Assembly: GCF_004116625.1 (NCBI RefSeq)
Contig: NZ_NXIE01000002.1
Coordinates: 1-64,000 of the forward strand
Length of the DNA stretch: 64,000 nucleotides
DNA from: Halarcobacter mediterraneus
GTDB taxonomy: Bacteria; Campylobacterota; Campylobacteria; Campylobacterales; Arcobacteraceae
Reading direction: 5' to 3'
The position numbers were made by a program, and so were the translations under genes. Shown here one piece after another: positions 1-64,000 of this stretch; position 1 is the first letter of the stretch, and each line of letters starts with the position of its first letter. Under the pieces are notes generated by a model. It searched no databases. It saw only the letters and a program-made list of their open reading frames with translations, and had not been told where the DNA came from.

Positions 1-59
1 CCATCTCTTCACAACTTTATCAATCACTTTTGATGCCGTTCCTCTGAAATTGGATGGGA

Positions 60-88
60 ATTATAATAGATTTTTCTCCCCTTGTCAA
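60..88 (-). promoter_or_regulatory. Strong sigma70 promoter facing out of the window
   Basis: On the minus strand a perfect TTGACA (83-88) and a perfect TATAAT (60-65) are separated by exactly 17 bases. Transcription would run leftwards over positions 1-55, which show no convincing reading frame and are less AT-rich than the surrounding intergenic DNA. Perfect consensus promoters are rare here, so this one probably drives a highly expressed transcript, possibly a stable RNA operon just outside the window. The promoter is seen directly; the RNA target is inference. Confidence 0.7.
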
Positions 89-139
89 GAGTTATTTATT
101 AATCCTGGCTTAAATTTTGAAATTCTTTCTTTTTTGTTC

Positions 140-164
140 AAAATCAGTTATTTTAACTGATTTT
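140..164 (-). terminator. Hairpin downstream of mtnN
   Basis: Ten-base inverted repeat AAAATCAGTT (140-149) and AACTGATTTT (155-164) with a five-base loop, 13 bases past the mtnN stop. The only U-rich stretch is in the stem itself, so it is a modest terminator. It would separate mtnN transcription from the outward promoter at 60-88. Confidence 0.5.
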
Positions 165-176
165 ACTAGCTAAATA

Positions 177-872
177 TTATTTATTTAACTGTTCAACTAT
201 TTTTATTAAAAAATTTGCTGAATTTTTTGCAGAAGATTTTAAAAATTCATCAAAATCAAAACCTGCATCCATATCTGCAACATCTGAAATTGCTCTTAAT
301 ATAAAAAATGGAATATTTAAAGAATCACATATTACAGCTACACTTGCCCCTTCCATCTCTAATGCATCTGCATTAAATTTTTCTTGAACAAATTCTTTTC
401 TCTCTTTAGAATGAACAAACTGATCACCTGTTGCAATAATACCTTCAAATACATCAAGTTTATTTTCTTGAGCAACTTTCTTTGCTACTTCTCTTAATTC
501 ATTAGAAGTTTCAACAAATATTTTCCCTCCAGGGACATATCCATTTGGGTGTCCAAAAGCAGTAATATCTAAGTCATGCTGACATAGTTTATCTGCAATT
601 ATTAAATCTCCAATCTTAAGTGAAGGATTAATTCCACCTGCAACTCCAGAGAATAATAAAGTGTCACATCCAAACTTTTGAATCATTGTACTTGCAGTTA
701 AAGAAGCAAATACTTTACCTATTTTTGAATAGGCAATAACAATTTCTAATCCATTATAGTTTACTTCATAATACTTGTTATCTGCATAATTAGTAATTTT
801 TATATTATCAAAGTAAGATAAAAGCGGTTCTATTTCTTCTTCCATTGCTCCCATAATTGCTAATTTAGTCAT
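177..872 (-). CDS. mtnN: 5'-methylthioadenosine/S-adenosylhomocysteine nucleosidase
   Basis: Cytosolic hydrolase that removes adenine from methylthioadenosine and S-adenosylhomocysteine. In Campylobacterota the same family also cleaves 6-amino-6-deoxyfutalosine in menaquinone synthesis. The 231-residue protein has the usual family length and starts 'MTKLAIMGAMEEEIEPLL' with the typical GAMxEE motif. A central 'FSGVAGGI' segment, 'ALEMEGASVAVIC' (Met-Glu ribose contact) and a C-terminal 'RAISDVAD' with the catalytic Asp are all present. The start overlaps the end of fabD by 8 bases, so the two are co-transcribed and probably translationally coupled. Last gene of the run before a hairpin. Confidence 0.95.
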   Translation of the reverse strand: MTKLAIMGAMEEEIEPLLSYFDNIKITNYADNKYYEVNYNGLEIVIAYSKIGKVFASLTASTMIQKFGCDTLLFSGVAGGINPSLKIGDLIIADKLCQHDLDITAFGHPNGYVPGGKIFVETSNELREVAKKVAQENKLDVFEGIIATGDQFVHSKERKEFVQEKFNADALEMEGASVAVICDSLNIPFFILRAISDVADMDAGFDFDEFLKSSAKNSANFLIKIVEQLNK

Positions 873-1797
873 TTAATTCACCAAGTACTTTCTCTAATGA
901 TGCAAAATCACTTACATTTATTGTAGGTGTACCTTTGCAAATTTTTCTATTTAAACCTTTTAAAACAATTCCATTACCAAACTCGATAAAACAATCTACT
1001 TTATTTGCATTTGCAGCAATTGATTGTTTATATTTTACAGGACTTGTTAATTGAGAAGATAATAATTCAACTGCTTCATCTTTTGTTGAATATGCTTTAG
1101 CAGTTACATTTGAAATAACTGGTGAGAATTCATCTTTTAAATACTCTTCTAAATATGGTTTTAAATTCTCTACAGAACTTCTTAATAATTCGCAATGTGA
1201 AGCTACAGACATATCTAAGACAATAGCTCTTTTAGCACCTTTTTCTTTAAATACATCTACTAAGCTTTCTAAATCTGCTTTGATTCCTGCTAAAACTAAT
1301 TGACCATCCATATTATAATTTGCTGGCCAAACTTTTTTACCTAGGTCTTGTTGTTCTTTACAAATATTTTCAACTATAGTGTCATCTAAACCTACTAAAG
1401 CCATCATCCCTGCATCTTGTCCACTACAAGCTTCTGTCATAAATAAACCTCTTCTATGAACAAGTTCTACAGCGTCTAAATAATCAATTGCACCTGCACT
1501 TACTAATGCAGAAAATTCACCTAATGAGTGACCTAATAAAAACTCTGGTTGGATATCACATTTTTCTTTAAATATTGCATTTGCAATTGAACTAACAAGC
1601 AAAATTGCTGGTTGAGTATATTCAGTTTGCCCTATTTTATTATTTTCTTCAAAAAGTAATTTTTCAAAATCAATATTCAGTCTTTGGCTAGCTTTTGAAA
1701 TCATCTCTTTTGCTAATTCACTATTTTCAAAAAAATCTTTTCCCATCCCAATAGATTGACTTCCTTGACCTGGAAAAATGAAAGCTACTTTTTTCAT
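865..1797 (-). CDS. fabD: Malonyl-CoA:ACP transacylase
   Basis: Transfers malonyl from CoA to acyl carrier protein for fatty acid elongation. The 310-residue protein opens with 'FIFPGQGSQSIGMG', the FabD oxyanion-loop signature. The nucleophile Ser91 lies in 'GHSLGEFSAL' (89-98), and the partner His is in 'VASHCELL' near residue 198. Length is normal. It precedes and overlaps mtnN. The slyD terminator (1859-1889) lies upstream, so fabD probably has its own promoter in 1798-1858. Confidence 0.96.
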   Translation of the reverse strand: MKKVAFIFPGQGSQSIGMGKDFFENSELAKEMISKASQRLNIDFEKLLFEENNKIGQTEYTQPAILLVSSIANAIFKEKCDIQPEFLLGHSLGEFSALVSAGAIDYLDAVELVHRRGLFMTEACSGQDAGMMALVGLDDTIVENICKEQQDLGKKVWPANYNMDGQLVLAGIKADLESLVDVFKEKGAKRAIVLDMSVASHCELLRSSVENLKPYLEEYLKDEFSPVISNVTAKAYSTKDEAVELLSSQLTSPVKYKQSIAANANKVDCFIEFGNGIVLKGLNRKICKGTPTINVSDFASLEKVLGELND

Positions 1798-1858
1798 TAT
1801 AAACCTTTTAAATTAATTTAGTTTTTTATTATACTTAAGTTTTTTAGTTAGTAAAATA

Positions 1859-1889
1859 AAAAGGCTCAGAAGAAACTCCTGAGCCTTTT
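1859..1889 (-). terminator. Rho-independent terminator after slyD
   Basis: Perfect 11-base stem AAAAGGCTCAG (1859-1869) / CTGAGCCTTTT (1879-1889) with a nine-base loop. On the minus strand it is followed by a U-rich tract. It ends the pal-cpoB-slyD transcript just past slyD. Confidence 0.85.
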
Positions 1890-1910
1890 ATATTTTTAAT
1901 AATGAGTAGA

Positions 1911-2483
1911 CTAGTGACTACAACCACAACCACCATGTGATGGCTGTTGAGGCTCAGAGCTACAACAACTCCCTTCAGATCCATGGTCATGGCTTCCACC
2001 ACCACAACAACCGCCACCCATAGCAGCCATTCCACCAACAACACCTGTTTGAATTTCTTCTTCAGTTGCAGCTCTTAAACTCAATACTGTAACTGAAAAC
2101 ATCAATGTTTTACCAGCTAACGGATGATTATAATCAATAGTTACATCAGAATCAGTAAATGATTTAACAGTTACTTGAACAGTTTCACCTTGTTCCCCTG
2201 TACCATATAAAGACATTCCTTCAGTTAACTCAATTCCAGCAAATTGCTCTTTTGGTAAAGTTTGTACTGCTTCTTCATTAAACTCACCATATGCATCTTT
2301 TGCTTGAACCATTACATCTGCTTGTTCATTTTCAGACATTTCAATTAATTGATTTTCTAATCCTGGAATTATTTGACCTTTTCCAGAAACAAATTCTAAA
2401 GGTGTTCCCCCAACATTTGAATCTAATTGTTCACCAGAATTTGCATCTTTTAATGTATATTCAATTCCTATTACTTTTGACAT
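1911..2483 (-). CDS. slyD: SlyD-type FKBP peptidyl-prolyl isomerase with metal-binding tail
   Basis: Cytosolic prolyl isomerase and chaperone. The 190 residues contain an FKBP domain (about 1-70 and 125-145) carrying 'LEFVSGKGQIIPGLE', interrupted by the insert-in-flap chaperone domain (about 72-125). The C-terminal tail from about residue 150 is rich in Gly, Cys and His ('GGGCCGGGSHDHG', 'CGCSH'). This is the nickel-binding type of tail that links SlyD to hydrogenase or urease maturation in other proteobacteria. It follows cpoB by 8 bases, and a strong terminator follows. Confidence 0.93.
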   Translation of the reverse strand: MSKVIGIEYTLKDANSGEQLDSNVGGTPLEFVSGKGQIIPGLENQLIEMSENEQADVMVQAKDAYGEFNEEAVQTLPKEQFAGIELTEGMSLYGTGEQGETVQVTVKSFTDSDVTIDYNHPLAGKTLMFSVTVLSLRAATEEEIQTGVVGGMAAMGGGCCGGGSHDHGSEGSCCSSEPQQPSHGGCGCSH

Positions 2484-2491
2484 TTTTACTC

Positions 2492-3484
2492 CTATTGTTT
2501 TATTTTTGATAGATTTCTTGTTGCTGTTTTTGCTTCTTTAGAATTTGGATATATTTCAATTAAAGAAGTATAAAAATTAGCTGCATTTCCAAAATCTTTT
2601 ATTTTTTCAAATGAAATTGCACTATGAAGTAGAAGCTCTGGCATATAGTCTGCTTTATCATATAACATTGCAGATGTTTTAAAATATGAAATTGCATCTT
2701 CATATTTTTTTCTATAATACCATATTTGACCTAAGTAAAAATTACCTTCTGCAGGTTTAAAGTTTACTTCTACTAACTCTTCAAACATTGGAATTGCTTT
2801 TGTAAAGTAATCTTTTTTAAATAGTTCTTTTGCTTCCTCTAACATAGCATCTTTTTCTTTGTAAGATAGTACCTTATTAGACTTTTTTTTACTTGTTATT
2901 TTTTTACTAGTTTTCGCACCTAAAGATTTTTTTAAGGCTTCAAATTCACTTCTAGTAATAAATTGATTCATATTAGATTTAAACTCTTTTTCCGATATAT
3001 AAGTTTTATTAAGCTTATTTACCGATTGAGTTAATGTATTTAAAGCTTTTTTTATATTTTCTATATTTTTTTTATTTTGTTCAGATAATTCTTCTTGCAT
3101 AGATAATATTTGAGTAGATACTGTTTTTAAACTTTCAATATCTGAAAAGTTTTTTTCATTTTTTGTTGAATTTTCTTCAACCTTTTTTATTATTTCATTC
3201 AATTTCAAAACTGTTTTATTTAGTTTTTGAGAATCGCCTTCATAAATTGATTCTAAACCATCTATTCTTTCATTCACTGAATTTAAATTGTATTTTACAT
3301 CTTTAACTTTAGAATCAATGCTACCTAAAGTTTTTTTATTTTTTAAAATATTTTTTTCTGCAGAGTTTAACCCATATGGATTTTTAGAGTCTAAATCACC
3401 AGCACCAAAAACTGATACTTCATCTGCTGTAACAGTTATTGTGCTAGTTATAAGAAAACTAGATACTAGTAATTTTCTAATCAT
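2492..3484 (-). CDS. cpoB: Tol-Pal associated periplasmic TPR protein (CpoB/YbgF-like)
   Basis: The 330-residue protein has an N-terminal signal peptide ('LLVSSFLITSTITVTADE'). A long Lys/Asn/Glu-rich coiled-coil region (about 45-160) leads to a C-terminal block of TPR repeats (about 205-330) with motifs such as 'GNFYLGQIWYYRKKYEDAI' and 'AANFYTSLIEIYPNS'. This is the layout of CpoB, which coordinates peptidoglycan synthesis with Tol-driven outer-membrane constriction. Its place between pal and slyD supports this. The coiled coil is unusually long, and sequence identity to E. coli CpoB is probably low. Confidence 0.8.
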   Translation of the reverse strand: MIRKLLVSSFLITSTITVTADEVSVFGAGDLDSKNPYGLNSAEKNILKNKKTLGSIDSKVKDVKYNLNSVNERIDGLESIYEGDSQKLNKTVLKLNEIIKKVEENSTKNEKNFSDIESLKTVSTQILSMQEELSEQNKKNIENIKKALNTLTQSVNKLNKTYISEKEFKSNMNQFITRSEFEALKKSLGAKTSKKITSKKKSNKVLSYKEKDAMLEEAKELFKKDYFTKAIPMFEELVEVNFKPAEGNFYLGQIWYYRKKYEDAISYFKTSAMLYDKADYMPELLLHSAISFEKIKDFGNAANFYTSLIEIYPNSKEAKTATRNLSKIKQ

Positions 3485-3486
3485 TA

Positions 3487-4044
3487 TTATTTAACTAATT
3501 TATGTTCTGATCTTCTATTTTTTTGCCAACAAGCTGAATTTTTTTCATTACAAACTGGGTTACTTTCACCAAAACTTACAACTTTAATTGCATTTTCATT
3601 AATTCCATCCATAACTAAAGTGTCTTTAACAACTTTTGCTCTTTTTAATCCTAATGCATAATTATATTCATCAGTTCCCCACTCATCGCAGTTACCTTCT
3701 ACTTTTATAATTGTATCAGATTCTACAGAAGATAATTTAGAAGCATTTTCTTTTGCAACTTCTTTCATTTCAGTAGTTAAACTATACTTATCAAAACCAA
3801 AATAAATATTTTTGATTAACTCTTTTTTTCCATTAATCATATAATAATAACCATCTTCACTACTTTCAACTAGTGAATCATTAATAACCTCATCTTGGAT
3901 ATTTGAATCATCAATATTATTTAATGCTGATTCCGATGTTTCTGGAGCTTGTGTAGCTGGACTTGAAACTTCAACTTCTTTTTGACTACACCCAGTAAAA
4001 AGTACTGCTGCAATTAATAAAGAATAAATACTTACTTTCTTCAT
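3487..4044 (-). CDS. pal: Peptidoglycan-associated lipoprotein
   Basis: Outer-membrane lipoprotein of the Tol-Pal system. The 185-residue protein has a lipoprotein signal with lipobox 'LFTGC' (Cys19). After a low-complexity linker comes an OmpA-like peptidoglycan-binding domain (about 75-185) containing 'IYFGFDKYSL', 'VEGNCDEWGTDEYNYALG' and 'RAKVVKDTL'. The Asp and Arg that bind meso-diaminopimelate are conserved. It starts a pal-cpoB-slyD transcript and is separated from the other tol genes by the photolyase cassette. Confidence 0.93.
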   Translation of the reverse strand: MKKVSIYSLLIAAVLFTGCSQKEVEVSSPATQAPETSESALNNIDDSNIQDEVINDSLVESSEDGYYYMINGKKELIKNIYFGFDKYSLTTEMKEVAKENASKLSSVESDTIIKVEGNCDEWGTDEYNYALGLKRAKVVKDTLVMDGINENAIKVVSFGESNPVCNEKNSACWQKNRRSEHKLVK

Positions 4045-4112
4045 AATTAATTCCCTTAAAAAAAATTTGTATTGATTTTACAAAATTTAAACTTAATACT
4101 GACTAATTATTT

Positions 4113-4129
4113 CTAGGATACAAACCTAG
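4113..4129 (-). terminator. Small hairpin between the photolyase cassette and pal
   Basis: A short CTAGG (4113-4117) / CCTAG (4125-4129) stem lies just beyond the last gene of the photolyase cassette. The stem is only five bases, so this is a weak candidate for partial termination before pal. Confidence 0.3.
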
Positions 4130-4132
4130 TTT

Positions 4133-4579
4133 TTATACTTTTGTTAATAGTTCTTTTGTTATTTTATGCCTAAATGTAAACATTGTATTTAACTCTCTTT
4201 GAATTAAAAAATTAAAAAAGTTACCTATTATGCCAAAAGGTAACTCATATTCTACAATATCTTTTAACTCACATAAATTACCTTTTTTTGTAAAAATATG
4301 ATAATGTTTCCAATATCTAAAGGGCGACTTTAAGGCTAAATCAACTAAGATATTTGGTCTTTCTAATTTTTCTATCTTTACTTCCCAGTTTATAGGTAAA
4401 AAATTTTTTACTGTTTTTATTTTTAAAACTTCATTCTTTTTGGGAGTGAAGTTTTCTTTTAAAAAAGTTATTTGTATGTTATCTGGAGTAATTGCTTTTA
4501 AATTATTTACATCCAAATGAAAATCAAATAACTCTTCTAATTCACAGCTAATTAGTGATATTTTTTCATACTTTTTCAT
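4133..4579 (-). CDS. SRPBCC-family (START-like) lipid/ligand-binding protein
   Basis: A 148-residue protein with the pattern of the coenzyme Q-binding/START-like fold: an early 'LFDFHLDVNNLKAITP' segment, a 'LPINWEVKIEKLERPNILVDLALKSPF' strand run, then 'WKHYHIF' and a C-terminal helix ('FNFLIQRELNTMFTFRHK'). No signal peptide. In other bacteria SRPBCC proteins of this kind sit beside TIGR01777 epimerases and photolyases in light-induced clusters. It overlaps the upstream epimerase gene by 4 bases and is the last cassette gene. Its ligand is unknown. Confidence 0.75.
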   Translation of the reverse strand: MKKYEKISLISCELEELFDFHLDVNNLKAITPDNIQITFLKENFTPKKNEVLKIKTVKNFLPINWEVKIEKLERPNILVDLALKSPFRYWKHYHIFTKKGNLCELKDIVEYELPFGIIGNFFNFLIQRELNTMFTFRHKITKELLTKV

Positions 4580-5436
4580 TTTCTATTTACTATACTATTA
4601 ATTGTTTCATCAATAGTTGTATGTTTAAAAACAAAGCCACTATCAACCAATCTTTTTGGCTCAACACACTGTCCATCTGTTAAAACCTTTGCACCTTCAC
4701 TAAAGATAAGATTTAACATAAATTCAGGAACAGGTAATAAAGTTGGTCTATTTAGAGCTGTTCCTAAAGCTTTTGTTAATCCTTTATTCGTTGTTGGCAT
4801 AGGTGAAGTAAGATTAAATACTCCATTTAAATCTACATTCTCAATTACAAATTTATATGCATTTAACAAATCATCTATATGAATAAAAGAGAAATGTTGA
4901 TTTCCAGTTCCAATAGTTCCACCTACTCCCATTTTAAAAGGAAGTAACATTTTTTCTAAAGCTCCACCCTTTCCTAAAACTATTCCAAATCTAAAAATAG
5001 AAGTTCTTATATCTAACTCTTTTGCTTTTAAAGCTTCTTTTTCCCAGTTTTTACAAAGAGTTGATAGAAAATCATCTGCGTACTCAAAATACTCCTCATC
5101 ATAACAATCTTTATTGCTATATATACCTACAGCTGAAGTTGAAATAAAAAGTTCTGGTTTTACTTTTGCTTTTGTCATTGCATGAACTAAAGCTTTTGTT
5201 GTATCAATTCTACTGCTATACAATAATTTTTTATAAGAGTCTGTCCATCTATTTATTATATTTGCCCCAGCCAAATTTATAACAATATGAGCTTTTTCTA
5301 TAATTGATAGTAGCTTTGCTTTATTTTTTAAATCTTCTCTTTTGATTGAAATAACATCAAAATCTTTTTTAGAAAAAAAACTTTTTATATTTGTTCCAAC
5401 AAATCCACTTGAACCAGTTATTGCTATAGTTTTCAT
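4576..5436 (-). CDS. TIGR01777-family NAD(P)-dependent epimerase-like protein
   Basis: A 286-residue extended short-chain dehydrogenase. It has an N-terminal Rossmann motif 'ITGSSGFVGTNI' (GxxGFxG), 'VINLAGANI' after the third strand, 'SRIDTTKALV', a 'STSAVGIY' active-site strand and the C-terminal DUF1731-like end 'PVPEFMLNLIFSEGA'. This is the YfcH/TIGR01777 family, whose physiological substrate is not known. It recurs next to SRPBCC proteins and photolyases. It overlaps the SRPBCC gene by 4 bases and follows the response regulator by 12. Confidence 0.85.
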   Translation of the reverse strand: MKTIAITGSSGFVGTNIKSFFSKKDFDVISIKREDLKNKAKLLSIIEKAHIVINLAGANIINRWTDSYKKLLYSSRIDTTKALVHAMTKAKVKPELFISTSAVGIYSNKDCYDEEYFEYADDFLSTLCKNWEKEALKAKELDIRTSIFRFGIVLGKGGALEKMLLPFKMGVGGTIGTGNQHFSFIHIDDLLNAYKFVIENVDLNGVFNLTSPMPTTNKGLTKALGTALNRPTLLPVPEFMLNLIFSEGAKVLTDGQCVEPKRLVDSGFVFKHTTIDETINSIVNRK

Positions 5437-5448
5437 CTAAAATCCTTT

Positions 5449-6159
5449 TTATATAGTTTTATTATCTAAATATTCTCTAAACTCTTTTGCACCATCTTTT
5501 GATGTTGTAACTAAGTCATCTATATCAACAAACGATATTTCTAGTTTTGATTGTTCAATACTTTGCATTGATTTAATTTTATCAACATTGACTATATATG
5601 ACCTATGAACTCTAAAGAAGTTCTTATCTGAAAGAATCTTTTCCATATCACCAATTTTTTTTCTAACATAAGCATCGGTTTCTTTGATTTTTATAATAAC
5701 TTCATCTAAATCCGCTTTTATATAGTATATATCATCTAAAGAGATTAAATATATTTTATTTCCTCTTTTAGCAACTATCTTTTTAGTTTCACTAACCTTA
5801 GTATCTATATATTTTCCTATTTTTTCTAAACACTTACTAACAGTTTCATTAGATATTGGTTTTAATAGATAATCCATTCCTCCACTTTTAAAAGCTTCTA
5901 AAGCATACTCTTCATGAGCCGTTTGAAAGATAATAAAAGTATTTGGATTCATCTCTAAAAGAGTATTTGCTAAATCAAGACCACTCATTGTAGGCATAGA
6001 AATATCTAAAAAAGCAATATCAAACTTTGATTTTGTTGCTTCTTTTATAGTATCAAGTGGTGTTGAAGCTTCAGTAATATCACTAATACCCTCTTCTTCT
6101 AAAATTCTTTTTAATCTACTAAGAGCTAATTTTTCATCATCTACAATAAGTGTTTTCAA
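5449..6159 (-). CDS. LytTR-family response regulator
   Basis: A 236-residue regulator. The receiver domain (about 1-118) has acidic Asp7-Asp8 and the phosphoacceptor Asp52 in 'IAFLDISMPTMSG'. The LytTR DNA-binding domain (about 130-235) contains 'FFRVHRSYIVNVDKIKSM', the signature of the AlgR/AgrA/LytR group. The gene is 4 bases after the LytS-type kinase gene, so the two form a cognate pair. Its place inside the photolyase operon suggests that it controls this operon. Confidence 0.9.
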   Translation of the reverse strand: MKTLIVDDEKLALSRLKRILEEEGISDITEASTPLDTIKEATKSKFDIAFLDISMPTMSGLDLANTLLEMNPNTFIIFQTAHEEYALEAFKSGGMDYLLKPISNETVSKCLEKIGKYIDTKVSETKKIVAKRGNKIYLISLDDIYYIKADLDEVIIKIKETDAYVRKKIGDMEKILSDKNFFRVHRSYIVNVDKIKSMQSIEQSKLEISFVDIDDLVTTSKDGAKEFREYLDNKTI

Positions 6160-6163
6160 AACT

Positions 6164-7153
6164 TTACCTTTTTATCTTTATTATAAAACTCATTTTTTCA
6201 TTTTCTATCTTATATTCTAGCTTTCCTATGTTTAATAAGTGCAATCTTTTCTGTAAATTACTAAGTCCAGTACCAAATTTCACTTCTTCTGGTAAAACAC
6301 CATCATTTGTAACTACAATTGAGTTCGAATCAGCTTTTATATCTATATTTAAAGCTTCAGACTTATATCCATGTTTTATTGCATTTTCTACTAATAGTTG
6401 AATAGAGAACTTTGGTACGTGAATATATCCTGTATCTTCATCAAAAGAGCTTGTCATTTTTATATTATTATCAAATCTAATATTTTCTATATCTAAATAG
6501 GTTTCAACCATTTTTATTTCTGTTTCTAAAGAGATAAGACTATCTTTAGTAATTGCATTTCTTAAAAAAGTTGAAATATCCAGTGCTGCTTTTTCTGCTT
6601 TTTTTTGGTCAATATAAATTAATTCAGAAAGAGAATTTAAGGCATTAAATAAAAAATGAGGATTAAGTTCACCTTCTAAAGCTTTAATTTTTGTTTCTAA
6701 AACCTCACTTGTGATTGACTCATTTCTATATTTCATTGAAATAAACTGATGAAGAATCATACCTACTAAAAAAGTTAAAAATCCTATTGTAATACTAATA
6801 TAAAACCAGAAAGGCTTAATGAAATTGATAATATTATATTCACTTAGAGAAAAGATATAGTAAGAGAAAGAGAAACCTAAAAAGCCAGAAAAGAAAGAAA
6901 AAATAAAACTAATTAAATACCAAAACTTTTCATTAACTCGAGGTAAAATATAGTCATTTGAAATAGTTATTAGAATAAATGCAAAAAATGAAATAGATAC
7001 AGCACTTAAAATGCTAAAAAAAATAGTTGATATATTTTGTAAGTCTTCATTCATAAAATAAAGAAATAAAGAGATTAAAAAACCAAAACATGCACCAATT
7101 AAAATAATATATAACCAATCAACAATTGATATTTTTAATTTTACACTATCCAT
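6164..7153 (-). CDS. LytS-type membrane sensor histidine kinase
   Basis: A 329-residue kinase. About four transmembrane helices cover residues 10-135, with no extracytoplasmic domain. The His_kinase module follows, with phosphoacceptor His166 in 'ELNPHFLFNALNSL' and a HATPase domain ('LLVENAIKHGY', 'GTGLSNLQKRL'). A membrane-embedded input region of this sort could sense membrane or redox state or a bound cofactor. No PAS, LOV or GAF photosensory domain is present. It overlaps the flavoprotein gene upstream by 8 bases and precedes the LytTR regulator by 4. Confidence 0.9.
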   Translation of the reverse strand: MDSVKLKISIVDWLYIILIGACFGFLISLFLYFMNEDLQNISTIFFSILSAVSISFFAFILITISNDYILPRVNEKFWYLISFIFSFFSGFLGFSFSYYIFSLSEYNIINFIKPFWFYISITIGFLTFLVGMILHQFISMKYRNESITSEVLETKIKALEGELNPHFLFNALNSLSELIYIDQKKAEKAALDISTFLRNAITKDSLISLETEIKMVETYLDIENIRFDNNIKMTSSFDEDTGYIHVPKFSIQLLVENAIKHGYKSEALNIDIKADSNSIVVTNDGVLPEEVKFGTGLSNLQKRLHLLNIGKLEYKIENEKMSFIIKIKR

Positions 7154-8561
7154 TTAACTCTTCCTTTAATACATGTACGCCTAAAGCAATTCCAGGCCAA
7201 CCTTGTCCAGCAAAAACTGTATCTCCAACATTATACAAACCTTCAAATGGTGTTCTACAACTTGGAATTTGTAGTAAAGTGTTTAAAGTTATTGCTTTAC
7301 CACCACAGTTATCTCTATTTATAAAACGATTAAATGTTTTAGCTGTTCCACTAAAAGAGATTTGAATATCTTCTTTACTTATGTTATCAAAGTTTTCTAA
7401 AAAACTATTTATTATAAACTCTTCAGTTATAAATTTTTGTCTTTTATACTCATCTTTATTTAAATTACTCCAAAATCTTGCTTTTGTATGGGTTGATATA
7501 GTTATACTTATTCCATTTTCAGACATTTTATTATCGTCTATGGAACTAAGAGATACAAAATAAGAGTTAGAAAGAGCATTTGGAATCTCATTTTCTAAAA
7601 TTATTTGATAATGATGTAATAAGTTTTCTTTTTTATTTATGGTCATATGTATAACAAAAGCACTTTGGTCATTGAATGAAAACTTATTATAATATGACTT
7701 TATTTTTTCATCTTCAAATAACTTTGAACTATCATAAATTGTAGAATTCAATATCACATTCTTTGCTTTATACTCACCTTTTCTTGTTTTTAAAAGATAT
7801 ATATCATTTTGTTTTATTATTGATTTTACTTCTTCTTTATTATGAGTTTCTACTTCTTTCAATAATTCATCAAAAATTGAACCCATTCCACCATTTACAT
7901 AAAATACATCATGGAAAGGATAAGCTAAACCTAAAGCTAATGATAACAAAGAGATATCTTTTGATGTTGTTTGCAAAGTTATTAGAAGCTGTGAATCTAT
8001 AAAGTCTTGATACTCCTTTGAAATATCACCTAAAGTATCTTTTATAAAACCTCTTGCAGTTTTAAATAAATCAAACTTAAAAGTTAAAAAAATCTCACTT
8101 ACTGATTTAATTGTTTTTATATAAGAAGATAATGAGTATTTTGAATAATATACATTTTTTAGTTTCCAAAACTTCTCATCTAATTGCTTTATTATCTGCC
8201 AAAAGACTCTATTGTTTTTATTTGGATAAGCTTTGTCTATCTGAGATAAAAACTTTTCAAAATCTTTTACTCTATCAATTGTTTTACCATTTTGAAGAAT
8301 TCTTATTGCTATATCACTCTTTTTTAAATCTAAATTTACATTAGCTTTATCAAATATCTTTTTTAAAGGATGATTCTCTTCATAGCCAACAAGTGTTGTT
8401 GCTCCACTATTATAATAATTGCCAAATCTTTTAAAAGTACTTGCACAGCCTCCAAGATTAGTATCTTTTTCAAAAACTATTACATCTTTTTGCTTATTTA
8501 AAGAGGCAATCATGCTACCTCCCATTCCAGAGCCAACAATGGCTAAATCATAAGTTTTCAT
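7146..8561 (-). CDS. FAD-dependent oxidoreductase of the phytoene desaturase (CrtI-like) group
   Basis: A 471-residue flavoprotein with an N-terminal dinucleotide-binding motif 'IVGSGMGGSMIAS', then 'FEKDTNLGGCASTF', 'GGMGSIFDELLKEV' in the middle and the C-terminal FAD contact 'GLYNVGDTVFAGQGWPGIAL'. These mark the phytoene desaturase/carotenoid isomerase superfamily. No carotenoid synthesis genes (crtB, crtE) are in the window, so the substrate is unknown. Related proteins occur in photolyase-containing light-stress clusters. It overlaps phrB by 14 bases and the kinase by 8, which implies tight co-expression. Confidence 0.82.
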   Translation of the reverse strand: MKTYDLAIVGSGMGGSMIASLNKQKDVIVFEKDTNLGGCASTFKRFGNYYNSGATTLVGYEENHPLKKIFDKANVNLDLKKSDIAIRILQNGKTIDRVKDFEKFLSQIDKAYPNKNNRVFWQIIKQLDEKFWKLKNVYYSKYSLSSYIKTIKSVSEIFLTFKFDLFKTARGFIKDTLGDISKEYQDFIDSQLLITLQTTSKDISLLSLALGLAYPFHDVFYVNGGMGSIFDELLKEVETHNKEEVKSIIKQNDIYLLKTRKGEYKAKNVILNSTIYDSSKLFEDEKIKSYYNKFSFNDQSAFVIHMTINKKENLLHHYQIILENEIPNALSNSYFVSLSSIDDNKMSENGISITISTHTKARFWSNLNKDEYKRQKFITEEFIINSFLENFDNISKEDIQISFSGTAKTFNRFINRDNCGGKAITLNTLLQIPSCRTPFEGLYNVGDTVFAGQGWPGIALGVHVLKEELNG

Positions 8562-9891
8562 CTTTAGCCCTTTTGAAATTTTCTATTGCTCTTTTTCTTG
8601 ATAAAGATATATCAACTATTGCTTTAGGATAATTATAAAAAAGATTTGAAGAAAGTGCATTTTCTATATGGAAAAGTTTTGGGTTCACTTCTTCTAATTC
8701 TTTAATAACTGATTTTATAAAAAGACCATCTTTATCAAATTTTGAAGATTGAGTATAAGGATTAAATACTCTAAAATATGGAGCAGCATCAGCACCTGTA
8801 CTTGCAGCCCATTGCCAGGAACCAATATTTGAACTTGCTTCATAATCAAGAAGTTTTAAAGCAAAATACTTCTCACCCTTCTTCCAATCAACAAAAAGGT
8901 TTTTTGTTAAAAATGAAGCAACAATCATTCTTAATCTATTGTGCATTCGACCAGTTTTATTTAAATGAATCATTGCAGCATCAATTATAGGAACACCGGT
9001 TTTACCTTCACACCATTTTTTAAAATCTTCTTTATTTTGATTCCACTTTATTTCTATACCATTAAAATTTTCTTTTTGTGAGTTTGGAAAATGAAATAGT
9101 ATATAATTGTAAAACTCTCTCCAAAAAAGCTCTCTAATAAAGAATTCATAATCATTCATATTTGATCTTTTTACAATGTTAAATATCTCTTTTGCAGATA
9201 TTAGTCCAAATCTTAAATGAACAGATAATTTTGAAGTGGCATCTATATAAAAAAAGTCTCTATTTACTTGATACTCATCTATTTTTGATAAGAACTCTTT
9301 TAATAACTTTTTTGCATCTTTATATAAAAAAGATGGTAATTCCTGTTTTTGAAAACCTAATTCTTCTAATGAGACAAACTTTTCGTAATCAAACTTTACA
9401 AGTTTAAGATTTTCATTTCTTTTATACTCTTCAATATTTGAAGCTTGAGTTATCAAGTGTAATGACTTATAAAAAGGTGTAAATACTTTATAAGGAGTTC
9501 CATCACTTTTAAGATGTTCATTTGGATTTAAAATAAATGAATCATTAAATCTTTTTAAAGGAATGATTTTTTCAACTTCATTATCTCTTTTAATAGCATA
9601 AGAATCAAAATCTACAGAACATAGAACTTCATCAAAATCATTTGCTAAATTTTTAAAAACATTTAATGGTTCATCATAAAATATTGCTAAATCTAAACCT
9701 AAAGATTGAAGCTCTTTCTTTAGGTTTAATACAGACTCATAAATAAATGAAACCCTTTTATCATCTTTTGGTAAAGAGCCTAAAATATTTTTATCAAAAA
9801 TAAAAATAGGAAGAACTTCGTTTTCTGCATAGGCTAATAATGCTGAATCTGAAACTCTTAAATCTCTTCTAAACCAAAGTATTTGTCTCAT
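8548..9891 (-). CDS. phrB: Deoxyribodipyrimidine photolyase
   Basis: A 447-residue class I photolyase that uses blue light to repair cyclobutane pyrimidine dimers. An N-terminal alpha/beta antenna domain ('ILWFRRDLRVSDSALL') is followed by the FAD-binding domain with 'ELFWREFYNYIL', 'TGVPIIDAAMIHLNKTGRMH', 'NRLRMIVASFLTKNL' and 'NIGSWQWAASTGADAAPYFR'. The conserved Trp residues of the electron-transfer chain and the Asn-Arg-Met FAD contacts are present. It starts inside the end of the DUF523/DUF1722 gene (4-base overlap), the same pairing as E. coli ybgA-phr. Confidence 0.96.
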   Translation of the reverse strand: MRQILWFRRDLRVSDSALLAYAENEVLPIFIFDKNILGSLPKDDKRVSFIYESVLNLKKELQSLGLDLAIFYDEPLNVFKNLANDFDEVLCSVDFDSYAIKRDNEVEKIIPLKRFNDSFILNPNEHLKSDGTPYKVFTPFYKSLHLITQASNIEEYKRNENLKLVKFDYEKFVSLEELGFQKQELPSFLYKDAKKLLKEFLSKIDEYQVNRDFFYIDATSKLSVHLRFGLISAKEIFNIVKRSNMNDYEFFIRELFWREFYNYILFHFPNSQKENFNGIEIKWNQNKEDFKKWCEGKTGVPIIDAAMIHLNKTGRMHNRLRMIVASFLTKNLFVDWKKGEKYFALKLLDYEASSNIGSWQWAASTGADAAPYFRVFNPYTQSSKFDKDGLFIKSVIKELEEVNPKLFHIENALSSNLFYNYPKAIVDISLSRKRAIENFKRAKDENL

Positions 9892-10838
9892 TTATAAGCC
9901 TTTACTGTTGATCTTAAAGCTAATTCTTTTGGATAAGGGCTTAAAAATTTTTGTTTTAATAAATACTCTAAATCAAATCTTTTTGTATAAATATTAAGAA
10001 GTTTAATCACTGCAATTAAAGGAATAATCCCTTCTTTAAACTCTTCCATTGATTCTAACATTTCTTCTTTTTCTTCTTTTGTGATTAACTTTTTAAAATA
10101 ACCTAGTATATGAAGAAGTACATTGTAAGTTTTTGAAATACTTCCTTTTTTTGAAATTGCTTCTAAAAAAGCTACTTTATATAAAGATAAGACCTCTTCT
10201 ATATCTTTTTTTTCATGATTTGCAACAATATTTCCAAGTTCTTTGTATGAACTTTGAGATTTTGAATATATTAGGTATTTATAAGAAGTATGAAAATCAA
10301 CTAAATCTTTGAAAGATGGCTTTGATTTTAAAAACTCAAAAAGATGTCTATATGCAAATATTTGCATTAAGAAGTTTTCTCTAAGCCAAGGGTCATTTAA
10401 TCGTCCTTCTTCTTCTAAAGGAAGTAAAGGAAAGTTTTCTTTTATTTTACCTGCAAATACACCAACACCTTTTTTTTCACTTGGAGCTTCTTTATCTTGA
10501 TAGATCTTTACTCTTTCAAGTCCACAAGTTGGAGACTTTGATTTTAAAATAAAACCACAAAGTTCATCTTGCTGCATTTGTTCTACACAAACTTGAGATA
10601 TATTTACTAACTCGTCAGTAACATCTTTTTTTGTATTTGAAGTAATAACTCGTACTTCATTATCTTTTTCAACTAATCTAATAGCCTCTCTTGGTGTAGA
10701 AAAAACCATCTTTTCAGGACAATAAGGATCAAACTCAAAGTACTCTTGTAAAATATTTGTTATGAAGTTGTCTTTAGAATTAGCACCATCATATCGGCAC
10801 ATTGTTCCAATAAGACAAGAAGATACACCTAGTTTCAT
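9888..10838 (-). CDS. DUF523-DUF1722 fusion protein (YbgA-like)
   Basis: A 316-residue two-domain protein. The DUF523 half (about 1-150) has the Cys-rich start 'GVSSCLIGTMCRYDG', 'DPYCPEKMVFSTPREAIRL' and 'SKSPTCGL', which suggest metal binding. The DUF1722 half (about 180-310) is helical ('YKYLIYSKSQSSYKELGN'). The family commonly neighbours photolyase genes, but its biochemical role is unknown. It is the first gene of the seven-gene cassette, with a good ribosome site (AAAGGAG) and a probable promoter at 10858-10887. Confidence 0.88.
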   Translation of the reverse strand: MKLGVSSCLIGTMCRYDGANSKDNFITNILQEYFEFDPYCPEKMVFSTPREAIRLVEKDNEVRVITSNTKKDVTDELVNISQVCVEQMQQDELCGFILKSKSPTCGLERVKIYQDKEAPSEKKGVGVFAGKIKENFPLLPLEEEGRLNDPWLRENFLMQIFAYRHLFEFLKSKPSFKDLVDFHTSYKYLIYSKSQSSYKELGNIVANHEKKDIEEVLSLYKVAFLEAISKKGSISKTYNVLLHILGYFKKLITKEEKEEMLESMEEFKEGIIPLIAVIKLLNIYTKRFDLEYLLKQKFLSPYPKELALRSTVKAYK

Positions 10839-10857
10839 TTTAAACTCCTTTTAGGAA

Positions 10858-10887
10858 ATTATAATAAAACTAGTATATCTTTGTATA
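10858..10887 (-). promoter_or_regulatory. Probable promoter of the photolyase cassette
   Basis: On the minus strand TATAAT (10858-10863) lies 18 bases downstream of TATACA (10882-10887), which matches the -35 consensus at 4 of 6 positions. It sits between the tolB stop and the start of the DUF523-DUF1722 gene. It could let the cassette be expressed separately from the ATP synthase-tol transcript. Confidence 0.45.
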
Positions 10888-10909
10888 TATAAAATGTTAG
10901 TTTATAATA

Positions 10910-12193
10910 TTACCAATCTATAGATTGAATTTTTCCATTCTTTAATGGGAAGGTAAATGATTTAGAATAATTAAGTCTAATAATACCTATTGAACTTCTA
11001 TTATTTACTGTTTTTAAGAAAATTATAGATTCTCCATCTTTTGAAAACTTAGGAAATTGATTACTTCCTGTTGAAGTAAGTCTTTTAAGAAAATCACTTT
11101 TTGTAGACATTAAATAAAGATTAAAAATAAAACTTCCAAATTCACTATTCCTATCTCTACTTGTATAAACAATGTAATCTTTATAAGATGTTGCTGAAGA
11201 GTTATTGTTTCCATGATAAACCAATCTTTCAACACCTCTACCACCAATTTTTTTTGCAAATATATTAGGATAATTTAATCTATCTGAAACAAAAACAATT
11301 CGTTTTTCATTTTCAATAAAATGAGCTCCAACATCAATTCCATTATATGTAGTAAGTCTTGTTTTTGTTTTTGTTTTTGTATCGAATAAATAAATGTCAG
11401 GTTGATTATTTGGTGCGGCAGTAACTAATATCTTATTTCCATCTTTACTTATATCTGATGCAACTAACATTCCTTCACTAGTCATTAATACTTCTCTTTG
11501 CCTAGTATAAATATTAGTTTTAATAAGGGTCGGTATACCCTTATCATATGTTGTATAATAAAAAGAATCTTGCTTTTCATTTGCCCATTTAGGAAAAATA
11601 TTTAGCCCACCTCTAATAATAGACTTTTGGAAAGTTAATGTATAATCAGCAATTATAATATCTGCTTTTTTTGCACTCTTATATTGAGAAAAAATTACAA
11701 ACTTATCCATCCAATCAATTGGTGGTGCATTTAAATATTTATTAATTGATATTGCAGCCCTATGAGCTACAAAAGGATATCTATCTTCTTTTGAGGTAGA
11801 AAAACTTTTATTTAATACCATATTTTTTGCATTAATATCATACATTTTTATCATAACAGAATAGCCCCCAAAGCTACTAACTGTAGAACTAACATTTACA
11901 AAAAGATCTATACCTTTATTAGATAAAGCAAGCATATCAGGACTTGAATTATAATTAATTACTTGTTGACTCTTTAAAACATCAAAATGACCACTTACTT
12001 TTAAGTCTTTTTCTATCATATTTGCTACTTTTGATGTAAGAGACGACTGCATTGCATCAGGAGCTACTGAAACTACTATTTTTGGAAGAGAACCTGACTT
12101 TTTAATAATATCAAGTTCTGCATCAGCTGCAAAGACTGATGTAATCATAAAAAATAGTAAAAAAACTATTTTTGTACCTCTATTTCTTATCAT
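10910..12193 (-). CDS. tolB: Tol-Pal system beta-propeller protein TolB
   Basis: A 427-residue periplasmic protein with signal peptide ending near 'TSVFAADA'. An N-terminal TolB domain (about 25-160, 'IIKKSGSLPKIVVSVAP') is followed by WD40-like PD40 propeller blades, for example 'SDISKDGNKILVTAAPNNQPD', 'IVFVSDRLNYPNIF' and 'PKFSKDGESIIFL'. TolB binds Pal. The gene follows tolA by 3 bases. Its usual neighbour pal lies 6.9 kb further on, because the photolyase cassette intervenes. Confidence 0.95.
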   Translation of the reverse strand: MIRNRGTKIVFLLFFMITSVFAADAELDIIKKSGSLPKIVVSVAPDAMQSSLTSKVANMIEKDLKVSGHFDVLKSQQVINYNSSPDMLALSNKGIDLFVNVSSTVSSFGGYSVMIKMYDINAKNMVLNKSFSTSKEDRYPFVAHRAAISINKYLNAPPIDWMDKFVIFSQYKSAKKADIIIADYTLTFQKSIIRGGLNIFPKWANEKQDSFYYTTYDKGIPTLIKTNIYTRQREVLMTSEGMLVASDISKDGNKILVTAAPNNQPDIYLFDTKTKTKTRLTTYNGIDVGAHFIENEKRIVFVSDRLNYPNIFAKKIGGRGVERLVYHGNNNSSATSYKDYIVYTSRDRNSEFGSFIFNLYLMSTKSDFLKRLTSTGSNQFPKFSKDGESIIFLKTVNNRSSIGIIRLNYSKSFTFPLKNGKIQSIDW

Positions 12194-12196
12194 TTA

Positions 12197-12934
12197 TTAC
12201 CCTTCTGATTTAAAATTAATAATAATATCAACTTTATCATTGATATTATGTGTAGGAAAAGACTCATTAACTTGAGAATCTAAAAACTCTTTTAATGACT
12301 CATCAAAACGTACATCATTTGAATACTTAATAATTCTGTAATCAAAATCTCCACCATTTGTAATCATTACAAGAACTTTTACAGTTAAACCATTCTCTAA
12401 AAGTTTTGGATTCCATCTTTGCCATAGAATTTCTTTTACTTTTGAAAAATATTCATGTTCTTCACCTTTATTAGATGTAGACTTTATTTGTTTATTCGTT
12501 GTTGTTTTTACATCATTTAAAAGTTTTGAAACTGACACATTATCTGTTTTCTTTTGTTTTTGGAATTTTGAACGAAACCTACTAGGGTCAATAGATGCCT
12601 TTTGTGTTGTAGTTTCTTTTTCCACAATATTTTTTGATTTCGTCTTAACATTAGCAAATAAAGATTTAAAATCTGCTTTTTCTTTATTTGATCGTGAAGT
12701 AGATTTTTTTACAACTTTTTCTACTTTTTTTTCACTCTTTTTTGCAACTTGTTTTTTTTCAGACTTACTAGTAATTAATTCAAGTTCTAAAATGGTGGCT
12801 TTAGTACTTATATCATATTTTTTTGCAGTAGGTGAATTTATATAAAAAAGAAATAAAAGACCAACTACTAAATAAATAGAAATTGAAACTAACCCTGATA
12901 GATAAAAATATTCTTTATCTTTCATTTCATCCAT
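12197..12934 (-). CDS. tolA: TolA/TonB-type energy-transducing protein
   Basis: A 245-residue protein with one N-terminal transmembrane helix (about 12-34). A Lys/Ser/Thr-rich periplasmic linker (about 50-155, 'KKQVAKKSEKKVEKVVKKS') leads to a C-terminal domain (about 165-245, 'KEILWQRWNPKLLENGLTVK') of TolA/TonB type. It should couple TolQ-TolR proton-driven motion to the outer membrane. Its place in tolQ-R-x-B order makes TolA the best name. It overlaps the end of tolR by 8 bases. Confidence 0.82.
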   Translation of the reverse strand: MDEMKDKEYFYLSGLVSISIYLVVGLLFLFYINSPTAKKYDISTKATILELELITSKSEKKQVAKKSEKKVEKVVKKSTSRSNKEKADFKSLFANVKTKSKNIVEKETTTQKASIDPSRFRSKFQKQKKTDNVSVSKLLNDVKTTTNKQIKSTSNKGEEHEYFSKVKEILWQRWNPKLLENGLTVKVLVMITNGGDFDYRIIKYSNDVRFDESLKEFLDSQVNESFPTHNINDKVDIIINFKSEG

Positions 12935-13316
12935 CTGTTATTAAAGAAACTTTAGTAAAACCAGCCTCTTTAACTGATCTTAATATATATATTACATCAT
13001 CATACATTAAAGTTTTTTCTGCACGTATGTGAATGGGAGTTTTTCTATCCATACTTTCTGCAAAAAGTACAAAATTATCTGCAAAATCAGAAAACTCGAA
13101 ACTTTTTTTATTAATTTTAATCTCTTTATCTTTTGTAAGTAGGATATCAATTTTTTTAACTGCTTTTATTTGTTGAGATTTGCTTCCTTTTGGAAGATTA
13201 ATAGCCTCTTCAAATTCTACAACAGGTGCAGTAACCATTAAAATTGCAAGTAACACAAGCATAATATCAACTAAAGGAGTAATATTTAAGTCAGGTTTTT
13301 GATTATAATCAAACAT
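12927..13316 (-). CDS. tolR: TolR/ExbD-family membrane protein
   Basis: A 129-residue ExbD/TolR protein: short cytoplasmic N-terminus 'DYNQKPDLNITPLVDIMLVLLAILMV', in which the transmembrane helix carries the critical Asp of 'PLVDIMLVLL', and a periplasmic domain (about 45-129, 'DKEIKINKK', 'IHIRAEKTLMYDDVIYIL'). With TolQ it forms the proton-conducting motor. It is 2 bases after tolQ and overlaps tolA by 8. Confidence 0.92.
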   Translation of the reverse strand: MFDYNQKPDLNITPLVDIMLVLLAILMVTAPVVEFEEAINLPKGSKSQQIKAVKKIDILLTKDKEIKINKKSFEFSDFADNFVLFAESMDRKTPIHIRAEKTLMYDDVIYILRSVKEAGFTKVSLITDG

Positions 13317-13318
13317 GA

Positions 13319-13879
13319 TTAACCTTTTGCTATCAAGATTTTTGCTTGTGCCTTAATATAAGTATTTAATTCATAAACTTTTCTTACTAATATTTGATGA
13401 AATGTATATGCAAAAATTGCTACAAAAATACCAGCTGCAGTTGCAACTAAAGCTTCAGAAATTGCAGGAGCAATTACAGAAAAACCTACTTTTGAGTGAC
13501 TTGAAAATTTTGCAAATGATTCAAGAATACCTACTACTGTTCCAAACAGTCCAATAAAAGGAGCAGTTGATGCAATAATTGACATCCATGATATTCCAAC
13601 ACTTGCATCTTTAATTATATTTATTTCACATGCATGAAGAATATCTTTATTTGTAACTCCATTTGCACATTTACTAAGTGCAGACATAGGACTTAAAGTT
13701 GAACTTCTTGATGTTAATGCTTCTAAAGATTTTTTTTCAGTAAGAATTGAAGACTTTAAAGAAAGGAATCTATAAATAAATATCCAAAAAACTATAATCA
13801 TATATAATGAAAGTGACCATAACACTAAAAGTGTTATAGCACTACCATTACTTAAATAATTTAAAGCTGAATCAATCAT
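13319..13879 (-). CDS. tolQ: TolQ/ExbB-family proton channel
   Basis: A 186-residue MotA/TolQ/ExbB protein with three transmembrane helices (about 15-38, 100-125, 140-165). The conserved 'STAPFIGLFGTVVGILESF' and 'ISEALVATAAGIFVAIFAY' helices carry the Thr residues that line the proton path. It lies 8 bases after atpC, so the Tol motor genes are probably co-transcribed with the ATP synthase, as in other Campylobacterota. ExbB for TonB energisation is an alternative, but the tolB neighbour favours TolQ. Confidence 0.92.
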   Translation of the reverse strand: MIDSALNYLSNGSAITLLVLWSLSLYMIIVFWIFIYRFLSLKSSILTEKKSLEALTSRSSTLSPMSALSKCANGVTNKDILHACEINIIKDASVGISWMSIIASTAPFIGLFGTVVGILESFAKFSSHSKVGFSVIAPAISEALVATAAGIFVAIFAYTFHQILVRKVYELNTYIKAQAKILIAKG

Positions 13880-13887
13880 TATCTTTC

Positions 13888-14265
13888 TTAAGCGAATGAG
13901 TTGATTTTAGCCTCAACTGCTGCTAATGATACATTTGCATCTTTAACAGAGTTAACTAAATCTTTTGCTGATTCAATATTTTTAGCAATTTCAGAGTCAG
14001 CTCCTGAAGTAAGAGCTACTGCTCCATCAACTAAAACGTCAACAGAACTTTCACCAACTTTAACGTGACCCCAGTTAATTGCAACTGCTTCAGTTGAATC
14101 TTCTTTTTCAATTATAATTACGCCAACTGTAAGTGATGATACTAAAGACGCATGTCCTGGTAAAACTCCGAACTCTCCCTCTTTTCCTGGAAGAGTTACA
14201 GACTTTACATCATCACTAAAGATCTGACCATTTGGTGCAACTATTGATAATTTTAGTGTATCCAT
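13888..14265 (-). CDS. atpC: ATP synthase epsilon subunit
   Basis: Central-stalk regulatory subunit of F1, an N-terminal beta-sandwich ('LKLSIVAPNGQIF', 'LPGKEGEFGVLPGHASLV', 'GHVKVGESSVDVLVDGA') plus a C-terminal helical hairpin. I chose the ATG at 14265 (125 residues) because AAGG at 14273-14276 is 7 bases upstream of it. The in-frame ATG at 14271 is too close to that site. It follows atpD and precedes tolQ by 8 bases. Confidence 0.95.
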   Translation of the reverse strand: MDTLKLSIVAPNGQIFSDDVKSVTLPGKEGEFGVLPGHASLVSSLTVGVIIIEKEDSTEAVAINWGHVKVGESSVDVLVDGAVALTSGADSEIAKNIESAKDLVNSVKDANVSLAAVEAKINSFA

Positions 14266-14281
14266 AAGCATGCCTTATTTG

Positions 14282-15694
<1,413 letters not shown>

Positions 15695-16582
15695 TTATTT
15701 TAATGATTCAACACCACTGATAATCTCTATCAGCTCTGTTGTAATTGCAGCTTGTCTAGCTTTATTATACTCAACTGTTAGCGAGTTAACTCTGTCTTTA
15801 GCATTATTAGTTGCAGCTTCCATAGCTTGCATTCTTGCAGAGTGTTCTGCTGCTAAAGAATCAATTAAAGAATAGTACATATTGAAATCAATATATTTAT
15901 TCGTTAATTCTTCTAACACTTCTTCATCATCATCTGGTTCAATTTCTAGCATAGATGTTTCATTTTCTATAGTTTCAACATCCTCTAGGCTAATTGGAAG
16001 TAGTTCTCTTACTCTAATTTCTTGAGTAAGCATATTTAAGAATCCATTGTAAACTAAAATTACTTTATCAGTTTCACCTTTTTGGAAATCCTCTACTACA
16101 TCTTTAATGAAATCTGCAGCTCTATCATAATCTGGTGCAGAAGATAAGTCTGTTACCTTCTGAGATAATTCAACACCTTGGAAAGAGAAGAAATCAACTC
16201 CCTTTCTTCCAGCAGCTCTATATCTAACATTTGCACCTTTAGATTTATAATCAGCGGCTAATTCATTAACTTTCTTAATCGTTGCCATGTTAAAACCACC
16301 ACAAAGACCTTTGTCAGCAGTAACAAAAACAATATCAATTGTTTTTGGGTTCTCGTTAGGGATAAACGCTTTATTGTGATTACCACCATCTTGAACTTTG
16401 CTAACTCTGTTTGCGATCTCAGAAAGAACTTCATTAATCTTCTTAGCATAACTTCTAGATTGATCAGACAGTTGTCTAGTTCTAGTAAGTTTTGCAGAAG
16501 ATACAAGCTTCATAGCTTTTGTAGTCTTCTGAGTGTTTTTAACACTTCCAATTTTTAATTTAATTTCTTTTAAGTTAGCCAT
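15695..16582 (-). CDS. atpG: ATP synthase gamma subunit
   Basis: The 295-residue central rotor shaft. It starts 'MANLKEIKLKIGSVKNTQKTTKAMKLV' (conserved N-terminal helix, split here for reading as 'IKLKIGSVKNTQKTTKAM'), carries 'TADKGLCGGFN' in the middle, and ends with a C-terminal helix 'NNAKDRVNSLTVEYNKAR' and 'ITTELIEIISG'. It lies between atpA (10 bases) and atpD (18 bases). Confidence 0.97.
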   Translation of the reverse strand: MANLKEIKLKIGSVKNTQKTTKAMKLVSSAKLTRTRQLSDQSRSYAKKINEVLSEIANRVSKVQDGGNHNKAFIPNENPKTIDIVFVTADKGLCGGFNMATIKKVNELAADYKSKGANVRYRAAGRKGVDFFSFQGVELSQKVTDLSSAPDYDRAADFIKDVVEDFQKGETDKVILVYNGFLNMLTQEIRVRELLPISLEDVETIENETSMLEIEPDDDEEVLEELTNKYIDFNMYYSLIDSLAAEHSARMQAMEAATNNAKDRVNSLTVEYNKARQAAITTELIEIISGVESLK

Positions 16583-16592
16583 AGACTAATCC

Positions 16593-18110
16593 TTATTTAG
16601 CATTAAAAACAGTTTTAAACTCTTCTAATGCAGCTTTTAATGCTGACTCAGTCTCATCATCTAATTTTTTCTTAGATTTAATATCATCTAAAATATTTGC
16701 ATATTTTTGTTCAATGAATGAGTGTAACTCTTCTTCGTATTTAACTACATCAGATACAGCAACATCATTTAAATAACCTTTTGTACCAGCATAGATAATA
16801 ACAATTTGTTTTTCAATAACTAATGGTTTATTAACACCTTGTTTAAGTACTTCAACCATTCTTTGACCAAGCTCAAGCTCTTTTCTTGTAGACTCATCTA
16901 AATCAGATGCGAATTGTGCGAATGCTTCTAGCTCTCTATATTGTGCAAGAGATAATTTTAATGTACCAGCAACTTGTTTAGTAGCTTTAATTTGTGCAGC
17001 ACCACCAACTCTTGATACAGATAAACCAACGTTAATTGCAGGTCTAATACCAGAGTTAAAAAGGTTTGTTTCTAAGAAGATTTGACCATCTGTAATAGAA
17101 ATAACGTTTGTTGGAATATATGCAGCAACATCACCTGCTTGTGTCTCAATAATTGGTAATGCAGTCATAGACCCAGCACCATTTTCATCAGACATTTTTG
17201 CAGCTCTTTCTAATAATCTTGAGTGTAGATAGAATACATCCCCTGGGAATGCCTCTCTACCTGGAGGTCTTCTTAATAATAAAGACATCTCTCTATATGC
17301 AACTGCGTGCTTAGATAAATCATCATAGATAATTAAAGCATGTTTAGCGTTATCTCTAAAATACTCACCAATTGTAACACCTGTATATGGTGCTAAGAAT
17401 TGAAGTGCAGATGATTCAGAAGCTGATGCATTAACTACAACAGTATAATCCATTGCTCCACCCTCTTCTAAAGTTCTAACAACGTTAGCTACAGAAGATG
17501 ATTTTTGACCAATTGCAACATAAATACAAACTACATCTTCACCTTTTTGGTTAAGAATTGTATCAACTGCAACAGTTGTTTTACCAGTTTGTCTATCACC
17601 AATAATAAGCTCTCTTTGCCCACGTCCTATTGGAACTAGTGCATCAATTGCCTTAATACCAGTTTGTAATGGCTCATGAACAGATTTTCTAGCCATGATT
17701 CCTGGAGCTTTTTCCTCAACAAATCTTGACTCAGCTGCTTCAATAGTACCTTTACCATCAATTGGTTCACCAAGTGCATTTACAACTCTTCCAACCATTC
17801 CTTCACCAACTGGTGTTTCTAATAGTTTTCCAAGTCTTTTACAAGAAGAACCTTCTCTTAATCCTTCTCCAGAACCAAGAACAACAACACCAACTGCAGA
17901 TTCCTCTAAGTTTGATGCTAATCCTCTTTCACCATTTTCAAATTCTACTAGCTCCCCAGCCATTACATTTTTAAGACCGTAAACTTGAGCAATACCATCT
18001 GCAAATGAAATGATTTTACCTGTCTCGTTAACGTCTACATTTAATTCAAAGTTATCAATTCTTTCTTTTATGATAGAACTGATTTCATCTGCTTGAATTT
18101 TTGCACCCAT
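16593..18110 (-). CDS. atpA: ATP synthase alpha subunit
   Basis: The 505-residue non-catalytic nucleotide-binding F1 subunit. The P-loop '[15 protein letters not shown]', the arginine-finger segment '[18 protein letters not shown]', '[20 protein letters not shown]' and an N-terminal beta-barrel ('[16 protein letters not shown]') are present. Length matches the family. It is 21 bases downstream of atpH. Confidence 0.98.
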
Positions 18111-18131
18111 TCAATATCTCCTTTATAAATT

Positions 18132-18662
18132 CTAAACTGCTTTTAAAATATGATCAATCATTTGTGACTTAAGTCTATCTTTTGAGAATGAAATCTCAAT
18201 ACCTAGACTATCAATATCAACTTTGATACCATCATAATCACAAACATTTTGTGATAGCGATAATTGTACATTAAATTTTTCACTGAATTTTTTTTCAATA
18301 GTTGAAACATAATCAGTTGATAATTCTTTATTACAATAAACTATACCCGTATATGAATTATTCATTTTTGCAATTTGCGATTCTAATTCACTTGTTATAT
18401 CAGGAATTATTTCAAGTCTTTTTTTACTTCCTAATAATTTAACAAGGTTTTTCAAATCATTTCCACAGTTATTTAAAAATGATAAAACTAATTCAACCTT
18501 ATCTTCCATTTTTACTTCAGTCGAAGTAATAATTGAAAGAAATTTATCTTCATTAAATGCTGAAGATATTGTTTTTAAATCATTACAAATAGCAGCTGCA
18601 GAATCTACATTTCTACCATCTAATAATGCTTTTACATATCTCTTTGCTATTAAATCATTCAT
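18132..18662 (-). CDS. atpH: ATP synthase delta subunit
   Basis: The 176-residue peripheral-stalk subunit joining F1 to the b/b' stator. The N-terminal helical domain 'IAKRYVKALLDG' and the C-terminal 'GIKVDIDSLGIEISFSKDRL' motif match OSCP/delta proteins. Its start codon overlaps the end of atpF by one base. Confidence 0.93.
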   Translation of the reverse strand: MNDLIAKRYVKALLDGRNVDSAAAICNDLKTISSAFNEDKFLSIITSTEVKMEDKVELVLSFLNNCGNDLKNLVKLLGSKKRLEIIPDITSELESQIAKMNNSYTGIVYCNKELSTDYVSTIEKKFSEKFNVQLSLSQNVCDYDGIKVDIDSLGIEISFSKDRLKSQMIDHILKAV

Positions 18663-19180
18663 TATGCAACCTTCTTAAGTACAATGTTTGATAACTCTTC
18701 TTGAGTTAAAGAAACATTATCAGAATTTAATAATTCTTCTAGTACTTCAGAAACAATTTGTTTCTTTGCTTTTGATGTTTCAATTCTTACTTTCTCATCA
18801 AAACTTTTTTCAAGATTTGCAATCTCAGTATCTACAGCATCTGAAACTCTTTGCTTAACAGAATCAACATCAACTTTAGCATTTTCAACAATTTCATTTG
18901 CTAAAGTTTTTGCCTCTTCTAGTTTTTTTGCTGCATCTTCAACTTTATCTTGTGAAGCTTTTAAAGTATCTTGTACTTTATCAAGTTCAGCTTGAATTGA
19001 AGCAGTTCTTCCAGCAAAAAAAGCTTTTAATTTATCAGCAAGTAAATACCATAAAATACCAGCAAAAATAATAAAGTTAACGGTTCTTTGTACAATATCG
19101 TAATCAGTTTCCGCACCTTCACTAGCAGCTAATACCATAGGAGTTAAAGCTAATCCTAATAATAGTAGTAATTTTTTCAA
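18662..19180 (-). CDS. atpF: ATP synthase b subunit
   Basis: A 172-residue stator subunit. It starts with a cleavable-looking N-terminus 'LLLLLGLALTPMVLAAS' before the membrane helix 'RTVNFIIFAGILWYLLADKL', then continues as a long right-handed coiled coil (about 65-165). The presence of an apparent signal peptide ahead of the membrane helix is seen in Campylobacterota b subunits. It pairs with the b' subunit encoded 10 bases upstream. Confidence 0.92.
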   Translation of the reverse strand: MKKLLLLLGLALTPMVLAASEGAETDYDIVQRTVNFIIFAGILWYLLADKLKAFFAGRTASIQAELDKVQDTLKASQDKVEDAAKKLEEAKTLANEIVENAKVDVDSVKQRVSDAVDTEIANLEKSFDEKVRIETSKAKKQIVSEVLEELLNSDNVSLTQEELSNIVLKKVA

Positions 19181-19190
19181 CCCTACCCCC

Positions 19191-19613
19191 TTAAATTGAG
19201 CTAATCTTAGCTTTTAGGCTCTCATTAAATTGAGGCATTGCAGCAACTAATGAGTCTTTTAAAGCTTTAGTTTCATTATTAAGTTCATCTTTAAACTTAA
19301 TAGTTTTAGCTTCTAATTCTTCTTTAGCACTTGCAAGTTTAGCATCAGCTACATCTCTTGCTTCATTGTAAGCTTTTTCTCTAATGGCTGCTGCTTCTTT
19401 TTTAGCTTCAGCAATTACATGGCTTGCTTCTTCTAACATACCATCTACATCAGCAGAGTTTGATTGAGCATTTTCTAAATCTTTTTTTATAGATTTATCT
19501 CTATCATCCATATGCTTTAATAGGGGTACAAATAGACAGCTATTAAGTCTTGCTACAACAAAAAGAAAGATTATTGCTGTGCTTAGCAACAATACAGGAC
19601 TTATGTCTAACAT
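19191..19613 (-). CDS. atpF': ATP synthase b' subunit
   Basis: A 140-residue second stator subunit with an N-terminal membrane helix (about 5-22, 'VLLLSTAIIFLFVVARL') and a long coiled coil rich in Ala, Glu and Lys. b/b' heterodimers replace b2 in this phylum. It is the first gene of the ATP synthase transcript, with a promoter-like sequence 70-100 bases upstream. Confidence 0.9.
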   Translation of the reverse strand: MLDISPVLLLSTAIIFLFVVARLNSCLFVPLLKHMDDRDKSIKKDLENAQSNSADVDGMLEEASHVIAEAKKEAAAIREKAYNEARDVADAKLASAKEELEAKTIKFKDELNNETKALKDSLVAAMPQFNESLKAKISSI

Positions 19614-19683
19614 TCATTCCTCCATATTTTTTACAGTTTAGTTTGACTAAAACTGCTTAAATTTTATCTAAAAGAATTATAAA

Positions 19684-19712
19684 TATATATTAAAATGGAG
19701 AAATCTTGTAAA
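19684..19712 (-). promoter_or_regulatory. Probable ATP synthase operon promoter
   Basis: Minus-strand TTTACA (19707-19712) and TATATA (19684-19689) are separated by 17 bases, in the 104-base gap between parB and atpF'. The -35 matches consensus at 5 of 6 positions. The gap is otherwise non-coding and contains a short imperfect hairpin near 19634-19656. Confidence 0.45.
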
Positions 19713-19717
19713 GAATT

Positions 19718-20581
19718 TTATAAAGTGTTACCAAAGTAATTAGAAATCTTTTCAATATCTTCTTGAGATTTAATTTCTATCTTAAAATAATCTTTTTCTA
19801 CTTTAACTTTTAAATTATTTTCTTTAAGTTTTTCAACTAAATTATTTAATGGGTTAAAATCATAATTTTTATTTATTTTTTGTTTGTTTTTCTTAGGAGT
19901 TTTATTTGTTTGTGATTTTAAATCTTTTACTAAAAGTTCAGTTTCACGCACTGATAACTTCTGACCTATAACTGAGTCAGCAACTTTTTTTTGGATTTCA
20001 TCACTCAATCCTAACATAACCTTTGCGTGACCAGCTGATAACTTATTATTTGCTAACAATTGCTGGGTATAAGAACTTAATTGCAGTAGCCTTAAGGTAT
20101 TAGTTATTGAGGTTCTACTCTTAAATACTTTTTTAGATAATTCTTCATGAGTAATATTATGTTCATTAATTAATTGGGCATATGAATAAGCTAATTCTAT
20201 AACATTTAAATCATCTCTTTGAATATTTTCAATTAAAGCTAATTCCCTTAACTTTAATTCTTCGACATCAACTATTGTAGCTTTTATTGTTTCTAAATTT
20301 GCTAATTTATGAGCACGTAATCTTCTTTCCCCTGCTATTAAAATATAACCATTTTCATCTTCTATAACAGTAATTGGTTGAATAAGTCCATGCTCAATAA
20401 TTGAATCAGATAATTCTTTTAATCTTTCTTCATCAAATATTTTTCTAGGTTGATGTGGGTTTGGTTTTATTTGTTCAACTCTTAATTCTATAATTTCATT
20501 ATAGTTTCTTTCAGTATTAGAGTTTCCATAAGCTGTTTCAACTTCACCTAATAATTCGCCAAGACCTCTACCTAATGCCAT
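19718..20581 (-). CDS. parB: Chromosome-partitioning protein ParB/Spo0J
   Basis: A 287-residue parS-binding CTP switch protein. The N-terminal ParB/Srx domain has 'IKPNPHQPRKIFDEERL', 'GLIQPITV' and 'YILIAGERRLRAHKLA' (CTP-binding GERRxRA motif). A helix-turn-helix region follows ('ELSKKVFKSRTSITNTLRLL', 'LSAGHAKVMLGL'), then a dimerisation tail. It is 20 bases after parA. I saw no canonical parS site in the window. Confidence 0.95.
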   Translation of the reverse strand: MALGRGLGELLGEVETAYGNSNTERNYNEIIELRVEQIKPNPHQPRKIFDEERLKELSDSIIEHGLIQPITVIEDENGYILIAGERRLRAHKLANLETIKATIVDVEELKLRELALIENIQRDDLNVIELAYSYAQLINEHNITHEELSKKVFKSRTSITNTLRLLQLSSYTQQLLANNKLSAGHAKVMLGLSDEIQKKVADSVIGQKLSVRETELLVKDLKSQTNKTPKKNKQKINKNYDFNPLNNLVEKLKENNLKVKVEKDYFKIEIKSQEDIEKISNYFGNTL

Positions 20582-20601
20582 ATTTTATCCTAATAGTAAA
20601 T

Positions 20602-21378
20602 TTATCCTGCTATTGCACGTGCTAAATTTGTATATGCTTTAGTTCCGGCAGCCATTGCATCATACAACATTATTGGTTTACCAAAACTTGGACTTTCTGC
20701 TAACTTAATATTTCTTGGAATTACAACATATGAACTTTCATCAACTTTAAACAATTTACTTTCAAAATGCTGTGCTAAATCTGCAAAAACTTGTTTTGAT
20801 AAATTATTTTGTGCACTATACATAGTTGGAAGGAAACCTCTAATTTGTAATTGCCTATTAATAGTTTGTTTAACCAATTTAATTGTATTTAATAATTGAG
20901 CTAATCCTTCTAGTGCAAAAAACTCACACTGAATTGGTATTAGCACAGAATTAGATGCACTTAAAGTATTAATTGTGATAGGTCCTAATGCAGGAGGAGA
21001 GTCAATTATAATATAATCATAATCTTTTTTAACTGGATCTATTTTTCTTTTTAGAACTAGTTCTCTATCTTTAGCATTCTTATAAAACTCTTTCTCAATT
21101 CCTACTAGTCCTATATTTGAAGGTGCAACTTTTAAGTTCTCAATTTCAGAATCTAGAACTATTTCACTCAACTCTTTTGTTCCTAACATTACATGATAAA
21201 TATTATATTCATAAGTGTCACGATGAAAACCTAAAGATGTTGTTGCATTTGCTTGAGGATCTGCATCAATCAATAGAACTTTTTTACCTTCAAGTGCTAA
21301 TGCAGCACTTAAGTTTACGGCAGTTGTAGTCTTGCCTACTCCACCTTTTTGATTAGCAATAGATATTATCTCTGTCAT
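20602..21378 (-). CDS. parA: Chromosome-partitioning ATPase ParA/Soj
   Basis: A 258-residue deviant Walker ATPase. The P-loop 'NQKGGVGKTTTAVNLSAAL' (KGGVGKT), 'VLLIDADPQANATTSLG' and 'DYIIIDSPPALGPITINTL' are present. With ParB it segregates the replication origin. It overlaps the start region of birA's stop by 4 bases, so birA, parA and parB are probably one transcript. Confidence 0.96.
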   Translation of the reverse strand: MTEIISIANQKGGVGKTTTAVNLSAALALEGKKVLLIDADPQANATTSLGFHRDTYEYNIYHVMLGTKELSEIVLDSEIENLKVAPSNIGLVGIEKEFYKNAKDRELVLKRKIDPVKKDYDYIIIDSPPALGPITINTLSASNSVLIPIQCEFFALEGLAQLLNTIKLVKQTINRQLQIRGFLPTMYSAQNNLSKQVFADLAQHFESKLFKVDESSYVVIPRNIKLAESPSFGKPIMLYDAMAAGTKAYTNLARAIAG

Positions 21379-22010
21379 CTTAAACTAAAAACCTTTTTAT
21401 TATCTATATTTATAGAACCATCAATATTTAGTATTGCATTTTCTAAAGAAACTTTTTTATTTTCAATTGTAGCTTTGTATTTTTTACTCTTATGGAATTC
21501 TACCCTAAAAGAGTTAAAAATTTCCTTCCAAGATTTATTTTTTTTTAAACTTTCAAAATATAACTTTAAGATATACTTTTTATCTACTTCAATGTCTAGC
21601 TTTCCAAATTCATTATTTACAGTATTTAAATTAATTCCTATTCCACAAAAAACATAATTATTGCTTACAGTAGTTATTGTTCCACCTATTTTTTTATCTT
21701 CAATATAGAAATCATTTGGCCATTTTAACCAAAGTTTTGACCCCTGTGAAAGAAAAACTTCTTTTAACATAAAAGAAAAATATATTGAAGCACTTTGAAG
21801 AGCCAAGTCCTTTGGTAATTGTTCTTTATTTAAAACAAAAGAAAAAAAAAGATTTCCTTTTTTCCCTTGCCAAGAGTTGCCTCTACTCCCAATGCCATTT
21901 GTTTGCAAATCAGCACAAATACATATGGGAGAAAGGTATTCATTTTTTTTAATCATATTTTTTAAATATGTGTGAGTTGAGTCAATCTTATCTAAATATA
22001 CAATTTCCAT
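21375..22010 (-). CDS. birA: Biotin--[acetyl-CoA-carboxylase] ligase
   Basis: A 211-residue biotin protein ligase with 'LQTNGIGSRGNSWQGKKGNL' (biotinyl-AMP-binding loop), 'LWLKWPNDFYIEDKKIGG' and 'FCGIGINLN'. It lacks the N-terminal winged helix, so it is a monofunctional ligase rather than a bio repressor, and it is short at the C-terminus. It overlaps parA by 4 bases. Confidence 0.92.
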   Translation of the reverse strand: MEIVYLDKIDSTHTYLKNMIKKNEYLSPICICADLQTNGIGSRGNSWQGKKGNLFFSFVLNKEQLPKDLALQSASIYFSFMLKEVFLSQGSKLWLKWPNDFYIEDKKIGGTITTVSNNYVFCGIGINLNTVNNEFGKLDIEVDKKYILKLYFESLKKNKSWKEIFNSFRVEFHKSKKYKATIENKKVSLENAILNIDGSINIDNKKVFSLR

Positions 22011-22078
22011 AAAAAATTATATCAAATATTTATACAATAAAGAGTTAAGTAGAAAAATTACTCAATTTAATAAAAAGG

Positions 22079-22101
22079 ATACTTATAATATTTATAAGTA
22101 T
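22079..22101 (-). terminator. Terminator after fmt
   Basis: Perfect ten-base arms ATACTTATAA (22079-22088) and TTATAAGTAT (22092-22101) are separated by three bases, and on the minus strand a CCTTTTTATT tract follows. It fits a terminator downstream of fmt. Because it is also upstream of birA, an operator role cannot be excluded. Confidence 0.6.
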
Positions 22102-22146
22102 TGAAACATTTAGAAACATTAATAAATAAATTTGATGTTTTAAAAA

Positions 22147-23067
22147 CTATTGTAATTTATTAGTTATTGTAAGTCTTTTCCCTTTTAAATAATCAACAGC
22201 ATTAATAGCTTTTTTTGATGGAGCTTGTAAAGTTTTTACTTCAATAGAACCTTTTTTACAAGCTATTATAACTGAAGACTCATTTATTTGAAGAATAATA
22301 CCTTCTTCATTTAAAGACTTTTCCTCAACTAGTTTTACATCTTTTAATTTTAGACCACTTTCTAAAAAGATACCCGGCCAAAAAGAGTATGCTTTATATT
22401 TTAAGTAAAGTTTTTTTGCATTTAAAAAACTTACTAAGCCATGTTCTTTTTTGATTTTTTTACAAAAACTAACCTCTGTTTCATTTTGTTTTTTAGGATT
22501 TATTTTTTCATAGTTATCTAAGGTTGTAATTGTTAAATTTGCAGCAATATCAGATAGTTTATTAAAAGCTTCTACTACATCCATTGTAGGTGTGATTTTT
22601 AAATATTCTAAACCCAAAATATCACCACTATCAAGTCCTTCTTCCATAAGCATAGAAGTGACACCTGTATATATATCATCATTTAATAAAGATTCTTGAA
22701 TTGGACTTGCTCCCCTATATTTAGGTAGCAATGAAGCATGAAGATTTATGCAAGGTGCAATATCTAAAATCTCTTTTGGCAAAATCTGTCCATAAGCTGC
22801 AACTACTATAAAATCAGGTTTTAAAGCTTTAATATCTTTTTCTACATCCTTGTTTTTTCTTAATGTTAAAGGTTGATAAATAGGAATATTTAAAGAGTTA
22901 TCTATACAAAATTGTTTTACATGGGGTGCAGTTAATATTTGCTTTCTTCCAACAGGTTTATCCGGTTGAGTATAAAGAGCAACAAGCTTATAAGAGCTGT
23001 TAATTAGTCTCTCAAATATCTTTGTTGCATAATCTGGTGTTCCCATAAATACAATTCGTTTAGACAT
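22147..23067 (-). CDS. fmt: Methionyl-tRNA formyltransferase
   Basis: The 306-residue enzyme that formylates initiator Met-tRNA. 'RIVFMGTPDYATKIFERL' at the N-terminus, the 10-formyl-THF site 'CINLHASLLPKYRGASPIQ' (Asn-His catalytic pair), 'LDSGDIL' and a C-terminal OB-like domain ('YSFWPGIFLE') are present. Length is typical. It is separated from proB by 54 bases. Confidence 0.96.
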   Translation of the reverse strand: MSKRIVFMGTPDYATKIFERLINSSYKLVALYTQPDKPVGRKQILTAPHVKQFCIDNSLNIPIYQPLTLRKNKDVEKDIKALKPDFIVVAAYGQILPKEILDIAPCINLHASLLPKYRGASPIQESLLNDDIYTGVTSMLMEEGLDSGDILGLEYLKITPTMDVVEAFNKLSDIAANLTITTLDNYEKINPKKQNETEVSFCKKIKKEHGLVSFLNAKKLYLKYKAYSFWPGIFLESGLKLKDVKLVEEKSLNEEGIILQINESSVIIACKKGSIEVKTLQAPSKKAINAVDYLKGKRLTITNKLQ

Positions 23068-23121
23068 ATTTAATCCTTTTATCTCATTTTCTATTAAAGA
23101 ATACTCTATACAATAGTAGAT

Positions 23122-23916
23122 TTATTTTTTAAATAGTGTTCCACTATTATGATTTTCATGAACTAAAAAATCATAAGCATTTGTTAGATCAAAGCCTGAT
23201 GATAAGTACATCATTTTATTTCTTTTTAGTAAAAAGTTTGCAGCTTTTAATTTTGTAACAATTCCACCTGTTGCAAATTCTGAATTAGGAGTATGCTTCA
23301 TTTCTAATTCATCATCTTCAATATTATTTACAATCTTTCTCATTTTAGCATTTGGATTTTCATGTGGATTTGAATCATATAAACCATCAACATCAGAAAG
23401 AATAGTTAAAAGATCTGCATCAAAAAAATAAGCTGCATGTGCTGCTAGTTGATCATTATCTCCAAAAAGTAATTCTTTATTTGCAATAACATCATTTTCA
23501 TTTAAAATAGGAATAATATCATTAGTTAAAAGAATTTCCATAACACCCTTTGCATTTTTCGATCTTTTCCTTGAATCAAAATCTTCTTCTACAAGGAGCA
23601 TCTGTGCACATCTAAAACCATGTTCTTTAAATCTTTTTTTATAATATTTCATCAATAAAGGTTGCCCTATAGCAGCAAGTGCTTGTCTATTTAGTACTTG
23701 TGTTTTATCTAATTTTAATGCAATATTACCTGCCGCAACGGCACCAGAAGACACTAAAATAACTTGTGTATTTTTTTCCTTTTTTAATGTTGCTATTAAA
23801 TCTACTAAATTATTTAGCCTTTCTATAGCTAAAGTATTTCCTTCTCTTAAAACAGCACTACCTACTTTTATTACTATTCTTTTATTTGTAAGTAGAATTT
23901 TATCTTCTTTTATCAT
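23122..23916 (-). CDS. proB: Glutamate 5-kinase, short form
   Basis: First enzyme of proline synthesis. The 264 residues form only the amino-acid kinase domain: 'IVIKVGSAVLREGN', 'LVSSGAVAAGNIAL', 'NENDVIANKELLFGDNDQLA' and 'TILSDVDGLYDSNPHENP'. The C-terminal PUA domain of E. coli ProB is missing, as in Campylobacter. Its start overlaps the obgE stop by one base, an arrangement conserved in the phylum. Confidence 0.94.
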   Translation of the reverse strand: MIKEDKILLTNKRIVIKVGSAVLREGNTLAIERLNNLVDLIATLKKEKNTQVILVSSGAVAAGNIALKLDKTQVLNRQALAAIGQPLLMKYYKKRFKEHGFRCAQMLLVEEDFDSRKRSKNAKGVMEILLTNDIIPILNENDVIANKELLFGDNDQLAAHAAYFFDADLLTILSDVDGLYDSNPHENPNAKMRKIVNNIEDDELEMKHTPNSEFATGGIVTKLKAANFLLKRNKMMYLSSGFDLTNAYDFLVHENHNSGTLFKK

Positions 23917-25007
23917 TATTTATTTTGTCCTATTAATTCATAAAGTGCAAATCTAATTGATTCAGTATTTAAATGAGTTACTGATGATATTGGTAAAATA
24001 AAAAAAGGTTTTGTTTTATCGAATTTTGAATAAGTTAAGTCTTGAACAAAGTAAGGTAAAGATTTATCAAAGCCATATGAATTTTCATTTGAAACCTCTA
24101 ATCCAAGTTCAGTAATAAACTCTTTAATATCTTTTTCTATATCTTCTCCATAATAAGCATCAGTTTTTGTTAGTGCTATAGCAAAATTTCTTCCACTAAG
24201 TTCTTTTGAAAACTTTTTAACTTCTTCTTTTAACACATCATACTGTTCTTTTGTTGTTCTATAGTTTGCAATATCAATCATAAATAATAAAGTTTTTGTT
24301 CTTTCAATATGTTTTAGGAACTCTATTCCTAAACCTTTACCATCACTTGCCCCATCTATAATTCCTGGAATATCTGCCATAACAAATGAATTGTAATCAC
24401 CTACTTCAACAACTCCTAATTTAGGTGTTAAAGTTGTAAATTCATAATTTGCAATTTCTGGACTTGCATTTGATGCCGTTGAAATAAGAGTTGATTTCCC
24501 CACATTTGGATATCCTACTAATCCAACATCAGCTATTAATTTTAATTCAAGTCTAATTTCTTTTATTTCTCCTGGTAATCCAGGTTGAGAATAAGTAGGT
24601 CTTTGATTTCTTGAGTTTTTAAAGTGAGTATTACCTAGTCCACCTTTTCCACCTTCAAGGAAAACTTCTTTTTGTCCTTCTTCCAAAAGGTCCAATAATA
24701 CTTCATTTGTTTCACTATCTATTACTTGTGTTCCTGGAGGTACAACTAGTACTAAGGGTTGTGCAGACTTTCCAGTTCTTCTACCACCTTCACCTTGCTT
24801 ACCATTATCGGCTTTTAAGACTTTTCTTCCTTTATACCAAGACAAAGTATCTGTATTACTATCTACTAAAAAGACTACATCTCCACCTTTTCCACCATCT
24901 CCACCATCTGGACCACCTTTTATAACAAACTTTTCTCTTCTAAAAGAAGAGCAACCTTGTCCACCTTTTCCTGATGATACAGTGAATTTTACACTATCTA
25001 TAAACAC
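23916..25007 (-). CDS. obgE: Obg-family ribosome-associated GTPase
   Basis: A 363-residue GTPase needed for 50S assembly. The glycine-rich OBG domain (about 1-157) has '[17 protein letters not shown]' and '[17 protein letters not shown]'. The G domain has '[15 protein letters not shown]', '[16 protein letters not shown]' and 'ALTKTDAY'. It lacks a long acidic C-terminal tail. A strong terminator separates it from rpmA-rplU. Confidence 0.97.
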
Positions 25008-25027
25008 TTAAAACTCCTAAAACTAAA

Positions 25028-25058
25028 AAAGGGTGTAGGCAAAAGCACTACACCCTTT
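25028..25058 (-). terminator. Terminator after rplU-rpmA
   Basis: Perfect 11-base stem AAAGGGTGTAG (25028-25038) / CTACACCCTTT (25048-25058), followed on the minus strand by a run of six U. It ends the ribosomal protein transcript, so obgE must rely on read-through or its own start site. Confidence 0.88.
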
Positions 25059-25081
25059 GAGAAAATTTTTCACTAAACTTT

Positions 25082-25336
25082 TTATGAAGCGTATACAGAA
25101 ACTTTTTTTCTTGTTTTACTTTTCACATCAAATTTAACAACACCATCAATTAGTGCATAAATTGTATGATCTTTTCCGATTCCTACATTTTCTCCACAGT
25201 GTACTTTTGTACCTCTTTGTCTAATTATGATGTTACCAGCTCTTACTGTTTCTCCACCAAATTTTTTAACACCAAGTCTTCTACCAGCTGAATCTCTATT
25301 ATTTTGAGTACTTCCTTGACCTTTCTTATGAGCCAT
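25082..25336 (-). CDS. rpmA: 50S ribosomal protein L27
   Basis: An 84-residue protein beginning '[20 protein letters not shown]', with '[19 protein letters not shown]' in the middle. It has no N-terminal extension ahead of the conserved AHKK, unlike Firmicute L27, which needs cleavage. It follows rplU by 17 bases. Confidence 0.98.
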
Positions 25337-25353
25337 CTTCTATCTCCTTAAAA

Positions 25354-25671
25354 TTATGCAGCGATTTTAGTAATTCTAACTTTTGTGAAGCTTCTTCTGA
25401 AACCTCTTTTTAATTTAGAATCTTTTCTTCTTCTTTTTTTGTAAATGATAACTTTTTTAGCTCTATTTACACCTGTTCCATCTAAAATAACTTCTGCTTC
25501 AACTTTTGCAGAAGAAACAGCATCACCAGTTTTTAATTCACCATCATTTATAGCTAAAACATCAGTGATTTCAAGAGTTTCTTTAGCAGCTTTTCCAGTA
25601 TAATCGATGTCTAAAACATCACCTTCTGTTACTTTATACTGTTTACCACCACACTTAATAATTGCGTACAT
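25354..25671 (-). CDS. rplU: 50S ribosomal protein L21
   Basis: A 105-residue protein starting '[18 protein letters not shown]', with '[19 protein letters not shown]' near the C-terminus, both typical of L21. It leads the rplU-rpmA transcript. The 102-base leader between rplU and ridA contains a small TTAAAG/CTTTAA hairpin (25744-25758) but no riboswitch that I recognise. Confidence 0.98.
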
Positions 25672-25773
25672 ATTTATTCCTCTAACTTATCAATTCTTTA
25701 TTAACTTATTCTTTAACGGGACGAAATACTAACTAATTCTAGTTTAAAGTTTCTTTAAGCGAAAAAGTTTATG

Positions 25774-26157
25774 CTAATAATAATCATAAGGTTCAGCAAT
25801 AGCATCAATAACAATCATTGAATTCATAGGCAAACCTTTTGCAGAAATAGTTGTTCTAACTGGCTTATGTTCACCAAAAACTTCTGAACAAATAACATTT
25901 ACAACACCAAAATCGTTAATATTTTCTAAATAAATTGTAATTTTTATAACTCTATCCATAGCACTTTGTGCATCATCAAGTAAATTTTTCAAATTTTCAA
26001 AAACTTGCCTTGTTTGAATTTTAATATCCTTTTCAACCATCTCTCCATCTGAAGTTAAAGGAACTTGTCCTGAAGTATAAATTAATCCATTTGCTTTTAT
26101 TGCTTGAGAATATGGACCTATTGCTTGAGGTAATTTATCAGAATTTATTTTTTCCAT
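25774..26157 (-). CDS. ridA: RidA-family enamine/imine deaminase
   Basis: A 127-residue YjgF/YER057c/UK114 protein with 'LPQAIGPYSQAIKANGLIYT', 'SGQVPL' and 'RTTISAKGLPMNSMIVIDAIA', containing the Arg that binds the carboxylate. RidA hydrolyses reactive 2-aminoacrylate released by PLP enzymes. It is flanked by dnaG upstream (55 bases) and rplU downstream, without an obvious functional link to either. Confidence 0.92.
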   Translation of the reverse strand: MEKINSDKLPQAIGPYSQAIKANGLIYTSGQVPLTSDGEMVEKDIKIQTRQVFENLKNLLDDAQSAMDRVIKITIYLENINDFGVVNVICSEVFGEHKPVRTTISAKGLPMNSMIVIDAIAEPYDYY

Positions 26158-26212
26158 ACTTATTTCCTAAAATATTTTAGAAAAATTATATACTTTTTTA
26201 ATAAATCTTTTA

Positions 26213-27847
26213 TTAAAGATTATAACTTACTAATTTTCCTTGCTTTAATTGATAGATATTATCTTTAATTTTTCTAAGTAAATTTGCTTTCTCACGAAAT
26301 GGAAGTTCTTTGTTATACTGAACTTTTCTTAACTCATTTGTGTAAAATTTTAAAAGAAGAATTAATAATTCTGATTTTAACCTATCATCTTCATAAACTT
26401 CTAATTTATCATTTAATAATATTCCATTTAAAATTGGATTACCTTTGTCACTTAACAAAGATTGAAACTCATTTTGATGATATTCAAACATTGAGGAATC
26501 TACAAGGTCTAAAGTCATATTTAATCTTTCAGGTTTTTCTAAAATTGATTTTATAATACATAATTCTGCAATATCGATTTTTGTAAGATTAACATCATTT
26601 CTACGTACTTTGTCTGAACTGACTTTAACTAAATTTTCTCTTATATTTAATTTTTGGGCTAAATATCTCTTGTACTCATCTTGATATAATTCATTTAAAG
26701 TTTTTAAATAATCATTTGCTTCTAATAAAGCTTTTTGTTTTTGTCCTGGATCATTAATATTATATTTTGAAATGATATAATCTATTGAGTATATAATAAA
26801 AGTAGTGGGTATTGAGAATATCTTATTTAATTCTTCAACTTGCCCTTCTTTTACCATATCAGCAGGATCTTTCCCTTCTGAAAAAATAACAACGCCACCT
26901 TCAAATTCACTTTGAGATAACAGTACTGAAGCTTTAAAAGCTGCATTTAGTCCAGGTTTATCTCCATCGTATGCTACTATAACTTTCGGTTCTCCTCTTC
27001 TCAATAAAGGTAGATGCTCCTTTGTCAAAGCTGTACCTAAAGTTGCAACTGCAGTATTAAAACCTGCTTGATGTAGCATAATTACATCTAAATAACCTTC
27101 TGTAACAATTAGTTGATTTTTTTTATAAATATTTTCTTTTGCTAAGTTATAACCATATAATAGTTTGGATTTATTAAAGATCTTTGTCTGAGGAGAATTT
27201 ATATATTTAGCATTATGTCCAGATATAGTTCTTCCACCAAACCCAACAATCTTACTGCTTATTGAATAAATAGGGAAAGTTATTCTTTCAATAAATCTTG
27301 AATATAATCCATTTGTCCCAGTATCTATTAAACCTAAATCTTTTGCCTCAGCCAAATTAAAGTGATTGTTTTTTAAATAATTTATAGTGTCACTTGAAGA
27401 AGGTGCATATCCAATTTCAAACTTTTCAATAGAGAACTCAGATATTCCTCTACTTTTTATATACTCTTTTGCTTTACTATTATTCACAAAAAGTTTTTGA
27501 TAAAACTTATTTGCAGCTTCTAATACTTTTGTATCTTGTTTTTTTTGATTTTTATTGTCATAGGCTAAAGAAACGTTATACATTGAAGCAAGTTTTTCTA
27601 AGGCTTCAGGATAAGATAGTTTTTCATATTCCATAACAAATTTTATAGAATCACCCCCTGCTCCACAACCAAAACAATGATATATCTGTTTTGCAGGACT
27701 TACTACAAAAGAAGGTGTATCTTCACCATGAAAAGGGCAACAAGCCTTAAAGTTTGCACCACTTTTTTTTAGTTCTAAAAATTGAGATACTACATCTACT
27801 ATATCTAAGTGGTTTTTTAAATTCTCTATGGATTCTTTTGTAATCAT
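26213..27847 (-). CDS. dnaG: DNA primase
   Basis: A 544-residue replicative primase. The N-terminal CHC2 zinc finger ('FKACCPFHGEDTPSF', 'IYHCFGCGAGGDSI') leads to the catalytic core with Toprim ('LIVTEGYLDVIMLHQAGF', 'VIVAYDGDKPGLNAA', 'DPADMVKEG'). A shorter, divergent C-terminal region would contact the helicase. It is divergent from the LapB-like gene across 80 bases. Confidence 0.96.
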   Translation of the reverse strand: MITKESIENLKNHLDIVDVVSQFLELKKSGANFKACCPFHGEDTPSFVVSPAKQIYHCFGCGAGGDSIKFVMEYEKLSYPEALEKLASMYNVSLAYDNKNQKKQDTKVLEAANKFYQKLFVNNSKAKEYIKSRGISEFSIEKFEIGYAPSSSDTINYLKNNHFNLAEAKDLGLIDTGTNGLYSRFIERITFPIYSISSKIVGFGGRTISGHNAKYINSPQTKIFNKSKLLYGYNLAKENIYKKNQLIVTEGYLDVIMLHQAGFNTAVATLGTALTKEHLPLLRRGEPKVIVAYDGDKPGLNAAFKASVLLSQSEFEGGVVIFSEGKDPADMVKEGQVEELNKIFSIPTTFIIYSIDYIISKYNINDPGQKQKALLEANDYLKTLNELYQDEYKRYLAQKLNIRENLVKVSSDKVRRNDVNLTKIDIAELCIIKSILEKPERLNMTLDLVDSSMFEYHQNEFQSLLSDKGNPILNGILLNDKLEVYEDDRLKSELLILLLKFYTNELRKVQYNKELPFREKANLLRKIKDNIYQLKQGKLVSYNL

Positions 27848-27927
27848 TTTGGGATTATATCCAAAAATTTATAATAGTATATGTACTTTTATGATATTAT
27901 ATTTTTTACTTAAAAAAAGAGGTTGTT

Positions 27928-28977
27928 TTGGATAGTTTAGTTTTAGAATATAGAGACCCATTATTTGGTATCATCATATTTTTTATTTTAATTTTCACAA
28001 TATCTTTCATTACTTATTCTTTTTCTTTATATAAAGAAAAAATTGCAAGAAAAGATTATAGAAAACTTTTAAAAAGATTTGAAATTGGAAAATTGAAAGA
28101 AGAAGACTATGTTCATTTATATAAAACATATAACTTACCTTTTGATTCAATAATTCTTTTAGCATCTAGTTTTGTACATAAAGGTGACTATAATAAAGCT
28201 ATTTCCGTATACCTAACTCTTTTAGAACACGTTACAGATAGAGTAAAAAAAGAAGAATTATTAGAATTATTGGGAACCACTTACTTCAAGGGTGGTTTTA
28301 TGCAAAGAGCAAAAGAAATTTTTATCAAAATATTAAAATTTTCACCTAGAAATACTCAGGCATTAAAATACTTATTGATAGTGAACGAAAAACTAAAGGA
28401 CTATAAAAGTGCTAATGAAATAATTGATTGTTTAGATGAGATTGGAGAAGATATCCAAAAAGACAAACTTTTCATTGAAACATTAAGCATAATAAATAAT
28501 CCTATTGAGTCTTTTGAATTAAAAAGCAAAAAATTAGATGTCATTTTAAAAAATAATCCAAGTATTCAAAGATTGATTGCAAAATATTATATTGAAAATA
28601 ATAAAAAACATTTTTGGGATATTATTGACTACTTTGATTTAAAAAAACTAATTGATTTATTATGGTATCTAGATTATAAAGATATAAATCTTAAAAAAGT
28701 TTCTAAAAATGTTTTTTTAAATGAATTATACACAGCAAAGGGTTATTTAAATACAGCAAAACATAGTGATGACTTTGTCTTTGATATTTTAATTGCTTTA
28801 AATAATCATGAGCATAAAATTCCTGCAACTGTTGACTTTGAATTTATTTGCAGCTCGTGTAAACATGTTCATCCTATTTTTGATAATAGATGTCCAAATT
28901 GTCATAGCATATTAACATTTGATATAAAATATCATCTTACTAAGGATTTAATTGAAAGAAATCAATCTTTACAGTGA
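27928..28977 (+). CDS. TPR protein with C-terminal zinc ribbon, LapB-like
   Basis: A 349-residue protein. An N-terminal membrane helix (about 14-34, 'IIIFFILIFTISFITYSF') precedes TPR-like repeats (about 70-230, 'GDYNKAISVYLTLLEHV', 'GTTYFKGGFMQRAKEIF'). It ends in a four-Cys ribbon 'FICSSCKHVHPIFDNRCPNC'. This is the architecture of LapB (YciM), which in enterics controls LPS synthesis by directing FtsH to LpxC. Orthology is inference from architecture. I take a TTG start at 27928, placed 5 bases after AAAGAGG. The gene overlaps rnhA by 26 bases. Confidence 0.75.
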   Translation: MDSLVLEYRDPLFGIIIFFILIFTISFITYSFSLYKEKIARKDYRKLLKRFEIGKLKEEDYVHLYKTYNLPFDSIILLASSFVHKGDYNKAISVYLTLLEHVTDRVKKEELLELLGTTYFKGGFMQRAKEIFIKILKFSPRNTQALKYLLIVNEKLKDYKSANEIIDCLDEIGEDIQKDKLFIETLSIINNPIESFELKSKKLDVILKNNPSIQRLIAKYYIENNKKHFWDIIDYFDLKKLIDLLWYLDYKDINLKKVSKNVFLNELYTAKGYLNTAKHSDDFVFDILIALNNHEHKIPATVDFEFICSSCKHVHPIFDNRCPNCHSILTFDIKYHLTKDLIERNQSLQ

Positions 28978-29401
28978 TGGTTCATCATTGGGAAACCCTG
29001 GACCAGGTGGTTGGGGTACAATTTTGGACTATAAAGGAAAAGAAAAAGAATTAAGTGGAGCTCAAGATAACACAACAAATAATCAAATGGAATTAAAAGG
29101 TGTTATTGAAGGATTAAAAGCTTTAAAGGAACCTTGTAAAGTGACTATAATTTCAGATTCAACTTATGTAGTCAAAGGAATAAATGAGTGGTTAGAAGGT
29201 TGGATAAGAAATAACTGGAGAAACTCTGCTAAAAAAGCAGTAAAAAATTTAGATTTATGGCAAGAATATCTTGAAGTTTCTAAAAAACATACTATAATAG
29301 CAAAGTGGGTTAAAGGACATGCTGGACATTCTCATAATGAAAGATGTGATATACTTGCACGTACTGAAGCTGAAAAATTAAAAGGAGAAGAAAATGAGTG
29401 A
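28952..29401 (+). CDS. rnhA: Ribonuclease HI
   Basis: A 149-residue enzyme that cuts RNA in RNA-DNA hybrids. The catalytic acids sit in '[18 protein letters not shown]' (Asp9), '[13 protein letters not shown]' (Glu), '[12 protein letters not shown]' (Asp) and 'NERCDILAR' (Asp). '[11 protein letters not shown]' carries the conserved His. The start is TTG at 28952, inside the end of the preceding gene, so translation is probably coupled. It overlaps rnc by 8 bases. Confidence 0.95.
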
Positions 29402-30074
29402 TTACTCAAAATTAGAGAAGTGTTTGGATTATCAGTTTAAAAACAAAGATCTGATAATCGAAGCACTTACACATAAAAGTTATAAAAAACCATATAATAA
29501 TGAAAGATTAGAATTTTTGGGGGATGCTGTGCTAAATTTAATAGTAGGTGAATACCTTTTTAAAAAATTTCCTAAATCAAATGAAGGAGAACTTTCTAAA
29601 ATAAGGGCAAGCTTAGTTAATGAAACAGGGTTTACTAAACTTGCTAAACAAATAAAATTAGGTGATTATATTTTTATTTCAAATGCTGAAGAAAGAAATA
29701 AAGGAAGAAATAAAGCTTCTATTCTTTCAGATGCCTTTGAAGCTATTATGGGAGCTATTTATTTAGAGTCTGGATTAGAAGCCTTAAAACCTATTATATT
29801 AAAACTGCTTGAAATTTCTTATGATAAAATTAATCTTGATGTTTTATTTAGTGACTATAAAACAGCCTTACAAGAGGTTACTCAAGCCCAATTTGGTAGT
29901 ATTCCTGAATATAAGATTGAAGGTTCATATGGTCCTGACCATAAAAAAGAGTTTGAAATTTCAATTTGGATAGATGGTGTATCTTATGGTAAAGCTATTG
30001 GGAAAAGCAAAAAACTCGCACAACAAGCAGTAGCAAAAATAGCAATTGATAAACTAAAAAATGAAAAAAACTAA
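29394..30074 (+). CDS. rnc: Ribonuclease III
   Basis: A 226-residue double-strand-specific RNase. The catalytic domain has the signature '[17 protein letters not shown]' and '[18 protein letters not shown]'. A C-terminal dsRNA-binding domain (about 153-222) has '[15 protein letters not shown]' and '[15 protein letters not shown]'. It lies between rnhA and aroC in one plus-strand run, the same rnh-rnc-aroC order found in other Campylobacterota. Confidence 0.97.
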
Positions 30075-30108
30075 AAAATATATGATAGATGTATAATTGG
30101 AGGATAAT

Positions 30109-31182
30109 TTGAATAGCTTTGGAAATAAATTTAAATTTACAAGTTTTGGAGAAAGCCATGGTAAAGGTTTAGGTTGTATAGTTGATGGTGTTCCTGCAGG
30201 GATTACTATTGATGAATCTTTTATTCAAGAGGAAATGGATAGAAGAAAACCTGGACAAAATATCTATGCAACATCAAGAAAAGAAGCAGATAAAGTAGAA
30301 TTTTTAAGTGGTGTTTTTGAAGGGAAAACAACAGGGACTCCAATAGCAATGGTTATTTTTAATGAAAATCAAAAAAGTCGTGATTATACAAATGTAAAAG
30401 ATTTATTTAGACCAGGACATGCCGATTTTACTTATTTTGAAAAATATGGAATTAGAGACTATAGAGGTGGAGGAAGAAGTTCCGCCAGAGAAACATCTGC
30501 AAGAGTTGCAGCTGGAGCAATTGCAAAACTTCTACTAAAAGAACTAAACATTGAAGTTCTAAGTGGTATTTGTGAAATTGATGGTATTAAATCTTCAAAT
30601 ACAAATTTCAATTTTGCAAAAACTTCTGAAATATATGCTCTTGATGAAAATAAAGAAGAGTTTCAAAAAGAAGCAATCATTAAAGCAAAAAAAGAACATA
30701 ATTCAGTAGGTGGTGTTGCTTTTGTAAAAGTTAAAAATGCACCTGTAGGATTAGGAGAACCAATCTACCAAAGACTTGATGCTCAAATTGCAAGTGCAAT
30801 GATGGGAATAAATGCAGTTAAAGCTGTTGAGATTGGAGATGGAATAGAGGCAAGTTCTAAAAAAGGTGATGAAAATAATGACCAAATGAGAGCTGAAGGA
30901 TTTAAAACAAATCATAGTGGAGGAATTCTTGGAGGAATCAGTACAGGTGCTGATATTGATGTAAAAGTTTATTTTAAACCAACACCATCAATTTTTATAA
31001 AACAAGAAACAATAGATATTAATAAAAATGAGGTTGATTGTGAGCTAAAAGGAAGACACGACCCTTGTGTAGCTATTAGAGGAAGTATTGTTGCAGAATC
31101 GATGTTAGCATTAGTTATTGCAGATATGGTTTTATTAAATATGAGTAGTAAAATTGAAAATATAAAAAAAGTTTATAACTAG
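30109..31182 (+). CDS. aroC: Chorismate synthase
   Basis: The 357-residue enzyme that makes chorismate from EPSP with reduced FMN. It has 'FTSFGESHGKGLGCIVDG', 'RPGHADFTYFEKYGIRDYRGGGRSSARET' (shown here by its key parts 'RPGHADFTY' and 'GGGRSSARET'), 'NNDQMRAEGF' and 'GRHDPCVAIR'. I place the start at TTG 30109 because GGAGG (30099-30103) is 5 bases upstream. An earlier in-frame TTG at 30097 overlaps that ribosome site. A hairpin terminator follows. Confidence 0.96.
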   Translation: MNSFGNKFKFTSFGESHGKGLGCIVDGVPAGITIDESFIQEEMDRRKPGQNIYATSRKEADKVEFLSGVFEGKTTGTPIAMVIFNENQKSRDYTNVKDLFRPGHADFTYFEKYGIRDYRGGGRSSARETSARVAAGAIAKLLLKELNIEVLSGICEIDGIKSSNTNFNFAKTSEIYALDENKEEFQKEAIIKAKKEHNSVGGVAFVKVKNAPVGLGEPIYQRLDAQIASAMMGINAVKAVEIGDGIEASSKKGDENNDQMRAEGFKTNHSGGILGGISTGADIDVKVYFKPTPSIFIKQETIDINKNEVDCELKGRHDPCVAIRGSIVAESMLALVIADMVLLNMSSKIENIKKVYN

Positions 31183-31259
31183 TTATAAAACCTTCATATA
31201 TTTTAAAGAAAACTTCTGTAAAATTGTTTTTAACCTTTACTTTGGTCAAGTTGAAAGGT

Positions 31260-31285
31260 AAAAGTGAAGCTATTGCTTCGCTTTT
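31260..31285 (+). terminator. Terminator after aroC
   Basis: Stem AAAAGTGAAGC (31260-31270) and GCTTCGCTTTT (31275-31285) with a four-base loop. The one irregular pair is a G-U wobble in plus-strand RNA but a C-A mismatch in minus-strand RNA, so it favours the aroC direction. It overlaps the stop codon of the convergent gene. Confidence 0.75.
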
Positions 31286-31622
31286 AAACTTTAATTAACT
31301 TATCTTGGACATAATCACTAAAAATATTTAAAACTTTCTTTTTCTTATTTTCTGCTTTATATATATTAATTCCTTTTTCTTTAAATTCTTTTATATTTAA
31401 ATTATCATTTTCAGGAATAATTAAAACTTTAAATTTTTTATCTAAACAAGTTTGTAGAAGTTTATCTTTTGAATAATAGTTTGGATTCTCTATCATATCA
31501 ACACCAGTTATATTTTGTCCTGTTATATCTAAAACTATTAAATATCTTGAATTTTGGAAAGTAGCATTAACTTTTGAAATATAACTTAAGTTCTCATTTG
31601 ATGGAAATACTATTTGAAGCAT
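31284..31622 (-). CDS. Probable dinitrogenase FeMo-cofactor-binding-like protein (NifX/MTH1175 fold)
   Basis: A 112-residue small protein. 'IVFPSNENLSYISKVNATFQ' at the N-terminus, 'NSRYLIVLDI' and 'MIENPNYYS' resemble the NifB/NifX/MTH1175 family (Nitro_FeMo-Co fold), in which 'ENP' follows the second strand. The rest ('LLQTCLDKKFKVLIIPE', 'GINIYKAENKKKK') fits alternating strands and helices. No nitrogenase genes are in the window, so a metal-cluster carrier or regulator role is inference. It has a strong ribosome site (AAGGAGGGAC) and is divergent from a DUF134-like gene. Confidence 0.55.
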   Translation of the reverse strand: MLQIVFPSNENLSYISKVNATFQNSRYLIVLDITGQNITGVDMIENPNYYSKDKLLQTCLDKKFKVLIIPENDNLNIKEFKEKGINIYKAENKKKKVLNIFSDYVQDKLIKV

Positions 31623-31999
31623 AGTCCCTCCTTATATGGGCTAAAAAAATTGTTTTGTTCAAAAAAGAGAGTATTTAAAACATCAGTACTATTAGAAAGA
31701 GTGAAAAAAAGTAATGACTAGGGAAAAGACAATTATATATTTTTGTTCCTAATAGTAACTGATGTTTAAAAATATATTCTATATAAGCAAACATAATATA
31801 TTTAATCTGTAGAATAAGGAAACCAATGAATGGTTACTAAAAAGAAGATCATAAATACCTATTTACAGAATAACAATGGGAATGAATGTTATCACTTAAT
31901 GAACATATGACCGAATTATAACAATTTTTTGAGCATATGTCAAGTATAATTCAACCAAATTATGATAAAATTTCACTACTAAAACAAGAGGTTCTATTA
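31623..31999. promoter_or_regulatory. Structured divergent regulatory region, 377 bases, non-coding
   Basis: No convincing reading frame. It contains an imperfect 18-base inverted repeat (left arm 31678-31695, AAACATCAGTACTATTAG; right arm 31749-31767, the reverse complement with one extra base), 53 bases apart. A second hairpin AACCA (31821-31825) / TGGTT (31831-31835) and an ACATATG/CATATGT pair near 31903-31940 are also present. The size and symmetry suggest operators for the DUF134-like regulator, or a structured leader RNA. Confidence 0.6.
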
Positions 32000-32590
32000 A
32001 TGGCTAGAGAAAAACTGCAAAGAAAACTTGAATTAAAACCAGTATCAAAGTATTTTGGTCCTAAAGATATTAAAGCAAAACAAGATGTAATTTTGCTCCA
32101 TGAAGAATTAGAAGCTATACATTTAATGGATTCTTTCTGTATGTACCAAGAAGACGCTGCAAAAAAAATGAATGTTTCCAGAGCAACATTTGCAAGAATA
32201 ATAAAAAGTGCAAGAAAAAAAATATCTTTAGCTTTAATAACTGGAAGTAATATAAAAGTTCATGAAATAAAAAATGAATTTCACATTGCAGTATGTTCAA
32301 ATAGTAATACTCAATTAGAATACTCAGATGCAAATGCAGAATTTATTTGGATTTATTTTATAAAAGACTATAAACTAAAATCTTCTAATTGTATAAAAAA
32401 CCCTATGTATAAAAATAATGAAGAAGCTGCATGTAATGTGCTACCTGATGTTTTATATGATTATAAAGCAAATTATTTCTTACTTGAAGACATTGATTAT
32501 GATTTAAAAATTTCTTTAATAGCAAAAGGAATATATCCGATATTAAAAGAAGAAACTAGTGAAGATACAATTGTTGATATTTTTCAATAA
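32000..32590 (+). CDS. DUF134-like helix-turn-helix regulator with FeMo-cofactor-like C-terminal domain
   Basis: 196 residues from ATG 32000, which has AAGAGG (31986-31991) 8 bases upstream. A longer version from ATG 31937 is possible but has no ribosome site. The N-terminal part ('LELKPVSKYFGPK', 'LHEELEAIHLMDSFCMYQED', 'AAKKMNVSRATFARIIKSAR') is the DUF134 sigma70-region-4-like HTH. The C-terminal half ('FHIAVCSNSNTQLEYSDANA', 'IKNPMYKNNEEAACNVLPDV') looks like the same fold as the divergent 112-residue protein. DUF134 and NifX-like proteins often co-occur. It probably regulates this locus. Confidence 0.7.
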   Translation: MAREKLQRKLELKPVSKYFGPKDIKAKQDVILLHEELEAIHLMDSFCMYQEDAAKKMNVSRATFARIIKSARKKISLALITGSNIKVHEIKNEFHIAVCSNSNTQLEYSDANAEFIWIYFIKDYKLKSSNCIKNPMYKNNEEAACNVLPDVLYDYKANYFLLEDIDYDLKISLIAKGIYPILKEETSEDTIVDIFQ

Positions 32591-32611
32591 GAGATAAATC
32601 CCTTATTGAAA
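32582..32611. terminator. Bidirectional terminator between convergent genes
   Basis: Ten-base arms TTTCAATAAG (32582-32591) and CTTATTGAAA (32602-32611) with a ten-base loop span both stop codons of the DUF134-like gene and htpX. It can serve both strands. Confidence 0.65.
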
Positions 32612-33451
32612 CTCATATTTTAACTCTTCTAACCTCGCTATTCTATCCTCAGTTGTTGGATGAGTTCTAAAGAAATCTCCAAAAGAACTTTTTTTCCCTG
32701 AAAAAGGGTTAATAATAAACATATGCGCCGTTTCTTCTGTAGCATTATTTACTTGATGCCCTTTTGCGTAGTTTTCCAATTTTGCTAAAGCACTTTGTAA
32801 ACCAGCTGGATTTCTTGTAATTCTAGCAGCACCCTCATCTGCCATATACTCTCTACTTCTACTAACTGTCATTTGAATAATTGAAGCTGCTAAAGGCAAT
32901 ATAATTGCCATAAGAATCATAACAATAGGATGAGTACCTTGTCTATTACTCCCTCCAAACATTGCACTAAACTGCATTACATTAGCAATCATTGCAATTG
33001 CACCTGCAAAAACTGCAGCTATTGTTCCAATTAAAATATCATAGTGTTTTATATGAGATAACTCATGGGCAATTACCCCTTCAAGTTCTTCTTCATTTAG
33101 CATTTCATATAAACCCATTGTAACTGCAACTGCTGCATTTTCATGATTTCTACCTGTTGCAAAAGCATTGGGAGTATGATCAGGAATTAAATAAACTTTT
33201 GGCATAGGAAGATTCGCTTTATGCACTAATTTTTCCGTAATTCTATAAATAGGATGATTTTTATCTTCTATTGGTGTTGCATTATAATGTTTTAATACCT
33301 GCTTATCTGAATAATAATATGCATAAAAGTTAATTCCTCCAGCTATAAGAAAAGATATTAACATTCCATTTGTTCCACCAAATGAATAACCTATAAAAAC
33401 AAATAATACTGTTAAAAGGGTTAATAAAAAAACTGTTTTAACTTGTTCCAT
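32603..33451 (-). CDS. htpX: HtpX-family membrane zinc metalloprotease
   Basis: A 282-residue M48 protease for quality control of membrane proteins. Two N-terminal membrane helices (about 6-24 and 28-47) are followed by the zinc site '[13 protein letters not shown]' (HELSH 129-133), two more helices (about 145-195) and the third-ligand region '[13 protein letters not shown]'. It is normally stress-induced. It has a good ribosome site (AAAGGAG) and a strong promoter at 33494-33522 that overlaps the divergent sixA promoter. Confidence 0.95.
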
Positions 33452-33493
33452 TCTATCTCCTTTAAAATTTTATAAAATATTTAGTGAAATATA

Positions 33494-33522
33494 ATTATAG
33501 TAAAAATAAATATTTTTGACAA
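33494..33522 (-). promoter_or_regulatory. htpX promoter
   Basis: Minus-strand TTGTCA (33517-33522), 17-base spacer, TATAAT (33494-33499), so the -35 matches at 5 of 6 positions and the -10 is perfect. The -35 hexamer overlaps that of the divergent promoter, so the two polymerase sites should exclude each other. Confidence 0.75.
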
Positions 33523-33544
33523 TTATACAGAAAAAAGATATAAC
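33516..33544 (+). promoter_or_regulatory. sixA promoter
   Basis: Plus-strand TTGACA (33516-33521), 17-base spacer, TATAAC (33539-33544), 19 bases before the chosen sixA ATG. The perfect -35 coincides with what would otherwise be an in-frame TTG start, which argues against that longer gene start. Confidence 0.75.
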
Positions 33545-33563
33545 ATTACAATTAGGAAAAAAA

Positions 33564-34052
33564 ATGAAAAAACTTTACTTAATACGTCATGCAAAATCTG
33601 ATTGGTCAAACCCAACATTAGAGGACTTTGATAGACCTTTAAATAAAAGAGGAGAAAAAAATGCTCCTTTTATGGCTGAACTATTAAATTCAAAAAATAT
33701 TAAACCTGATTTAATTCTTTCAAGTCCTGCATATAGAGCAAAAAAGACTGCAACTATTTTTTCAAACAAAATATCATATAGTTCTAATATTATTTTTGAT
33801 GAACATTTATATGAAGCATCTTTGCAAACTATGTTAGAAATATTAAACTATTTAGATGATACTATTGATTCTGTATTTTTAGTAGGACATAACCCAAGTT
33901 TAAATGTATTAGCTTTTTATTTAGTTGAATTTAATAAAAATATTCCTACTTGTGGTATTTTGGAAATTGAATTTGATAGTAATACGTGGAGAAAAATCTC
34001 TAAAAAAAATGCAAAATTAATCTCTTTTGAATATCCAAAAAAATACTCTTAA
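33564..34052 (+). CDS. sixA: SixA-type phosphohistidine phosphatase
   Basis: A 162-residue histidine phosphatase from ATG 33564, with AGGA at 33554-33557. The catalytic 'LYLIRHAKSDW' (RH motif) begins the protein. 'LILSSPAYRAKKTATIF' and 'VFLVGHNPSLNVLAF' supply the second Arg and His. SixA removes phosphate from phosphohistidine in phosphotransfer proteins. A second, diverged copy follows 88 bases downstream. Confidence 0.9.
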   Translation: MKKLYLIRHAKSDWSNPTLEDFDRPLNKRGEKNAPFMAELLNSKNIKPDLILSSPAYRAKKTATIFSNKISYSSNIIFDEHLYEASLQTMLEILNYLDDTIDSVFLVGHNPSLNVLAFYLVEFNKNIPTCGILEIEFDSNTWRKISKKNAKLISFEYPKKYS

Positions 34053-34140
34053 AATATTTCACAATTATCTTATTTTTAACATTATTAAAAGTAAAAACGA
34101 TTTAAAATTATATTACAAAACTTTATAATTAGGTATATGA

Positions 34141-34620
34141 ATGAAAACATTATATATTGTTAGGCATGGAGAAAAAAATATTATAGATGAGACTGTAGAT
34201 GACTATGATATTGAAGTTACAAAAAAGGGATTGAAAGACATTGAAAATCAATCAATAAAATTAAAAGAAAAAGGTGTTATCCCTGATTTAATAGTCTCAA
34301 GTCCAGCTATAAGAACACGACAAACTGCTGATATAATCTCAAAGGAATTAAATTATACTAAAAATATAATGTATAATGAAGTTTTATACCAAGCTTTTAT
34401 GAATGAACTTGTGGAATCAATTACTTATACATTTGATGATGTAAATACATTAATAATTGTTGGGCATAATCCATCTTTAACTGCATTAGGAGTTAGTTTT
34501 GTAGGATTAAAAGAAAAAATATTAATGGGAGAAATAGTAAGAATTGATTTTAATTGTAATTCATGGACGGAAATTGATAAATCTAATTCAAAACTAATTG
34601 AACATATTAAAGTAGACTAA
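34141..34620 (+). CDS. Second SixA-like histidine phosphatase
   Basis: A 159-residue paralogue of the preceding protein: 'LYIVRHGEKNIIDE', 'LIVSSPAIRTRQTADII' and 'LIIVGHNPSLTALG' keep both catalytic His and Arg residues. HGE replaces HAK after the catalytic His, and the region between is diverged, so the substrate may differ. It ends with a 4-base stop-to-stop overlap with the convergent flavoprotein gene. Confidence 0.85.
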   Translation: MKTLYIVRHGEKNIIDETVDDYDIEVTKKGLKDIENQSIKLKEKGVIPDLIVSSPAIRTRQTADIISKELNYTKNIMYNEVLYQAFMNELVESITYTFDDVNTLIIVGHNPSLTALGVSFVGLKEKILMGEIVRIDFNCNSWTEIDKSNSKLIEHIKVD

Positions 34621-35855
34621 TCCAAAAGTTTCCCAGCTAGGTTTCCACTTGCAAATGACCATTGCAAGTTGTAACCTCCACATGGACCATCTAAATCTAC
34701 AACTTCCCCACAAAAATATAAACCTTGAACAAGTTTACTTTGCATAGTTCTTGGATTTATCTGTTTTAAACTTATTCCACCTCTTGTTATCATAGCTCTT
34801 TCAAAACCTAAATGATTTGTTATTGTTAAAGGAGTATTTACTAAAATCTTTACAAGATTTTGTCTTATCTCACCTTTTAAATCTTTGAATTTTAATTCAT
34901 AATCAGCATGGACTAATTTACATAATTCTTTAATAACAGAGCTTGGTAAAAGTGTTTCTATAGTTTGCAATATATTAAAATCAGGATTAGATGCTGTTCT
35001 TTTTTTTATATATGAAAAAAGTTCTTCTTCATTTTTTCCTTTTAACATATTTATTAAAATAGGAACTTCTCCATACTTTTCAAGTAAAGGAGTTACTTCC
35101 CTTGAAAAGTCTAAAACAACTGGACCTCGAACACCTTTATTTGTAAAAATTAAATCCCCAGTCTTTTTAAGATTTTTATGCTTTTTTATATTTACACTAA
35201 CTTGTGCTTTTGCTATTGTATCAGCACGACATTGTGCAACCCAAGTCTCTTTTGTAAGTAAAGGAGTCATTGCAGGATGTAAAGAAGTAACTCTATGCCC
35301 AGAAGCTTTTGCAAAGGTATAACCATCACCATTTGCTCCAAGTTTTGGATAACCTAAACCTCCTGTTGCAACAATTACATTTGTTGTATTAACTTCACCT
35401 TTTGAAGTACAAACTTTTTTAACACAGTTATCTTCAAAAACTATATCATCTACTTTTGTGCAATAAGCAACTTCAACACCTACATTTATAAGTTCTTGCT
35501 CTAAGGCTTTTATTATAGTTGAAGAGTTGTGAGTTACAGGAAATACTTTAAAGCCATCAGGAATATGAGTTTCTACTCCAATTTGTTCTAAGAAGTTTAT
35601 TAGGTCTTGATGATTGAAATCTTTTAGTGCATCAAACATAAACTTACCATTTTTTCCAAAAGAGTTCATAAAATCTTCATTTGAAAGTGTATTAGTAAGA
35701 TTACATCTTCCTCCACCAGTAGCTTTTAGTTTTGGTCCTAATTTTTCTTGTTGCTCACATAAAAGAACATCTTTGCCATTTCTTGCTGCTACAATTGCAG
35801 ATATCATACCTGCTGCACCAGAACCTATGACTACTAAGTCATAACTGTTTTTCAT
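34617..35855 (-). CDS. HI0933-family flavoprotein (YhiN-like)
   Basis: A 412-residue NAD(P)/FAD-dependent oxidoreductase. The N-terminal FAD motif 'LVVIGSGAAGMISAIVAARN', the family signature 'LKATGGGRCNLTN', 'TNVIVATGGLGYPKLGANGD' and the C-terminal 'GLYFCGEVVDLDGPCGGYNL' define the HI0933/BaiN-like group. The reaction in vivo is unknown. It follows mnmE by 6 bases. Confidence 0.9.
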   Translation of the reverse strand: MKNSYDLVVIGSGAAGMISAIVAARNGKDVLLCEQQEKLGPKLKATGGGRCNLTNTLSNEDFMNSFGKNGKFMFDALKDFNHQDLINFLEQIGVETHIPDGFKVFPVTHNSSTIIKALEQELINVGVEVAYCTKVDDIVFEDNCVKKVCTSKGEVNTTNVIVATGGLGYPKLGANGDGYTFAKASGHRVTSLHPAMTPLLTKETWVAQCRADTIAKAQVSVNIKKHKNLKKTGDLIFTNKGVRGPVVLDFSREVTPLLEKYGEVPILINMLKGKNEEELFSYIKKRTASNPDFNILQTIETLLPSSVIKELCKLVHADYELKFKDLKGEIRQNLVKILVNTPLTITNHLGFERAMITRGGISLKQINPRTMQSKLVQGLYFCGEVVDLDGPCGGYNLQWSFASGNLAGKLLD

Positions 35856-35861
35856 GAACTA

Positions 35862-37202
35862 TTATTTTCCTAGACAAAAAGAACCAAACATAACATCTAG
35901 CATCTGGTCATGTTCATATGGTCTAGTAATATTTGAAATAGACTCTAAAGCTTCATTTATATGATGTGCGAAAAACTCTAACTCCCCAGTTTCTAAAGGG
36001 AGAAATGCTTGTTTAATATGAGAATAAGTATTCTCTACTTCATCCACTTGTCTTTTTGAAACCAAAGTCATATCATCACTATGTGTATTAGAATCTAAAA
36101 TATGTTCAATTTTTTGTATTAAAGGAGTAATTGTCTCTTTAGTACTTAAACTAACAAAGTTTTCTAACTTATCTTTTTCAAACTTATTTTCTAAATCACA
36201 TTTATTTAAAATAGTAATTATTTCTTTATGAGAGTTTTCTTCTAAAAGGTTTATAATCTTTCTATCCTCTTCATCTAAAGCTTTACTATTATCAAAAAGT
36301 GCGATTACAATATCAGCTTCATTTACTGCTTCAATAGATTTTTCAATACCTATTTTTTCAATTACATCAGAAGCTTCTCTAATACCTGCAGTATCAACTA
36401 TTTTGATTATATGAGTTCCAATTTTAACAGACTCTTCTATGGTATCTCTAGTAGTCCCTGCAATATCAGAAATAATTGCTCTATCAAAATTTAAAAGTTT
36501 ATTTAAAAGTGAAGATTTTCCAACATTTGGTTTTCCAACAATAGCAACTTTAAAGCCTTCAATTAGACCTTCTCTTCTTTTACTTGCATCAAGGGTATTA
36601 GATAGTTTTTCTTCTATTTTATTAAGCTTATTTTGGATTTGTTCAAAAATATCACTTGGTAAATCCTCTTCTGCATAATCAATATTTACTTCTGTATATG
36701 CAAGCATAAAAAGTAAATCTTCTCTAATATCATTTACAAAATCTGTTAATTCACCCTTTAACTGCTTTGCTAATAATTTAACTGCATCTTCACTTCTTGC
36801 TTCTATAATTTTAGCAATAGCTTCTGCTTTTGTAAGGTCAATTTTTCCATTTAAGAAAGCTCTTTTAGAAAACTCACCTGGATTTGCAAGTCTTGCCCCA
36901 CATTTTAAAACTTCTTCCATAATAATATTAGAAATTGCAATTCCACCATGACATTGAAACTCTACAATGTCTTCACCTGTAAAAGAGTGTGGATTTTTAA
37001 AATAAATTAAAAGTGCTTCATCTATGATTTCATCATTTGTATTATAAATAGTTCCAAGAGTTGCAACTCTTGGTTTAAGTTCTTTTTTCTTTGAAAGTCT
37101 TAGAGCTATTGATAAAGCATCTTTACCACTAACTCTTACAATAGAGATTGAGCCAACGCCATTTGCGGTTGCAATGGCTACAATTGTATTATCATCTAAC
37201 AA
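35862..37202 (-). CDS. mnmE: tRNA modification GTPase MnmE
   Basis: A 446-residue enzyme that works with MnmG to modify the wobble uridine of tRNAs. It has an N-terminal folate-binding domain ('TIVAIATANGVGSISIVRVS', 'FQCHGG'), a helical domain, an inserted G domain ('GKPNVGKSSLLNKLLNFD', 'DIAGTTRDTIEE', 'DTAGIRE') and the C-terminal 'FGSFCLGK' with the catalytic Cys. It ends the rpmH-rnpA-yidD-yidC-khpB-mnmE block. Confidence 0.97.
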   Translation of the reverse strand: MLDDNTIVAIATANGVGSISIVRVSGKDALSIALRLSKKKELKPRVATLGTIYNTNDEIIDEALLIYFKNPHSFTGEDIVEFQCHGGIAISNIIMEEVLKCGARLANPGEFSKRAFLNGKIDLTKAEAIAKIIEARSEDAVKLLAKQLKGELTDFVNDIREDLLFMLAYTEVNIDYAEEDLPSDIFEQIQNKLNKIEEKLSNTLDASKRREGLIEGFKVAIVGKPNVGKSSLLNKLLNFDRAIISDIAGTTRDTIEESVKIGTHIIKIVDTAGIREASDVIEKIGIEKSIEAVNEADIVIALFDNSKALDEEDRKIINLLEENSHKEIITILNKCDLENKFEKDKLENFVSLSTKETITPLIQKIEHILDSNTHSDDMTLVSKRQVDEVENTYSHIKQAFLPLETGELEFFAHHINEALESISNITRPYEHDQMLDVMFGSFCLGK

Positions 37203-37204
37203 TT

Positions 37205-38083
37205 TTATTGCTCTTTGCTTCTGTACTCATTTACAAGTACGTATTTGTCTCCTCTGATATTTGTTTTCACAGCCACATATTTATCAGGGAATTCTTCTCT
37301 TAGTTTTTTTAGTGCAATATGTACTAAAATACCATCAAGAGGTTTTGTTTTATAAGAACCTTTTTCTTTTATTGTTTCAATTACAGGCTCTAAGTAAGTA
37401 TGAATTGCAGCTTCTTGATTTTTTAAGAATTCTGCTACTTCAAGTCTTAACATAAGTCCATATTTTTCATTAATCCAGTTAAATAAAATATATGATAAGG
37501 CTTTGTATCTATAGCCTTCTTTACCAATAAGTAAAGCAGAATCTTCTCCTGTAAATTCTATATAAAGAGTATTTTCGTCATAAAATTCAACTTTTATATT
37601 GTCAATTCCATAACAAGTACCTTCAAATAAAGAATATAAACCTTCTTTAACTTCATTAAGAATTTCTTGAGACTCTTTTTTTACAATAATTTTTGAAATC
37701 TCATTATTATCTGATTCCGAATAAAAATTATCGAAAATTTGTTCTTTTGACTCAACATTAGGAACATCATTTAATTTTCTATCATTTTTCACATTATTTG
37801 AAGTTTTAACTTCTTCATAACTTCTATTTGAATCTTCTATTCTTTTAGAAACATCTTCAATTTTTATATCTTTTTTTCTAAATTTTTGTTCTTTATGTTT
37901 TCTAAAATCTTTTTTTCTTTTTATAGAAGTAGCAGTAATGATTGCATTTTTCTTTCCAAAGCCAAGGAATCCTTTGCTTGGCTGTTGGATTATATCAATA
38001 TCTAAATCTGTTATAGAACATTCAAATTCTGAGGTAGCAAGCTCATAAGCTTCTTCTAAAGATTTTGCTTCAAATTTTTTCAT
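37205..38083 (-). CDS. khpB: Jag/KhpB RNA-binding protein
   Basis: A 292-residue protein: Jag_N domain (about 1-50, 'EAKSLEEAYELATSEF', 'SKGFLGFGKKNAIITA'), a charged Lys/Glu/Asn-rich linker (about 55-125), a KH domain (about 130-215, 'SALLIGKEGYRYKALSYILF') and an R3H domain ('VHIALKKLREEFPDKYVAV'). It binds RNA and is linked to membrane protein and cell-wall control. It follows yidC by 9 bases. Confidence 0.93.
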   Translation of the reverse strand: MKKFEAKSLEEAYELATSEFECSITDLDIDIIQQPSKGFLGFGKKNAIITATSIKRKKDFRKHKEQKFRKKDIKIEDVSKRIEDSNRSYEEVKTSNNVKNDRKLNDVPNVESKEQIFDNFYSESDNNEISKIIVKKESQEILNEVKEGLYSLFEGTCYGIDNIKVEFYDENTLYIEFTGEDSALLIGKEGYRYKALSYILFNWINEKYGLMLRLEVAEFLKNQEAAIHTYLEPVIETIKEKGSYKTKPLDGILVHIALKKLREEFPDKYVAVKTNIRGDKYVLVNEYRSKEQ

Positions 38084-38092
38084 AATAGACTC

Positions 38093-39703
38093 CTATTTTT
38101 TAGCAGCTCTTTTTTTCTCAAACATTTGATTTATAAAATATTGTTGAGCAATTGTGAATACATTGTTTACAAACCAGTAAAGAGTTAATCCAGCTGGGAA
38201 CCATAAGAAAAAGAATGTAAAGATAATTGGTAACATTTGGAAAATCTTTTTTTGCATCTCGTCTTGCATTGTGTTTGGTGTAATTTTTTGTTGTAACCAC
38301 ATAGAAGCACCCATTAAAATTGGTAATACAAAGTATGGATCCATTTCTGCTAAATCATGAATCCAAAAAATCCATTCTGCACCTTTTAGTTCAATAGCAT
38401 TTAATAAAACTCTATAGATAGCAAAGAAAATAGGAATTTGTAAAATTAAAGGTAAACAACCACCCATTGGGTTTGCATTATGTTTTTTGTATAATTCCAT
38501 CATATGCATAGATTGTTTTTGCTTATCATCTTTATATTTTTGTTGTATCTCTTTCATTTTAGGAGCTAAATCTTTTAGCTTTTGCATAGAAACCATACCT
38601 TTATATGATAAAGGATAAAGAACAAGTTTAATTATAATTGTTAGAATTACAATTGTCCAACCCCAGTTTCCTACATAAGATTGTATAAATTGTAAAAATG
38701 TAAACATTGGCTTTGCAATAAAAGTAAACCAACCATATTCAATAACATCAGTTAATTCTTCATGTAAAGCTTTTAAATCATTAAAGTTTTTTGGTCCCAT
38801 ATAACCTGAAAATGAAATATTCTCTTTTGCATGAATAAAGGCTTGTGGATTATTTTCATCATCTGGCATAAGTGAAACTTGTAATGAATTAGTAAAGTTA
38901 TAAACTACTGTTGCATAATATCTGTCAAAATTAGACACAAATCTAATTCCTGTATATGATTTAACTTTATCTAAATCTTCATCTGAAGTTAATTCCATAG
39001 TTCCATCATTTAATTTTAAATATAAACCATGGTCTGCATACATATCAGCTAATACATTTGGTCTAAAGCCATTTGTAATAAAAAATTGTTCTTTTGAATT
39101 TGTTGTTACATTTAAATCATAGTGTCCATTAGGATATACTGTAAAGTTTTTTGTTAAAGTAAGAGTAGATAATTCTTGAGTTAATGAAAATTTTTGTATA
39201 GTATTTGTAGCATCTATGTTTGTTGAACTTGCTTTATAACTTATTTTGAAAGCTTCATCATTTATGTCTGTATTTGCGAATCTTACTTCTAAAGGTCTTA
39301 ATTGATCTGCTTCAAAAAGTTTTATTTGATTACCTTCTTCATCTTTATATTTAGATTCTAAAAGAGTTACTTGTGCAACCCTACCTAATTTATCTATTTC
39401 AATAATATTTCTATTTGTTTTAATTGTAGTAATAATACTTGAAGAACCAATTGCTTTGCTTGATAAAGCAGAAACAGATTTTGTCATATTATCTTCAGAA
39501 ACTGTACTTGCATTTGGTGTATTTATAACATTTGGTGCACTATTTTGTTTTTCCTGTTTAGCAATTTCTTGTTGTTTAGCTTTTTGTTCTTGTTGAGGCT
39601 TTAATACTAAAAACTCATAAGCTATAAAAAATGCAAATACTACTAATGTCATTATTAGCATTCTTTTTTGCATACCATTATTATTGTTCATGTTGTTCAT
39701 CAT
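38093..39703 (-). CDS. yidC: Membrane protein insertase YidC
   Basis: A 536-residue proteobacterial-type insertase. N-terminal membrane helix (about 12-30), large periplasmic domain (about 60-325), then five core helices with 'WGWTIVILTIIIKLVLYPLS' (positive groove), 'HNANPMGGCLPLILQIPIFF' and 'GLTLYWFVNNVFTIAQQ'. It overlaps yidD by 23 bases and inserts Sec-dependent and independent proteins, including Fo subunits. Confidence 0.96.
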   Translation of the reverse strand: MMNNMNNNNGMQKRMLIMTLVVFAFFIAYEFLVLKPQQEQKAKQQEIAKQEKQNSAPNVINTPNASTVSEDNMTKSVSALSSKAIGSSSIITTIKTNRNIIEIDKLGRVAQVTLLESKYKDEEGNQIKLFEADQLRPLEVRFANTDINDEAFKISYKASSTNIDATNTIQKFSLTQELSTLTLTKNFTVYPNGHYDLNVTTNSKEQFFITNGFRPNVLADMYADHGLYLKLNDGTMELTSDEDLDKVKSYTGIRFVSNFDRYYATVVYNFTNSLQVSLMPDDENNPQAFIHAKENISFSGYMGPKNFNDLKALHEELTDVIEYGWFTFIAKPMFTFLQFIQSYVGNWGWTIVILTIIIKLVLYPLSYKGMVSMQKLKDLAPKMKEIQQKYKDDKQKQSMHMMELYKKHNANPMGGCLPLILQIPIFFAIYRVLLNAIELKGAEWIFWIHDLAEMDPYFVLPILMGASMWLQQKITPNTMQDEMQKKIFQMLPIIFTFFFLWFPAGLTLYWFVNNVFTIAQQYFINQMFEKKRAAKK

Positions 39704-40028
39704 TATTATTTTTCCACTCCCGATTTTTTACTATGAGATATTTATCATTTCCTACTGGCACGTACCAATATTTGATTTTTATTTTTTTAAAACTAATATT
39801 ATTATGCCTTGCAATTCTTACAACAGGATAATCAAACCCTCCAGCAAAAAGTTGATTGCATCTTAATATGCGTGTTATTGTAAAATAAGTTGCCTTAAAG
39901 AAAGTATTGTTCTCATATTGCCATAAAGCATAATTGGAACAAGATGGGTAATATCTACAAGACCCAAAGGATAAAATGGTTAGATACTTTTGATAAAAAA
40001 GTATTAAATATTTAAATATTTTTTTCAT
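39681..40028 (-). CDS. yidD: Membrane protein insertion efficiency factor YidD
   Basis: A 115-residue protein with the Cys-rich YidD signature 'SFGSCRYYPSCSNYALWQYE', then 'RILRCNQLFAGGFDYPV'. An amphipathic N-terminus ('[16 protein letters not shown]') would attach it to the membrane. It overlaps rnpA upstream (17 bases) and yidC downstream (23 bases). The C-terminal extension ('KIKYWYVPVGNDKYLIV') is longer than in E. coli. Confidence 0.93.
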   Translation of the reverse strand: MKKIFKYLILFYQKYLTILSFGSCRYYPSCSNYALWQYENNTFFKATYFTITRILRCNQLFAGGFDYPVVRIARHNNISFKKIKIKYWYVPVGNDKYLIVKNREWKNNNDEQHEQ

Positions 40029-40365
40029 TTTCTTTTAATAATTGCAGTTTTTTCATTGCATAAAAAAAATCTTTTTCAAAATTTTTATAATCTTTTTCAA
40101 AAATTTTCTCTTTTGCTACAAAGATATATTTTCCGTCTATTAATTTATTTTCATATTTTAAACAAAGAGCCCTAAGTTTTCTTTTTGCTTTTGCCCTTTT
40201 GATTGCATTACCAACTTTTTTTGAAGCAACAAAAGCAAGTTTTGTGTTTTTATTAGGCATAAAAAAAGCGACAAAAGTATGGGTATGCCACCTTTTGCCG
40301 CTTTTATAAAGTTGATTAAAATCTTTCGAATTATTAAGACGGTGAGATTTACTTAAACAGCTAAT
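40012..40365 (-). CDS. rnpA: Ribonuclease P protein component, apparently without a standard start codon
   Basis: The frame encodes '[20 protein letters not shown]', then 'HTFVAFF', then '[20 protein letters not shown]', the complete RnpA pattern. The only ATG, at 40260, lies after the conserved FxxLYxxGxR segment. Between the upstream stop (40372-40374) and that ATG there is no ATG, GTG or TTG. The best candidate is ATT at 40365-40363, giving 118 residues and overlapping rpmH by 13 bases, with AAGG some 9 bases upstream. A canonical 82-residue product (40012-40260) would lack conserved residues. Confidence 0.8.
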
Positions 40366-40487
40366 CTTTTTCTACCTTTAGCTCTTCTAGCTTTGATAAC
40401 TTTTCTTCCGTTCTTAGTTTTCATTCTGATTCTAAAACCATGCGTTCTTTTTCTTGGCGTGTTATGCGGTTGATATGTTCTTTTCAT
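40353..40487 (-). CDS. rpmH: 50S ribosomal protein L34
   Basis: A 44-residue basic protein '[19 protein letters not shown]' continuing to '[16 protein letters not shown]', the full-length L34 pattern. It has an AGAGGAATAAG ribosome site and starts the rpmH-rnpA-yidD-yidC-khpB-mnmE run. Its last 13 bases overlap the inferred rnpA start. Confidence 0.98.
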
Positions 40488-40521
40488 AATCTTATTCCTC
40501 TATTCACAAATTAAGTCGCGT

Positions 40522-40559
40522 ATTATATTTAAACTATACTTAAATTTTGTTTAGTTTAA
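40522..40559 (-). promoter_or_regulatory. rpmH promoter region with inverted repeat
   Basis: A TATAAT box (40522-40527) lies 35 bases before rpmH, with no clear -35. Inverted arms TTAAACTA (40529-40536) and TAGTTTAA (40552-40559) lie immediately upstream of the -10. The repeat could be an operator or a hairpin ending clpB transcription. Confidence 0.35.
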
Positions 40560-40573
40560 GTGTCTTCATAAAT

Positions 40574-43150
40574 TTATTTTATATTTACTTCAACTTCATC
40601 ATTAATTAAATCAAACTCTACAGTCGACCCTTCAGCAATTTTATCTTCTAAAATTAGATCTGCTAATTTATCTTCAACAATTTCATATATTGCTCTTTTT
40701 AGAGGTCTTGCACCATATACAGGATCAAAACCTATTTTTGCTATATACTCTTTTGCTTTTGAAGTTAAAGAGATTTTAATATCTTTTTGTTCAACTTTTT
40801 TCTTAATTGAATCAAACATAATATCTACAATATTAGTAATTGCTTCTAATCCTAATTGTTCAAAAATGATAATATCATCTAATCTATTTAAAAATTCTGG
40901 TCTAAAATGACCTTTAAGTTCATTAAGAACTTCTTTTCTTCTTTCCTCTTTATCTGATATTTCTATAATTTTTGCACTTCCAATATTTGAAGTTAAAATT
41001 ATAATTGTATTCTTAAAATCAATAGTTACACCTTTATTATCTGTCAATCGTCCATCATCTAATACTTGTAATAAAATATTAAATACATCCGGATGAGCTT
41101 TTTCAATTTCATCAAATAAGATAACACTATAAGGTTTTCGTCTAACTGCTTCAGTTAATTGACCTCCTTCTTCATATCCTATATAACCAGGGGCTGCTCC
41201 AATAAGTCTACTTACTGCATGTTTTTCCATATATTCACTCATATCAAATCTTATAAGTGATTTTTCATCATCAAATAAAAATCTTGCTAATGTTTTTGCA
41301 CTTTCTGTTTTACCAACTCCTGTAGGTCCTAAGAACATAAAAGAACCTATAGGTCTACTATCTTCACTTAAACCTGCTTTATTTCTTTTAATTGCTCGAG
41401 AAATCGCTTTTAAAGCTTCATCTTGACCTATTACATCTTCTTTTAAAACTTGCTCAACTTTTAAAACTCTTTGTTTTTCAGAGTCCATCATTTTATTTAC
41501 AGGAATACCTGTCCATCTTGAAACTATGCTAGCAATTGCTTCTTCATCAACTGAATTTCGAAGAAGAGTACCTTCTTCTTGCATCTTTGCCCATTTTTCT
41601 TGATTTTCTTTTATTTTCGCTTCTAACTGAGGAATTTCTCCATATTCTATTGAAGCAGCTTCTTCATATTTCGACTCTCTTTTTGCTCTTGCAGCTTTTG
41701 TTCTTAATTCATCAATTTTTGTTTTTAATGAACTTTGAGCATTAAATGTTTGTTTTTCATTTTCGAATCTTGCTTCAAGAGCTTGCTTTTCTTCATTTAA
41801 ATTAGCAAGTTCTTTTTCAATTTCTTCAAGTCTTTGTTCATTTTTTTTAGATTTTTCCATTTTTAATGCTTCTTTTTCCACATTAACTGACTGAATTTTT
41901 CTTTTTATAGTTGATAAAACAATTGGTTCACTTTCTATTTGCATTTTAAGTTCAGCTGCTGCCTCATCTATCAAATCAATTGCCTTATCTGGTAAAAACC
42001 TATCTGTTATATATCTATCACTAAGTTTTGCTGCTGCAACAAGGGCTGAGTCATTTATTGTTACATTATGATGTGTTTCTAGTTTTTCTTTTATCCCTCT
42101 TAAAATTTGTAAAGCTTCATTTACATTTGGTTCATCAACATTTACAGGCTGGAACCTTCTTTGCATTGCTGCATCTTTTTCAAAGTATTTTCTATACTCT
42201 TTTAATGTTGTTGCCCCTATTGTATGAAGTTCACCCCTTGCAAGACTAGGTTTTAAAATATTTGCTGCATCCATAGAACCTTCACTAGCTCCTGCGCCAA
42301 TGATTGTATGAATTTCATCAATAAAAAGGATTATATTTCCTGCTTTTTTAACCTCATCTACTACAGATTTTAATCTATCTTCAAACTCTCCTCTATATTT
42401 TGCTCCAGCAATTAATGCACTCATATCAAGTGTTATAACTTTTTTATTTAATAGTGATGTGGGTACATCTTTATTTACTATTCTTTGAGCTAAACCTTCA
42501 GCAATAGCTGTTTTACCTGTTCCTGGTTCTCCTAAAAGAATTGGATTATTTTTTGTTTTTCTTATTAGAATTTGCATCATTCTATTTATTTGTTCATCTC
42601 TTCCAATAACAGGATCTAACTCTCCATCTATTGCTTTTTTATTTAAATTTATTCCATATTTTTCTAAAGCATCAAAATTCTCATCTGCACTTGCAGAATC
42701 AACAGTTGCCCCTGCCCTCATTGCTTCTAATTCTTTTTTTACCTCAGATAAATCTAAATATTTTCCAAGAACTTCCTTTAATTCTTTTGTATCAAAATTC
42801 GCAATAAGCCAAGTATCTATTGCTATAAACTTATCTCCTTGTTTTACAGATAAACCTTCTGCTTTTTGTAAACTTGCAACTAATGCTTTTGATAATTTGA
42901 TATTCTCTTTTGTTACTGAAGAAACAGAAGGTAATTTATTTGCATATGATTTTGTTTCTAATTCTATTGCTGCTTTATCTACATTCATTCTATTTAATAA
43001 TTGATTTAATACAGAATTTGTATTTGTCAATAAAGCCCATAAAAGATGAATCACTTCTATTTCTTGATTTTTATTATGTAAAGCTAATGAAACTCCTGAA
43101 TCAATTGTTTCATTCATTTGATTTGTTAATTTTTCAAATAATTTTTTCAT
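40574..43150 (-). CDS. clpB: ATP-dependent disaggregase ClpB
   Basis: An 858-residue Hsp100 chaperone that works with DnaK to dissolve aggregates. N-domain (about 1-145), AAA1 with '[18 protein letters not shown]' and '[19 protein letters not shown]', a coiled-coil M-domain (about 395-520), and AAA2 with '[19 protein letters not shown]' and '[16 protein letters not shown]'. I chose ATG 43150 because AAGGAG (43159-43164) is 8 bases upstream. An in-frame GTG at 43159 lies inside that site. Control is by a CIRCE-like operator. Confidence 0.97.
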
Positions 43151-43152
43151 TT

Positions 43153-43179
43153 TTAGCACTCCTTATATATAACTGCTAA
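43153..43179 (-). promoter_or_regulatory. CIRCE-like HrcA operator
   Basis: TTAGCACTC (43153-43161), nine-base spacer, AACTGCTAA (43171-43179). The HrcA CIRCE consensus is TTAGCACTC-N9-GAGTGCTAA, so 16 of 18 bases match. It covers the clpB ribosome site and the start of the transcript, an effective place for repression. Confidence 0.8.
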
Positions 43180-43183
43180 ATTA

Positions 43184-43212
43184 ATTATAGCACTTGAGTC
43201 ATATTTTGTCAA
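43184..43212 (-). promoter_or_regulatory. Consensus clpB promoter
   Basis: Minus-strand TTGACA (43207-43212), 17-base spacer, TATAAT (43184-43189), all perfect. Strong unregulated initiation would result, so the CIRCE-like site directly downstream is probably what limits expression. Confidence 0.9.
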
Positions 43213-43224
43213 GAAATAAAGTCT

Positions 43225-45351
43225 TTATTCTAAAGGAAGTTCTATTTTAAAGCTCGCCCCTATATAAGTTTTTGAATCTATATGCATATTAATATTTTTT
43301 ACACTCAAATTTCCATGCATATGATCAACAATAATTTGATGAGACATATAAAGACCTATACCTGTACCTTGTGACTTATGTTTAGTAGTAAAATATGGTT
43401 CAAATATTTTATCTACTATTTCACTAGGTATTCCACCGGCATTATCTTTTATTTCTAAAATAAATTTATTATTTTCTATGCTTTCCGTAATAAAAATAAA
43501 TCTATCTGCTACTTTATTTGAGATAAAAGCATCTTTTGAATTATTTATTAGATTGATAATCACTTGTACAAACTCATTAGACAAACCTTCATAATAAAAC
43601 TCTTCATCTAAATACTTTTTTGAAACTTCTATATCATAATTTTTTAAACTTGCATTTAGAATTTTTAAGGCTTGATCTACAATATCTTTTATTAAGAATT
43701 TCTCTGAATTTTTATCTGATTTAAAAAAATTCCTAAAGTCATCTATTGTTTTTGATAAAAATTGAGTATTGTCAACTATAATATCCATAGTTTCAACTAT
43801 TCTATCATTATTTAATACACCAAACTCTTTTTCAAACTTGATTCCACTAGCACAAGTACTTATTGTATTTAAAGGTTGTCTCCATTGGTGAGCTATATTA
43901 CCTATCATCTCCCCCATTGAAGCCATTTTACTTTGTTGAAAAAGTAGTTGATCTTTTTGTTTTAATTCTGTAATATCAATTACAGCAGTTAATCTTAATT
44001 CTTTTCCTTCAAATTCAATAATTTTTCCTTGAACTAAAGCTTGTAATCTTTTTCCATCAGGTCTGATTAATTCAACTTCGTAAGGTTGCGTATTTTTTAT
44101 CAAATTTGATTTAACTAAATCATGATAATCTTCTTCAATAAAATCAAACATTTGTTTACCAATAAATTCTTTTTTTGATTCAGTGTTAAATAATTTTAAA
44201 GTAATATCATTTACATCAACAATTTTTCCATTTTTTGTAAGAACAATTGATTCCATGGTAGAATTAAATAAAGATTTAAAACTATGTAATGATTTTTCCA
44301 AATTATCTTCTCTTTTATCTATCTCAACTTGCATTTTATTAAAACTTTTTAATAAATTATTCAATTCCTTATAATGCAAATCATTCAATTCAACATTATA
44401 ATGTCCATCAGCAATTTTAGAAGTTATAGTTTGAAGTTTATCAAAAGAGCTAAAAATATTTTTTGAAAGACGAATACTTAAAAATATCGATAATGCAATA
44501 AAAAAGAAAATAATTAAACCTATAGAAACAAGTAATGAGATTAAAGACTTCATTATAATATTATGATTATCTCTAACTAAAATACTCCAAGATGTTTTTT
44601 TTATTTTTGTATAAGCTCCAAATTGATTTGATTTTAAACTTAATGATTTAAAAATAGTTTGAGTAAAAGGCTTTTCTTTATTTATCAATTGAGTAAATAC
44701 AGGAGAAGAACTTGCATTATATCTTTGTAAAACAAGATGTTTTGCATCAGGATTTATTATCATAACTCCACTTCCATCAAAAATTCTAATCATATGGCTA
44801 TTATCTTGAGATTTAAACCTTTGTAAAAAATCTGACAATTCAGTTAATCTAATCATAATAACACCAATACTTTTTTCCATTTTAAAACTATAAGAAATTG
44901 TTGGTTCCTCATCAATTGAAGACAAAAATACATTACTCCAATAAGAGTTTAAATTATCTGTCAATTTTCTAAAGTAAACCTTATTTGAATAATCAAAGCC
45001 TTTATATATATTTAAATTAGAAATTGCGTGAAAGTCTTTAATTACACCTTCTTCACTTAAAATTAATACTGAAGAAATATTATTGTTTATTTCTACAATA
45101 TTTTTAAGAAGCAAATTATTTCTATCATAATTTGAAGCAATATATTGAGCAATTTTTTCAATATTTATCAAGAGTTTATTTACTTCTTTATCAACTTGTT
45201 TTAAGACCTGATTCTGATTATGTTTTATAATTTCAATTTTTGAATTATATAAATTCCAAGCAGTTAAAATACCAACTACTATTATTAATGAGATTGAAAA
45301 GAAAATTAATACTTGAAAAATCTCTTTTTTTATACTTTTTACTTTAGTCAT
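43225..45351 (-). CDS. Sensor histidine kinase with periplasmic Cache, HAMP and PAS domains
   Basis: 708 residues. Membrane helix (about 12-33), periplasmic double-Cache-like sensor (about 40-275, 'FDYSNKVYFRKL'), second helix (about 280-305), HAMP, a PAS domain (about 355-470, 'LFNSTMESIVLTKNGKIVDV') and a kinase core with His near 490 in 'NIAHQWRQPLNTIS', the N box 'INLINNSKDAF', and 'DNAGGIP' and 'GTGIGLYMSHQI'. It overlaps the second of two binding-protein genes by 8 bases. No response regulator is nearby, so its partner is elsewhere. Confidence 0.9.
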   Translation of the reverse strand: MTKVKSIKKEIFQVLIFFSISLIIVVGILTAWNLYNSKIEIIKHNQNQVLKQVDKEVNKLLINIEKIAQYIASNYDRNNLLLKNIVEINNNISSVLILSEEGVIKDFHAISNLNIYKGFDYSNKVYFRKLTDNLNSYWSNVFLSSIDEEPTISYSFKMEKSIGVIMIRLTELSDFLQRFKSQDNSHMIRIFDGSGVMIINPDAKHLVLQRYNASSSPVFTQLINKEKPFTQTIFKSLSLKSNQFGAYTKIKKTSWSILVRDNHNIIMKSLISLLVSIGLIIFFFIALSIFLSIRLSKNIFSSFDKLQTITSKIADGHYNVELNDLHYKELNNLLKSFNKMQVEIDKREDNLEKSLHSFKSLFNSTMESIVLTKNGKIVDVNDITLKLFNTESKKEFIGKQMFDFIEEDYHDLVKSNLIKNTQPYEVELIRPDGKRLQALVQGKIIEFEGKELRLTAVIDITELKQKDQLLFQQSKMASMGEMIGNIAHQWRQPLNTISTCASGIKFEKEFGVLNNDRIVETMDIIVDNTQFLSKTIDDFRNFFKSDKNSEKFLIKDIVDQALKILNASLKNYDIEVSKKYLDEEFYYEGLSNEFVQVIINLINNSKDAFISNKVADRFIFITESIENNKFILEIKDNAGGIPSEIVDKIFEPYFTTKHKSQGTGIGLYMSHQIIVDHMHGNLSVKNINMHIDSKTYIGASFKIELPLE

Positions 45352-46450
45352 CTACTTTTTTAAACTCCCCATTAACCACTACAAAAGTGTTAAATTTTCT
45401 GCTTACATCTCCATTGTCATCAAAAATTATTTTTCCTTGTAAACCATCAAACTCTTTTTTTGCTAATATATTTTCTTTTATTTGAGTTTCTTTCCCCTTT
45501 TTTAACATTTCTATAATAATATTACTTAACTCATATGCCTTAGAAGCAAACATTGATGGATAAATACCATATTTATCTAAATATTTTTTTACGAAAGTTT
45601 TATATACTAAGTTATCTGCTTTTGCATTATAATCAATATTGAAAATAACTCCCTCTGATGATTTTCCAGCATTTTCTATAAAAGATGGTGTCATTGCCCA
45701 CTCAGATGAAGCAATAGGGATAGATAGACCTTTTAATCTAAAATATTGAACAAGCCTTGCAGTATCTACAGAGTTTGCACAAATTAAAATCAAGTCTGGT
45801 TTTAGTTCATTTAGATTTTCAATAAGTTTAGTTAAATCATCATTACTACTTGCATAATTGATAAAAGAGTTTTCCTTTTTTAAGATAAGAGCTTTTTCTA
45901 AGTTTAACAAATAATCCATTGAATAAGTTTTATTATGGGGATCATAAATTCCATATATATTTTTGTAATTATTTTTAATTATATAGTTTGAAAAAGAATC
46001 AAATCTTTGAGTATTGTTTGCCACATGAACTCTGAAGAAATTGTCATCTATACCTGCAAATTCATTACTAGCTGAAGATGCTGAAATCATAAACATATCA
46101 TTAACTTTATTAATTATTGACATAGAAACCTTTGACATAGAACTAGTTACATTCCCAATTATAATTTTAATATCATCTTCTATAAAAGCATTTATTATTT
46201 GTTTATTTAATTCTTCATTTTGTTTATCATCTTTAAATACTAATTCAATTTTTCTCCCATTTAATTCATAATTATTTTCTTCAAAAGCCAATAAAACACC
46301 ATTTACCATAGCATTCCCTAAAACCGAATATTTTCCAGTTAAAGCTCCAACGAATCCAATTTTAATACTTTTTTCTTCTTTTAATTTACTAAATAAAAAG
46401 ATGCAAACAAAAACTATTGTTAAGATTATTAAAAAATATATTTTTTTCAT
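45344..46450 (-). CDS. Type I periplasmic binding protein (LivJ-like), second of two
   Basis: A 368-residue protein with an N-terminal hydrophobic segment (about 5-20) and the Leu/Ile/Val-binding fold: 'IKIGFVGALTGKYSVLGNAM', 'NGVLLAFEENNYELNGR', 'IIGNVTSSMSKVSM' and 'LILICANSVDTARLVQYF'. No ABC permease or ATPase genes accompany it. The segment is not followed by a clear cleavage site, so it may remain membrane-anchored. It overlaps its paralogue by one base and the kinase by 8, which suggests a sensory role. Confidence 0.85.
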   Translation of the reverse strand: MKKIYFLIILTIVFVCIFLFSKLKEEKSIKIGFVGALTGKYSVLGNAMVNGVLLAFEENNYELNGRKIELVFKDDKQNEELNKQIINAFIEDDIKIIIGNVTSSMSKVSMSIINKVNDMFMISASSASNEFAGIDDNFFRVHVANNTQRFDSFSNYIIKNNYKNIYGIYDPHNKTYSMDYLLNLEKALILKKENSFINYASSNDDLTKLIENLNELKPDLILICANSVDTARLVQYFRLKGLSIPIASSEWAMTPSFIENAGKSSEGVIFNIDYNAKADNLVYKTFVKKYLDKYGIYPSMFASKAYELSNIIIEMLKKGKETQIKENILAKKEFDGLQGKIIFDDNGDVSRKFNTFVVVNGEFKKVDD

Positions 46451-47559
46451 TATTTATCCTTTAATTCCTGATAAACGCCATTTTTTATAGTCATTAAAAA
46501 ATAATCTCTTTGACTATCTCCATATTTATCAAAAATTATTTCACTTTGTAGTCCATTAAAATCTTTCATTTTTAATAAAGTTTCTTTAAAACTATCCAAA
46601 TTGTCATTATTCTTTAAAACTTCAATAGTAATTTTTGCAGTTTCATATGCTTGTAATGCAAAAAGATCAGGAAAACTATCATACTTATTTTTATACTTAT
46701 CTACAAAATCTAAATAAGATTTTTTTTGTGAATTACTATTAAAGGAACTTAAAAAAATCATTCCTTCAATATATTTTCCACCATTTTCTAAAAGAGTAGT
46801 ACCTTTTTCCCAACTTGAACCAATTATTGGTTTATTTATACCATTTATTTTTAAATATTGAACTAGTTTTGAAGAATCCAAAGGTGTTCCAATTATAACT
46901 ATTGCATCAATATTTTCTATTTTTTTAATATTTTCTAAAATGAAAGAAAAATTACTTGAAATTTCTTGAAGATCAAAAAATTTATTTCCACCTTTAGATA
47001 TGAAAGATTTTTCAAAATTTTTTATATAATTTTTACTATAAGTGCTATTATTTGAGTCATAAATTGCATAAATATTTCTAATATTATTTTTAATTAAGTA
47101 ATTTGATAGTTTGGTAAAACTTTCTGGAGACTGAGAAACATGTGTTCTTAAAAAGTTATCATCTTTTTTAGAAAAGCTATTACTACTTGCTGATGCAGAG
47201 AAGATTATAGGTTGATATTCATCATCAAAAAACTTTAAGGCAACATTAGTCATATAGCTAGTGCCACTACCTAAAATTAATTTAACATTATTTTGACGAA
47301 ACTCTTCAATTGCAAGTTTTACATAAGCTTCTTCTTGCCTATCATCTTTTGAGATAATTTCAATTTCTTTACCATTTAATTCATAATCAATTTCTTCAAA
47401 AGCAAGCTTTGTCCCATTTAATAAAGAGTGTCCTACCTCAGAATATTTACCACTAAGACCAGCTAAAAATCCTATCTTAATTTTATCTTCATATAAACCT
47501 CTAAAAAGTAAAAAAACTAAAAAACTAAAAAAGAAAAAGGCTATAAATACTTTTTTCAT
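46450..47559 (-). CDS. Type I periplasmic binding protein (LivJ-like), first of two
   Basis: A 369-residue paralogue of the next gene. Hydrophobic N-terminus 'VFIAFFFFSFLVFLLF', then 'IKIGFLAGLSGKYSEVGHSL', 'NGTKLAFEEIDYELNGKE', 'LILGSGTSYMTNVALKFF' and 'DAIVIIGTPLDSSKLVQYL'. The pair probably arose by tandem duplication and has diverged, especially in the ligand-contact loops. It heads the SBP-SBP-kinase operon and is divergent from rnhB across 64 bases. Confidence 0.85.
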   Translation of the reverse strand: MKKVFIAFFFFSFLVFLLFRGLYEDKIKIGFLAGLSGKYSEVGHSLLNGTKLAFEEIDYELNGKEIEIISKDDRQEEAYVKLAIEEFRQNNVKLILGSGTSYMTNVALKFFDDEYQPIIFSASASSNSFSKKDDNFLRTHVSQSPESFTKLSNYLIKNNIRNIYAIYDSNNSTYSKNYIKNFEKSFISKGGNKFFDLQEISSNFSFILENIKKIENIDAIVIIGTPLDSSKLVQYLKINGINKPIIGSSWEKGTTLLENGGKYIEGMIFLSSFNSNSQKKSYLDFVDKYKNKYDSFPDLFALQAYETAKITIEVLKNNDNLDSFKETLLKMKDFNGLQSEIIFDKYGDSQRDYFLMTIKNGVYQELKDK

Positions 47560-47623
47560 ATAGTTTCCTATTTTTTAATAAAGTTTTATTATACTACAAA
47601 ATAATTTATATCTGGGAGTAAAG

Positions 47624-48190
47624 ATGTTATGTGGAATTGATGAGGCAGGAAGAGGTCCTTTAGCTGGTCCTTTAGTTGTAGTTGGGGTAATTTTAAAAGA
47701 GAAGGTTGAAGGATTAAACGACTCAAAACAATTAAGTGAAAAAAAAAGAGAAAAACTATTTGATGAAATAAAACAGAAAAGTTTTTATCATGTTGTCTTT
47801 ACTGACTCTAAAACTATTGATGAAAAAGGCTTAAGTGCTTGCTTAAAACTATCGATAAAAGAAATTATGGAAAACCTAAAAAAAGAAGCTAGTAGTTTTT
47901 TAATGGATGGAAATACTTCATTTGGAATACAAAATTTACAATATAAAATAAAAGCTGATGCAACAGTTGAAGAAGTAAGTGCTGCCTCAATTTTAGCCAA
48001 AGTCAGTCGAGATAATTATATGAAAGAAATTGCTTTAAAATTTCCTAAATATATTTTTGAAAAACATAAAGGTTATGGAACTAAAGCCCATATAGAGTTA
48101 ATAAAAGAATATGGAAGATGTGAAGAACATCGAACTACTTTTAAAATAAAAGGAATAGACGATATTCTAAATCAAGATAGTTTATTTTGA
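47624..48190 (+). CDS. rnhB: Ribonuclease HII
   Basis: A 188-residue enzyme that removes ribonucleotides from DNA. It opens with 'LCGIDEAGRGPLAGPLVVVG' (catalytic Asp-Glu), followed by 'LNDSKQLSEKKREKLF', 'IKADATVEEVSAASILAKV' and 'KYIFEKHKGYGTKAHIEL'. Ribosome site GGGAG precedes the ATG. It converges with the next gene, their ends overlapping by 9 bases. Confidence 0.96.
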   Translation: MLCGIDEAGRGPLAGPLVVVGVILKEKVEGLNDSKQLSEKKREKLFDEIKQKSFYHVVFTDSKTIDEKGLSACLKLSIKEIMENLKKEASSFLMDGNTSFGIQNLQYKIKADATVEEVSAASILAKVSRDNYMKEIALKFPKYIFEKHKGYGTKAHIELIKEYGRCEEHRTTFKIKGIDDILNQDSLF

Positions 48191-48496
48191 AACAGAACCT
48201 ATTTTGTTTTCTATAGATTCAACTTTAGTCTTAAGTCTATTTTTATGATTTTTTCTAATATCAAAAGTTAAAGTTGAATAAACTCTATTACATCCTGCTT
48301 TATCTAAAACATCATAACACTTTTGAATGATTTCTAAAGCTTGTGATAACTCTTTAGTTTCAATTATTGTTCCCATTGATGTCAATTGATAATCAAAGCC
48401 AGAATCTCTTATCACTTCTATTACTTGTGCAACATATTCACTTTTACTTTCACTTTGATCAGTTGGGAACATTGCCATTTCTAATAAAATACTCAA
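48182..48496 (-). CDS. MTH1187/YqgV-family thiamine-binding-type protein
   Basis: A 104-residue DUF77 protein: 'LLEMAMFPTDQSESKSEYVA', 'LTSMGTIIETKELSQALEII' and 'NRVYSTLTFDIRKNHKN' match the ferredoxin-like MTH1187 fold. Members bind thiamine or its precursors. No thiamine genes are adjacent, although the SBP-fused kinase at 54124-56727 has a THI5-like domain. It starts a single-gene transcript. Confidence 0.85.
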   Translation of the reverse strand: MSILLEMAMFPTDQSESKSEYVAQVIEVIRDSGFDYQLTSMGTIIETKELSQALEIIQKCYDVLDKAGCNRVYSTLTFDIRKNHKNRLKTKVESIENKIGSVSK

Positions 48497-48610
48497 CCTA
48501 AACTCCTTGTTTTATTATAAAAAATTTTAATTTATCATTTACTTATTTATTTTAAAGTGATTTTAGCTATTATTTATATAATTATAATATATCTAAAAAA
48601 GCACAAAAAT

Positions 48611-50527
48611 ATGTTAAAGAAATTAATAAAAAGTAATAAGCCTTCAAAAGAAAATTTAATAAACGCTCTATTAAACCCAGTTTTTAATCAAGAAGAAGTA
48701 GATTTTAATTATACTGAAGATATTAATCTAAATGAAAAAAATGAACAAAAAGAGTCTTTATTGCATATTAGTGCAAGAAATGCTTATTTAGAATCATTCA
48801 AATGGCTATTAAAGCAAGGACTTGGATTAGAGGACCAAACTTTAAATAAAGAAACACCCCTATTCTATGCGGTTAAATCAAATAATTATACAATGATGAA
48901 ATTTCTTATTGAAGAAGGTGCTAATACAAATCATAAAAATATATATAATAGAACTGCTCTACAAGAAGCTGTAATAGAAGGGAATAAAACTTATAAACTT
49001 TTATTGGAAAATACTAATGATTTAAATAATAAAGACATTTATGGAAATAACTTAATATTTGATGCCGTTTCAAATGGTAGTAATGAAATTGTAAATAGCA
49101 TTTTAAAAAATAAAAAAATAGACATTAATTGCATAAATAATGATAAAAACACTATTCTCCATAAAGAAAGTGTTTTAAAAAACCATGAACTTGCATTAAA
49201 TTTGCTTGAAAATGGAGCCAATCCAACTTTAGTTGACAAAGATGGAAAAAACTTTTTATTTTATGCTATTTTAAACGGCATAGAAAATGAACTTATAATA
49301 GATAAAGCTATTGAATATGGTTGTGAAGTAAATTATAAAGACTTTGAAGAAAAAACTGTATTAAATCATGTAGTATCACTTTATTTAAAAGCAAGAAGAG
49401 ATAATTCAAATGAAGATGAATCTTTTTTTAAACTTATTAAAAAACTAATTTCATATGATATCAATGTTAACAGTCTAGATAAGAAAGAAGAAACTGTTTT
49501 ATTTGAGGCTATAAGAAGTGAAGACAATCAACTTATTAATCTTTTTCTTAATTTAAATGTATTTAATATAAATCATAAAAATATTGAAGGACAAACAATA
49601 TTAAGTGAAGCCTGCTTTAAAGGTTTCGAAAATATAGAAATTATTGAAAAGCTATTATCTTTTGGAGCTGATGTAAATATAAGAGATAATGAAGACTCAA
49701 CGATAATAGAAAAACTTATAGAATTAATTTTGCACTATCAAAATCAAAAAAAGATAGATTCAAAACTTTTATTGAAATCTCATATTGAACATAATTACTA
49801 TGATTTATTAGAGTATTTATTAAAAAACACAAAAGTAGACTTAAAAAAATATAATTCAAAGAGTAAACCTTTATTTTTTGATGTAGTTTTATACTACAAT
49901 TTTGAATTATTTAAGTTGTTAAAATATTATGGAATAAATATCAATCAAAAAGATTTAGAACATTGTAATGTAATATTTTATTTAATTAAAAATGCTCATA
50001 CTGAAAACCCTAAAAAACAAAAACTTTATTTAACAACTTTACAAAATTTGATTAACTTAGGAGTAAATATTAATGAAAAAGATGAAAATGGTGCTAGTGC
50101 ATTGCATATAGCAATACTGGATAAAGGAATATATACAGTAAAACTTTTACTAAATGCAAAACCAAACTATAAAGCAACGGATAATAAAGGACGTACTATC
50201 ATTCACAATGTAGTATGGAAAGATTGTTCAAGAACTTTTAGGTTAATCAACTCTTATGATAATACAATAGTAAACAAAGCAGATACTTTTGGAATACTTC
50301 CCATAAATTATGCAGCCTTTATGGGTAAATATGATTTAGTAATAACAATGCTTGATGAATATGCACATATAAATAATACAAACAAAATAGATAAAAAAAT
50401 GTTAGAATTCTTTAAAAAATACCACAAAAATATTTTAACTTTGCCAGAACATGCAAAAAATGCAGTTGATGAAAAAAATTTAAAACTCCTAAAAGAAACT
50501 ATGAAAAAAGAATTTTTCATTATTTAA
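48611..50527 (+). CDS. Large ankyrin-repeat protein
   Basis: 638 residues from ATG 48611. A GTG at 48557 would add 18 hydrophobic residues, but it lacks a ribosome site and lies within -10-like DNA. Many ankyrin repeats run from about residue 45 to 600, e.g. 'ETPLFYAVKSNNYTMMKFLI', 'NTILHKESVLKNHELALNLL' and 'GASALHIAILDKGIYTVKLL'. No signal peptide, no enzyme domain. Probably a cytosolic protein-protein adaptor. Partner unknown. Confidence 0.85.
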   Translation: MLKKLIKSNKPSKENLINALLNPVFNQEEVDFNYTEDINLNEKNEQKESLLHISARNAYLESFKWLLKQGLGLEDQTLNKETPLFYAVKSNNYTMMKFLIEEGANTNHKNIYNRTALQEAVIEGNKTYKLLLENTNDLNNKDIYGNNLIFDAVSNGSNEIVNSILKNKKIDINCINNDKNTILHKESVLKNHELALNLLENGANPTLVDKDGKNFLFYAILNGIENELIIDKAIEYGCEVNYKDFEEKTVLNHVVSLYLKARRDNSNEDESFFKLIKKLISYDINVNSLDKKEETVLFEAIRSEDNQLINLFLNLNVFNINHKNIEGQTILSEACFKGFENIEIIEKLLSFGADVNIRDNEDSTIIEKLIELILHYQNQKKIDSKLLLKSHIEHNYYDLLEYLLKNTKVDLKKYNSKSKPLFFDVVLYYNFELFKLLKYYGININQKDLEHCNVIFYLIKNAHTENPKKQKLYLTTLQNLINLGVNINEKDENGASALHIAILDKGIYTVKLLLNAKPNYKATDNKGRTIIHNVVWKDCSRTFRLINSYDNTIVNKADTFGILPINYAAFMGKYDLVITMLDEYAHINNTNKIDKKMLEFFKKYHKNILTLPEHAKNAVDEKNLKLLKETMKKEFFII

Positions 50528-50614
50528 TAGAAAAAGTCCATATTATATATATTTTTTAATAATTATTTACATATTTTTTGTTAATATAAATTTATTTTAT
50601 AAAAAGGAAAAAAT

Positions 50615-50953
50615 ATGCATTTAGAAGTATCTCCAGAAGTTTTACTTTCTCAACTAGGTTACTCAAAAAGTGACACATCTTTACAACAGGCTCAATTTGT
50701 TATTTCACAAACAAAAGATTTTAATAAGTTTTCAAAACATTTAATTAGTTTAAATGATCACTTAAAGAAAATGAATGCTTATGTTGGACTTTCAAATTCA
50801 ACAAAATACTTAAAAATCAAATGTGATGAAAATGATGCTGATGAAATATTAGAAGAATTTCATGATGAAGTTAAACATTGGGCAGAGAAATATAATATTA
50901 AACTTGAAAAACTAGATGGTAAAGAAGTATATTATATTTTAGGTACTTTATAA
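50615..50953 (+). CDS. Conserved-looking hypothetical protein
   Basis: A 112-residue soluble protein that I do not recognise. It is acidic and mostly helical ('LLSQLGYSKSDTSLQQAQFV', 'HLISLNDHLKKMNAYVG'), with a middle strand 'KYLKIKCDENDADEILEEFH' and the ending 'EVYYILGTL'. It has a good ribosome site (AAAAGGAAAA) and a bidirectional terminator right after it, so it is a single-gene transcript. Regular codon use supports a real gene. Confidence 0.7.
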   Translation: MHLEVSPEVLLSQLGYSKSDTSLQQAQFVISQTKDFNKFSKHLISLNDHLKKMNAYVGLSNSTKYLKIKCDENDADEILEEFHDEVKHWAEKYNIKLEKLDGKEVYYILGTL

Positions 50954-50986
50954 AAATAAAATAGAGAGAATTTCTCTATTTTATTT
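50954..50986. terminator. Bidirectional terminator
   Basis: Perfect 14-base stem, left arm 50954-50967 (AAATAAAATAGAGA) and right arm 50973-50986, with a five-base loop. It lies between two convergent genes and includes the stop codon of the MsrB-MsrA gene. The A- and T-rich flanks supply U tracts on both strands. Confidence 0.85.
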
Positions 50987-51838
50987 GAAAACTTTTCGAT
51001 AAGAATGACAATAAGGTGTTTTTCCTGTTTTTTCATAATATTTCTGATGAAAATCTTCTGCTTCATAAAACTTGCAAGCCTCATGAAGAGAAGTAGCTAC
51101 TTTATAATTCATATCTTCTAATTCATCTATCAATTCTAAAGCCGCACTTTTTTGTTTTTCATCTAAATAAAAAATTGCAGATAAATATTGACTTCCTATA
51201 TCCGGTCCTTGTCCATCAGTTTGAGTAAAGTCATGGATTTCAAAAAAAAGTTTTGTTAATTCTTTAAAAGATATTTTACATTCATCATACTCTACTTTTA
51301 CCGCTTCTAAATGTCCTGTTGTTCCTGTACAAACTGCTTGATAAGTAGGGTTATCTAAATGTCCTCCCATATATCCAGAAACTACATTATGAACACCCTC
51401 TAAACTATTAAAAAAGTATTCCACTCCCCAAAAACAACCTGCTGCAAAATAAGCAACAGCATGTTCCTTACAATTACAATTCTTACTTTCAAATTTTAAT
51501 GAAATAGAATTAACACAATGCCTAGTGTCTTTAGAAGTAAATCCTTCTCCTTCAAAAACATGTCCTAAGTGGGCATTACAATTTGCACAAAGAATTTCTA
51601 CTCTTCTTCCATCTGCATCTAAGACTCTTTTTATCGAATTTGGGATTTCATCATCAAAACTAGGCCATCCACAACCTGAAGAAAACTTATCATCAGATTT
51701 ATATAAAGCAGCATTACACTTCTTACAGCGATAAATACCTTCTTCATAAAAATCATTATATTTCCCACTAAAAGGTCGTTCTGTTCCTTTATTTTCTATG
51801 ACATAAGCCTCTTCTTCGGTTAATTCATTATATTTCAT
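50981..51838 (-). CDS. msrAB: Fused methionine sulfoxide reductase MsrB-MsrA
   Basis: 285 residues with MsrB first. MsrB (about 1-118): zinc Cys38, Cys41, Cys84, Cys87 and catalytic Cys108 in 'DTRHCVNS', where other MsrB proteins have RYCIN. MsrA (about 125-285): catalytic Cys135 in 'AAGCFWGVEYFF', 'VVSGYMGGHLDNPTYQAVC' and C-terminal resolving region 'TPYCHSYRKVFK'. The B-A order is the reverse of the Neisseria PilB A-B order. No signal peptide, so it repairs cytosolic proteins. Confidence 0.95.
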   Translation of the reverse strand: MKYNELTEEEAYVIENKGTERPFSGKYNDFYEEGIYRCKKCNAALYKSDDKFSSGCGWPSFDDEIPNSIKRVLDADGRRVEILCANCNAHLGHVFEGEGFTSKDTRHCVNSISLKFESKNCNCKEHAVAYFAAGCFWGVEYFFNSLEGVHNVVSGYMGGHLDNPTYQAVCTGTTGHLEAVKVEYDECKISFKELTKLFFEIHDFTQTDGQGPDIGSQYLSAIFYLDEKQKSAALELIDELEDMNYKVATSLHEACKFYEAEDFHQKYYEKTGKTPYCHSYRKVFK

Positions 51839-51922
51839 ATCAAAACCTCTTTAATGTTTTATAAAATGATTCTAGCTAAAAGAGAAATATCTTTAAATTA
51901 AAAATATAAATAATTTTTACTT

Positions 51923-52537
51923 TTAATTTACTTTAAATCTTTCTTCTATTAAAAGTTCATTTTTATAAAAAACTTTTCCCAAGAAAATATCACCTTTATT
52001 AAATGAGCCAACACCTTTAGGAGTTCCACTCATTAGAATATCTCCATCTTCAAAATCACAAAAAGATAAAACTTCAGTGATAATCTCTTTAGGTTTATTA
52101 ATCATCAATTTAGCAGAAGCTTTTTGTTTAAGTTCATCATTTATATATAGTTCTAGTTCTAATTCAGACTCATCACCAGAAAAACTTATAAACTTAGAAA
52201 AAACAGCTGAATTTCTAAAAGCTTTTGCTCTTTCCCAAGGCAAACCTTTTTCTTTCAATTTACTTTGAACATCACGTAAAGTTAAGTCTAAACCAAAAGC
52301 AACTGCTGAAATTTTATTTTCTTCTATTAAAAAAGAAAGCTCTGCTTCATAATGACAAGAATTACTATTTGAAGGGAAAACTATTTTATCAGATATTGAA
52401 GAATTTGGCTTAAAGAAAAAAACCATAGAATCAGGAGTTTCATTGTTTAACTCTTTAATATGTTCTGTATAATTTCTTCCAATACATACTACTTTTGAAG
52501 GGTAAAGCTCTTTATTATTAATTATTATTGATTTCAC
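51923..52537 (-). CDS. Fumarylacetoacetate hydrolase-family protein
   Basis: A 204-residue FAH-fold protein: 'KVVCIGRNYTEHIKELNNE', 'MVFFFKPNSSI', the metal-binding 'CHYEAELSFLIEE' (ExE), 'FGLDLTLRDVQSKLKEKGLP' and 'ILMSGTPKGVGSF'. The family includes acylpyruvases and oxaloacetate tautomerases or decarboxylases. Metal ligands are retained, so it is probably active. Substrate cannot be told from sequence. Confidence 0.88.
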   Translation of the reverse strand: MKSIIINNKELYPSKVVCIGRNYTEHIKELNNETPDSMVFFFKPNSSISDKIVFPSNSNSCHYEAELSFLIEENKISAVAFGLDLTLRDVQSKLKEKGLPWERAKAFRNSAVFSKFISFSGDESELELELYINDELKQKASAKLMINKPKEIITEVLSFCDFEDGDILMSGTPKGVGSFNKGDIFLGKVFYKNELLIEERFKVN

Positions 52538-52583
52538 TATAATATCCTTTAACTATTTGGACGACCATCTAAATTGATAGTCA

Positions 52584-53441
52584 CTATTCTTTTATTTTAT
52601 TTTCTAATATATAAAATCTTTTTTTTGAATAATCATCTCCAGCTTTAATATACCAAACTTTTGCCTTTTCTAAATCTTTTTTTATTCCAAAACCTTTTTC
52701 ATAAAGATATCCTAACCAAGACATTGAATATTTATCACCTTTTTGAGCTGCTTTTAAAAATAAATCATAAGCTTTGTTATAATCTTTTTCTACACCGTAT
52801 CCATTTGCATATAAATAAGCTATTTGAGAAAGACCATAAGCATCACCTTTTTTCATAGTTTTTTCATACCAATATTTTGCTTTATTAAAATCTTTTTCTA
52901 CACCATAACCATATTGATAATAATAGGCAAGTTGGTTCTCAGCAAGAGTATCACCTTGAAAAGCAGCTTTCTTGTAGTATTCAAAAGCCTTATTTACATC
53001 TTTTTTAACGCTCTTCCCTTTATCATATAAATTAGCCATTTCCCTTTGTGCTATTGCATCATTTGAATTAGCAGCCTTTTCTAACCAATAAAAAGCCTCT
53101 TCATAGTCTTTAAATTGCAAGTAATTTAATCCTAATTCTCTTTGAGAATATACATCCCCTGCTTTTGCAGCACTTAAATACCAAGTTGTAGCTTTTGCTT
53201 GATTTTTTGGTACAATTTGTCCAACATTGTAATAGTAAGCTACCCAACTTTGAGCAACAATATCACCTTCATTAGCTTTCTCTTTATAGCAATCAAATCT
53301 TCTAAAATCCTCAGGATATATTTTACAATCCTCTATTTCACCATATTTCTTATTTTGTTTTGATACATTTTGACCATTATTTGCTACACAACCAGCAAAT
53401 AATAAAACTAAAAACAAAGATACTAATATTACTTTTTTCAC
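52584..53441 (-). CDS. Sel1-repeat lipoprotein
   Basis: A 285-residue protein with a lipoprotein signal (lipobox 'LLFAGC', Cys18) and about six Sel1-like repeats of 36 residues (about 60-275), e.g. 'AYYYNVGQIVPKNQAKATTW' and 'AYLYANGYGVEKDYNKAYDL'. Such solenoids act as scaffolds, and several Campylobacterota relatives bind host or cell-wall partners. It is 9 bases downstream of the NUDIX gene. Confidence 0.88.
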   Translation of the reverse strand: MKKVILVSLFLVLLFAGCVANNGQNVSKQNKKYGEIEDCKIYPEDFRRFDCYKEKANEGDIVAQSWVAYYYNVGQIVPKNQAKATTWYLSAAKAGDVYSQRELGLNYLQFKDYEEAFYWLEKAANSNDAIAQREMANLYDKGKSVKKDVNKAFEYYKKAAFQGDTLAENQLAYYYQYGYGVEKDFNKAKYWYEKTMKKGDAYGLSQIAYLYANGYGVEKDYNKAYDLFLKAAQKGDKYSMSWLGYLYEKGFGIKKDLEKAKVWYIKAGDDYSKKRFYILENKIKE

Positions 53442-53450
53442 TATTTCCTC

Positions 53451-54104
53451 CTAATATTTTTTTAACAAGTCATTTACAATTACAGCTGTTAATCCCCAAA
53501 TAACATCTTTTTTATATTCATATACCCAAACTTTATGCTTTTTATGTCCCCAAGGTTTATGGTACATTTTAGGTAGATTTAACTCTTCAACAGGAAAATG
53601 TATTTCTTTCTTACCCTCTTCATCTATAGAGAATGGATGTACTTCATACTTTAAAGTATATTCAGTTGGTGGATTTTTTTTAAAAAACTCAATAGGTATT
53701 AATAAAGTTTTTTCAACTTCATTTTTATCAATCTTCATTGTTTTTAATGTTTTTTTCTTAATTATTCCAATAAAAGGTTCTACTAAAGCTCCAATAGGTG
53801 CAACATAAGTATCTAGCTGCCCTATTATTTTTATATTTTTACTTTTAATACCCAATTCTTCTTCGGTCTCTCTTAAAGCAGTTTCTTTAAAATCTTTATC
53901 TTTTTTCTCATATCTTCCACCAGGGAAGCATATATCTCCACCTTGTCTAATATGGGCTGCTCTTTTTTGAAAAAGTAAATAATACTTTTTATCGATTTTA
54001 ATAAGTGGAATTAATACAGCAGAATTAAAAAACCTATCTCTTGCCATTACATTTGGTGTCAGAGGTAGATTTTTTATAAGTTTTTTAAATTCTTTTTTAT
54101 TCAT
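53451..54104 (-). CDS. NUDIX hydrolase, CoA pyrophosphatase type
   Basis: A 217-residue protein. The NUDIX box runs from 'GGRYEKKDKDFKETALRETE' to 'EELGI'. The preceding 'LLFQKRAAHIRQGGDICFPG' fits the UPF0035/CoA-specific signature (LLTxR...HxGqiaFPGG). The C-terminal 'WGLTAVIVNDLLKKY' is also typical of NudL-like CoA pyrophosphatases. It lies between the SBP-kinase gene (19 bases) and the Sel1 lipoprotein gene (9 bases). Confidence 0.9.
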   Translation of the reverse strand: MNKKEFKKLIKNLPLTPNVMARDRFFNSAVLIPLIKIDKKYYLLFQKRAAHIRQGGDICFPGGRYEKKDKDFKETALRETEEELGIKSKNIKIIGQLDTYVAPIGALVEPFIGIIKKKTLKTMKIDKNEVEKTLLIPIEFFKKNPPTEYTLKYEVHPFSIDEEGKKEIHFPVEELNLPKMYHKPWGHKKHKVWVYEYKKDVIWGLTAVIVNDLLKKY

Positions 54105-54123
54105 GATTTATTTTATTTAAAAT

Positions 54124-56727
54124 TTACTTCATTGGTAATTTGACAATAAACTCTGCTCCATCAAACTCTTCATTATCATACTGAAAAGTCTGATTTGAAA
54201 CAAAAATTTCGCCTTTCATATGTTTTGTAATAATTTCTTGACACATAAATAAGCCTATTCCTGTTCCTTGAAATTGATGTTTTGTAGTAAAGTATGGTTC
54301 AAATATTTTATCAATACTATCCCTTGGAATTCCACCTGCATTATCTTTTATAGAAAGAAATAAAATATCTTTTTCTACTTTTGTTGATATAAAAACGTAT
54401 CTTTTTTCAATTTGCCTTTCAATAAAAGCATCTTTAGAATTACTTAAAATATTCATAATAACTTGGATTAATTCACTTTCATAGTTGATTAGTTTAACAT
54501 CATTTATATTTTTTATAATTTTTATTTTTCCAATATGCAAATTATAATCAAAAATATTTAAAGTTTTGGTAATAGTATCTTGAATAAAAAAGACTCTTTT
54601 AGCTTCATTTGGTTTAAAGAAATGCATAAAATCATCAATTGTTGTTGATAAATATACTGAAGTTTCTACAATTTTATCCAAAGTCTCATCTAACATTTTG
54701 GAGTCGATTTTTCCATCCATTTCTTTTTGAAGCTTTAAACCACTTGCTCCTGTAGAAATAATAGATAAAGGTTGTCTCCACTGATGGGCAATATTCTGAA
54801 GCATCTCACCAATTGCAGCCATTTTTGATTGTTTTGTTAAAAGAGCATCTTTTTTTATGTTTTTTTCAACTTCATTTTTTACTCTATTTTCTAGTTCTTG
54901 ATTCATTATCTGTAATTCTCTTGTTTTTTCTTCTACTCTTTTTTGAAGAGTATTATTAACTCTTTTTAGTAAAGACTGTCGGTAAAAGAAAATTGCAAGA
55001 ATAACAATAAATCCTAAAATTACTTTAGATAAAGTATCATAATCAAACTCTTTTTTATACTCTATTGCTACCCATTTTTTTAATAATCTATCTTTATCCT
55101 CTTGTTTTATACTTCTAACAGCTTTCTGCAAAACACTACTTAAAAAAAGATTTTCTTTATTTATTGCTAATGATAAAGGAATTACCTCATCAAGTTTTCC
55201 TGCAATTTTTAAATCAGAATAATTTAACTCATGAATTTTAATCCATGAGGTATGTAAAAAATCAATATGAGCAAAAACCTCTTTATCTCTTACTTTTTTA
55301 ATTCCTTCATCTAAATCTTTTACATTTATAAAAGTTAATTTAGGATACTTTTCTCTTAATATTTTATTAAAAGAATAACTTTCATAAATACTTAGTTTCT
55401 TACCTTTTAGCATTTTTATACTATCTATAAAACTAGTTTCATTTCTTCCAATTAAGGCTAAAGAGGTTTCTAAAAAAGGCTCAGTAAAAGTTAAATAATC
55501 TACTCTTCTTTTGGTTTCTTGTGCAGAAGCTAAAATATCACATTTTGATTCTTTTAGAAATTTCAAAGATTCAGCCATATTAGTAGTTTTTACTAAATCA
55601 AATTTCAAACTCGTTTTTTCAGAAATAAGATTCATATAATCAGAAACATATCCATCAAATTTTTCATTTTCAATAAAACTATAAGGTTTTATATTAGGAA
55701 TAATACACATTTTTATATTTGAACTTTTTTCAATATACTCTTTTTCTGTATTTGTTAAATTTATATTTTCATAGAACTTTTCGTAAAGTACGAATTTATC
55801 TAAATCAATTTTTTTAGGAGTTAAACCCATAATATTGTATAAATCATAAATTCTTTGCATTTTTTCAGGTTTTATTTTTCCTAACTCTTCAGTATTTGAG
55901 TATGATAATTTTTTTAAAACTTCTGCTTCAAAAAGTAATTCTTCTTTAGATAGATTTTGAGAGTTGTATTTTTTTAAAAGAATTTCCACGCTTTCTTCCA
56001 TATTAGAATATGCATATTCCCATCCTTTTAAAGCTGCATGTTTAAAAGACAAAGCTGTCTGAATATCATTTTCAATCATATCTTTGTTTGTAAATAAAAA
56101 GTCACTATACATATCAAAACCATAGTTTTTCGGATCAAAAGTTTTATAATCAATTTTCATTTTATCTAATGTATAAGGTGCTTTTGAAAGATATCCTGAA
56201 ATAATATCTACTTTTCCTTCTATTAAATCCAATATATTATGAGTATGTTTAATAAAATTTAACTCTTCGATTTTAATATTTTTTGATTGAATCATTGACT
56301 TTATAGATACTTCACTAGAATCATCTATTGTTGTCATTATCTTTTTATCTTTAAAGTCTTCAATACTATTTATATTTAAATCATCTTTGGCAAATAAAAC
56401 TAATGGAGATTCTTGAAATAAAGCATATAAAGCTACAATATTTTTACCTGCAACTTTTTGTAAGATTAAAGTTTCTCTATCAATTCCAAAATCTGCTCTT
56501 TTTTCATCTACTTCAGTAGGAACACTAATACCAAATGTAAATGGTTTAATTTCTACATCTAAACCATAATCTTTAAAAAAGCCTTTTTCCTTTGCAATAT
56601 AATATCCAGCAAATTGGAATTGATCAAACCATGAAAGTTGAAGACTTACTTTTTTTAAATCTTTAGCTTGTAAAAAAGTAATATAAAAGAGAAAAAGAAA
56701 AAGTATTTTAAATAGTCTATTTAGCAA
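54124..56727 (-). CDS. Hybrid sensor kinase with THI5-like and SBP3 solute-binding domains
   Basis: 867 residues. Signal segment (about 3-21), NMT1/THI5-type domain (about 25-300, 'LQLSWFDQFQFAGYYIAKEK', 'GFFKDYGLDVEI'), a family-3 solute-binding domain (about 335-565, 'IKPYSFIENEKFDGYVSDYM', 'LTFTEPFLETSLALIGR'), membrane helix (about 573-593), coiled coil (about 597-645) and kinase core with His in 'NIAHQWRQPLSIISTG', then 'NILSNSKDAF' and 'GTGIGLFMCQEI'. The domains would let one protein sense two ligands. No response regulator is nearby. Confidence 0.92.
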   Translation of the reverse strand: MLNRLFKILFLFLFYITFLQAKDLKKVSLQLSWFDQFQFAGYYIAKEKGFFKDYGLDVEIKPFTFGISVPTEVDEKRADFGIDRETLILQKVAGKNIVALYALFQESPLVLFAKDDLNINSIEDFKDKKIMTTIDDSSEVSIKSMIQSKNIKIEELNFIKHTHNILDLIEGKVDIISGYLSKAPYTLDKMKIDYKTFDPKNYGFDMYSDFLFTNKDMIENDIQTALSFKHAALKGWEYAYSNMEESVEILLKKYNSQNLSKEELLFEAEVLKKLSYSNTEELGKIKPEKMQRIYDLYNIMGLTPKKIDLDKFVLYEKFYENINLTNTEKEYIEKSSNIKMCIIPNIKPYSFIENEKFDGYVSDYMNLISEKTSLKFDLVKTTNMAESLKFLKESKCDILASAQETKRRVDYLTFTEPFLETSLALIGRNETSFIDSIKMLKGKKLSIYESYSFNKILREKYPKLTFINVKDLDEGIKKVRDKEVFAHIDFLHTSWIKIHELNYSDLKIAGKLDEVIPLSLAINKENLFLSSVLQKAVRSIKQEDKDRLLKKWVAIEYKKEFDYDTLSKVILGFIVILAIFFYRQSLLKRVNNTLQKRVEEKTRELQIMNQELENRVKNEVEKNIKKDALLTKQSKMAAIGEMLQNIAHQWRQPLSIISTGASGLKLQKEMDGKIDSKMLDETLDKIVETSVYLSTTIDDFMHFFKPNEAKRVFFIQDTITKTLNIFDYNLHIGKIKIIKNINDVKLINYESELIQVIMNILSNSKDAFIERQIEKRYVFISTKVEKDILFLSIKDNAGGIPRDSIDKIFEPYFTTKHQFQGTGIGLFMCQEIITKHMKGEIFVSNQTFQYDNEEFDGAEFIVKLPMK

Positions 56728-56826
56728 ATTAGCCCTTTGTATTTATCTAGGGCTAATTATATAAAATAATTTAAAGATTTTAACTTAAGCATAATTATAA
56801 AATTATTTTTTAGTTATTTTATTTTA

Positions 56827-57843
56827 TTAATAAGTTAAATACTTCACTAAAAAATATCCTGCAATCAATAACCATAAAAATAATATTGTTGCTAAAGCAA
56901 TAGGTTTAAACCCTGTTTGTTTTATACTTCTTAAGTCTGTTTTCAATCCTAAAGCCATCATTGCCATTGCTAAAAGAAAAGTATCAATTTCATTTATCTG
57001 AATTATTATATTCGTAGGAATAAAAGAAAAAGAATTAAAAACTGCAACCAAAATAAAAAATACCGCAAACCAAGGTATAGTTATTTTACCTTTTTTATCT
57101 GCTTTTTTACTATTCATTAAAAATAAAGAAATTAAAATCAAAAATGGTGCTAATAACATTACTCTTAACATCTTAACCACAATTGAGTTTTCTGAAATAA
57201 CTTCATTATTAAAACTATTTCCAGCTCCTACAACATGAGCAACTTCATGTAAAGTACCACCAATATATAAGGCTTTTGCATTTTCACTTAAACTTATAAA
57301 ATCCATTTTTAATAAATAAGGATATAAAAACATAGAAATAGTTCCAAATAAAACCACAGTAGAAACTGCAATAGCACTCTTATAGGGTTTGTTTTTTAAA
57401 ACTCCTTCTGTAGCTAAAACAGCAGCAGCTCCACAAATTGCACTTCCTGCACTTGTTAAAATAGTAATTTCTCTATCTAATTTAAGTATTTTTGTTCCTA
57501 TAAAATATCCTAAAACAAAAGTTGAAAAAACAACTGTTATACTTACAATAACTCCATCTAAACCAATATTTAAAATATCATTAAAAGTTAATCTAAAGCC
57601 ATAAAAAACAATTGCCATTCGAAGAATCTCTTTTGTACAAAAAGCAATTGCTTTATCAAACTTTTGTGGTAATTTTATTTTTAAGATATTTGTTATTATC
57701 ATTCCTAATAAAATTGAAACAATTAGTAAAGAAAATCCTATATTTTTAAATATTTCAAAACTAGATATAAATTTTGCTATTAAAGTTAACATAGAAATTA
57801 GTATTAAGGCTATATAAAAGTTTTTATCTTTGAATTTTGTCAT
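56827..57843 (-). CDS. yeiH: YeiH-family putative sulfate/anion exporter
   Basis: A 338-residue inner-membrane protein with about ten hydrophobic helices. 'SAGSAICGAAAVLATEGVLK', 'GGTLHEVAHVVGAG' and 'AMMALGLKTDLRSI' are characteristic of YeiH/UPF0324. Members are predicted to export sulfate or related anions and are often controlled by a LysR regulator, here the divergent gene 98 bases away. Confidence 0.92.
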   Translation of the reverse strand: MTKFKDKNFYIALILISMLTLIAKFISSFEIFKNIGFSLLIVSILLGMIITNILKIKLPQKFDKAIAFCTKEILRMAIVFYGFRLTFNDILNIGLDGVIVSITVVFSTFVLGYFIGTKILKLDREITILTSAGSAICGAAAVLATEGVLKNKPYKSAIAVSTVVLFGTISMFLYPYLLKMDFISLSENAKALYIGGTLHEVAHVVGAGNSFNNEVISENSIVVKMLRVMLLAPFLILISLFLMNSKKADKKGKITIPWFAVFFILVAVFNSFSFIPTNIIIQINEIDTFLLAMAMMALGLKTDLRSIKQTGFKPIALATILFLWLLIAGYFLVKYLTY

Positions 57844-57866
57844 AAATAACTCTCCTTTTGTGAAAT

Positions 57867-57883
57867 TATAGTAACTTACTATA
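57867..57883. promoter_or_regulatory. Palindromic operator between yeiH and the LysR gene
   Basis: TATAGTAA (57867-57874), one base, TTACTATA (57876-57883): a perfect eight-base palindrome in the divergent gap, 24 bases upstream of yeiH. The T-N11-A core fits LysR-type binding sites. A TATAAT for the LysR gene is at 57909-57914. Confidence 0.65.
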
Positions 57884-57941
57884 CATTTGTAAAATTAATT
57901 ATTTTTGTTATAATCATAAATAAAATTTATAAGGAATTTTT

Positions 57942-58820
57942 ATGATAAGCTTTAAAGAGTTAGATATATTTTTTAAATTGTGTGAAGAAACAAACCTATC
58001 AAATATAGCTAAGAAACAGAATATGACTCAAGCTGCAATATCAATAAGTTTAAATAGCTTAGAAAAAAAACTAGGGGAGAAACTCTTTGATAGAATTGGA
58101 AGAAAACTTATTTTAAATGAAAGAGGAAGATTATTCAAAGAAAAAGCATATACTCCTTTTTTAGACTTAATTCATGCAAAAGAGAGTTTCTTTTCTGATA
58201 AACTACAAGGAAATCTAAAAATTGCAGCAAGTAAAACTTTTAATAGTATAAACCTTTCTCAATGTATTTATAAATTTATTTCAAAACATAATATACATAT
58301 TACAAAACACTCAATAAATACTAAAGAAATTTTAGACTCTATTTTAGATTCTTCTATAGATATAGGCTTTGTGGAAAGTGATTTTAATGAGGCAAATATT
58401 ATAAAAGAAAAAGTTGCTGATGACTCTTTAATAATTGTAAGTTCAAATAAAGAATTAACTAAAAAAGAGTATTTTATTGACCAACTTTATAAATATAATT
58501 GGCTTTTAAGAGAAAAAGGTTCTGCTACAAGAGAAGTTTTTCTAAGTAAAGTAAAATATCAAGATGAGCTAAATATTACCATGGAAGTTTCAAACTTTGA
58601 AGAGATAAAAAATATATTACTTGAAAATAAAGAAACAATAACTTGTATTTCTAAGCTTGCAGTTAAAAAAGAGCTTGAAGAAAAGAGTTTATTTGAAATC
58701 AAAATAAAAAACTTGAAATTTGATAGAGAATTATTTATGGTTTATCATAAAAACAAATATAAAAGTAAACTTTTTTTAGAGTTTACTAAGTATATAAAAA
58801 AGTGTTTTTTCAACAATTAA
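57942..58820 (+). CDS. LysR-family transcriptional regulator
   Basis: A 292-residue regulator with an N-terminal winged helix ('LCEETNLSNIAKKQNMTQAA', 'LEKKLGEKLFDRIGRKLI') and a substrate-binding effector domain (about 90-290, 'GNLKIAASKTFNSI', 'SSIDIGFVESDF'). Its divergent position to yeiH suggests that it is the YeiE/CysL-type regulator of that exporter. Ribosome site AAGGAA precedes the ATG. Confidence 0.92.
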   Translation: MISFKELDIFFKLCEETNLSNIAKKQNMTQAAISISLNSLEKKLGEKLFDRIGRKLILNERGRLFKEKAYTPFLDLIHAKESFFSDKLQGNLKIAASKTFNSINLSQCIYKFISKHNIHITKHSINTKEILDSILDSSIDIGFVESDFNEANIIKEKVADDSLIIVSSNKELTKKEYFIDQLYKYNWLLREKGSATREVFLSKVKYQDELNITMEVSNFEEIKNILLENKETITCISKLAVKKELEEKSLFEIKIKNLKFDRELFMVYHKNKYKSKLFLEFTKYIKKCFFNN

Positions 58821-58904
58821 AGGTTACAAAATGGTAACACAATTTTTTATCAAATATAAGTAATAACTTGTCATTATTTCATCAATTTTAACAAAAGGAT
58901 TTTT

Positions 58905-59117
58905 ATGACATTTATTCCAACATCAATTGAACTTTTACAAGCAATAAAAGCTAATAATGCAACAAAAGCTGAAGAGGTTATTTTATACTCTGACACAAGA
59001 AGAGATTTAATAATCGAACATACAACAGAACATGGAAGAGATTCATTGCTAAATCTTTTACCACAATTTAAAAGTCAAGGTCTTGTTTTCAATATAAAAA
59101 CATTATTAGACATTTAA
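58905..59117 (+). CDS. Small hypothetical protein
   Basis: 70 residues, unrecognised. Soluble and helical ('SIELLQAIKANNATKAEEVI', 'HGRDSLLNLLPQFKSQGLVF'). Ribosome site AAAAGGA, 6 bases before the ATG, is good. The upstream gap carries a GTTAC/GTAAC hairpin that could end the LysR transcript. The pattern 'ANNATKAEEVILYSDTRRDL' is loosely ankyrin-like, but too short to claim. Confidence 0.6.
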   Translation: MTFIPTSIELLQAIKANNATKAEEVILYSDTRRDLIIEHTTEHGRDSLLNLLPQFKSQGLVFNIKTLLDI

Positions 59118-59160
59118 TCTAAGGAATAAAAGGAGGAACTTTTTTCCTTGATTATACTTT

Positions 59161-60246
59161 TTATATACGCTCAATCCACAGTTCTAAGCTTCTATCAGGG
59201 ATAAAATACTTATCGGCATCTTTATCAATAAACTCTTTTGCAAAAAGTGAATTTATAGATGACTGTAAGGTTTGTTTCTTTATATTATATTCACTTAAAA
59301 CTTCACTGACAAAAAAACCACTTTTGTATTTGCCAACAATTTTTAAAGCAATTTTTTGATTGTTATTTAAACTATCATAAATAATTCTAAAACTTGCCTC
59401 TTTTGATGATATTATTTCATTTAAAAGTTCATCAATATTTTCTTCAGTAATATTCTGAACCTTATAAACATATAATAAATGTAATAAATTTTGAATAAGT
59501 TTTGTTTCTCCATTAGCTTTTTCATAAATATAGTTTATATTTTCTTTAGAAACTTTCAAATACTTTTTTGAATAGTCATAAATATCTGCTACTTTTAAAG
59601 CTTGTAATTCAAAATGATTTGCTAACTCATATAATGGAGCCTTATATTCAAATAAAGATGTCAAAAGATGTCTTTTGGAACCTAAGAATATATAAGAAAT
59701 ATTTTTTCTATTTTGAATAAAAGTTCTAAGATAAGCATCTAATTTTATATCTTTTATAGTTGCAACTTGTTGAAACTCATCTATTGCTAAAACAATTTGT
59801 TTAGTTTTTGCTAATTCATTTAAAGAGTTAAAAAAGTCTTCCATCATCTGTTCAAAACTAAGAGTTGCAATAACTGGCTTTATGCTATATTTTAAAGTAG
59901 TTGGATCAATAGTAGGTTCTACTCTTACTCTTTTAAATAAAGATGTCAAAGTTTTAATAGCAGCTTTTAAATCACTTTCTTGAGAGTTTGATAAAGCTTT
60001 TAGTAAAGAATAAGCAAAGTCTTCCTTTGAAGTCATATCAAAAATATCAACATAAATACAAAGATAGTCTTTAAAATGTTTTTCTATAAAATTACTAATT
60101 AGAGAGCTTTTTCCCATACGCCTTTTTGAGTGAATCAAAATATTGTTTGAGTACTTTACAGTTTTTTCTAATTCTTTTAATTCTTTATCTCTTCCAAAGA
60201 AGCACTTGTTATCTGAAATTTTATCATAAGGAAAAGGAGAGAACAT
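59161..60246 (-). CDS. AAA-family ATPase (ATPase_2 type) with C-terminal winged helix
   Basis: 361 residues. Entry motif 'FFGRDKELKELEKTV', Walker A 'HSKRRMGKSSLI' (Lys46), Walker B 'QIVLAIDEFQQ' (Asp156, Glu157), sensor 'ISYIFLGSKRHLL', helical lid (about 215-275), and a C-terminal winged helix (about 290-360, 'KIALKIVGKYKSGFFVSEVL', 'TLQSSINSLFAKEFI'). This is the archaeal-type ATPase_2/STAND-related architecture, of unknown function. Its promoter is bracketed by two related inverted repeats. Confidence 0.85.
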   Translation of the reverse strand: MFSPFPYDKISDNKCFFGRDKELKELEKTVKYSNNILIHSKRRMGKSSLISNFIEKHFKDYLCIYVDIFDMTSKEDFAYSLLKALSNSQESDLKAAIKTLTSLFKRVRVEPTIDPTTLKYSIKPVIATLSFEQMMEDFFNSLNELAKTKQIVLAIDEFQQVATIKDIKLDAYLRTFIQNRKNISYIFLGSKRHLLTSLFEYKAPLYELANHFELQALKVADIYDYSKKYLKVSKENINYIYEKANGETKLIQNLLHLLYVYKVQNITEENIDELLNEIISSKEASFRIIYDSLNNNQKIALKIVGKYKSGFFVSEVLSEYNIKKQTLQSSINSLFAKEFIDKDADKYFIPDRSLELWIERI

Positions 60247-60257
60247 TATAAAACCTT

Positions 60258-60277
60258 AGTATTTATTTTTAGATACT
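60258..60277. promoter_or_regulatory. Inverted repeat downstream of the ATPase promoter
   Basis: AGTATTTA (60258-60265), TTTT, TAGATACT (60270-60277), one mismatch. It lies between the -10 and the start codon, and shares its half-site with the longer repeat at 60309-60344. Confidence 0.5.
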
Positions 60278-60280
60278 TCT

Positions 60281-60309
60281 AGTATAGTTAAATTATTTTA
60301 CAAAGTCAA
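60281..60309 (-). promoter_or_regulatory. Promoter of the AAA ATPase gene
   Basis: Minus-strand TTGACT (60304-60309), 17-base spacer, TATACT (60281-60286), 35 bases before the ATG at 60246. Both hexamers match consensus at 5 of 6 positions. It is flanked on both sides by inverted repeats containing AGTATTTA. Confidence 0.7.
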
Positions 60310-60344
60310 TACCAAAAGTATTTAATAATAAATACTTTTGGTAT
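60309..60344. promoter_or_regulatory. Perfect 16-base inverted repeat at the ATPase -35
   Basis: Left arm ATACCAAAAGTATTTA (60309-60324), four-base loop, right arm 60329-60344, a perfect reverse complement. It abuts the -35 box of the ATPase promoter and also lies 5 bases past the end of the AhpD-like gene. It can be an operator, a terminator of that gene, or both. A TTTTT tract follows on the plus strand. Confidence 0.65.
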
Positions 60345-60349
60345 TTTTA

Positions 60350-60697
60350 TTATATACCTTTTTCTTGAAATTGACTAAGTGCTTGCATTGCCTCAATTCC
60401 ATAAACCACTGAAGGACCACCACCCATAAGAATAGAAACAGAAACTGTTTCAGCAATTTCTTCTTTACTAGCTCCTGCTTTCATTGCATCATGCACGTGA
60501 AATGATATGCAACCATCACATCTTACTGTTATAGCAATACCTAAAGCTATTAACTCTTTTGTTTTAGAATCTAAGGCATTTGATTTTAAACTAGCTCCAT
60601 GTAAAGACTGAAAACCTTGCATAACTTCAGGCATTTCTAGACCTAATTTTTTCATCCAGCTTGTTAATTCTTCGTAATGTTCAGGGAAATTTTTCAT
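60350..60697 (-). CDS. AhpD-like carboxymuconolactone decarboxylase-family protein
   Basis: A 115-residue alkylhydroperoxidase-fold protein with the redox motif Cys60-Asp-Gly-Cys63 and His67 in 'VRCDGCISFHVHDAMKAGAS'. 'DSKTKELIALGIAI' and 'GGGPSVVYGIEAMQAL' complete the pattern. It is a likely thiol peroxidase or disulfide reductase. Single gene with the inverted repeat 60309-60344 just downstream. Confidence 0.9.
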   Translation of the reverse strand: MKNFPEHYEELTSWMKKLGLEMPEVMQGFQSLHGASLKSNALDSKTKELIALGIAITVRCDGCISFHVHDAMKAGASKEEIAETVSVSILMGGGPSVVYGIEAMQALSQFQEKGI

Positions 60698-60792
60698 ATT
60701 TTTATCCTATTAAATGATTTATTATAAACTTAATTATTCTATATAGTTTATACTTAATTAAAGTTGATAAATAATCTTTTTAAATATAAATT

Positions 60793-61260
60793 TTACTTAT
60801 ATAAAGTTTCGCTTTTTCTTTTACAAAAGAATAGAACAATACTATAAATAAAAACTAAGTATAGTACTACTGGAATAAATCCCATAAATGCAGAAATAAG
60901 TAAAAACCCATACAACCAATCAGTTATATATTGAAAAAAAGGAATAATATAACTAGTTCCAGTCATAGTTCCTTCATTCCAACCACTTGTATTCATCAAA
61001 AAGCTAATATTGGTCAAAACGATTAAGAAAAAAGCAATTTTACAAGAATGTTTATTTTTTTTAAAAAGAAAACTTATAAAAAAAGCTAAAAAACAATTTA
61101 TAGTAAAGATTGACAACATTGCTTTTGTGTCACTTGTATAATCTCCACTTACTAATAAAAGAATATTATAGAATACTCCTATGAAAAAAACTATTTTAAA
61201 AAATAAATTCAAGGTAAATCTCTTTATTTTAATATGGTGTTGCTTTAAATGTAGAACCAA
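60793..61260 (-). CDS. Hypothetical membrane protein
   Basis: 155 residues, unrecognised, with four predicted membrane helices (about 20-37, 47-65, 73-89, 115-145; e.g. 'FFKIVFFIGVFYNILLLVSG' and 'MGFIPVVLYLVFIYSIVLFF'). A possible later ATG start within the first 15 residues cannot be excluded. A LysE-type remnant lies just upstream. Confidence 0.6.
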   Translation of the reverse strand: MVLHLKQHHIKIKRFTLNLFFKIVFFIGVFYNILLLVSGDYTSDTKAMLSIFTINCFLAFFISFLFKKNKHSCKIAFFLIVLTNISFLMNTSGWNEGTMTGTSYIIPFFQYITDWLYGFLLISAFMGFIPVVLYLVFIYSIVLFFCKRKSETLYK

Positions 61261-61295
61261 CTACATTTGATATAAAAATAATATCACAGATATTC

Positions 61296-61379
61296 TTATC
61301 CCCGTTCACTAAATGCTAGTTTAAGCCCAAGTGCCGCAAAGCTCATTGCAAAGAATTTTTGGATAAAAATACTTGCCTT
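61296..61379 (-). pseudogene. Remnant of a LysE/RhtB-type exporter (C-terminal end)
   Basis: The minus-strand frame reads 'KASIFIQKFFAMSFAALGLK' followed by 'LAFSERG' and a stop. This resembles the last helix and tail of LysE-family amino-acid exporters. A stop precedes it, no start or other part of the gene remains, and the 157-base gap holds nothing else. Based on 27 codons only. Confidence 0.45.
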
Positions 61380-61417
61380 TCATGATGTTTAATATTTTTA
61401 AATCAACTTAATATTTA

Positions 61418-61777
61418 TTATACACCTTTGTCTGACCAGACAGCAAATTCATTACCACTAGGGTCACTAAAATGAAATCTATAACCACCAGGAAAATGAA
61501 ATATTGCTTTAACAATAGAACCACCAGCATTTTCTATTTTTGATTGAGTAGCTTTTAAATCATTACTATAAAAAATAATTAAAGCACTTCCTTCTGCTGT
61601 TGACATAGATAAATCTGATTTGTAAAATCCTCCATCTATTCCTTCATCTGAAAATGCAATATATTCATCTCCAAAATCCATAAATGCCCAGTCAAAGACT
61701 TTTGTAAAAAAATCTTTTGTAATTTGGAGATTTTTAGCAGGTAATTCTATATAATTTATTTTTTCATGTATATTCAT
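61418..61777 (-). CDS. VOC-family (glyoxalase-like) protein
   Basis: A 119-residue vicinal oxygen chelate protein: 'INYIELPAKNLQITKDFFTK', 'DWAFMDFGDEYIAFSD', 'YSNDLKATQSKIENAGGSIV' and the C-terminal 'GYRFHFSDPSGNEFAVWSD'. It is most like the stress or drug-resistance-type VOC enzymes. 20 bases after a small membrane protein gene in the same direction. Confidence 0.88.
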   Translation of the reverse strand: MNIHEKINYIELPAKNLQITKDFFTKVFDWAFMDFGDEYIAFSDEGIDGGFYKSDLSMSTAEGSALIIFYSNDLKATQSKIENAGGSIVKAIFHFPGGYRFHFSDPSGNEFAVWSDKGV

Positions 61778-61797
61778 TTAGTTATCCTTTTTCTTTC

Positions 61798-62004
61798 TTA
61801 ATCATCTTTCTTGCCAATTAAAGAAGGCAAGAAAATATACAACAAAGAGAACGTAGCAATTATAGCTACACTAGCCAAAAATGACCAAAAAGACGAAAAT
61901 CCCTTCTCACTAATAACAATAAATACAAACACTGCTCCACAAACAATTGCAAGTAGAAAAATTGAAAATACAAGAAGGCGCAAAAAGTTGATAAGATACT
62001 TCAT
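61798..62004 (-). CDS. Small two-helix membrane protein
   Basis: 68 residues, unrecognised. Two membrane helices (about 8-30 'RLLVFSIFLLAIVCGAVFVF' and 38-60 'FWSFLASVAIIATFSLLYIF'), ending 'LIGKKDD'. Its ATG overlaps the stop of the upstream mini gene (ATGA), so translation is coupled. Base composition is less AT-rich than the core genes, hinting at acquisition. Confidence 0.65.
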   Translation of the reverse strand: MKYLINFLRLLVFSIFLLAIVCGAVFVFIVISEKGFSSFWSFLASVAIIATFSLLYIFLPSLIGKKDD

Positions 62005-62174
62005 TGCAGTTTTTCAATCAAATTAATAGTAAAGGTTTTGAACTGCTGAGAATTCTTCCCAAATTGTTCAATATCAAGAAGATTAATGTCATATTTTGAT
62101 GGTAATTGCCAAATTTCTTTTCGCTGTTCTTTTAAGTCTATATATGTAGATGAAATAAAAACGCTTTTTTTCAT
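62001..62174 (-). CDS. Short DUF4062-like protein
   Basis: 57 codons from ATG 62174: 'MKKSVFISSTYIDLKEQRKE' continues to 'NLLDIEQFGKNSQQ' and 'LIEKLQ'. The N-terminus matches the DUF4062 signature (vFiSSTyxDLxxeR), usually an N-terminal module of larger effector proteins, here much shortened. Ribosome site AAAAGG and a good promoter (62198-62227) precede it. It couples by ATGA to the small membrane protein. It may be a trimmed functional gene or a remnant. Confidence 0.65.
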   Translation of the reverse strand: MKKSVFISSTYIDLKEQRKEIWQLPSKYDINLLDIEQFGKNSQQFKTFTINLIEKLQ

Positions 62175-62197
62175 AAATAACCTTTTTTAAGTGATAG

Positions 62198-62227
62198 ATT
62201 ATATATAAAAGTACTTTGATCTGTCAA
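62198..62227 (-). promoter_or_regulatory. Promoter of the DUF4062-like operon
   Basis: Minus-strand perfect TTGACA (62222-62227) and TATAAT (62198-62203), 18-base spacer. It suggests that the short DUF4062-like gene and its two followers are expressed. Confidence 0.7.
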
Positions 62228-62298
62228 CATAAAATAAGTCACCAAACAATATTTATAAATTTGAATCACTAAGTAAGTATTGGAACTGATTTACCTTA

Positions 62299-63039
62299 TT
62301 AACTAATTTTTATTTCATTCACAATGTTTCGTATAGCCATGATTACTTTATCTGGTTCTGTGATTTGAGGAAAGTGACCACTCTCATGACAGATGTATTG
62401 GATAGAGTGTGATGATAAGTCCATTAATTTAGCTTGAAATTCTTTATGTACTTGAAAAGCTTCTTCTGGAACAAATGGCATTTTCTTTGTACCTGACACT
62501 ACAGCAATAGGAATATTGGGGAAATGTCCGGCTGCTGAAATTTGTGCTATTGTTTCTTCAACTTGTTCATCTTCCGAATATTTATATTTGTCAAATAGCT
62601 TTTCCATTGATTTGAGACCCTCATTAAAAGCATTAACAACAAATGGAGGAATATTCTTCTTCTGTTCAATCACTTCAGAGGGGTAAGGTGAGTCAACAAA
62701 AACTATACCTGACACTTCATCTGGGTAAACACGAGAATACAAATTAGCAAGTAGTCCACCGAAAGAATGAGCAACCAATATATAAGGTGGTCTTAATCTC
62801 AAGTTATAAAATAATGAACGCATTTCGCTAAGGATAGTATTTCCATCTTGAGATTCAGTTGCTTTCTTAGACCTACCAACACCTCTTCTATTAAATAAAA
62901 ACACACTATTTTCCAATGCAAGCTCTGGGTACACTTTATCCCAACTTTTAAATGGCATTCTAAAACCATTTAAAAATACGATACTTATCGAGCCATTATC
63001 AATTCGGTGATATTCAAGATTTATATTGTTTATTGACAT
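62299..63039 (-). CDS. Alpha/beta hydrolase
   Basis: A 246-residue hydrolase. 'IVFLNGFRMPFKSWDKVYPE' near the start, nucleophile Ser in 'YILVAHSFGGLLANLYSR' (about residue 93), a following 'GIVFVDSPYPSEV', and the C-terminal His in 'CHESGHFPQ'. Catalytic triad appears complete. No signal peptide. Codon use is less AT-biased than the core genes, which hints at transfer. Substrate unknown. Confidence 0.88.
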   Translation of the reverse strand: MSINNINLEYHRIDNGSISIVFLNGFRMPFKSWDKVYPELALENSVFLFNRRGVGRSKKATESQDGNTILSEMRSLFYNLRLRPPYILVAHSFGGLLANLYSRVYPDEVSGIVFVDSPYPSEVIEQKKNIPPFVVNAFNEGLKSMEKLFDKYKYSEDEQVEETIAQISAAGHFPNIPIAVVSGTKKMPFVPEEAFQVHKEFQAKLMDLSSHSIQYICHESGHFPQITEPDKVIMAIRNIVNEIKIS

Positions 63040-63173
63040 CCGTATCCTTTTTTATTTGGCTAACCTTGAACTTGAAACAAGAGTATTTTTCATGAGATTG
63101 TTCAAATTTACTTTTTTTATTTTACTAAATAAAACTTCAAACTACTACAAGTATACCTTTGTTTCTTCCAAAG

Positions 63174-63391
63174 TTATGTTATAAGTTCATGGCTTACAGA
63201 CCTTACAAGCTCTAAATCCATTTTCAATAGCTTAAACTCTTGTATCATGAAATAGTACATTTTTTTAAGGACTTTTTTACCTTACAAAATGGTAAACAAA
63301 ATATCCCAGTTAATTTTACTATTGTATAAAATAGACTATCATATTTTGTATCTTTTTGCCCAATAATTTGATATTTTCCTTGATTTATCAT
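63174..63391 (-). pseudogene. Frameshifted Ada-type zinc-binding (phosphotriester repair) domain
   Basis: Two bases after the ogt stop an ATG (63391) opens a frame reading 'KYDSLFYTIVKLTGIFCLPF' then 'CKV' until a TGA at 63245-63247. The rest of the Ada zinc domain is recognisable in the other two frames, 'YYF' with 'IQE', then 'AIENGFRACKVCKP' (63190-63231). All four zinc Cys (CxxxC and CxxC) are visible, but at least two indels break the gene. The wider gap 63040-63393 contains nothing else. Confidence 0.75.
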
Positions 63392-63393
63392 TT

Positions 63394-63909
63394 CTAACCC
63401 ACAAATAAATTTTGTTCTAATTTTAGCAATTTTTTTTTAAGTGCTAATCCACCACCATATCCTATAAGTTCTCCATTACTTCCAATGATACGATGACAAG
63501 GAATAATTAAGCCTATGGAGTTTGCACCATTAGCACTTGCTACGGCTCTTACTGCCTTTTCATTATCTATATTTTTTGCTAATTGTAAATATGTTGAAGT
63601 TGTACCATATGGAACTTTCATTAAAGCATCCCAAACACTCTTTTGAAAATTAGTACCAGTAGTTATAATTGGTATATCAAACTCTTTTCGTTGCATATCA
63701 AAATATTCATCAATTTGCTTTCTTGTCTCTTGTAATATATCATCATCTTGCTCTACAAACTTGGCATCAAAACCTTTTTTTAATCTATTGTCTACAGTTG
63801 TTCTCATTTTTCTATATTTAAAATCCAATAAGCAAAGTTTGTTTTCAAATGAGCCTAATATGAAATGTGCATATTTGGTTTTGTAGTATTGTATATTAAT
63901 TTTATTCAT
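63394..63909 (-). CDS. ogt: Methylated-DNA--protein-cysteine methyltransferase
   Basis: A 171-residue suicide repair protein for O6-methylguanine. Acceptor Cys138 lies in 'IPCHRIIGSNGELIGYGGGL', and the helix-turn-helix region 'QKSVWDALMKVPYGTTSTYL' with 'AVRAVASANGANSIGLI' is intact. The broken Ada zinc domain lies directly downstream. The upstream partial gene overlaps it by one base (TAATG). Confidence 0.96.
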   Translation of the reverse strand: MNKINIQYYKTKYAHFILGSFENKLCLLDFKYRKMRTTVDNRLKKGFDAKFVEQDDDILQETRKQIDEYFDMQRKEFDIPIITTGTNFQKSVWDALMKVPYGTTSTYLQLAKNIDNEKAVRAVASANGANSIGLIIPCHRIIGSNGELIGYGGGLALKKKLLKLEQNLFVG

Positions 63910-64000
63910 TAAAATAAACTTTGAAATGAGTTATCTTTAGTTATTGTTTCTAATTTATTTTCAAAATTTTCTATAAGTTTATTGTATATAAATGGTCCTT
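63909..64000 (-). CDS. C-terminal end of an unidentified gene, cut by the window edge
   Basis: The last 29 codons before a TAA (63909-63911): 'GPFIYNKLIENFENKLETIT' then 'KDNSFQSLF'. The stop overlaps the ogt start (TAATG), so the genes are co-transcribed and coupled. Too little remains to name it. Confidence 0.6.
   Translation of the reverse strand, partial: GPFIYNKLIENFENKLETITKDNSFQSLF

Follow-up and report, generated by a model that had tools for sequence, protein, structure and literature searches.

We report here that a gene in a 64,000-nucleotide stretch of Halarcobacter mediterraneus DNA (the window), coding for an ATPase_2-type NTPase, possesses a conserved and specific palindromic operator of its own, present twice at its own promoter. 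We propose, with a probability of roughly three in four, that this gene encodes a solitary, patchily distributed and autoregulated NTPase, which binds its two operators through its predicted winged helix and thereby shuts or throttles its own promoter. The features of the locus are collected in Table 1.

Table 1 Features of the ATPase gene and its promoter region in the window.
Feature	Position	Strand	Remark
ATPase_2-type NTPase with predicted C-terminal winged helix, 361 aa	59161..60246	-	single open frame
Predicted recognition helix KKQTLQSSINSLFAKE, residues 323-338	59233..59280	-	from alignment and co-variation with operator type
Walker B codons, residues D156 E157	59776..59781	-	invariant in 34 aligned homologs
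Walker A codons, residues G45 K46	60109..60114	-	invariant in 34 aligned homologs
Proximal operator AGTATCTAAAAATAAATACT	60258..60277	-	covers the predicted transcription start; lies between -10 and ATG
-10 hexamer TATACT	60281..60286	-	consensus match
-35 hexamer TTGACT (spacer 17)	60304..60309	-	consensus match
Extended perfect palindrome, 17-bp arms, loop 4	60308..60345	.	encloses the distal operator
Distal operator core AGTATTTATTATTAAATACT	60317..60336	-	pattern AGTATTTA-N4-TAAATACT; upstream of -35

Two related palindromes bracket the ATPase promoter

The promoter TTGACT-17-TATACT is near consensus (10/12) and is flanked by a distal and a proximal operator that lie 59 bp apart, measured from start to start. 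An earlier note on this DNA had described the distal element as a perfect 16-base repeat abutting the -35. The repeat is indeed perfect, its two arms (60308-60324 and 60329-60345) being 100% complementary, and it does lie beside the -35; the arms, however, comprise 17 and not 16 bases, and two of these overlap TTGACT (60309-60304), so that the repeat does not merely abut it. The second, related repeat was found as described, at 60258-60277 between TATACT (60286-60281) and the ATG of the ATPase gene at 60246. Read on the minus strand, this proximal operator is AGTATCTA AAAA TAAATACT and deviates by one mismatch from the pattern AGTATTTA-N4-TAAATACT. Throughout the whole 2.83-Mb genome, only the two ATPase-promoter sites match this pattern with no or one mismatch, while up to two mismatches yield 12 places for the pattern and 14 for its reversed control. 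Within the window, allowing up to three mismatches gave 11 matches against 4.3 expected, the two promoter sites being the best. The paired palindromes at the ATPase promoter are thus more than chance. The arms of the long repeat outside the 20-bp core are absent at the closest homologs (L012 and L013), and judging from this comparison the outer arms may be a local extra.

The long repeat is located directly 3' of the stop codon of an AhpD-like gene (60350-60697, minus strand) and folds well as RNA (-19.6 kcal/mol), which would suit a terminator of that gene, the short repeat then being a chance occurrence. The terminator-like run of T, however, is present on the plus strand only, i.e., on the strand opposite the AhpD-like gene, which speaks against a terminator of that gene. 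Moreover, the inner 20 bp recur at homologs, and the short palindrome is conserved equally well. None of the 15 other genomes of the genus yields a match to the AhpD-like gene at E ≤ 1e-20; three of them (G054, G055 and G058) carry the ATPase with its operators. The suggestion that the long repeat acts only as a terminator of the AhpD-like gene is contradicted by these observations, and we regard this reading as extremely unlikely. As a separate observation, 60308-60345 read on the plus strand, together with the TTTATTATAT that comes after it, looks like an intrinsic terminator of antisense (plus-strand) transcription. We also considered and rejected control through an RNA hairpin: the proximal site barely folds (-1.3 kcal/mol, z 0.45), and the distal site lies outside the transcript from the ATPase promoter and should therefore act as DNA.

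The operator pair is conserved among close homologs of the ATPase

At E ≤ 1e-20, 29 of the 104 genomes of the family contain homologs of the ATPase; in a sample of 397 genomes from the phylum, 22 do so at E ≤ 1e-15. Among the 37 places found at E ≤ 1e-20, seven had no assigned locus and were left out, one of which re-entered as L052. Upstream regions were readable for 38 of 42 loci, the remaining four (L032, L037, L041 and L046) having no start codon found. Of the readable loci, 22 with at least 47% identity constitute the close set, and the other 16 show identities of 44% or less. When scored with leave-clade-out matrices, the upstream regions of all 22 close homologs, spanning 47-100% identity, exceeded every one of 110 control upstream regions. 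A search of the homologous promoters for the repeat, in the spirit of the alignment that the earlier note had proposed, finds the pair kept in 22/22 cases, and a lack of conservation, which that note had named as an argument against its reading, is not what we observe. In an initial test with the full matrix, one of 115 controls had reached a score of 37.6, equal to or above many true cases. The 110 are what remained after removal of five controls that overlapped an ATPase promoter, presumably including the one that scored 37.6. A preceding blind score for two similar palindromes per upstream region had weak power, with many cases scoring about as high as shuffles in this AT-rich DNA, and was superseded by the matrix and spacing tests.

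The spacing of the two sites is likewise constrained. With distances of 20-100 bp allowed (81 choices), a start-to-start spacing of 59-61 bp was picked in 20 of the 22 close homologs, the exceptions being L021 with 37 bp and L040 with an irregular arrangement. Pairwise identity across 18 promoters (the 22 without L016, L028, L021 and L040) amounts to 72% within both operators. By comparison, it is 35% for the distal flank, 45% each for the spacer and for the bases following the proximal site, and 50-55% for the segments adjoining and covering the -35 and -10. The operator matrix found no match in any of the 16 readable homologs of 44% identity or less.

Between the two sites, the 20 regularly spaced loci display a -35 of the type TTGAC in 14 cases and TTGAT in one, and neither type in five (L019, L020, L023, L025 and L028). 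Such loci could point to activator help, and hence to a dual control in which the distal site would activate at a low level of the ATPase and the proximal site would repress at a high level; a site upstream of the -35 could activate. The two-site arrangement retained in 20 of 22 close homologs would agree with this, as would the archaeal regulator Orc1-2, which is reported to bind its own promoter and to control induced genes (PMC9738581). However, the near-consensus promoter of the window (10/12) has little need of an activator, and we consider dual control rather unlikely.

The operator pair is specific to the ATPase gene

A search of the 104 genomes for the operator pair alone, performed without the protein, gave hits in 17 genomes, compared to none for the reversed pattern. 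Fifteen of these hits precede an intact homolog, one (in G103) is a remnant and one (in G052) appears chance-like. One base required by the pair pattern is different in the distal core of the window, whose own pair is therefore missed. At the remnant (L106; G103:C25:382-459) the operator pair has been kept, while the -35 is changed and nearly the whole ATPase gene is lost. It is followed by 22 bp matching the recognition-helix codons of the homologous gene in G102, and the sequence thereafter is that of the next-but-one G102 gene, which identifies the G103 pair as the remnant of a deletion.

We further inspected single sites in 10 genomes with a stricter pattern, GTATYTAAAAHYARATAC. Its exact matches, 8 in total, are all located at an ATPase promoter, and the same holds for 10 of the 20 sites with one mismatch; the 10 one-mismatch sites elsewhere do not rise above the 22 found with the reversed control. 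When the single-site pattern was loosened and one mismatch allowed, it exceeded its reversed control, itself imperfect as a control, in 10/10 genomes by up to about twofold, and weak operator sites may exist elsewhere in these genomes. A regulon was considered and rejected: outside the ATPase promoters, no close site turned up in the window's genome and no exact one in the 10 genomes; no strong regulon is visible.

Operator and predicted winged helix vary together

The 361-residue protein matches PF01637 (ATPase_2) with an E-value of 8.9e-14 and 52.3 bits against a curated cut-off of 33.2, in line with the assignment in the earlier note. AAA_22 (39.6 vs 27) and AAA_14 (31.8 vs 27) are likewise above their cut-offs, while the protein falls below those of the novel STAND NTPases nSTAND1 (25.9 vs 27.1) and nSTAND6 (25.5 vs 27.7). 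It contains the GK and DE hallmarks of ATPase_2 proteins, G45/K46 and D156/E157, which we take to be the Walker A and Walker B motifs. The closest solved structure is PDB 2fna (E 1.1e-6 with the single ATPase protein), that of SSO1545 (PMC5760070). A profile of 34 homologs aligns to this structure at E 1.5e-17 over positions 12-353, the C-terminal part included. A structure model of the ATPase itself is poor (pLDDT 46), and with this low-confidence model underneath, the assignment of KKQTLQSSINSLFAKE as recognition helix is provisional. The ratio dN/dS ranges from 0.06 to 0.13 across 8 homolog pairs, roughly estimated as dS exceeds 1 in 5 of the 8, which places the protein under purifying selection.

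Several alternative identities were considered and rejected. A TniB-type transposition ATPase is disfavored by a score of 17.2 against a cut-off of 22.4 and by the lack of a constant partner gene, a known anti-phage defense protein by the absence of any PADLOC 2023 family at E ≤ 0.1, and a prophage gene by PHROGs, where one family only was found (E 0.063). A pattern search of viral contigs gave no relative of the ATPase, and two unannotated phage records contain proteins about 25% identical to it. Within its own genome, the ATPase matches only itself at E ≤ 1e-3.

Next, the sequence of the predicted helix was compared to that of the operators. The last base of the site is T or C in 23 of 24 cases at 12 aligned loci with the helix NIKKQTLQS, and A in 11 of 12 cases at the 6 loci whose helix is ISRPSMQSS or ISRASMQSS. 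L052, L021 and L040 combine other helices with other operator arms, and L043, which has the NIKKQTLQS type, has a poor distal site. Moreover, the two operators of one locus share more bases with each other (15.55 of 20) than operators from separate loci do (14.1), a likeness reached by none of 20,000 permutations over 20 loci uncorrected for relatedness (the close set without L016 and L028).

Beyond the close set, other palindromes are found. ATTATGT-N5-ACATAAT precedes the ATG of six distant homologs that are mutually 54-76% identical: it is whole in L036, L048 and L049, lacks the outermost pair in L035 and L039, and is broken in L047. It is absent from L038, which is 45-52% identical to this group. 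TGGTAT-N9-ATACCA was read from the sequence upstream of L030, L044 and L045. At L051 (27% identity), two identical AT-rich ATCTATAAATTTAATAGAT palindromes flank TTGACA-17-TATAAT, reproducing the layout of the window with a different palindrome sequence. A Vibrio plasmid homolog of 32% identity (L107) carries AGTATTTA-AAC-TAAATACT upstream, close after TTGACA, and KPTLQS in the same helix; in a Marinomonas plasmid homolog, GTATC/GATAC palindromes flank a possible promoter, as judged by eye. No shared palindrome was found upstream of L029, L031, L033, L034 and L038. Upstream of position 3986 in L107 we also noted half sites TAAATACT at -57, -43 and -29, a 14-bp spacing that is unlike the two-palindrome layout of the window.

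The binder of the operators is, by our best inference from these sequences, the ATPase itself. One might instead propose that an unrelated host regulator recognizes the palindromes and the ATPase gene is merely a target, given that weak extra sites may exist; a LysR-type gene is located nearby (57942-58820). However, the operators accompany the gene in a number of genera and change along with the predicted winged helix that it encodes, no neighbor gene is constant, and other close or exact sites are missing from the genomes searched above. We thus judge a host regulator to be very unlikely.

The ATPase gene is solitary and patchily distributed

We examined 22 stretches around homologs, reaching up to about 5.5 kb on each side, some of them short, and found no constant neighbor. 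The most frequent neighbors are kinase- and regulator-like proteins that form one similarity cluster; they are present in 11 of the 22 stretches, at varying places. Neighbors are common to L064 and L066, among L060, L061 and L071, and within the genus, where the gene lies near purH, mgsA or a gene for a 70-residue protein in three different arrangements in G055, G054 and the window (names assigned by eye). Neighbor identities were drawn from 20 hand-picked proteins and imply no rate: they include the mobile or conflict-related HipA, YoeB, a Tn3 transposase, an integrase, an HNH protein and another transposase, as well as an ordinary amino-acid permease and a chemotaxis receptor. As for the defense or mobile genes that the earlier note had proposed looking for, mobile or conflict genes are present at some homologs, while other surroundings are ordinary and none is constant.

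The gene was found in only 4 of 16 genomes of the genus. In G057, mgsA, a gene of the 70-residue type and a membrane-type gene follow in a row, and in G054 the ATPase gene together with both operators lies between the latter two; the gene is missing between the same neighbors in G057, with no exact junction. Similarly, G096 lacks the gene at the site occupied in G092 and rejoins the G092 sequence only beyond the next, kinase-like gene. Copies from another family (G413 and G428) are 68% and 64% identical, compared to 49% for G058 of the same genus. This, together with the occurrence in 4/16 genomes, points to horizontal movement of the gene, as far as sequence comparison can tell. Neither element ends nor mobile machinery were found around the ATPase gene. 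The gene is solitary and patchily distributed, which fits its earlier placement in an accessory region.

Two further observations concern the surroundings. The 70-residue protein of the window (58905-59117, plus strand) is without Pfam match and convergent with the ATPase gene; relatives of 54-66% identity are neighbors of mgsA in G054, G057, G067 and G068, all four belonging to the genus. At L055 (16669-18044), a YoeB toxin gene and a small neighbor are found just downstream of an intact ATPase, along with a 72-residue fragment that looks like the C-terminal end of a second copy of the ATPase.

Some homologs are plasmid-borne, and one copy in G006 resides on a contig of 189,043 bp. Furthermore, an NTPase with a winged helix resembles Orc1/Cdc6, and SSO1545 has been placed in one structural family with Orc1/Cdc6 (PMC4599002). 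Hence, the paired sites might constitute a replication-origin or partition-like site serving an Orc- or ParA-like function, with autoregulation as a by-product. However, several copies are found on contigs of 2-3 Mb (G054, G083, G094 and G102), there are just two sites and these bracket a promoter, and no constant partner gene was found in the 22 stretches, which renders an origin or partition site highly improbable.

A model for autoregulation by the ATPase

We therefore return to autoregulation. That the control is self-imposed, as the earlier note had suggested, is supported by operators that are conserved, regularly spaced, tied to the gene and variable with its predicted winged helix. In our model, the predicted C-terminal winged helix of the ATPase would bind both copies of its palindromic operator, about 60 bp apart, one upstream of the -35 and the other over the predicted transcription start. 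Since the proximal site covers this predicted start, the control is inferred to be repression: its occupation would block RNA polymerase there, while the distal site lies outside the promoter. With both operators bound, the promoter would be enclosed and shut or throttled, and the protein level would stay low. A simple loop is not favored, as 59-61 bp do not correspond to a whole number of helical turns. The NTPase module probably renders binding or oligomerization dependent on ATP or ADP. By analogy to known systems, the nucleotide state may thus set operator binding, and a signal altering this state would release the promoter.

More speculatively, and doubtful at present, the ATPase could belong to a family that extends across phyla, its members being ATP-switch proteins encoded by single genes that spread horizontally and have private operators; the scarce ATPase would then be the effector of an undescribed defense or stress response. 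If true, the operator of each family member would co-evolve with its winged helix, and its own promoter would be its only strong DNA target. Judging from sequence, one branch of ATPase_2 proteins now has a concrete candidate DNA site. The proposed rule relating helix residues to operator bases comes with natural variants that are suited to swap experiments, and the system allows asking whether ATP or ADP sets DNA binding and which signal frees the promoter.

Comparison to known systems

To our knowledge, neither a DNA target nor a role has been assigned to ATPase_2 proteins of this type. The literature covered, consisting of titles and abstracts with few subscription papers, describes no operator or autoregulation for an ATPase_2 protein. 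SSO1545 (PDB 2fna), an archaeal AAA+ ATPase, resembles the window's ATPase over most of its length, and we know of no cognate DNA site for it; the present finding links a promoter operator to SSO1545 relatives. IniR is similar in being a transcription regulator with an ATPase domain predicted to be SSO1545-like, but comprises 818 residues with a MalT-like domain and another DNA-binding domain and acts on iniBAC (PMC5760070).

The archaeal DNA-damage regulator Orc1-2 is comparable as an AAA+ ATPase with a winged helix that binds its own promoter; its binding is strong with ATP, and a Walker B mutant was not viable (PMC9738581). Orc1-2, however, recognizes a short hexamer in several promoters, as opposed to the pair of long palindromes in the window, where strong sites are seen only at the own promoter. 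Finally, the plasmid protein RepA of the ParA family is an ATPase that represses its own operon with ADP at imperfect palindromes, which are specific to each copy (PMC4492784). According to this source, RepA belongs to the ParA family and is encoded in an operon with repB and repC, whereas the window harbors a single gene for an ATPase_2 protein.
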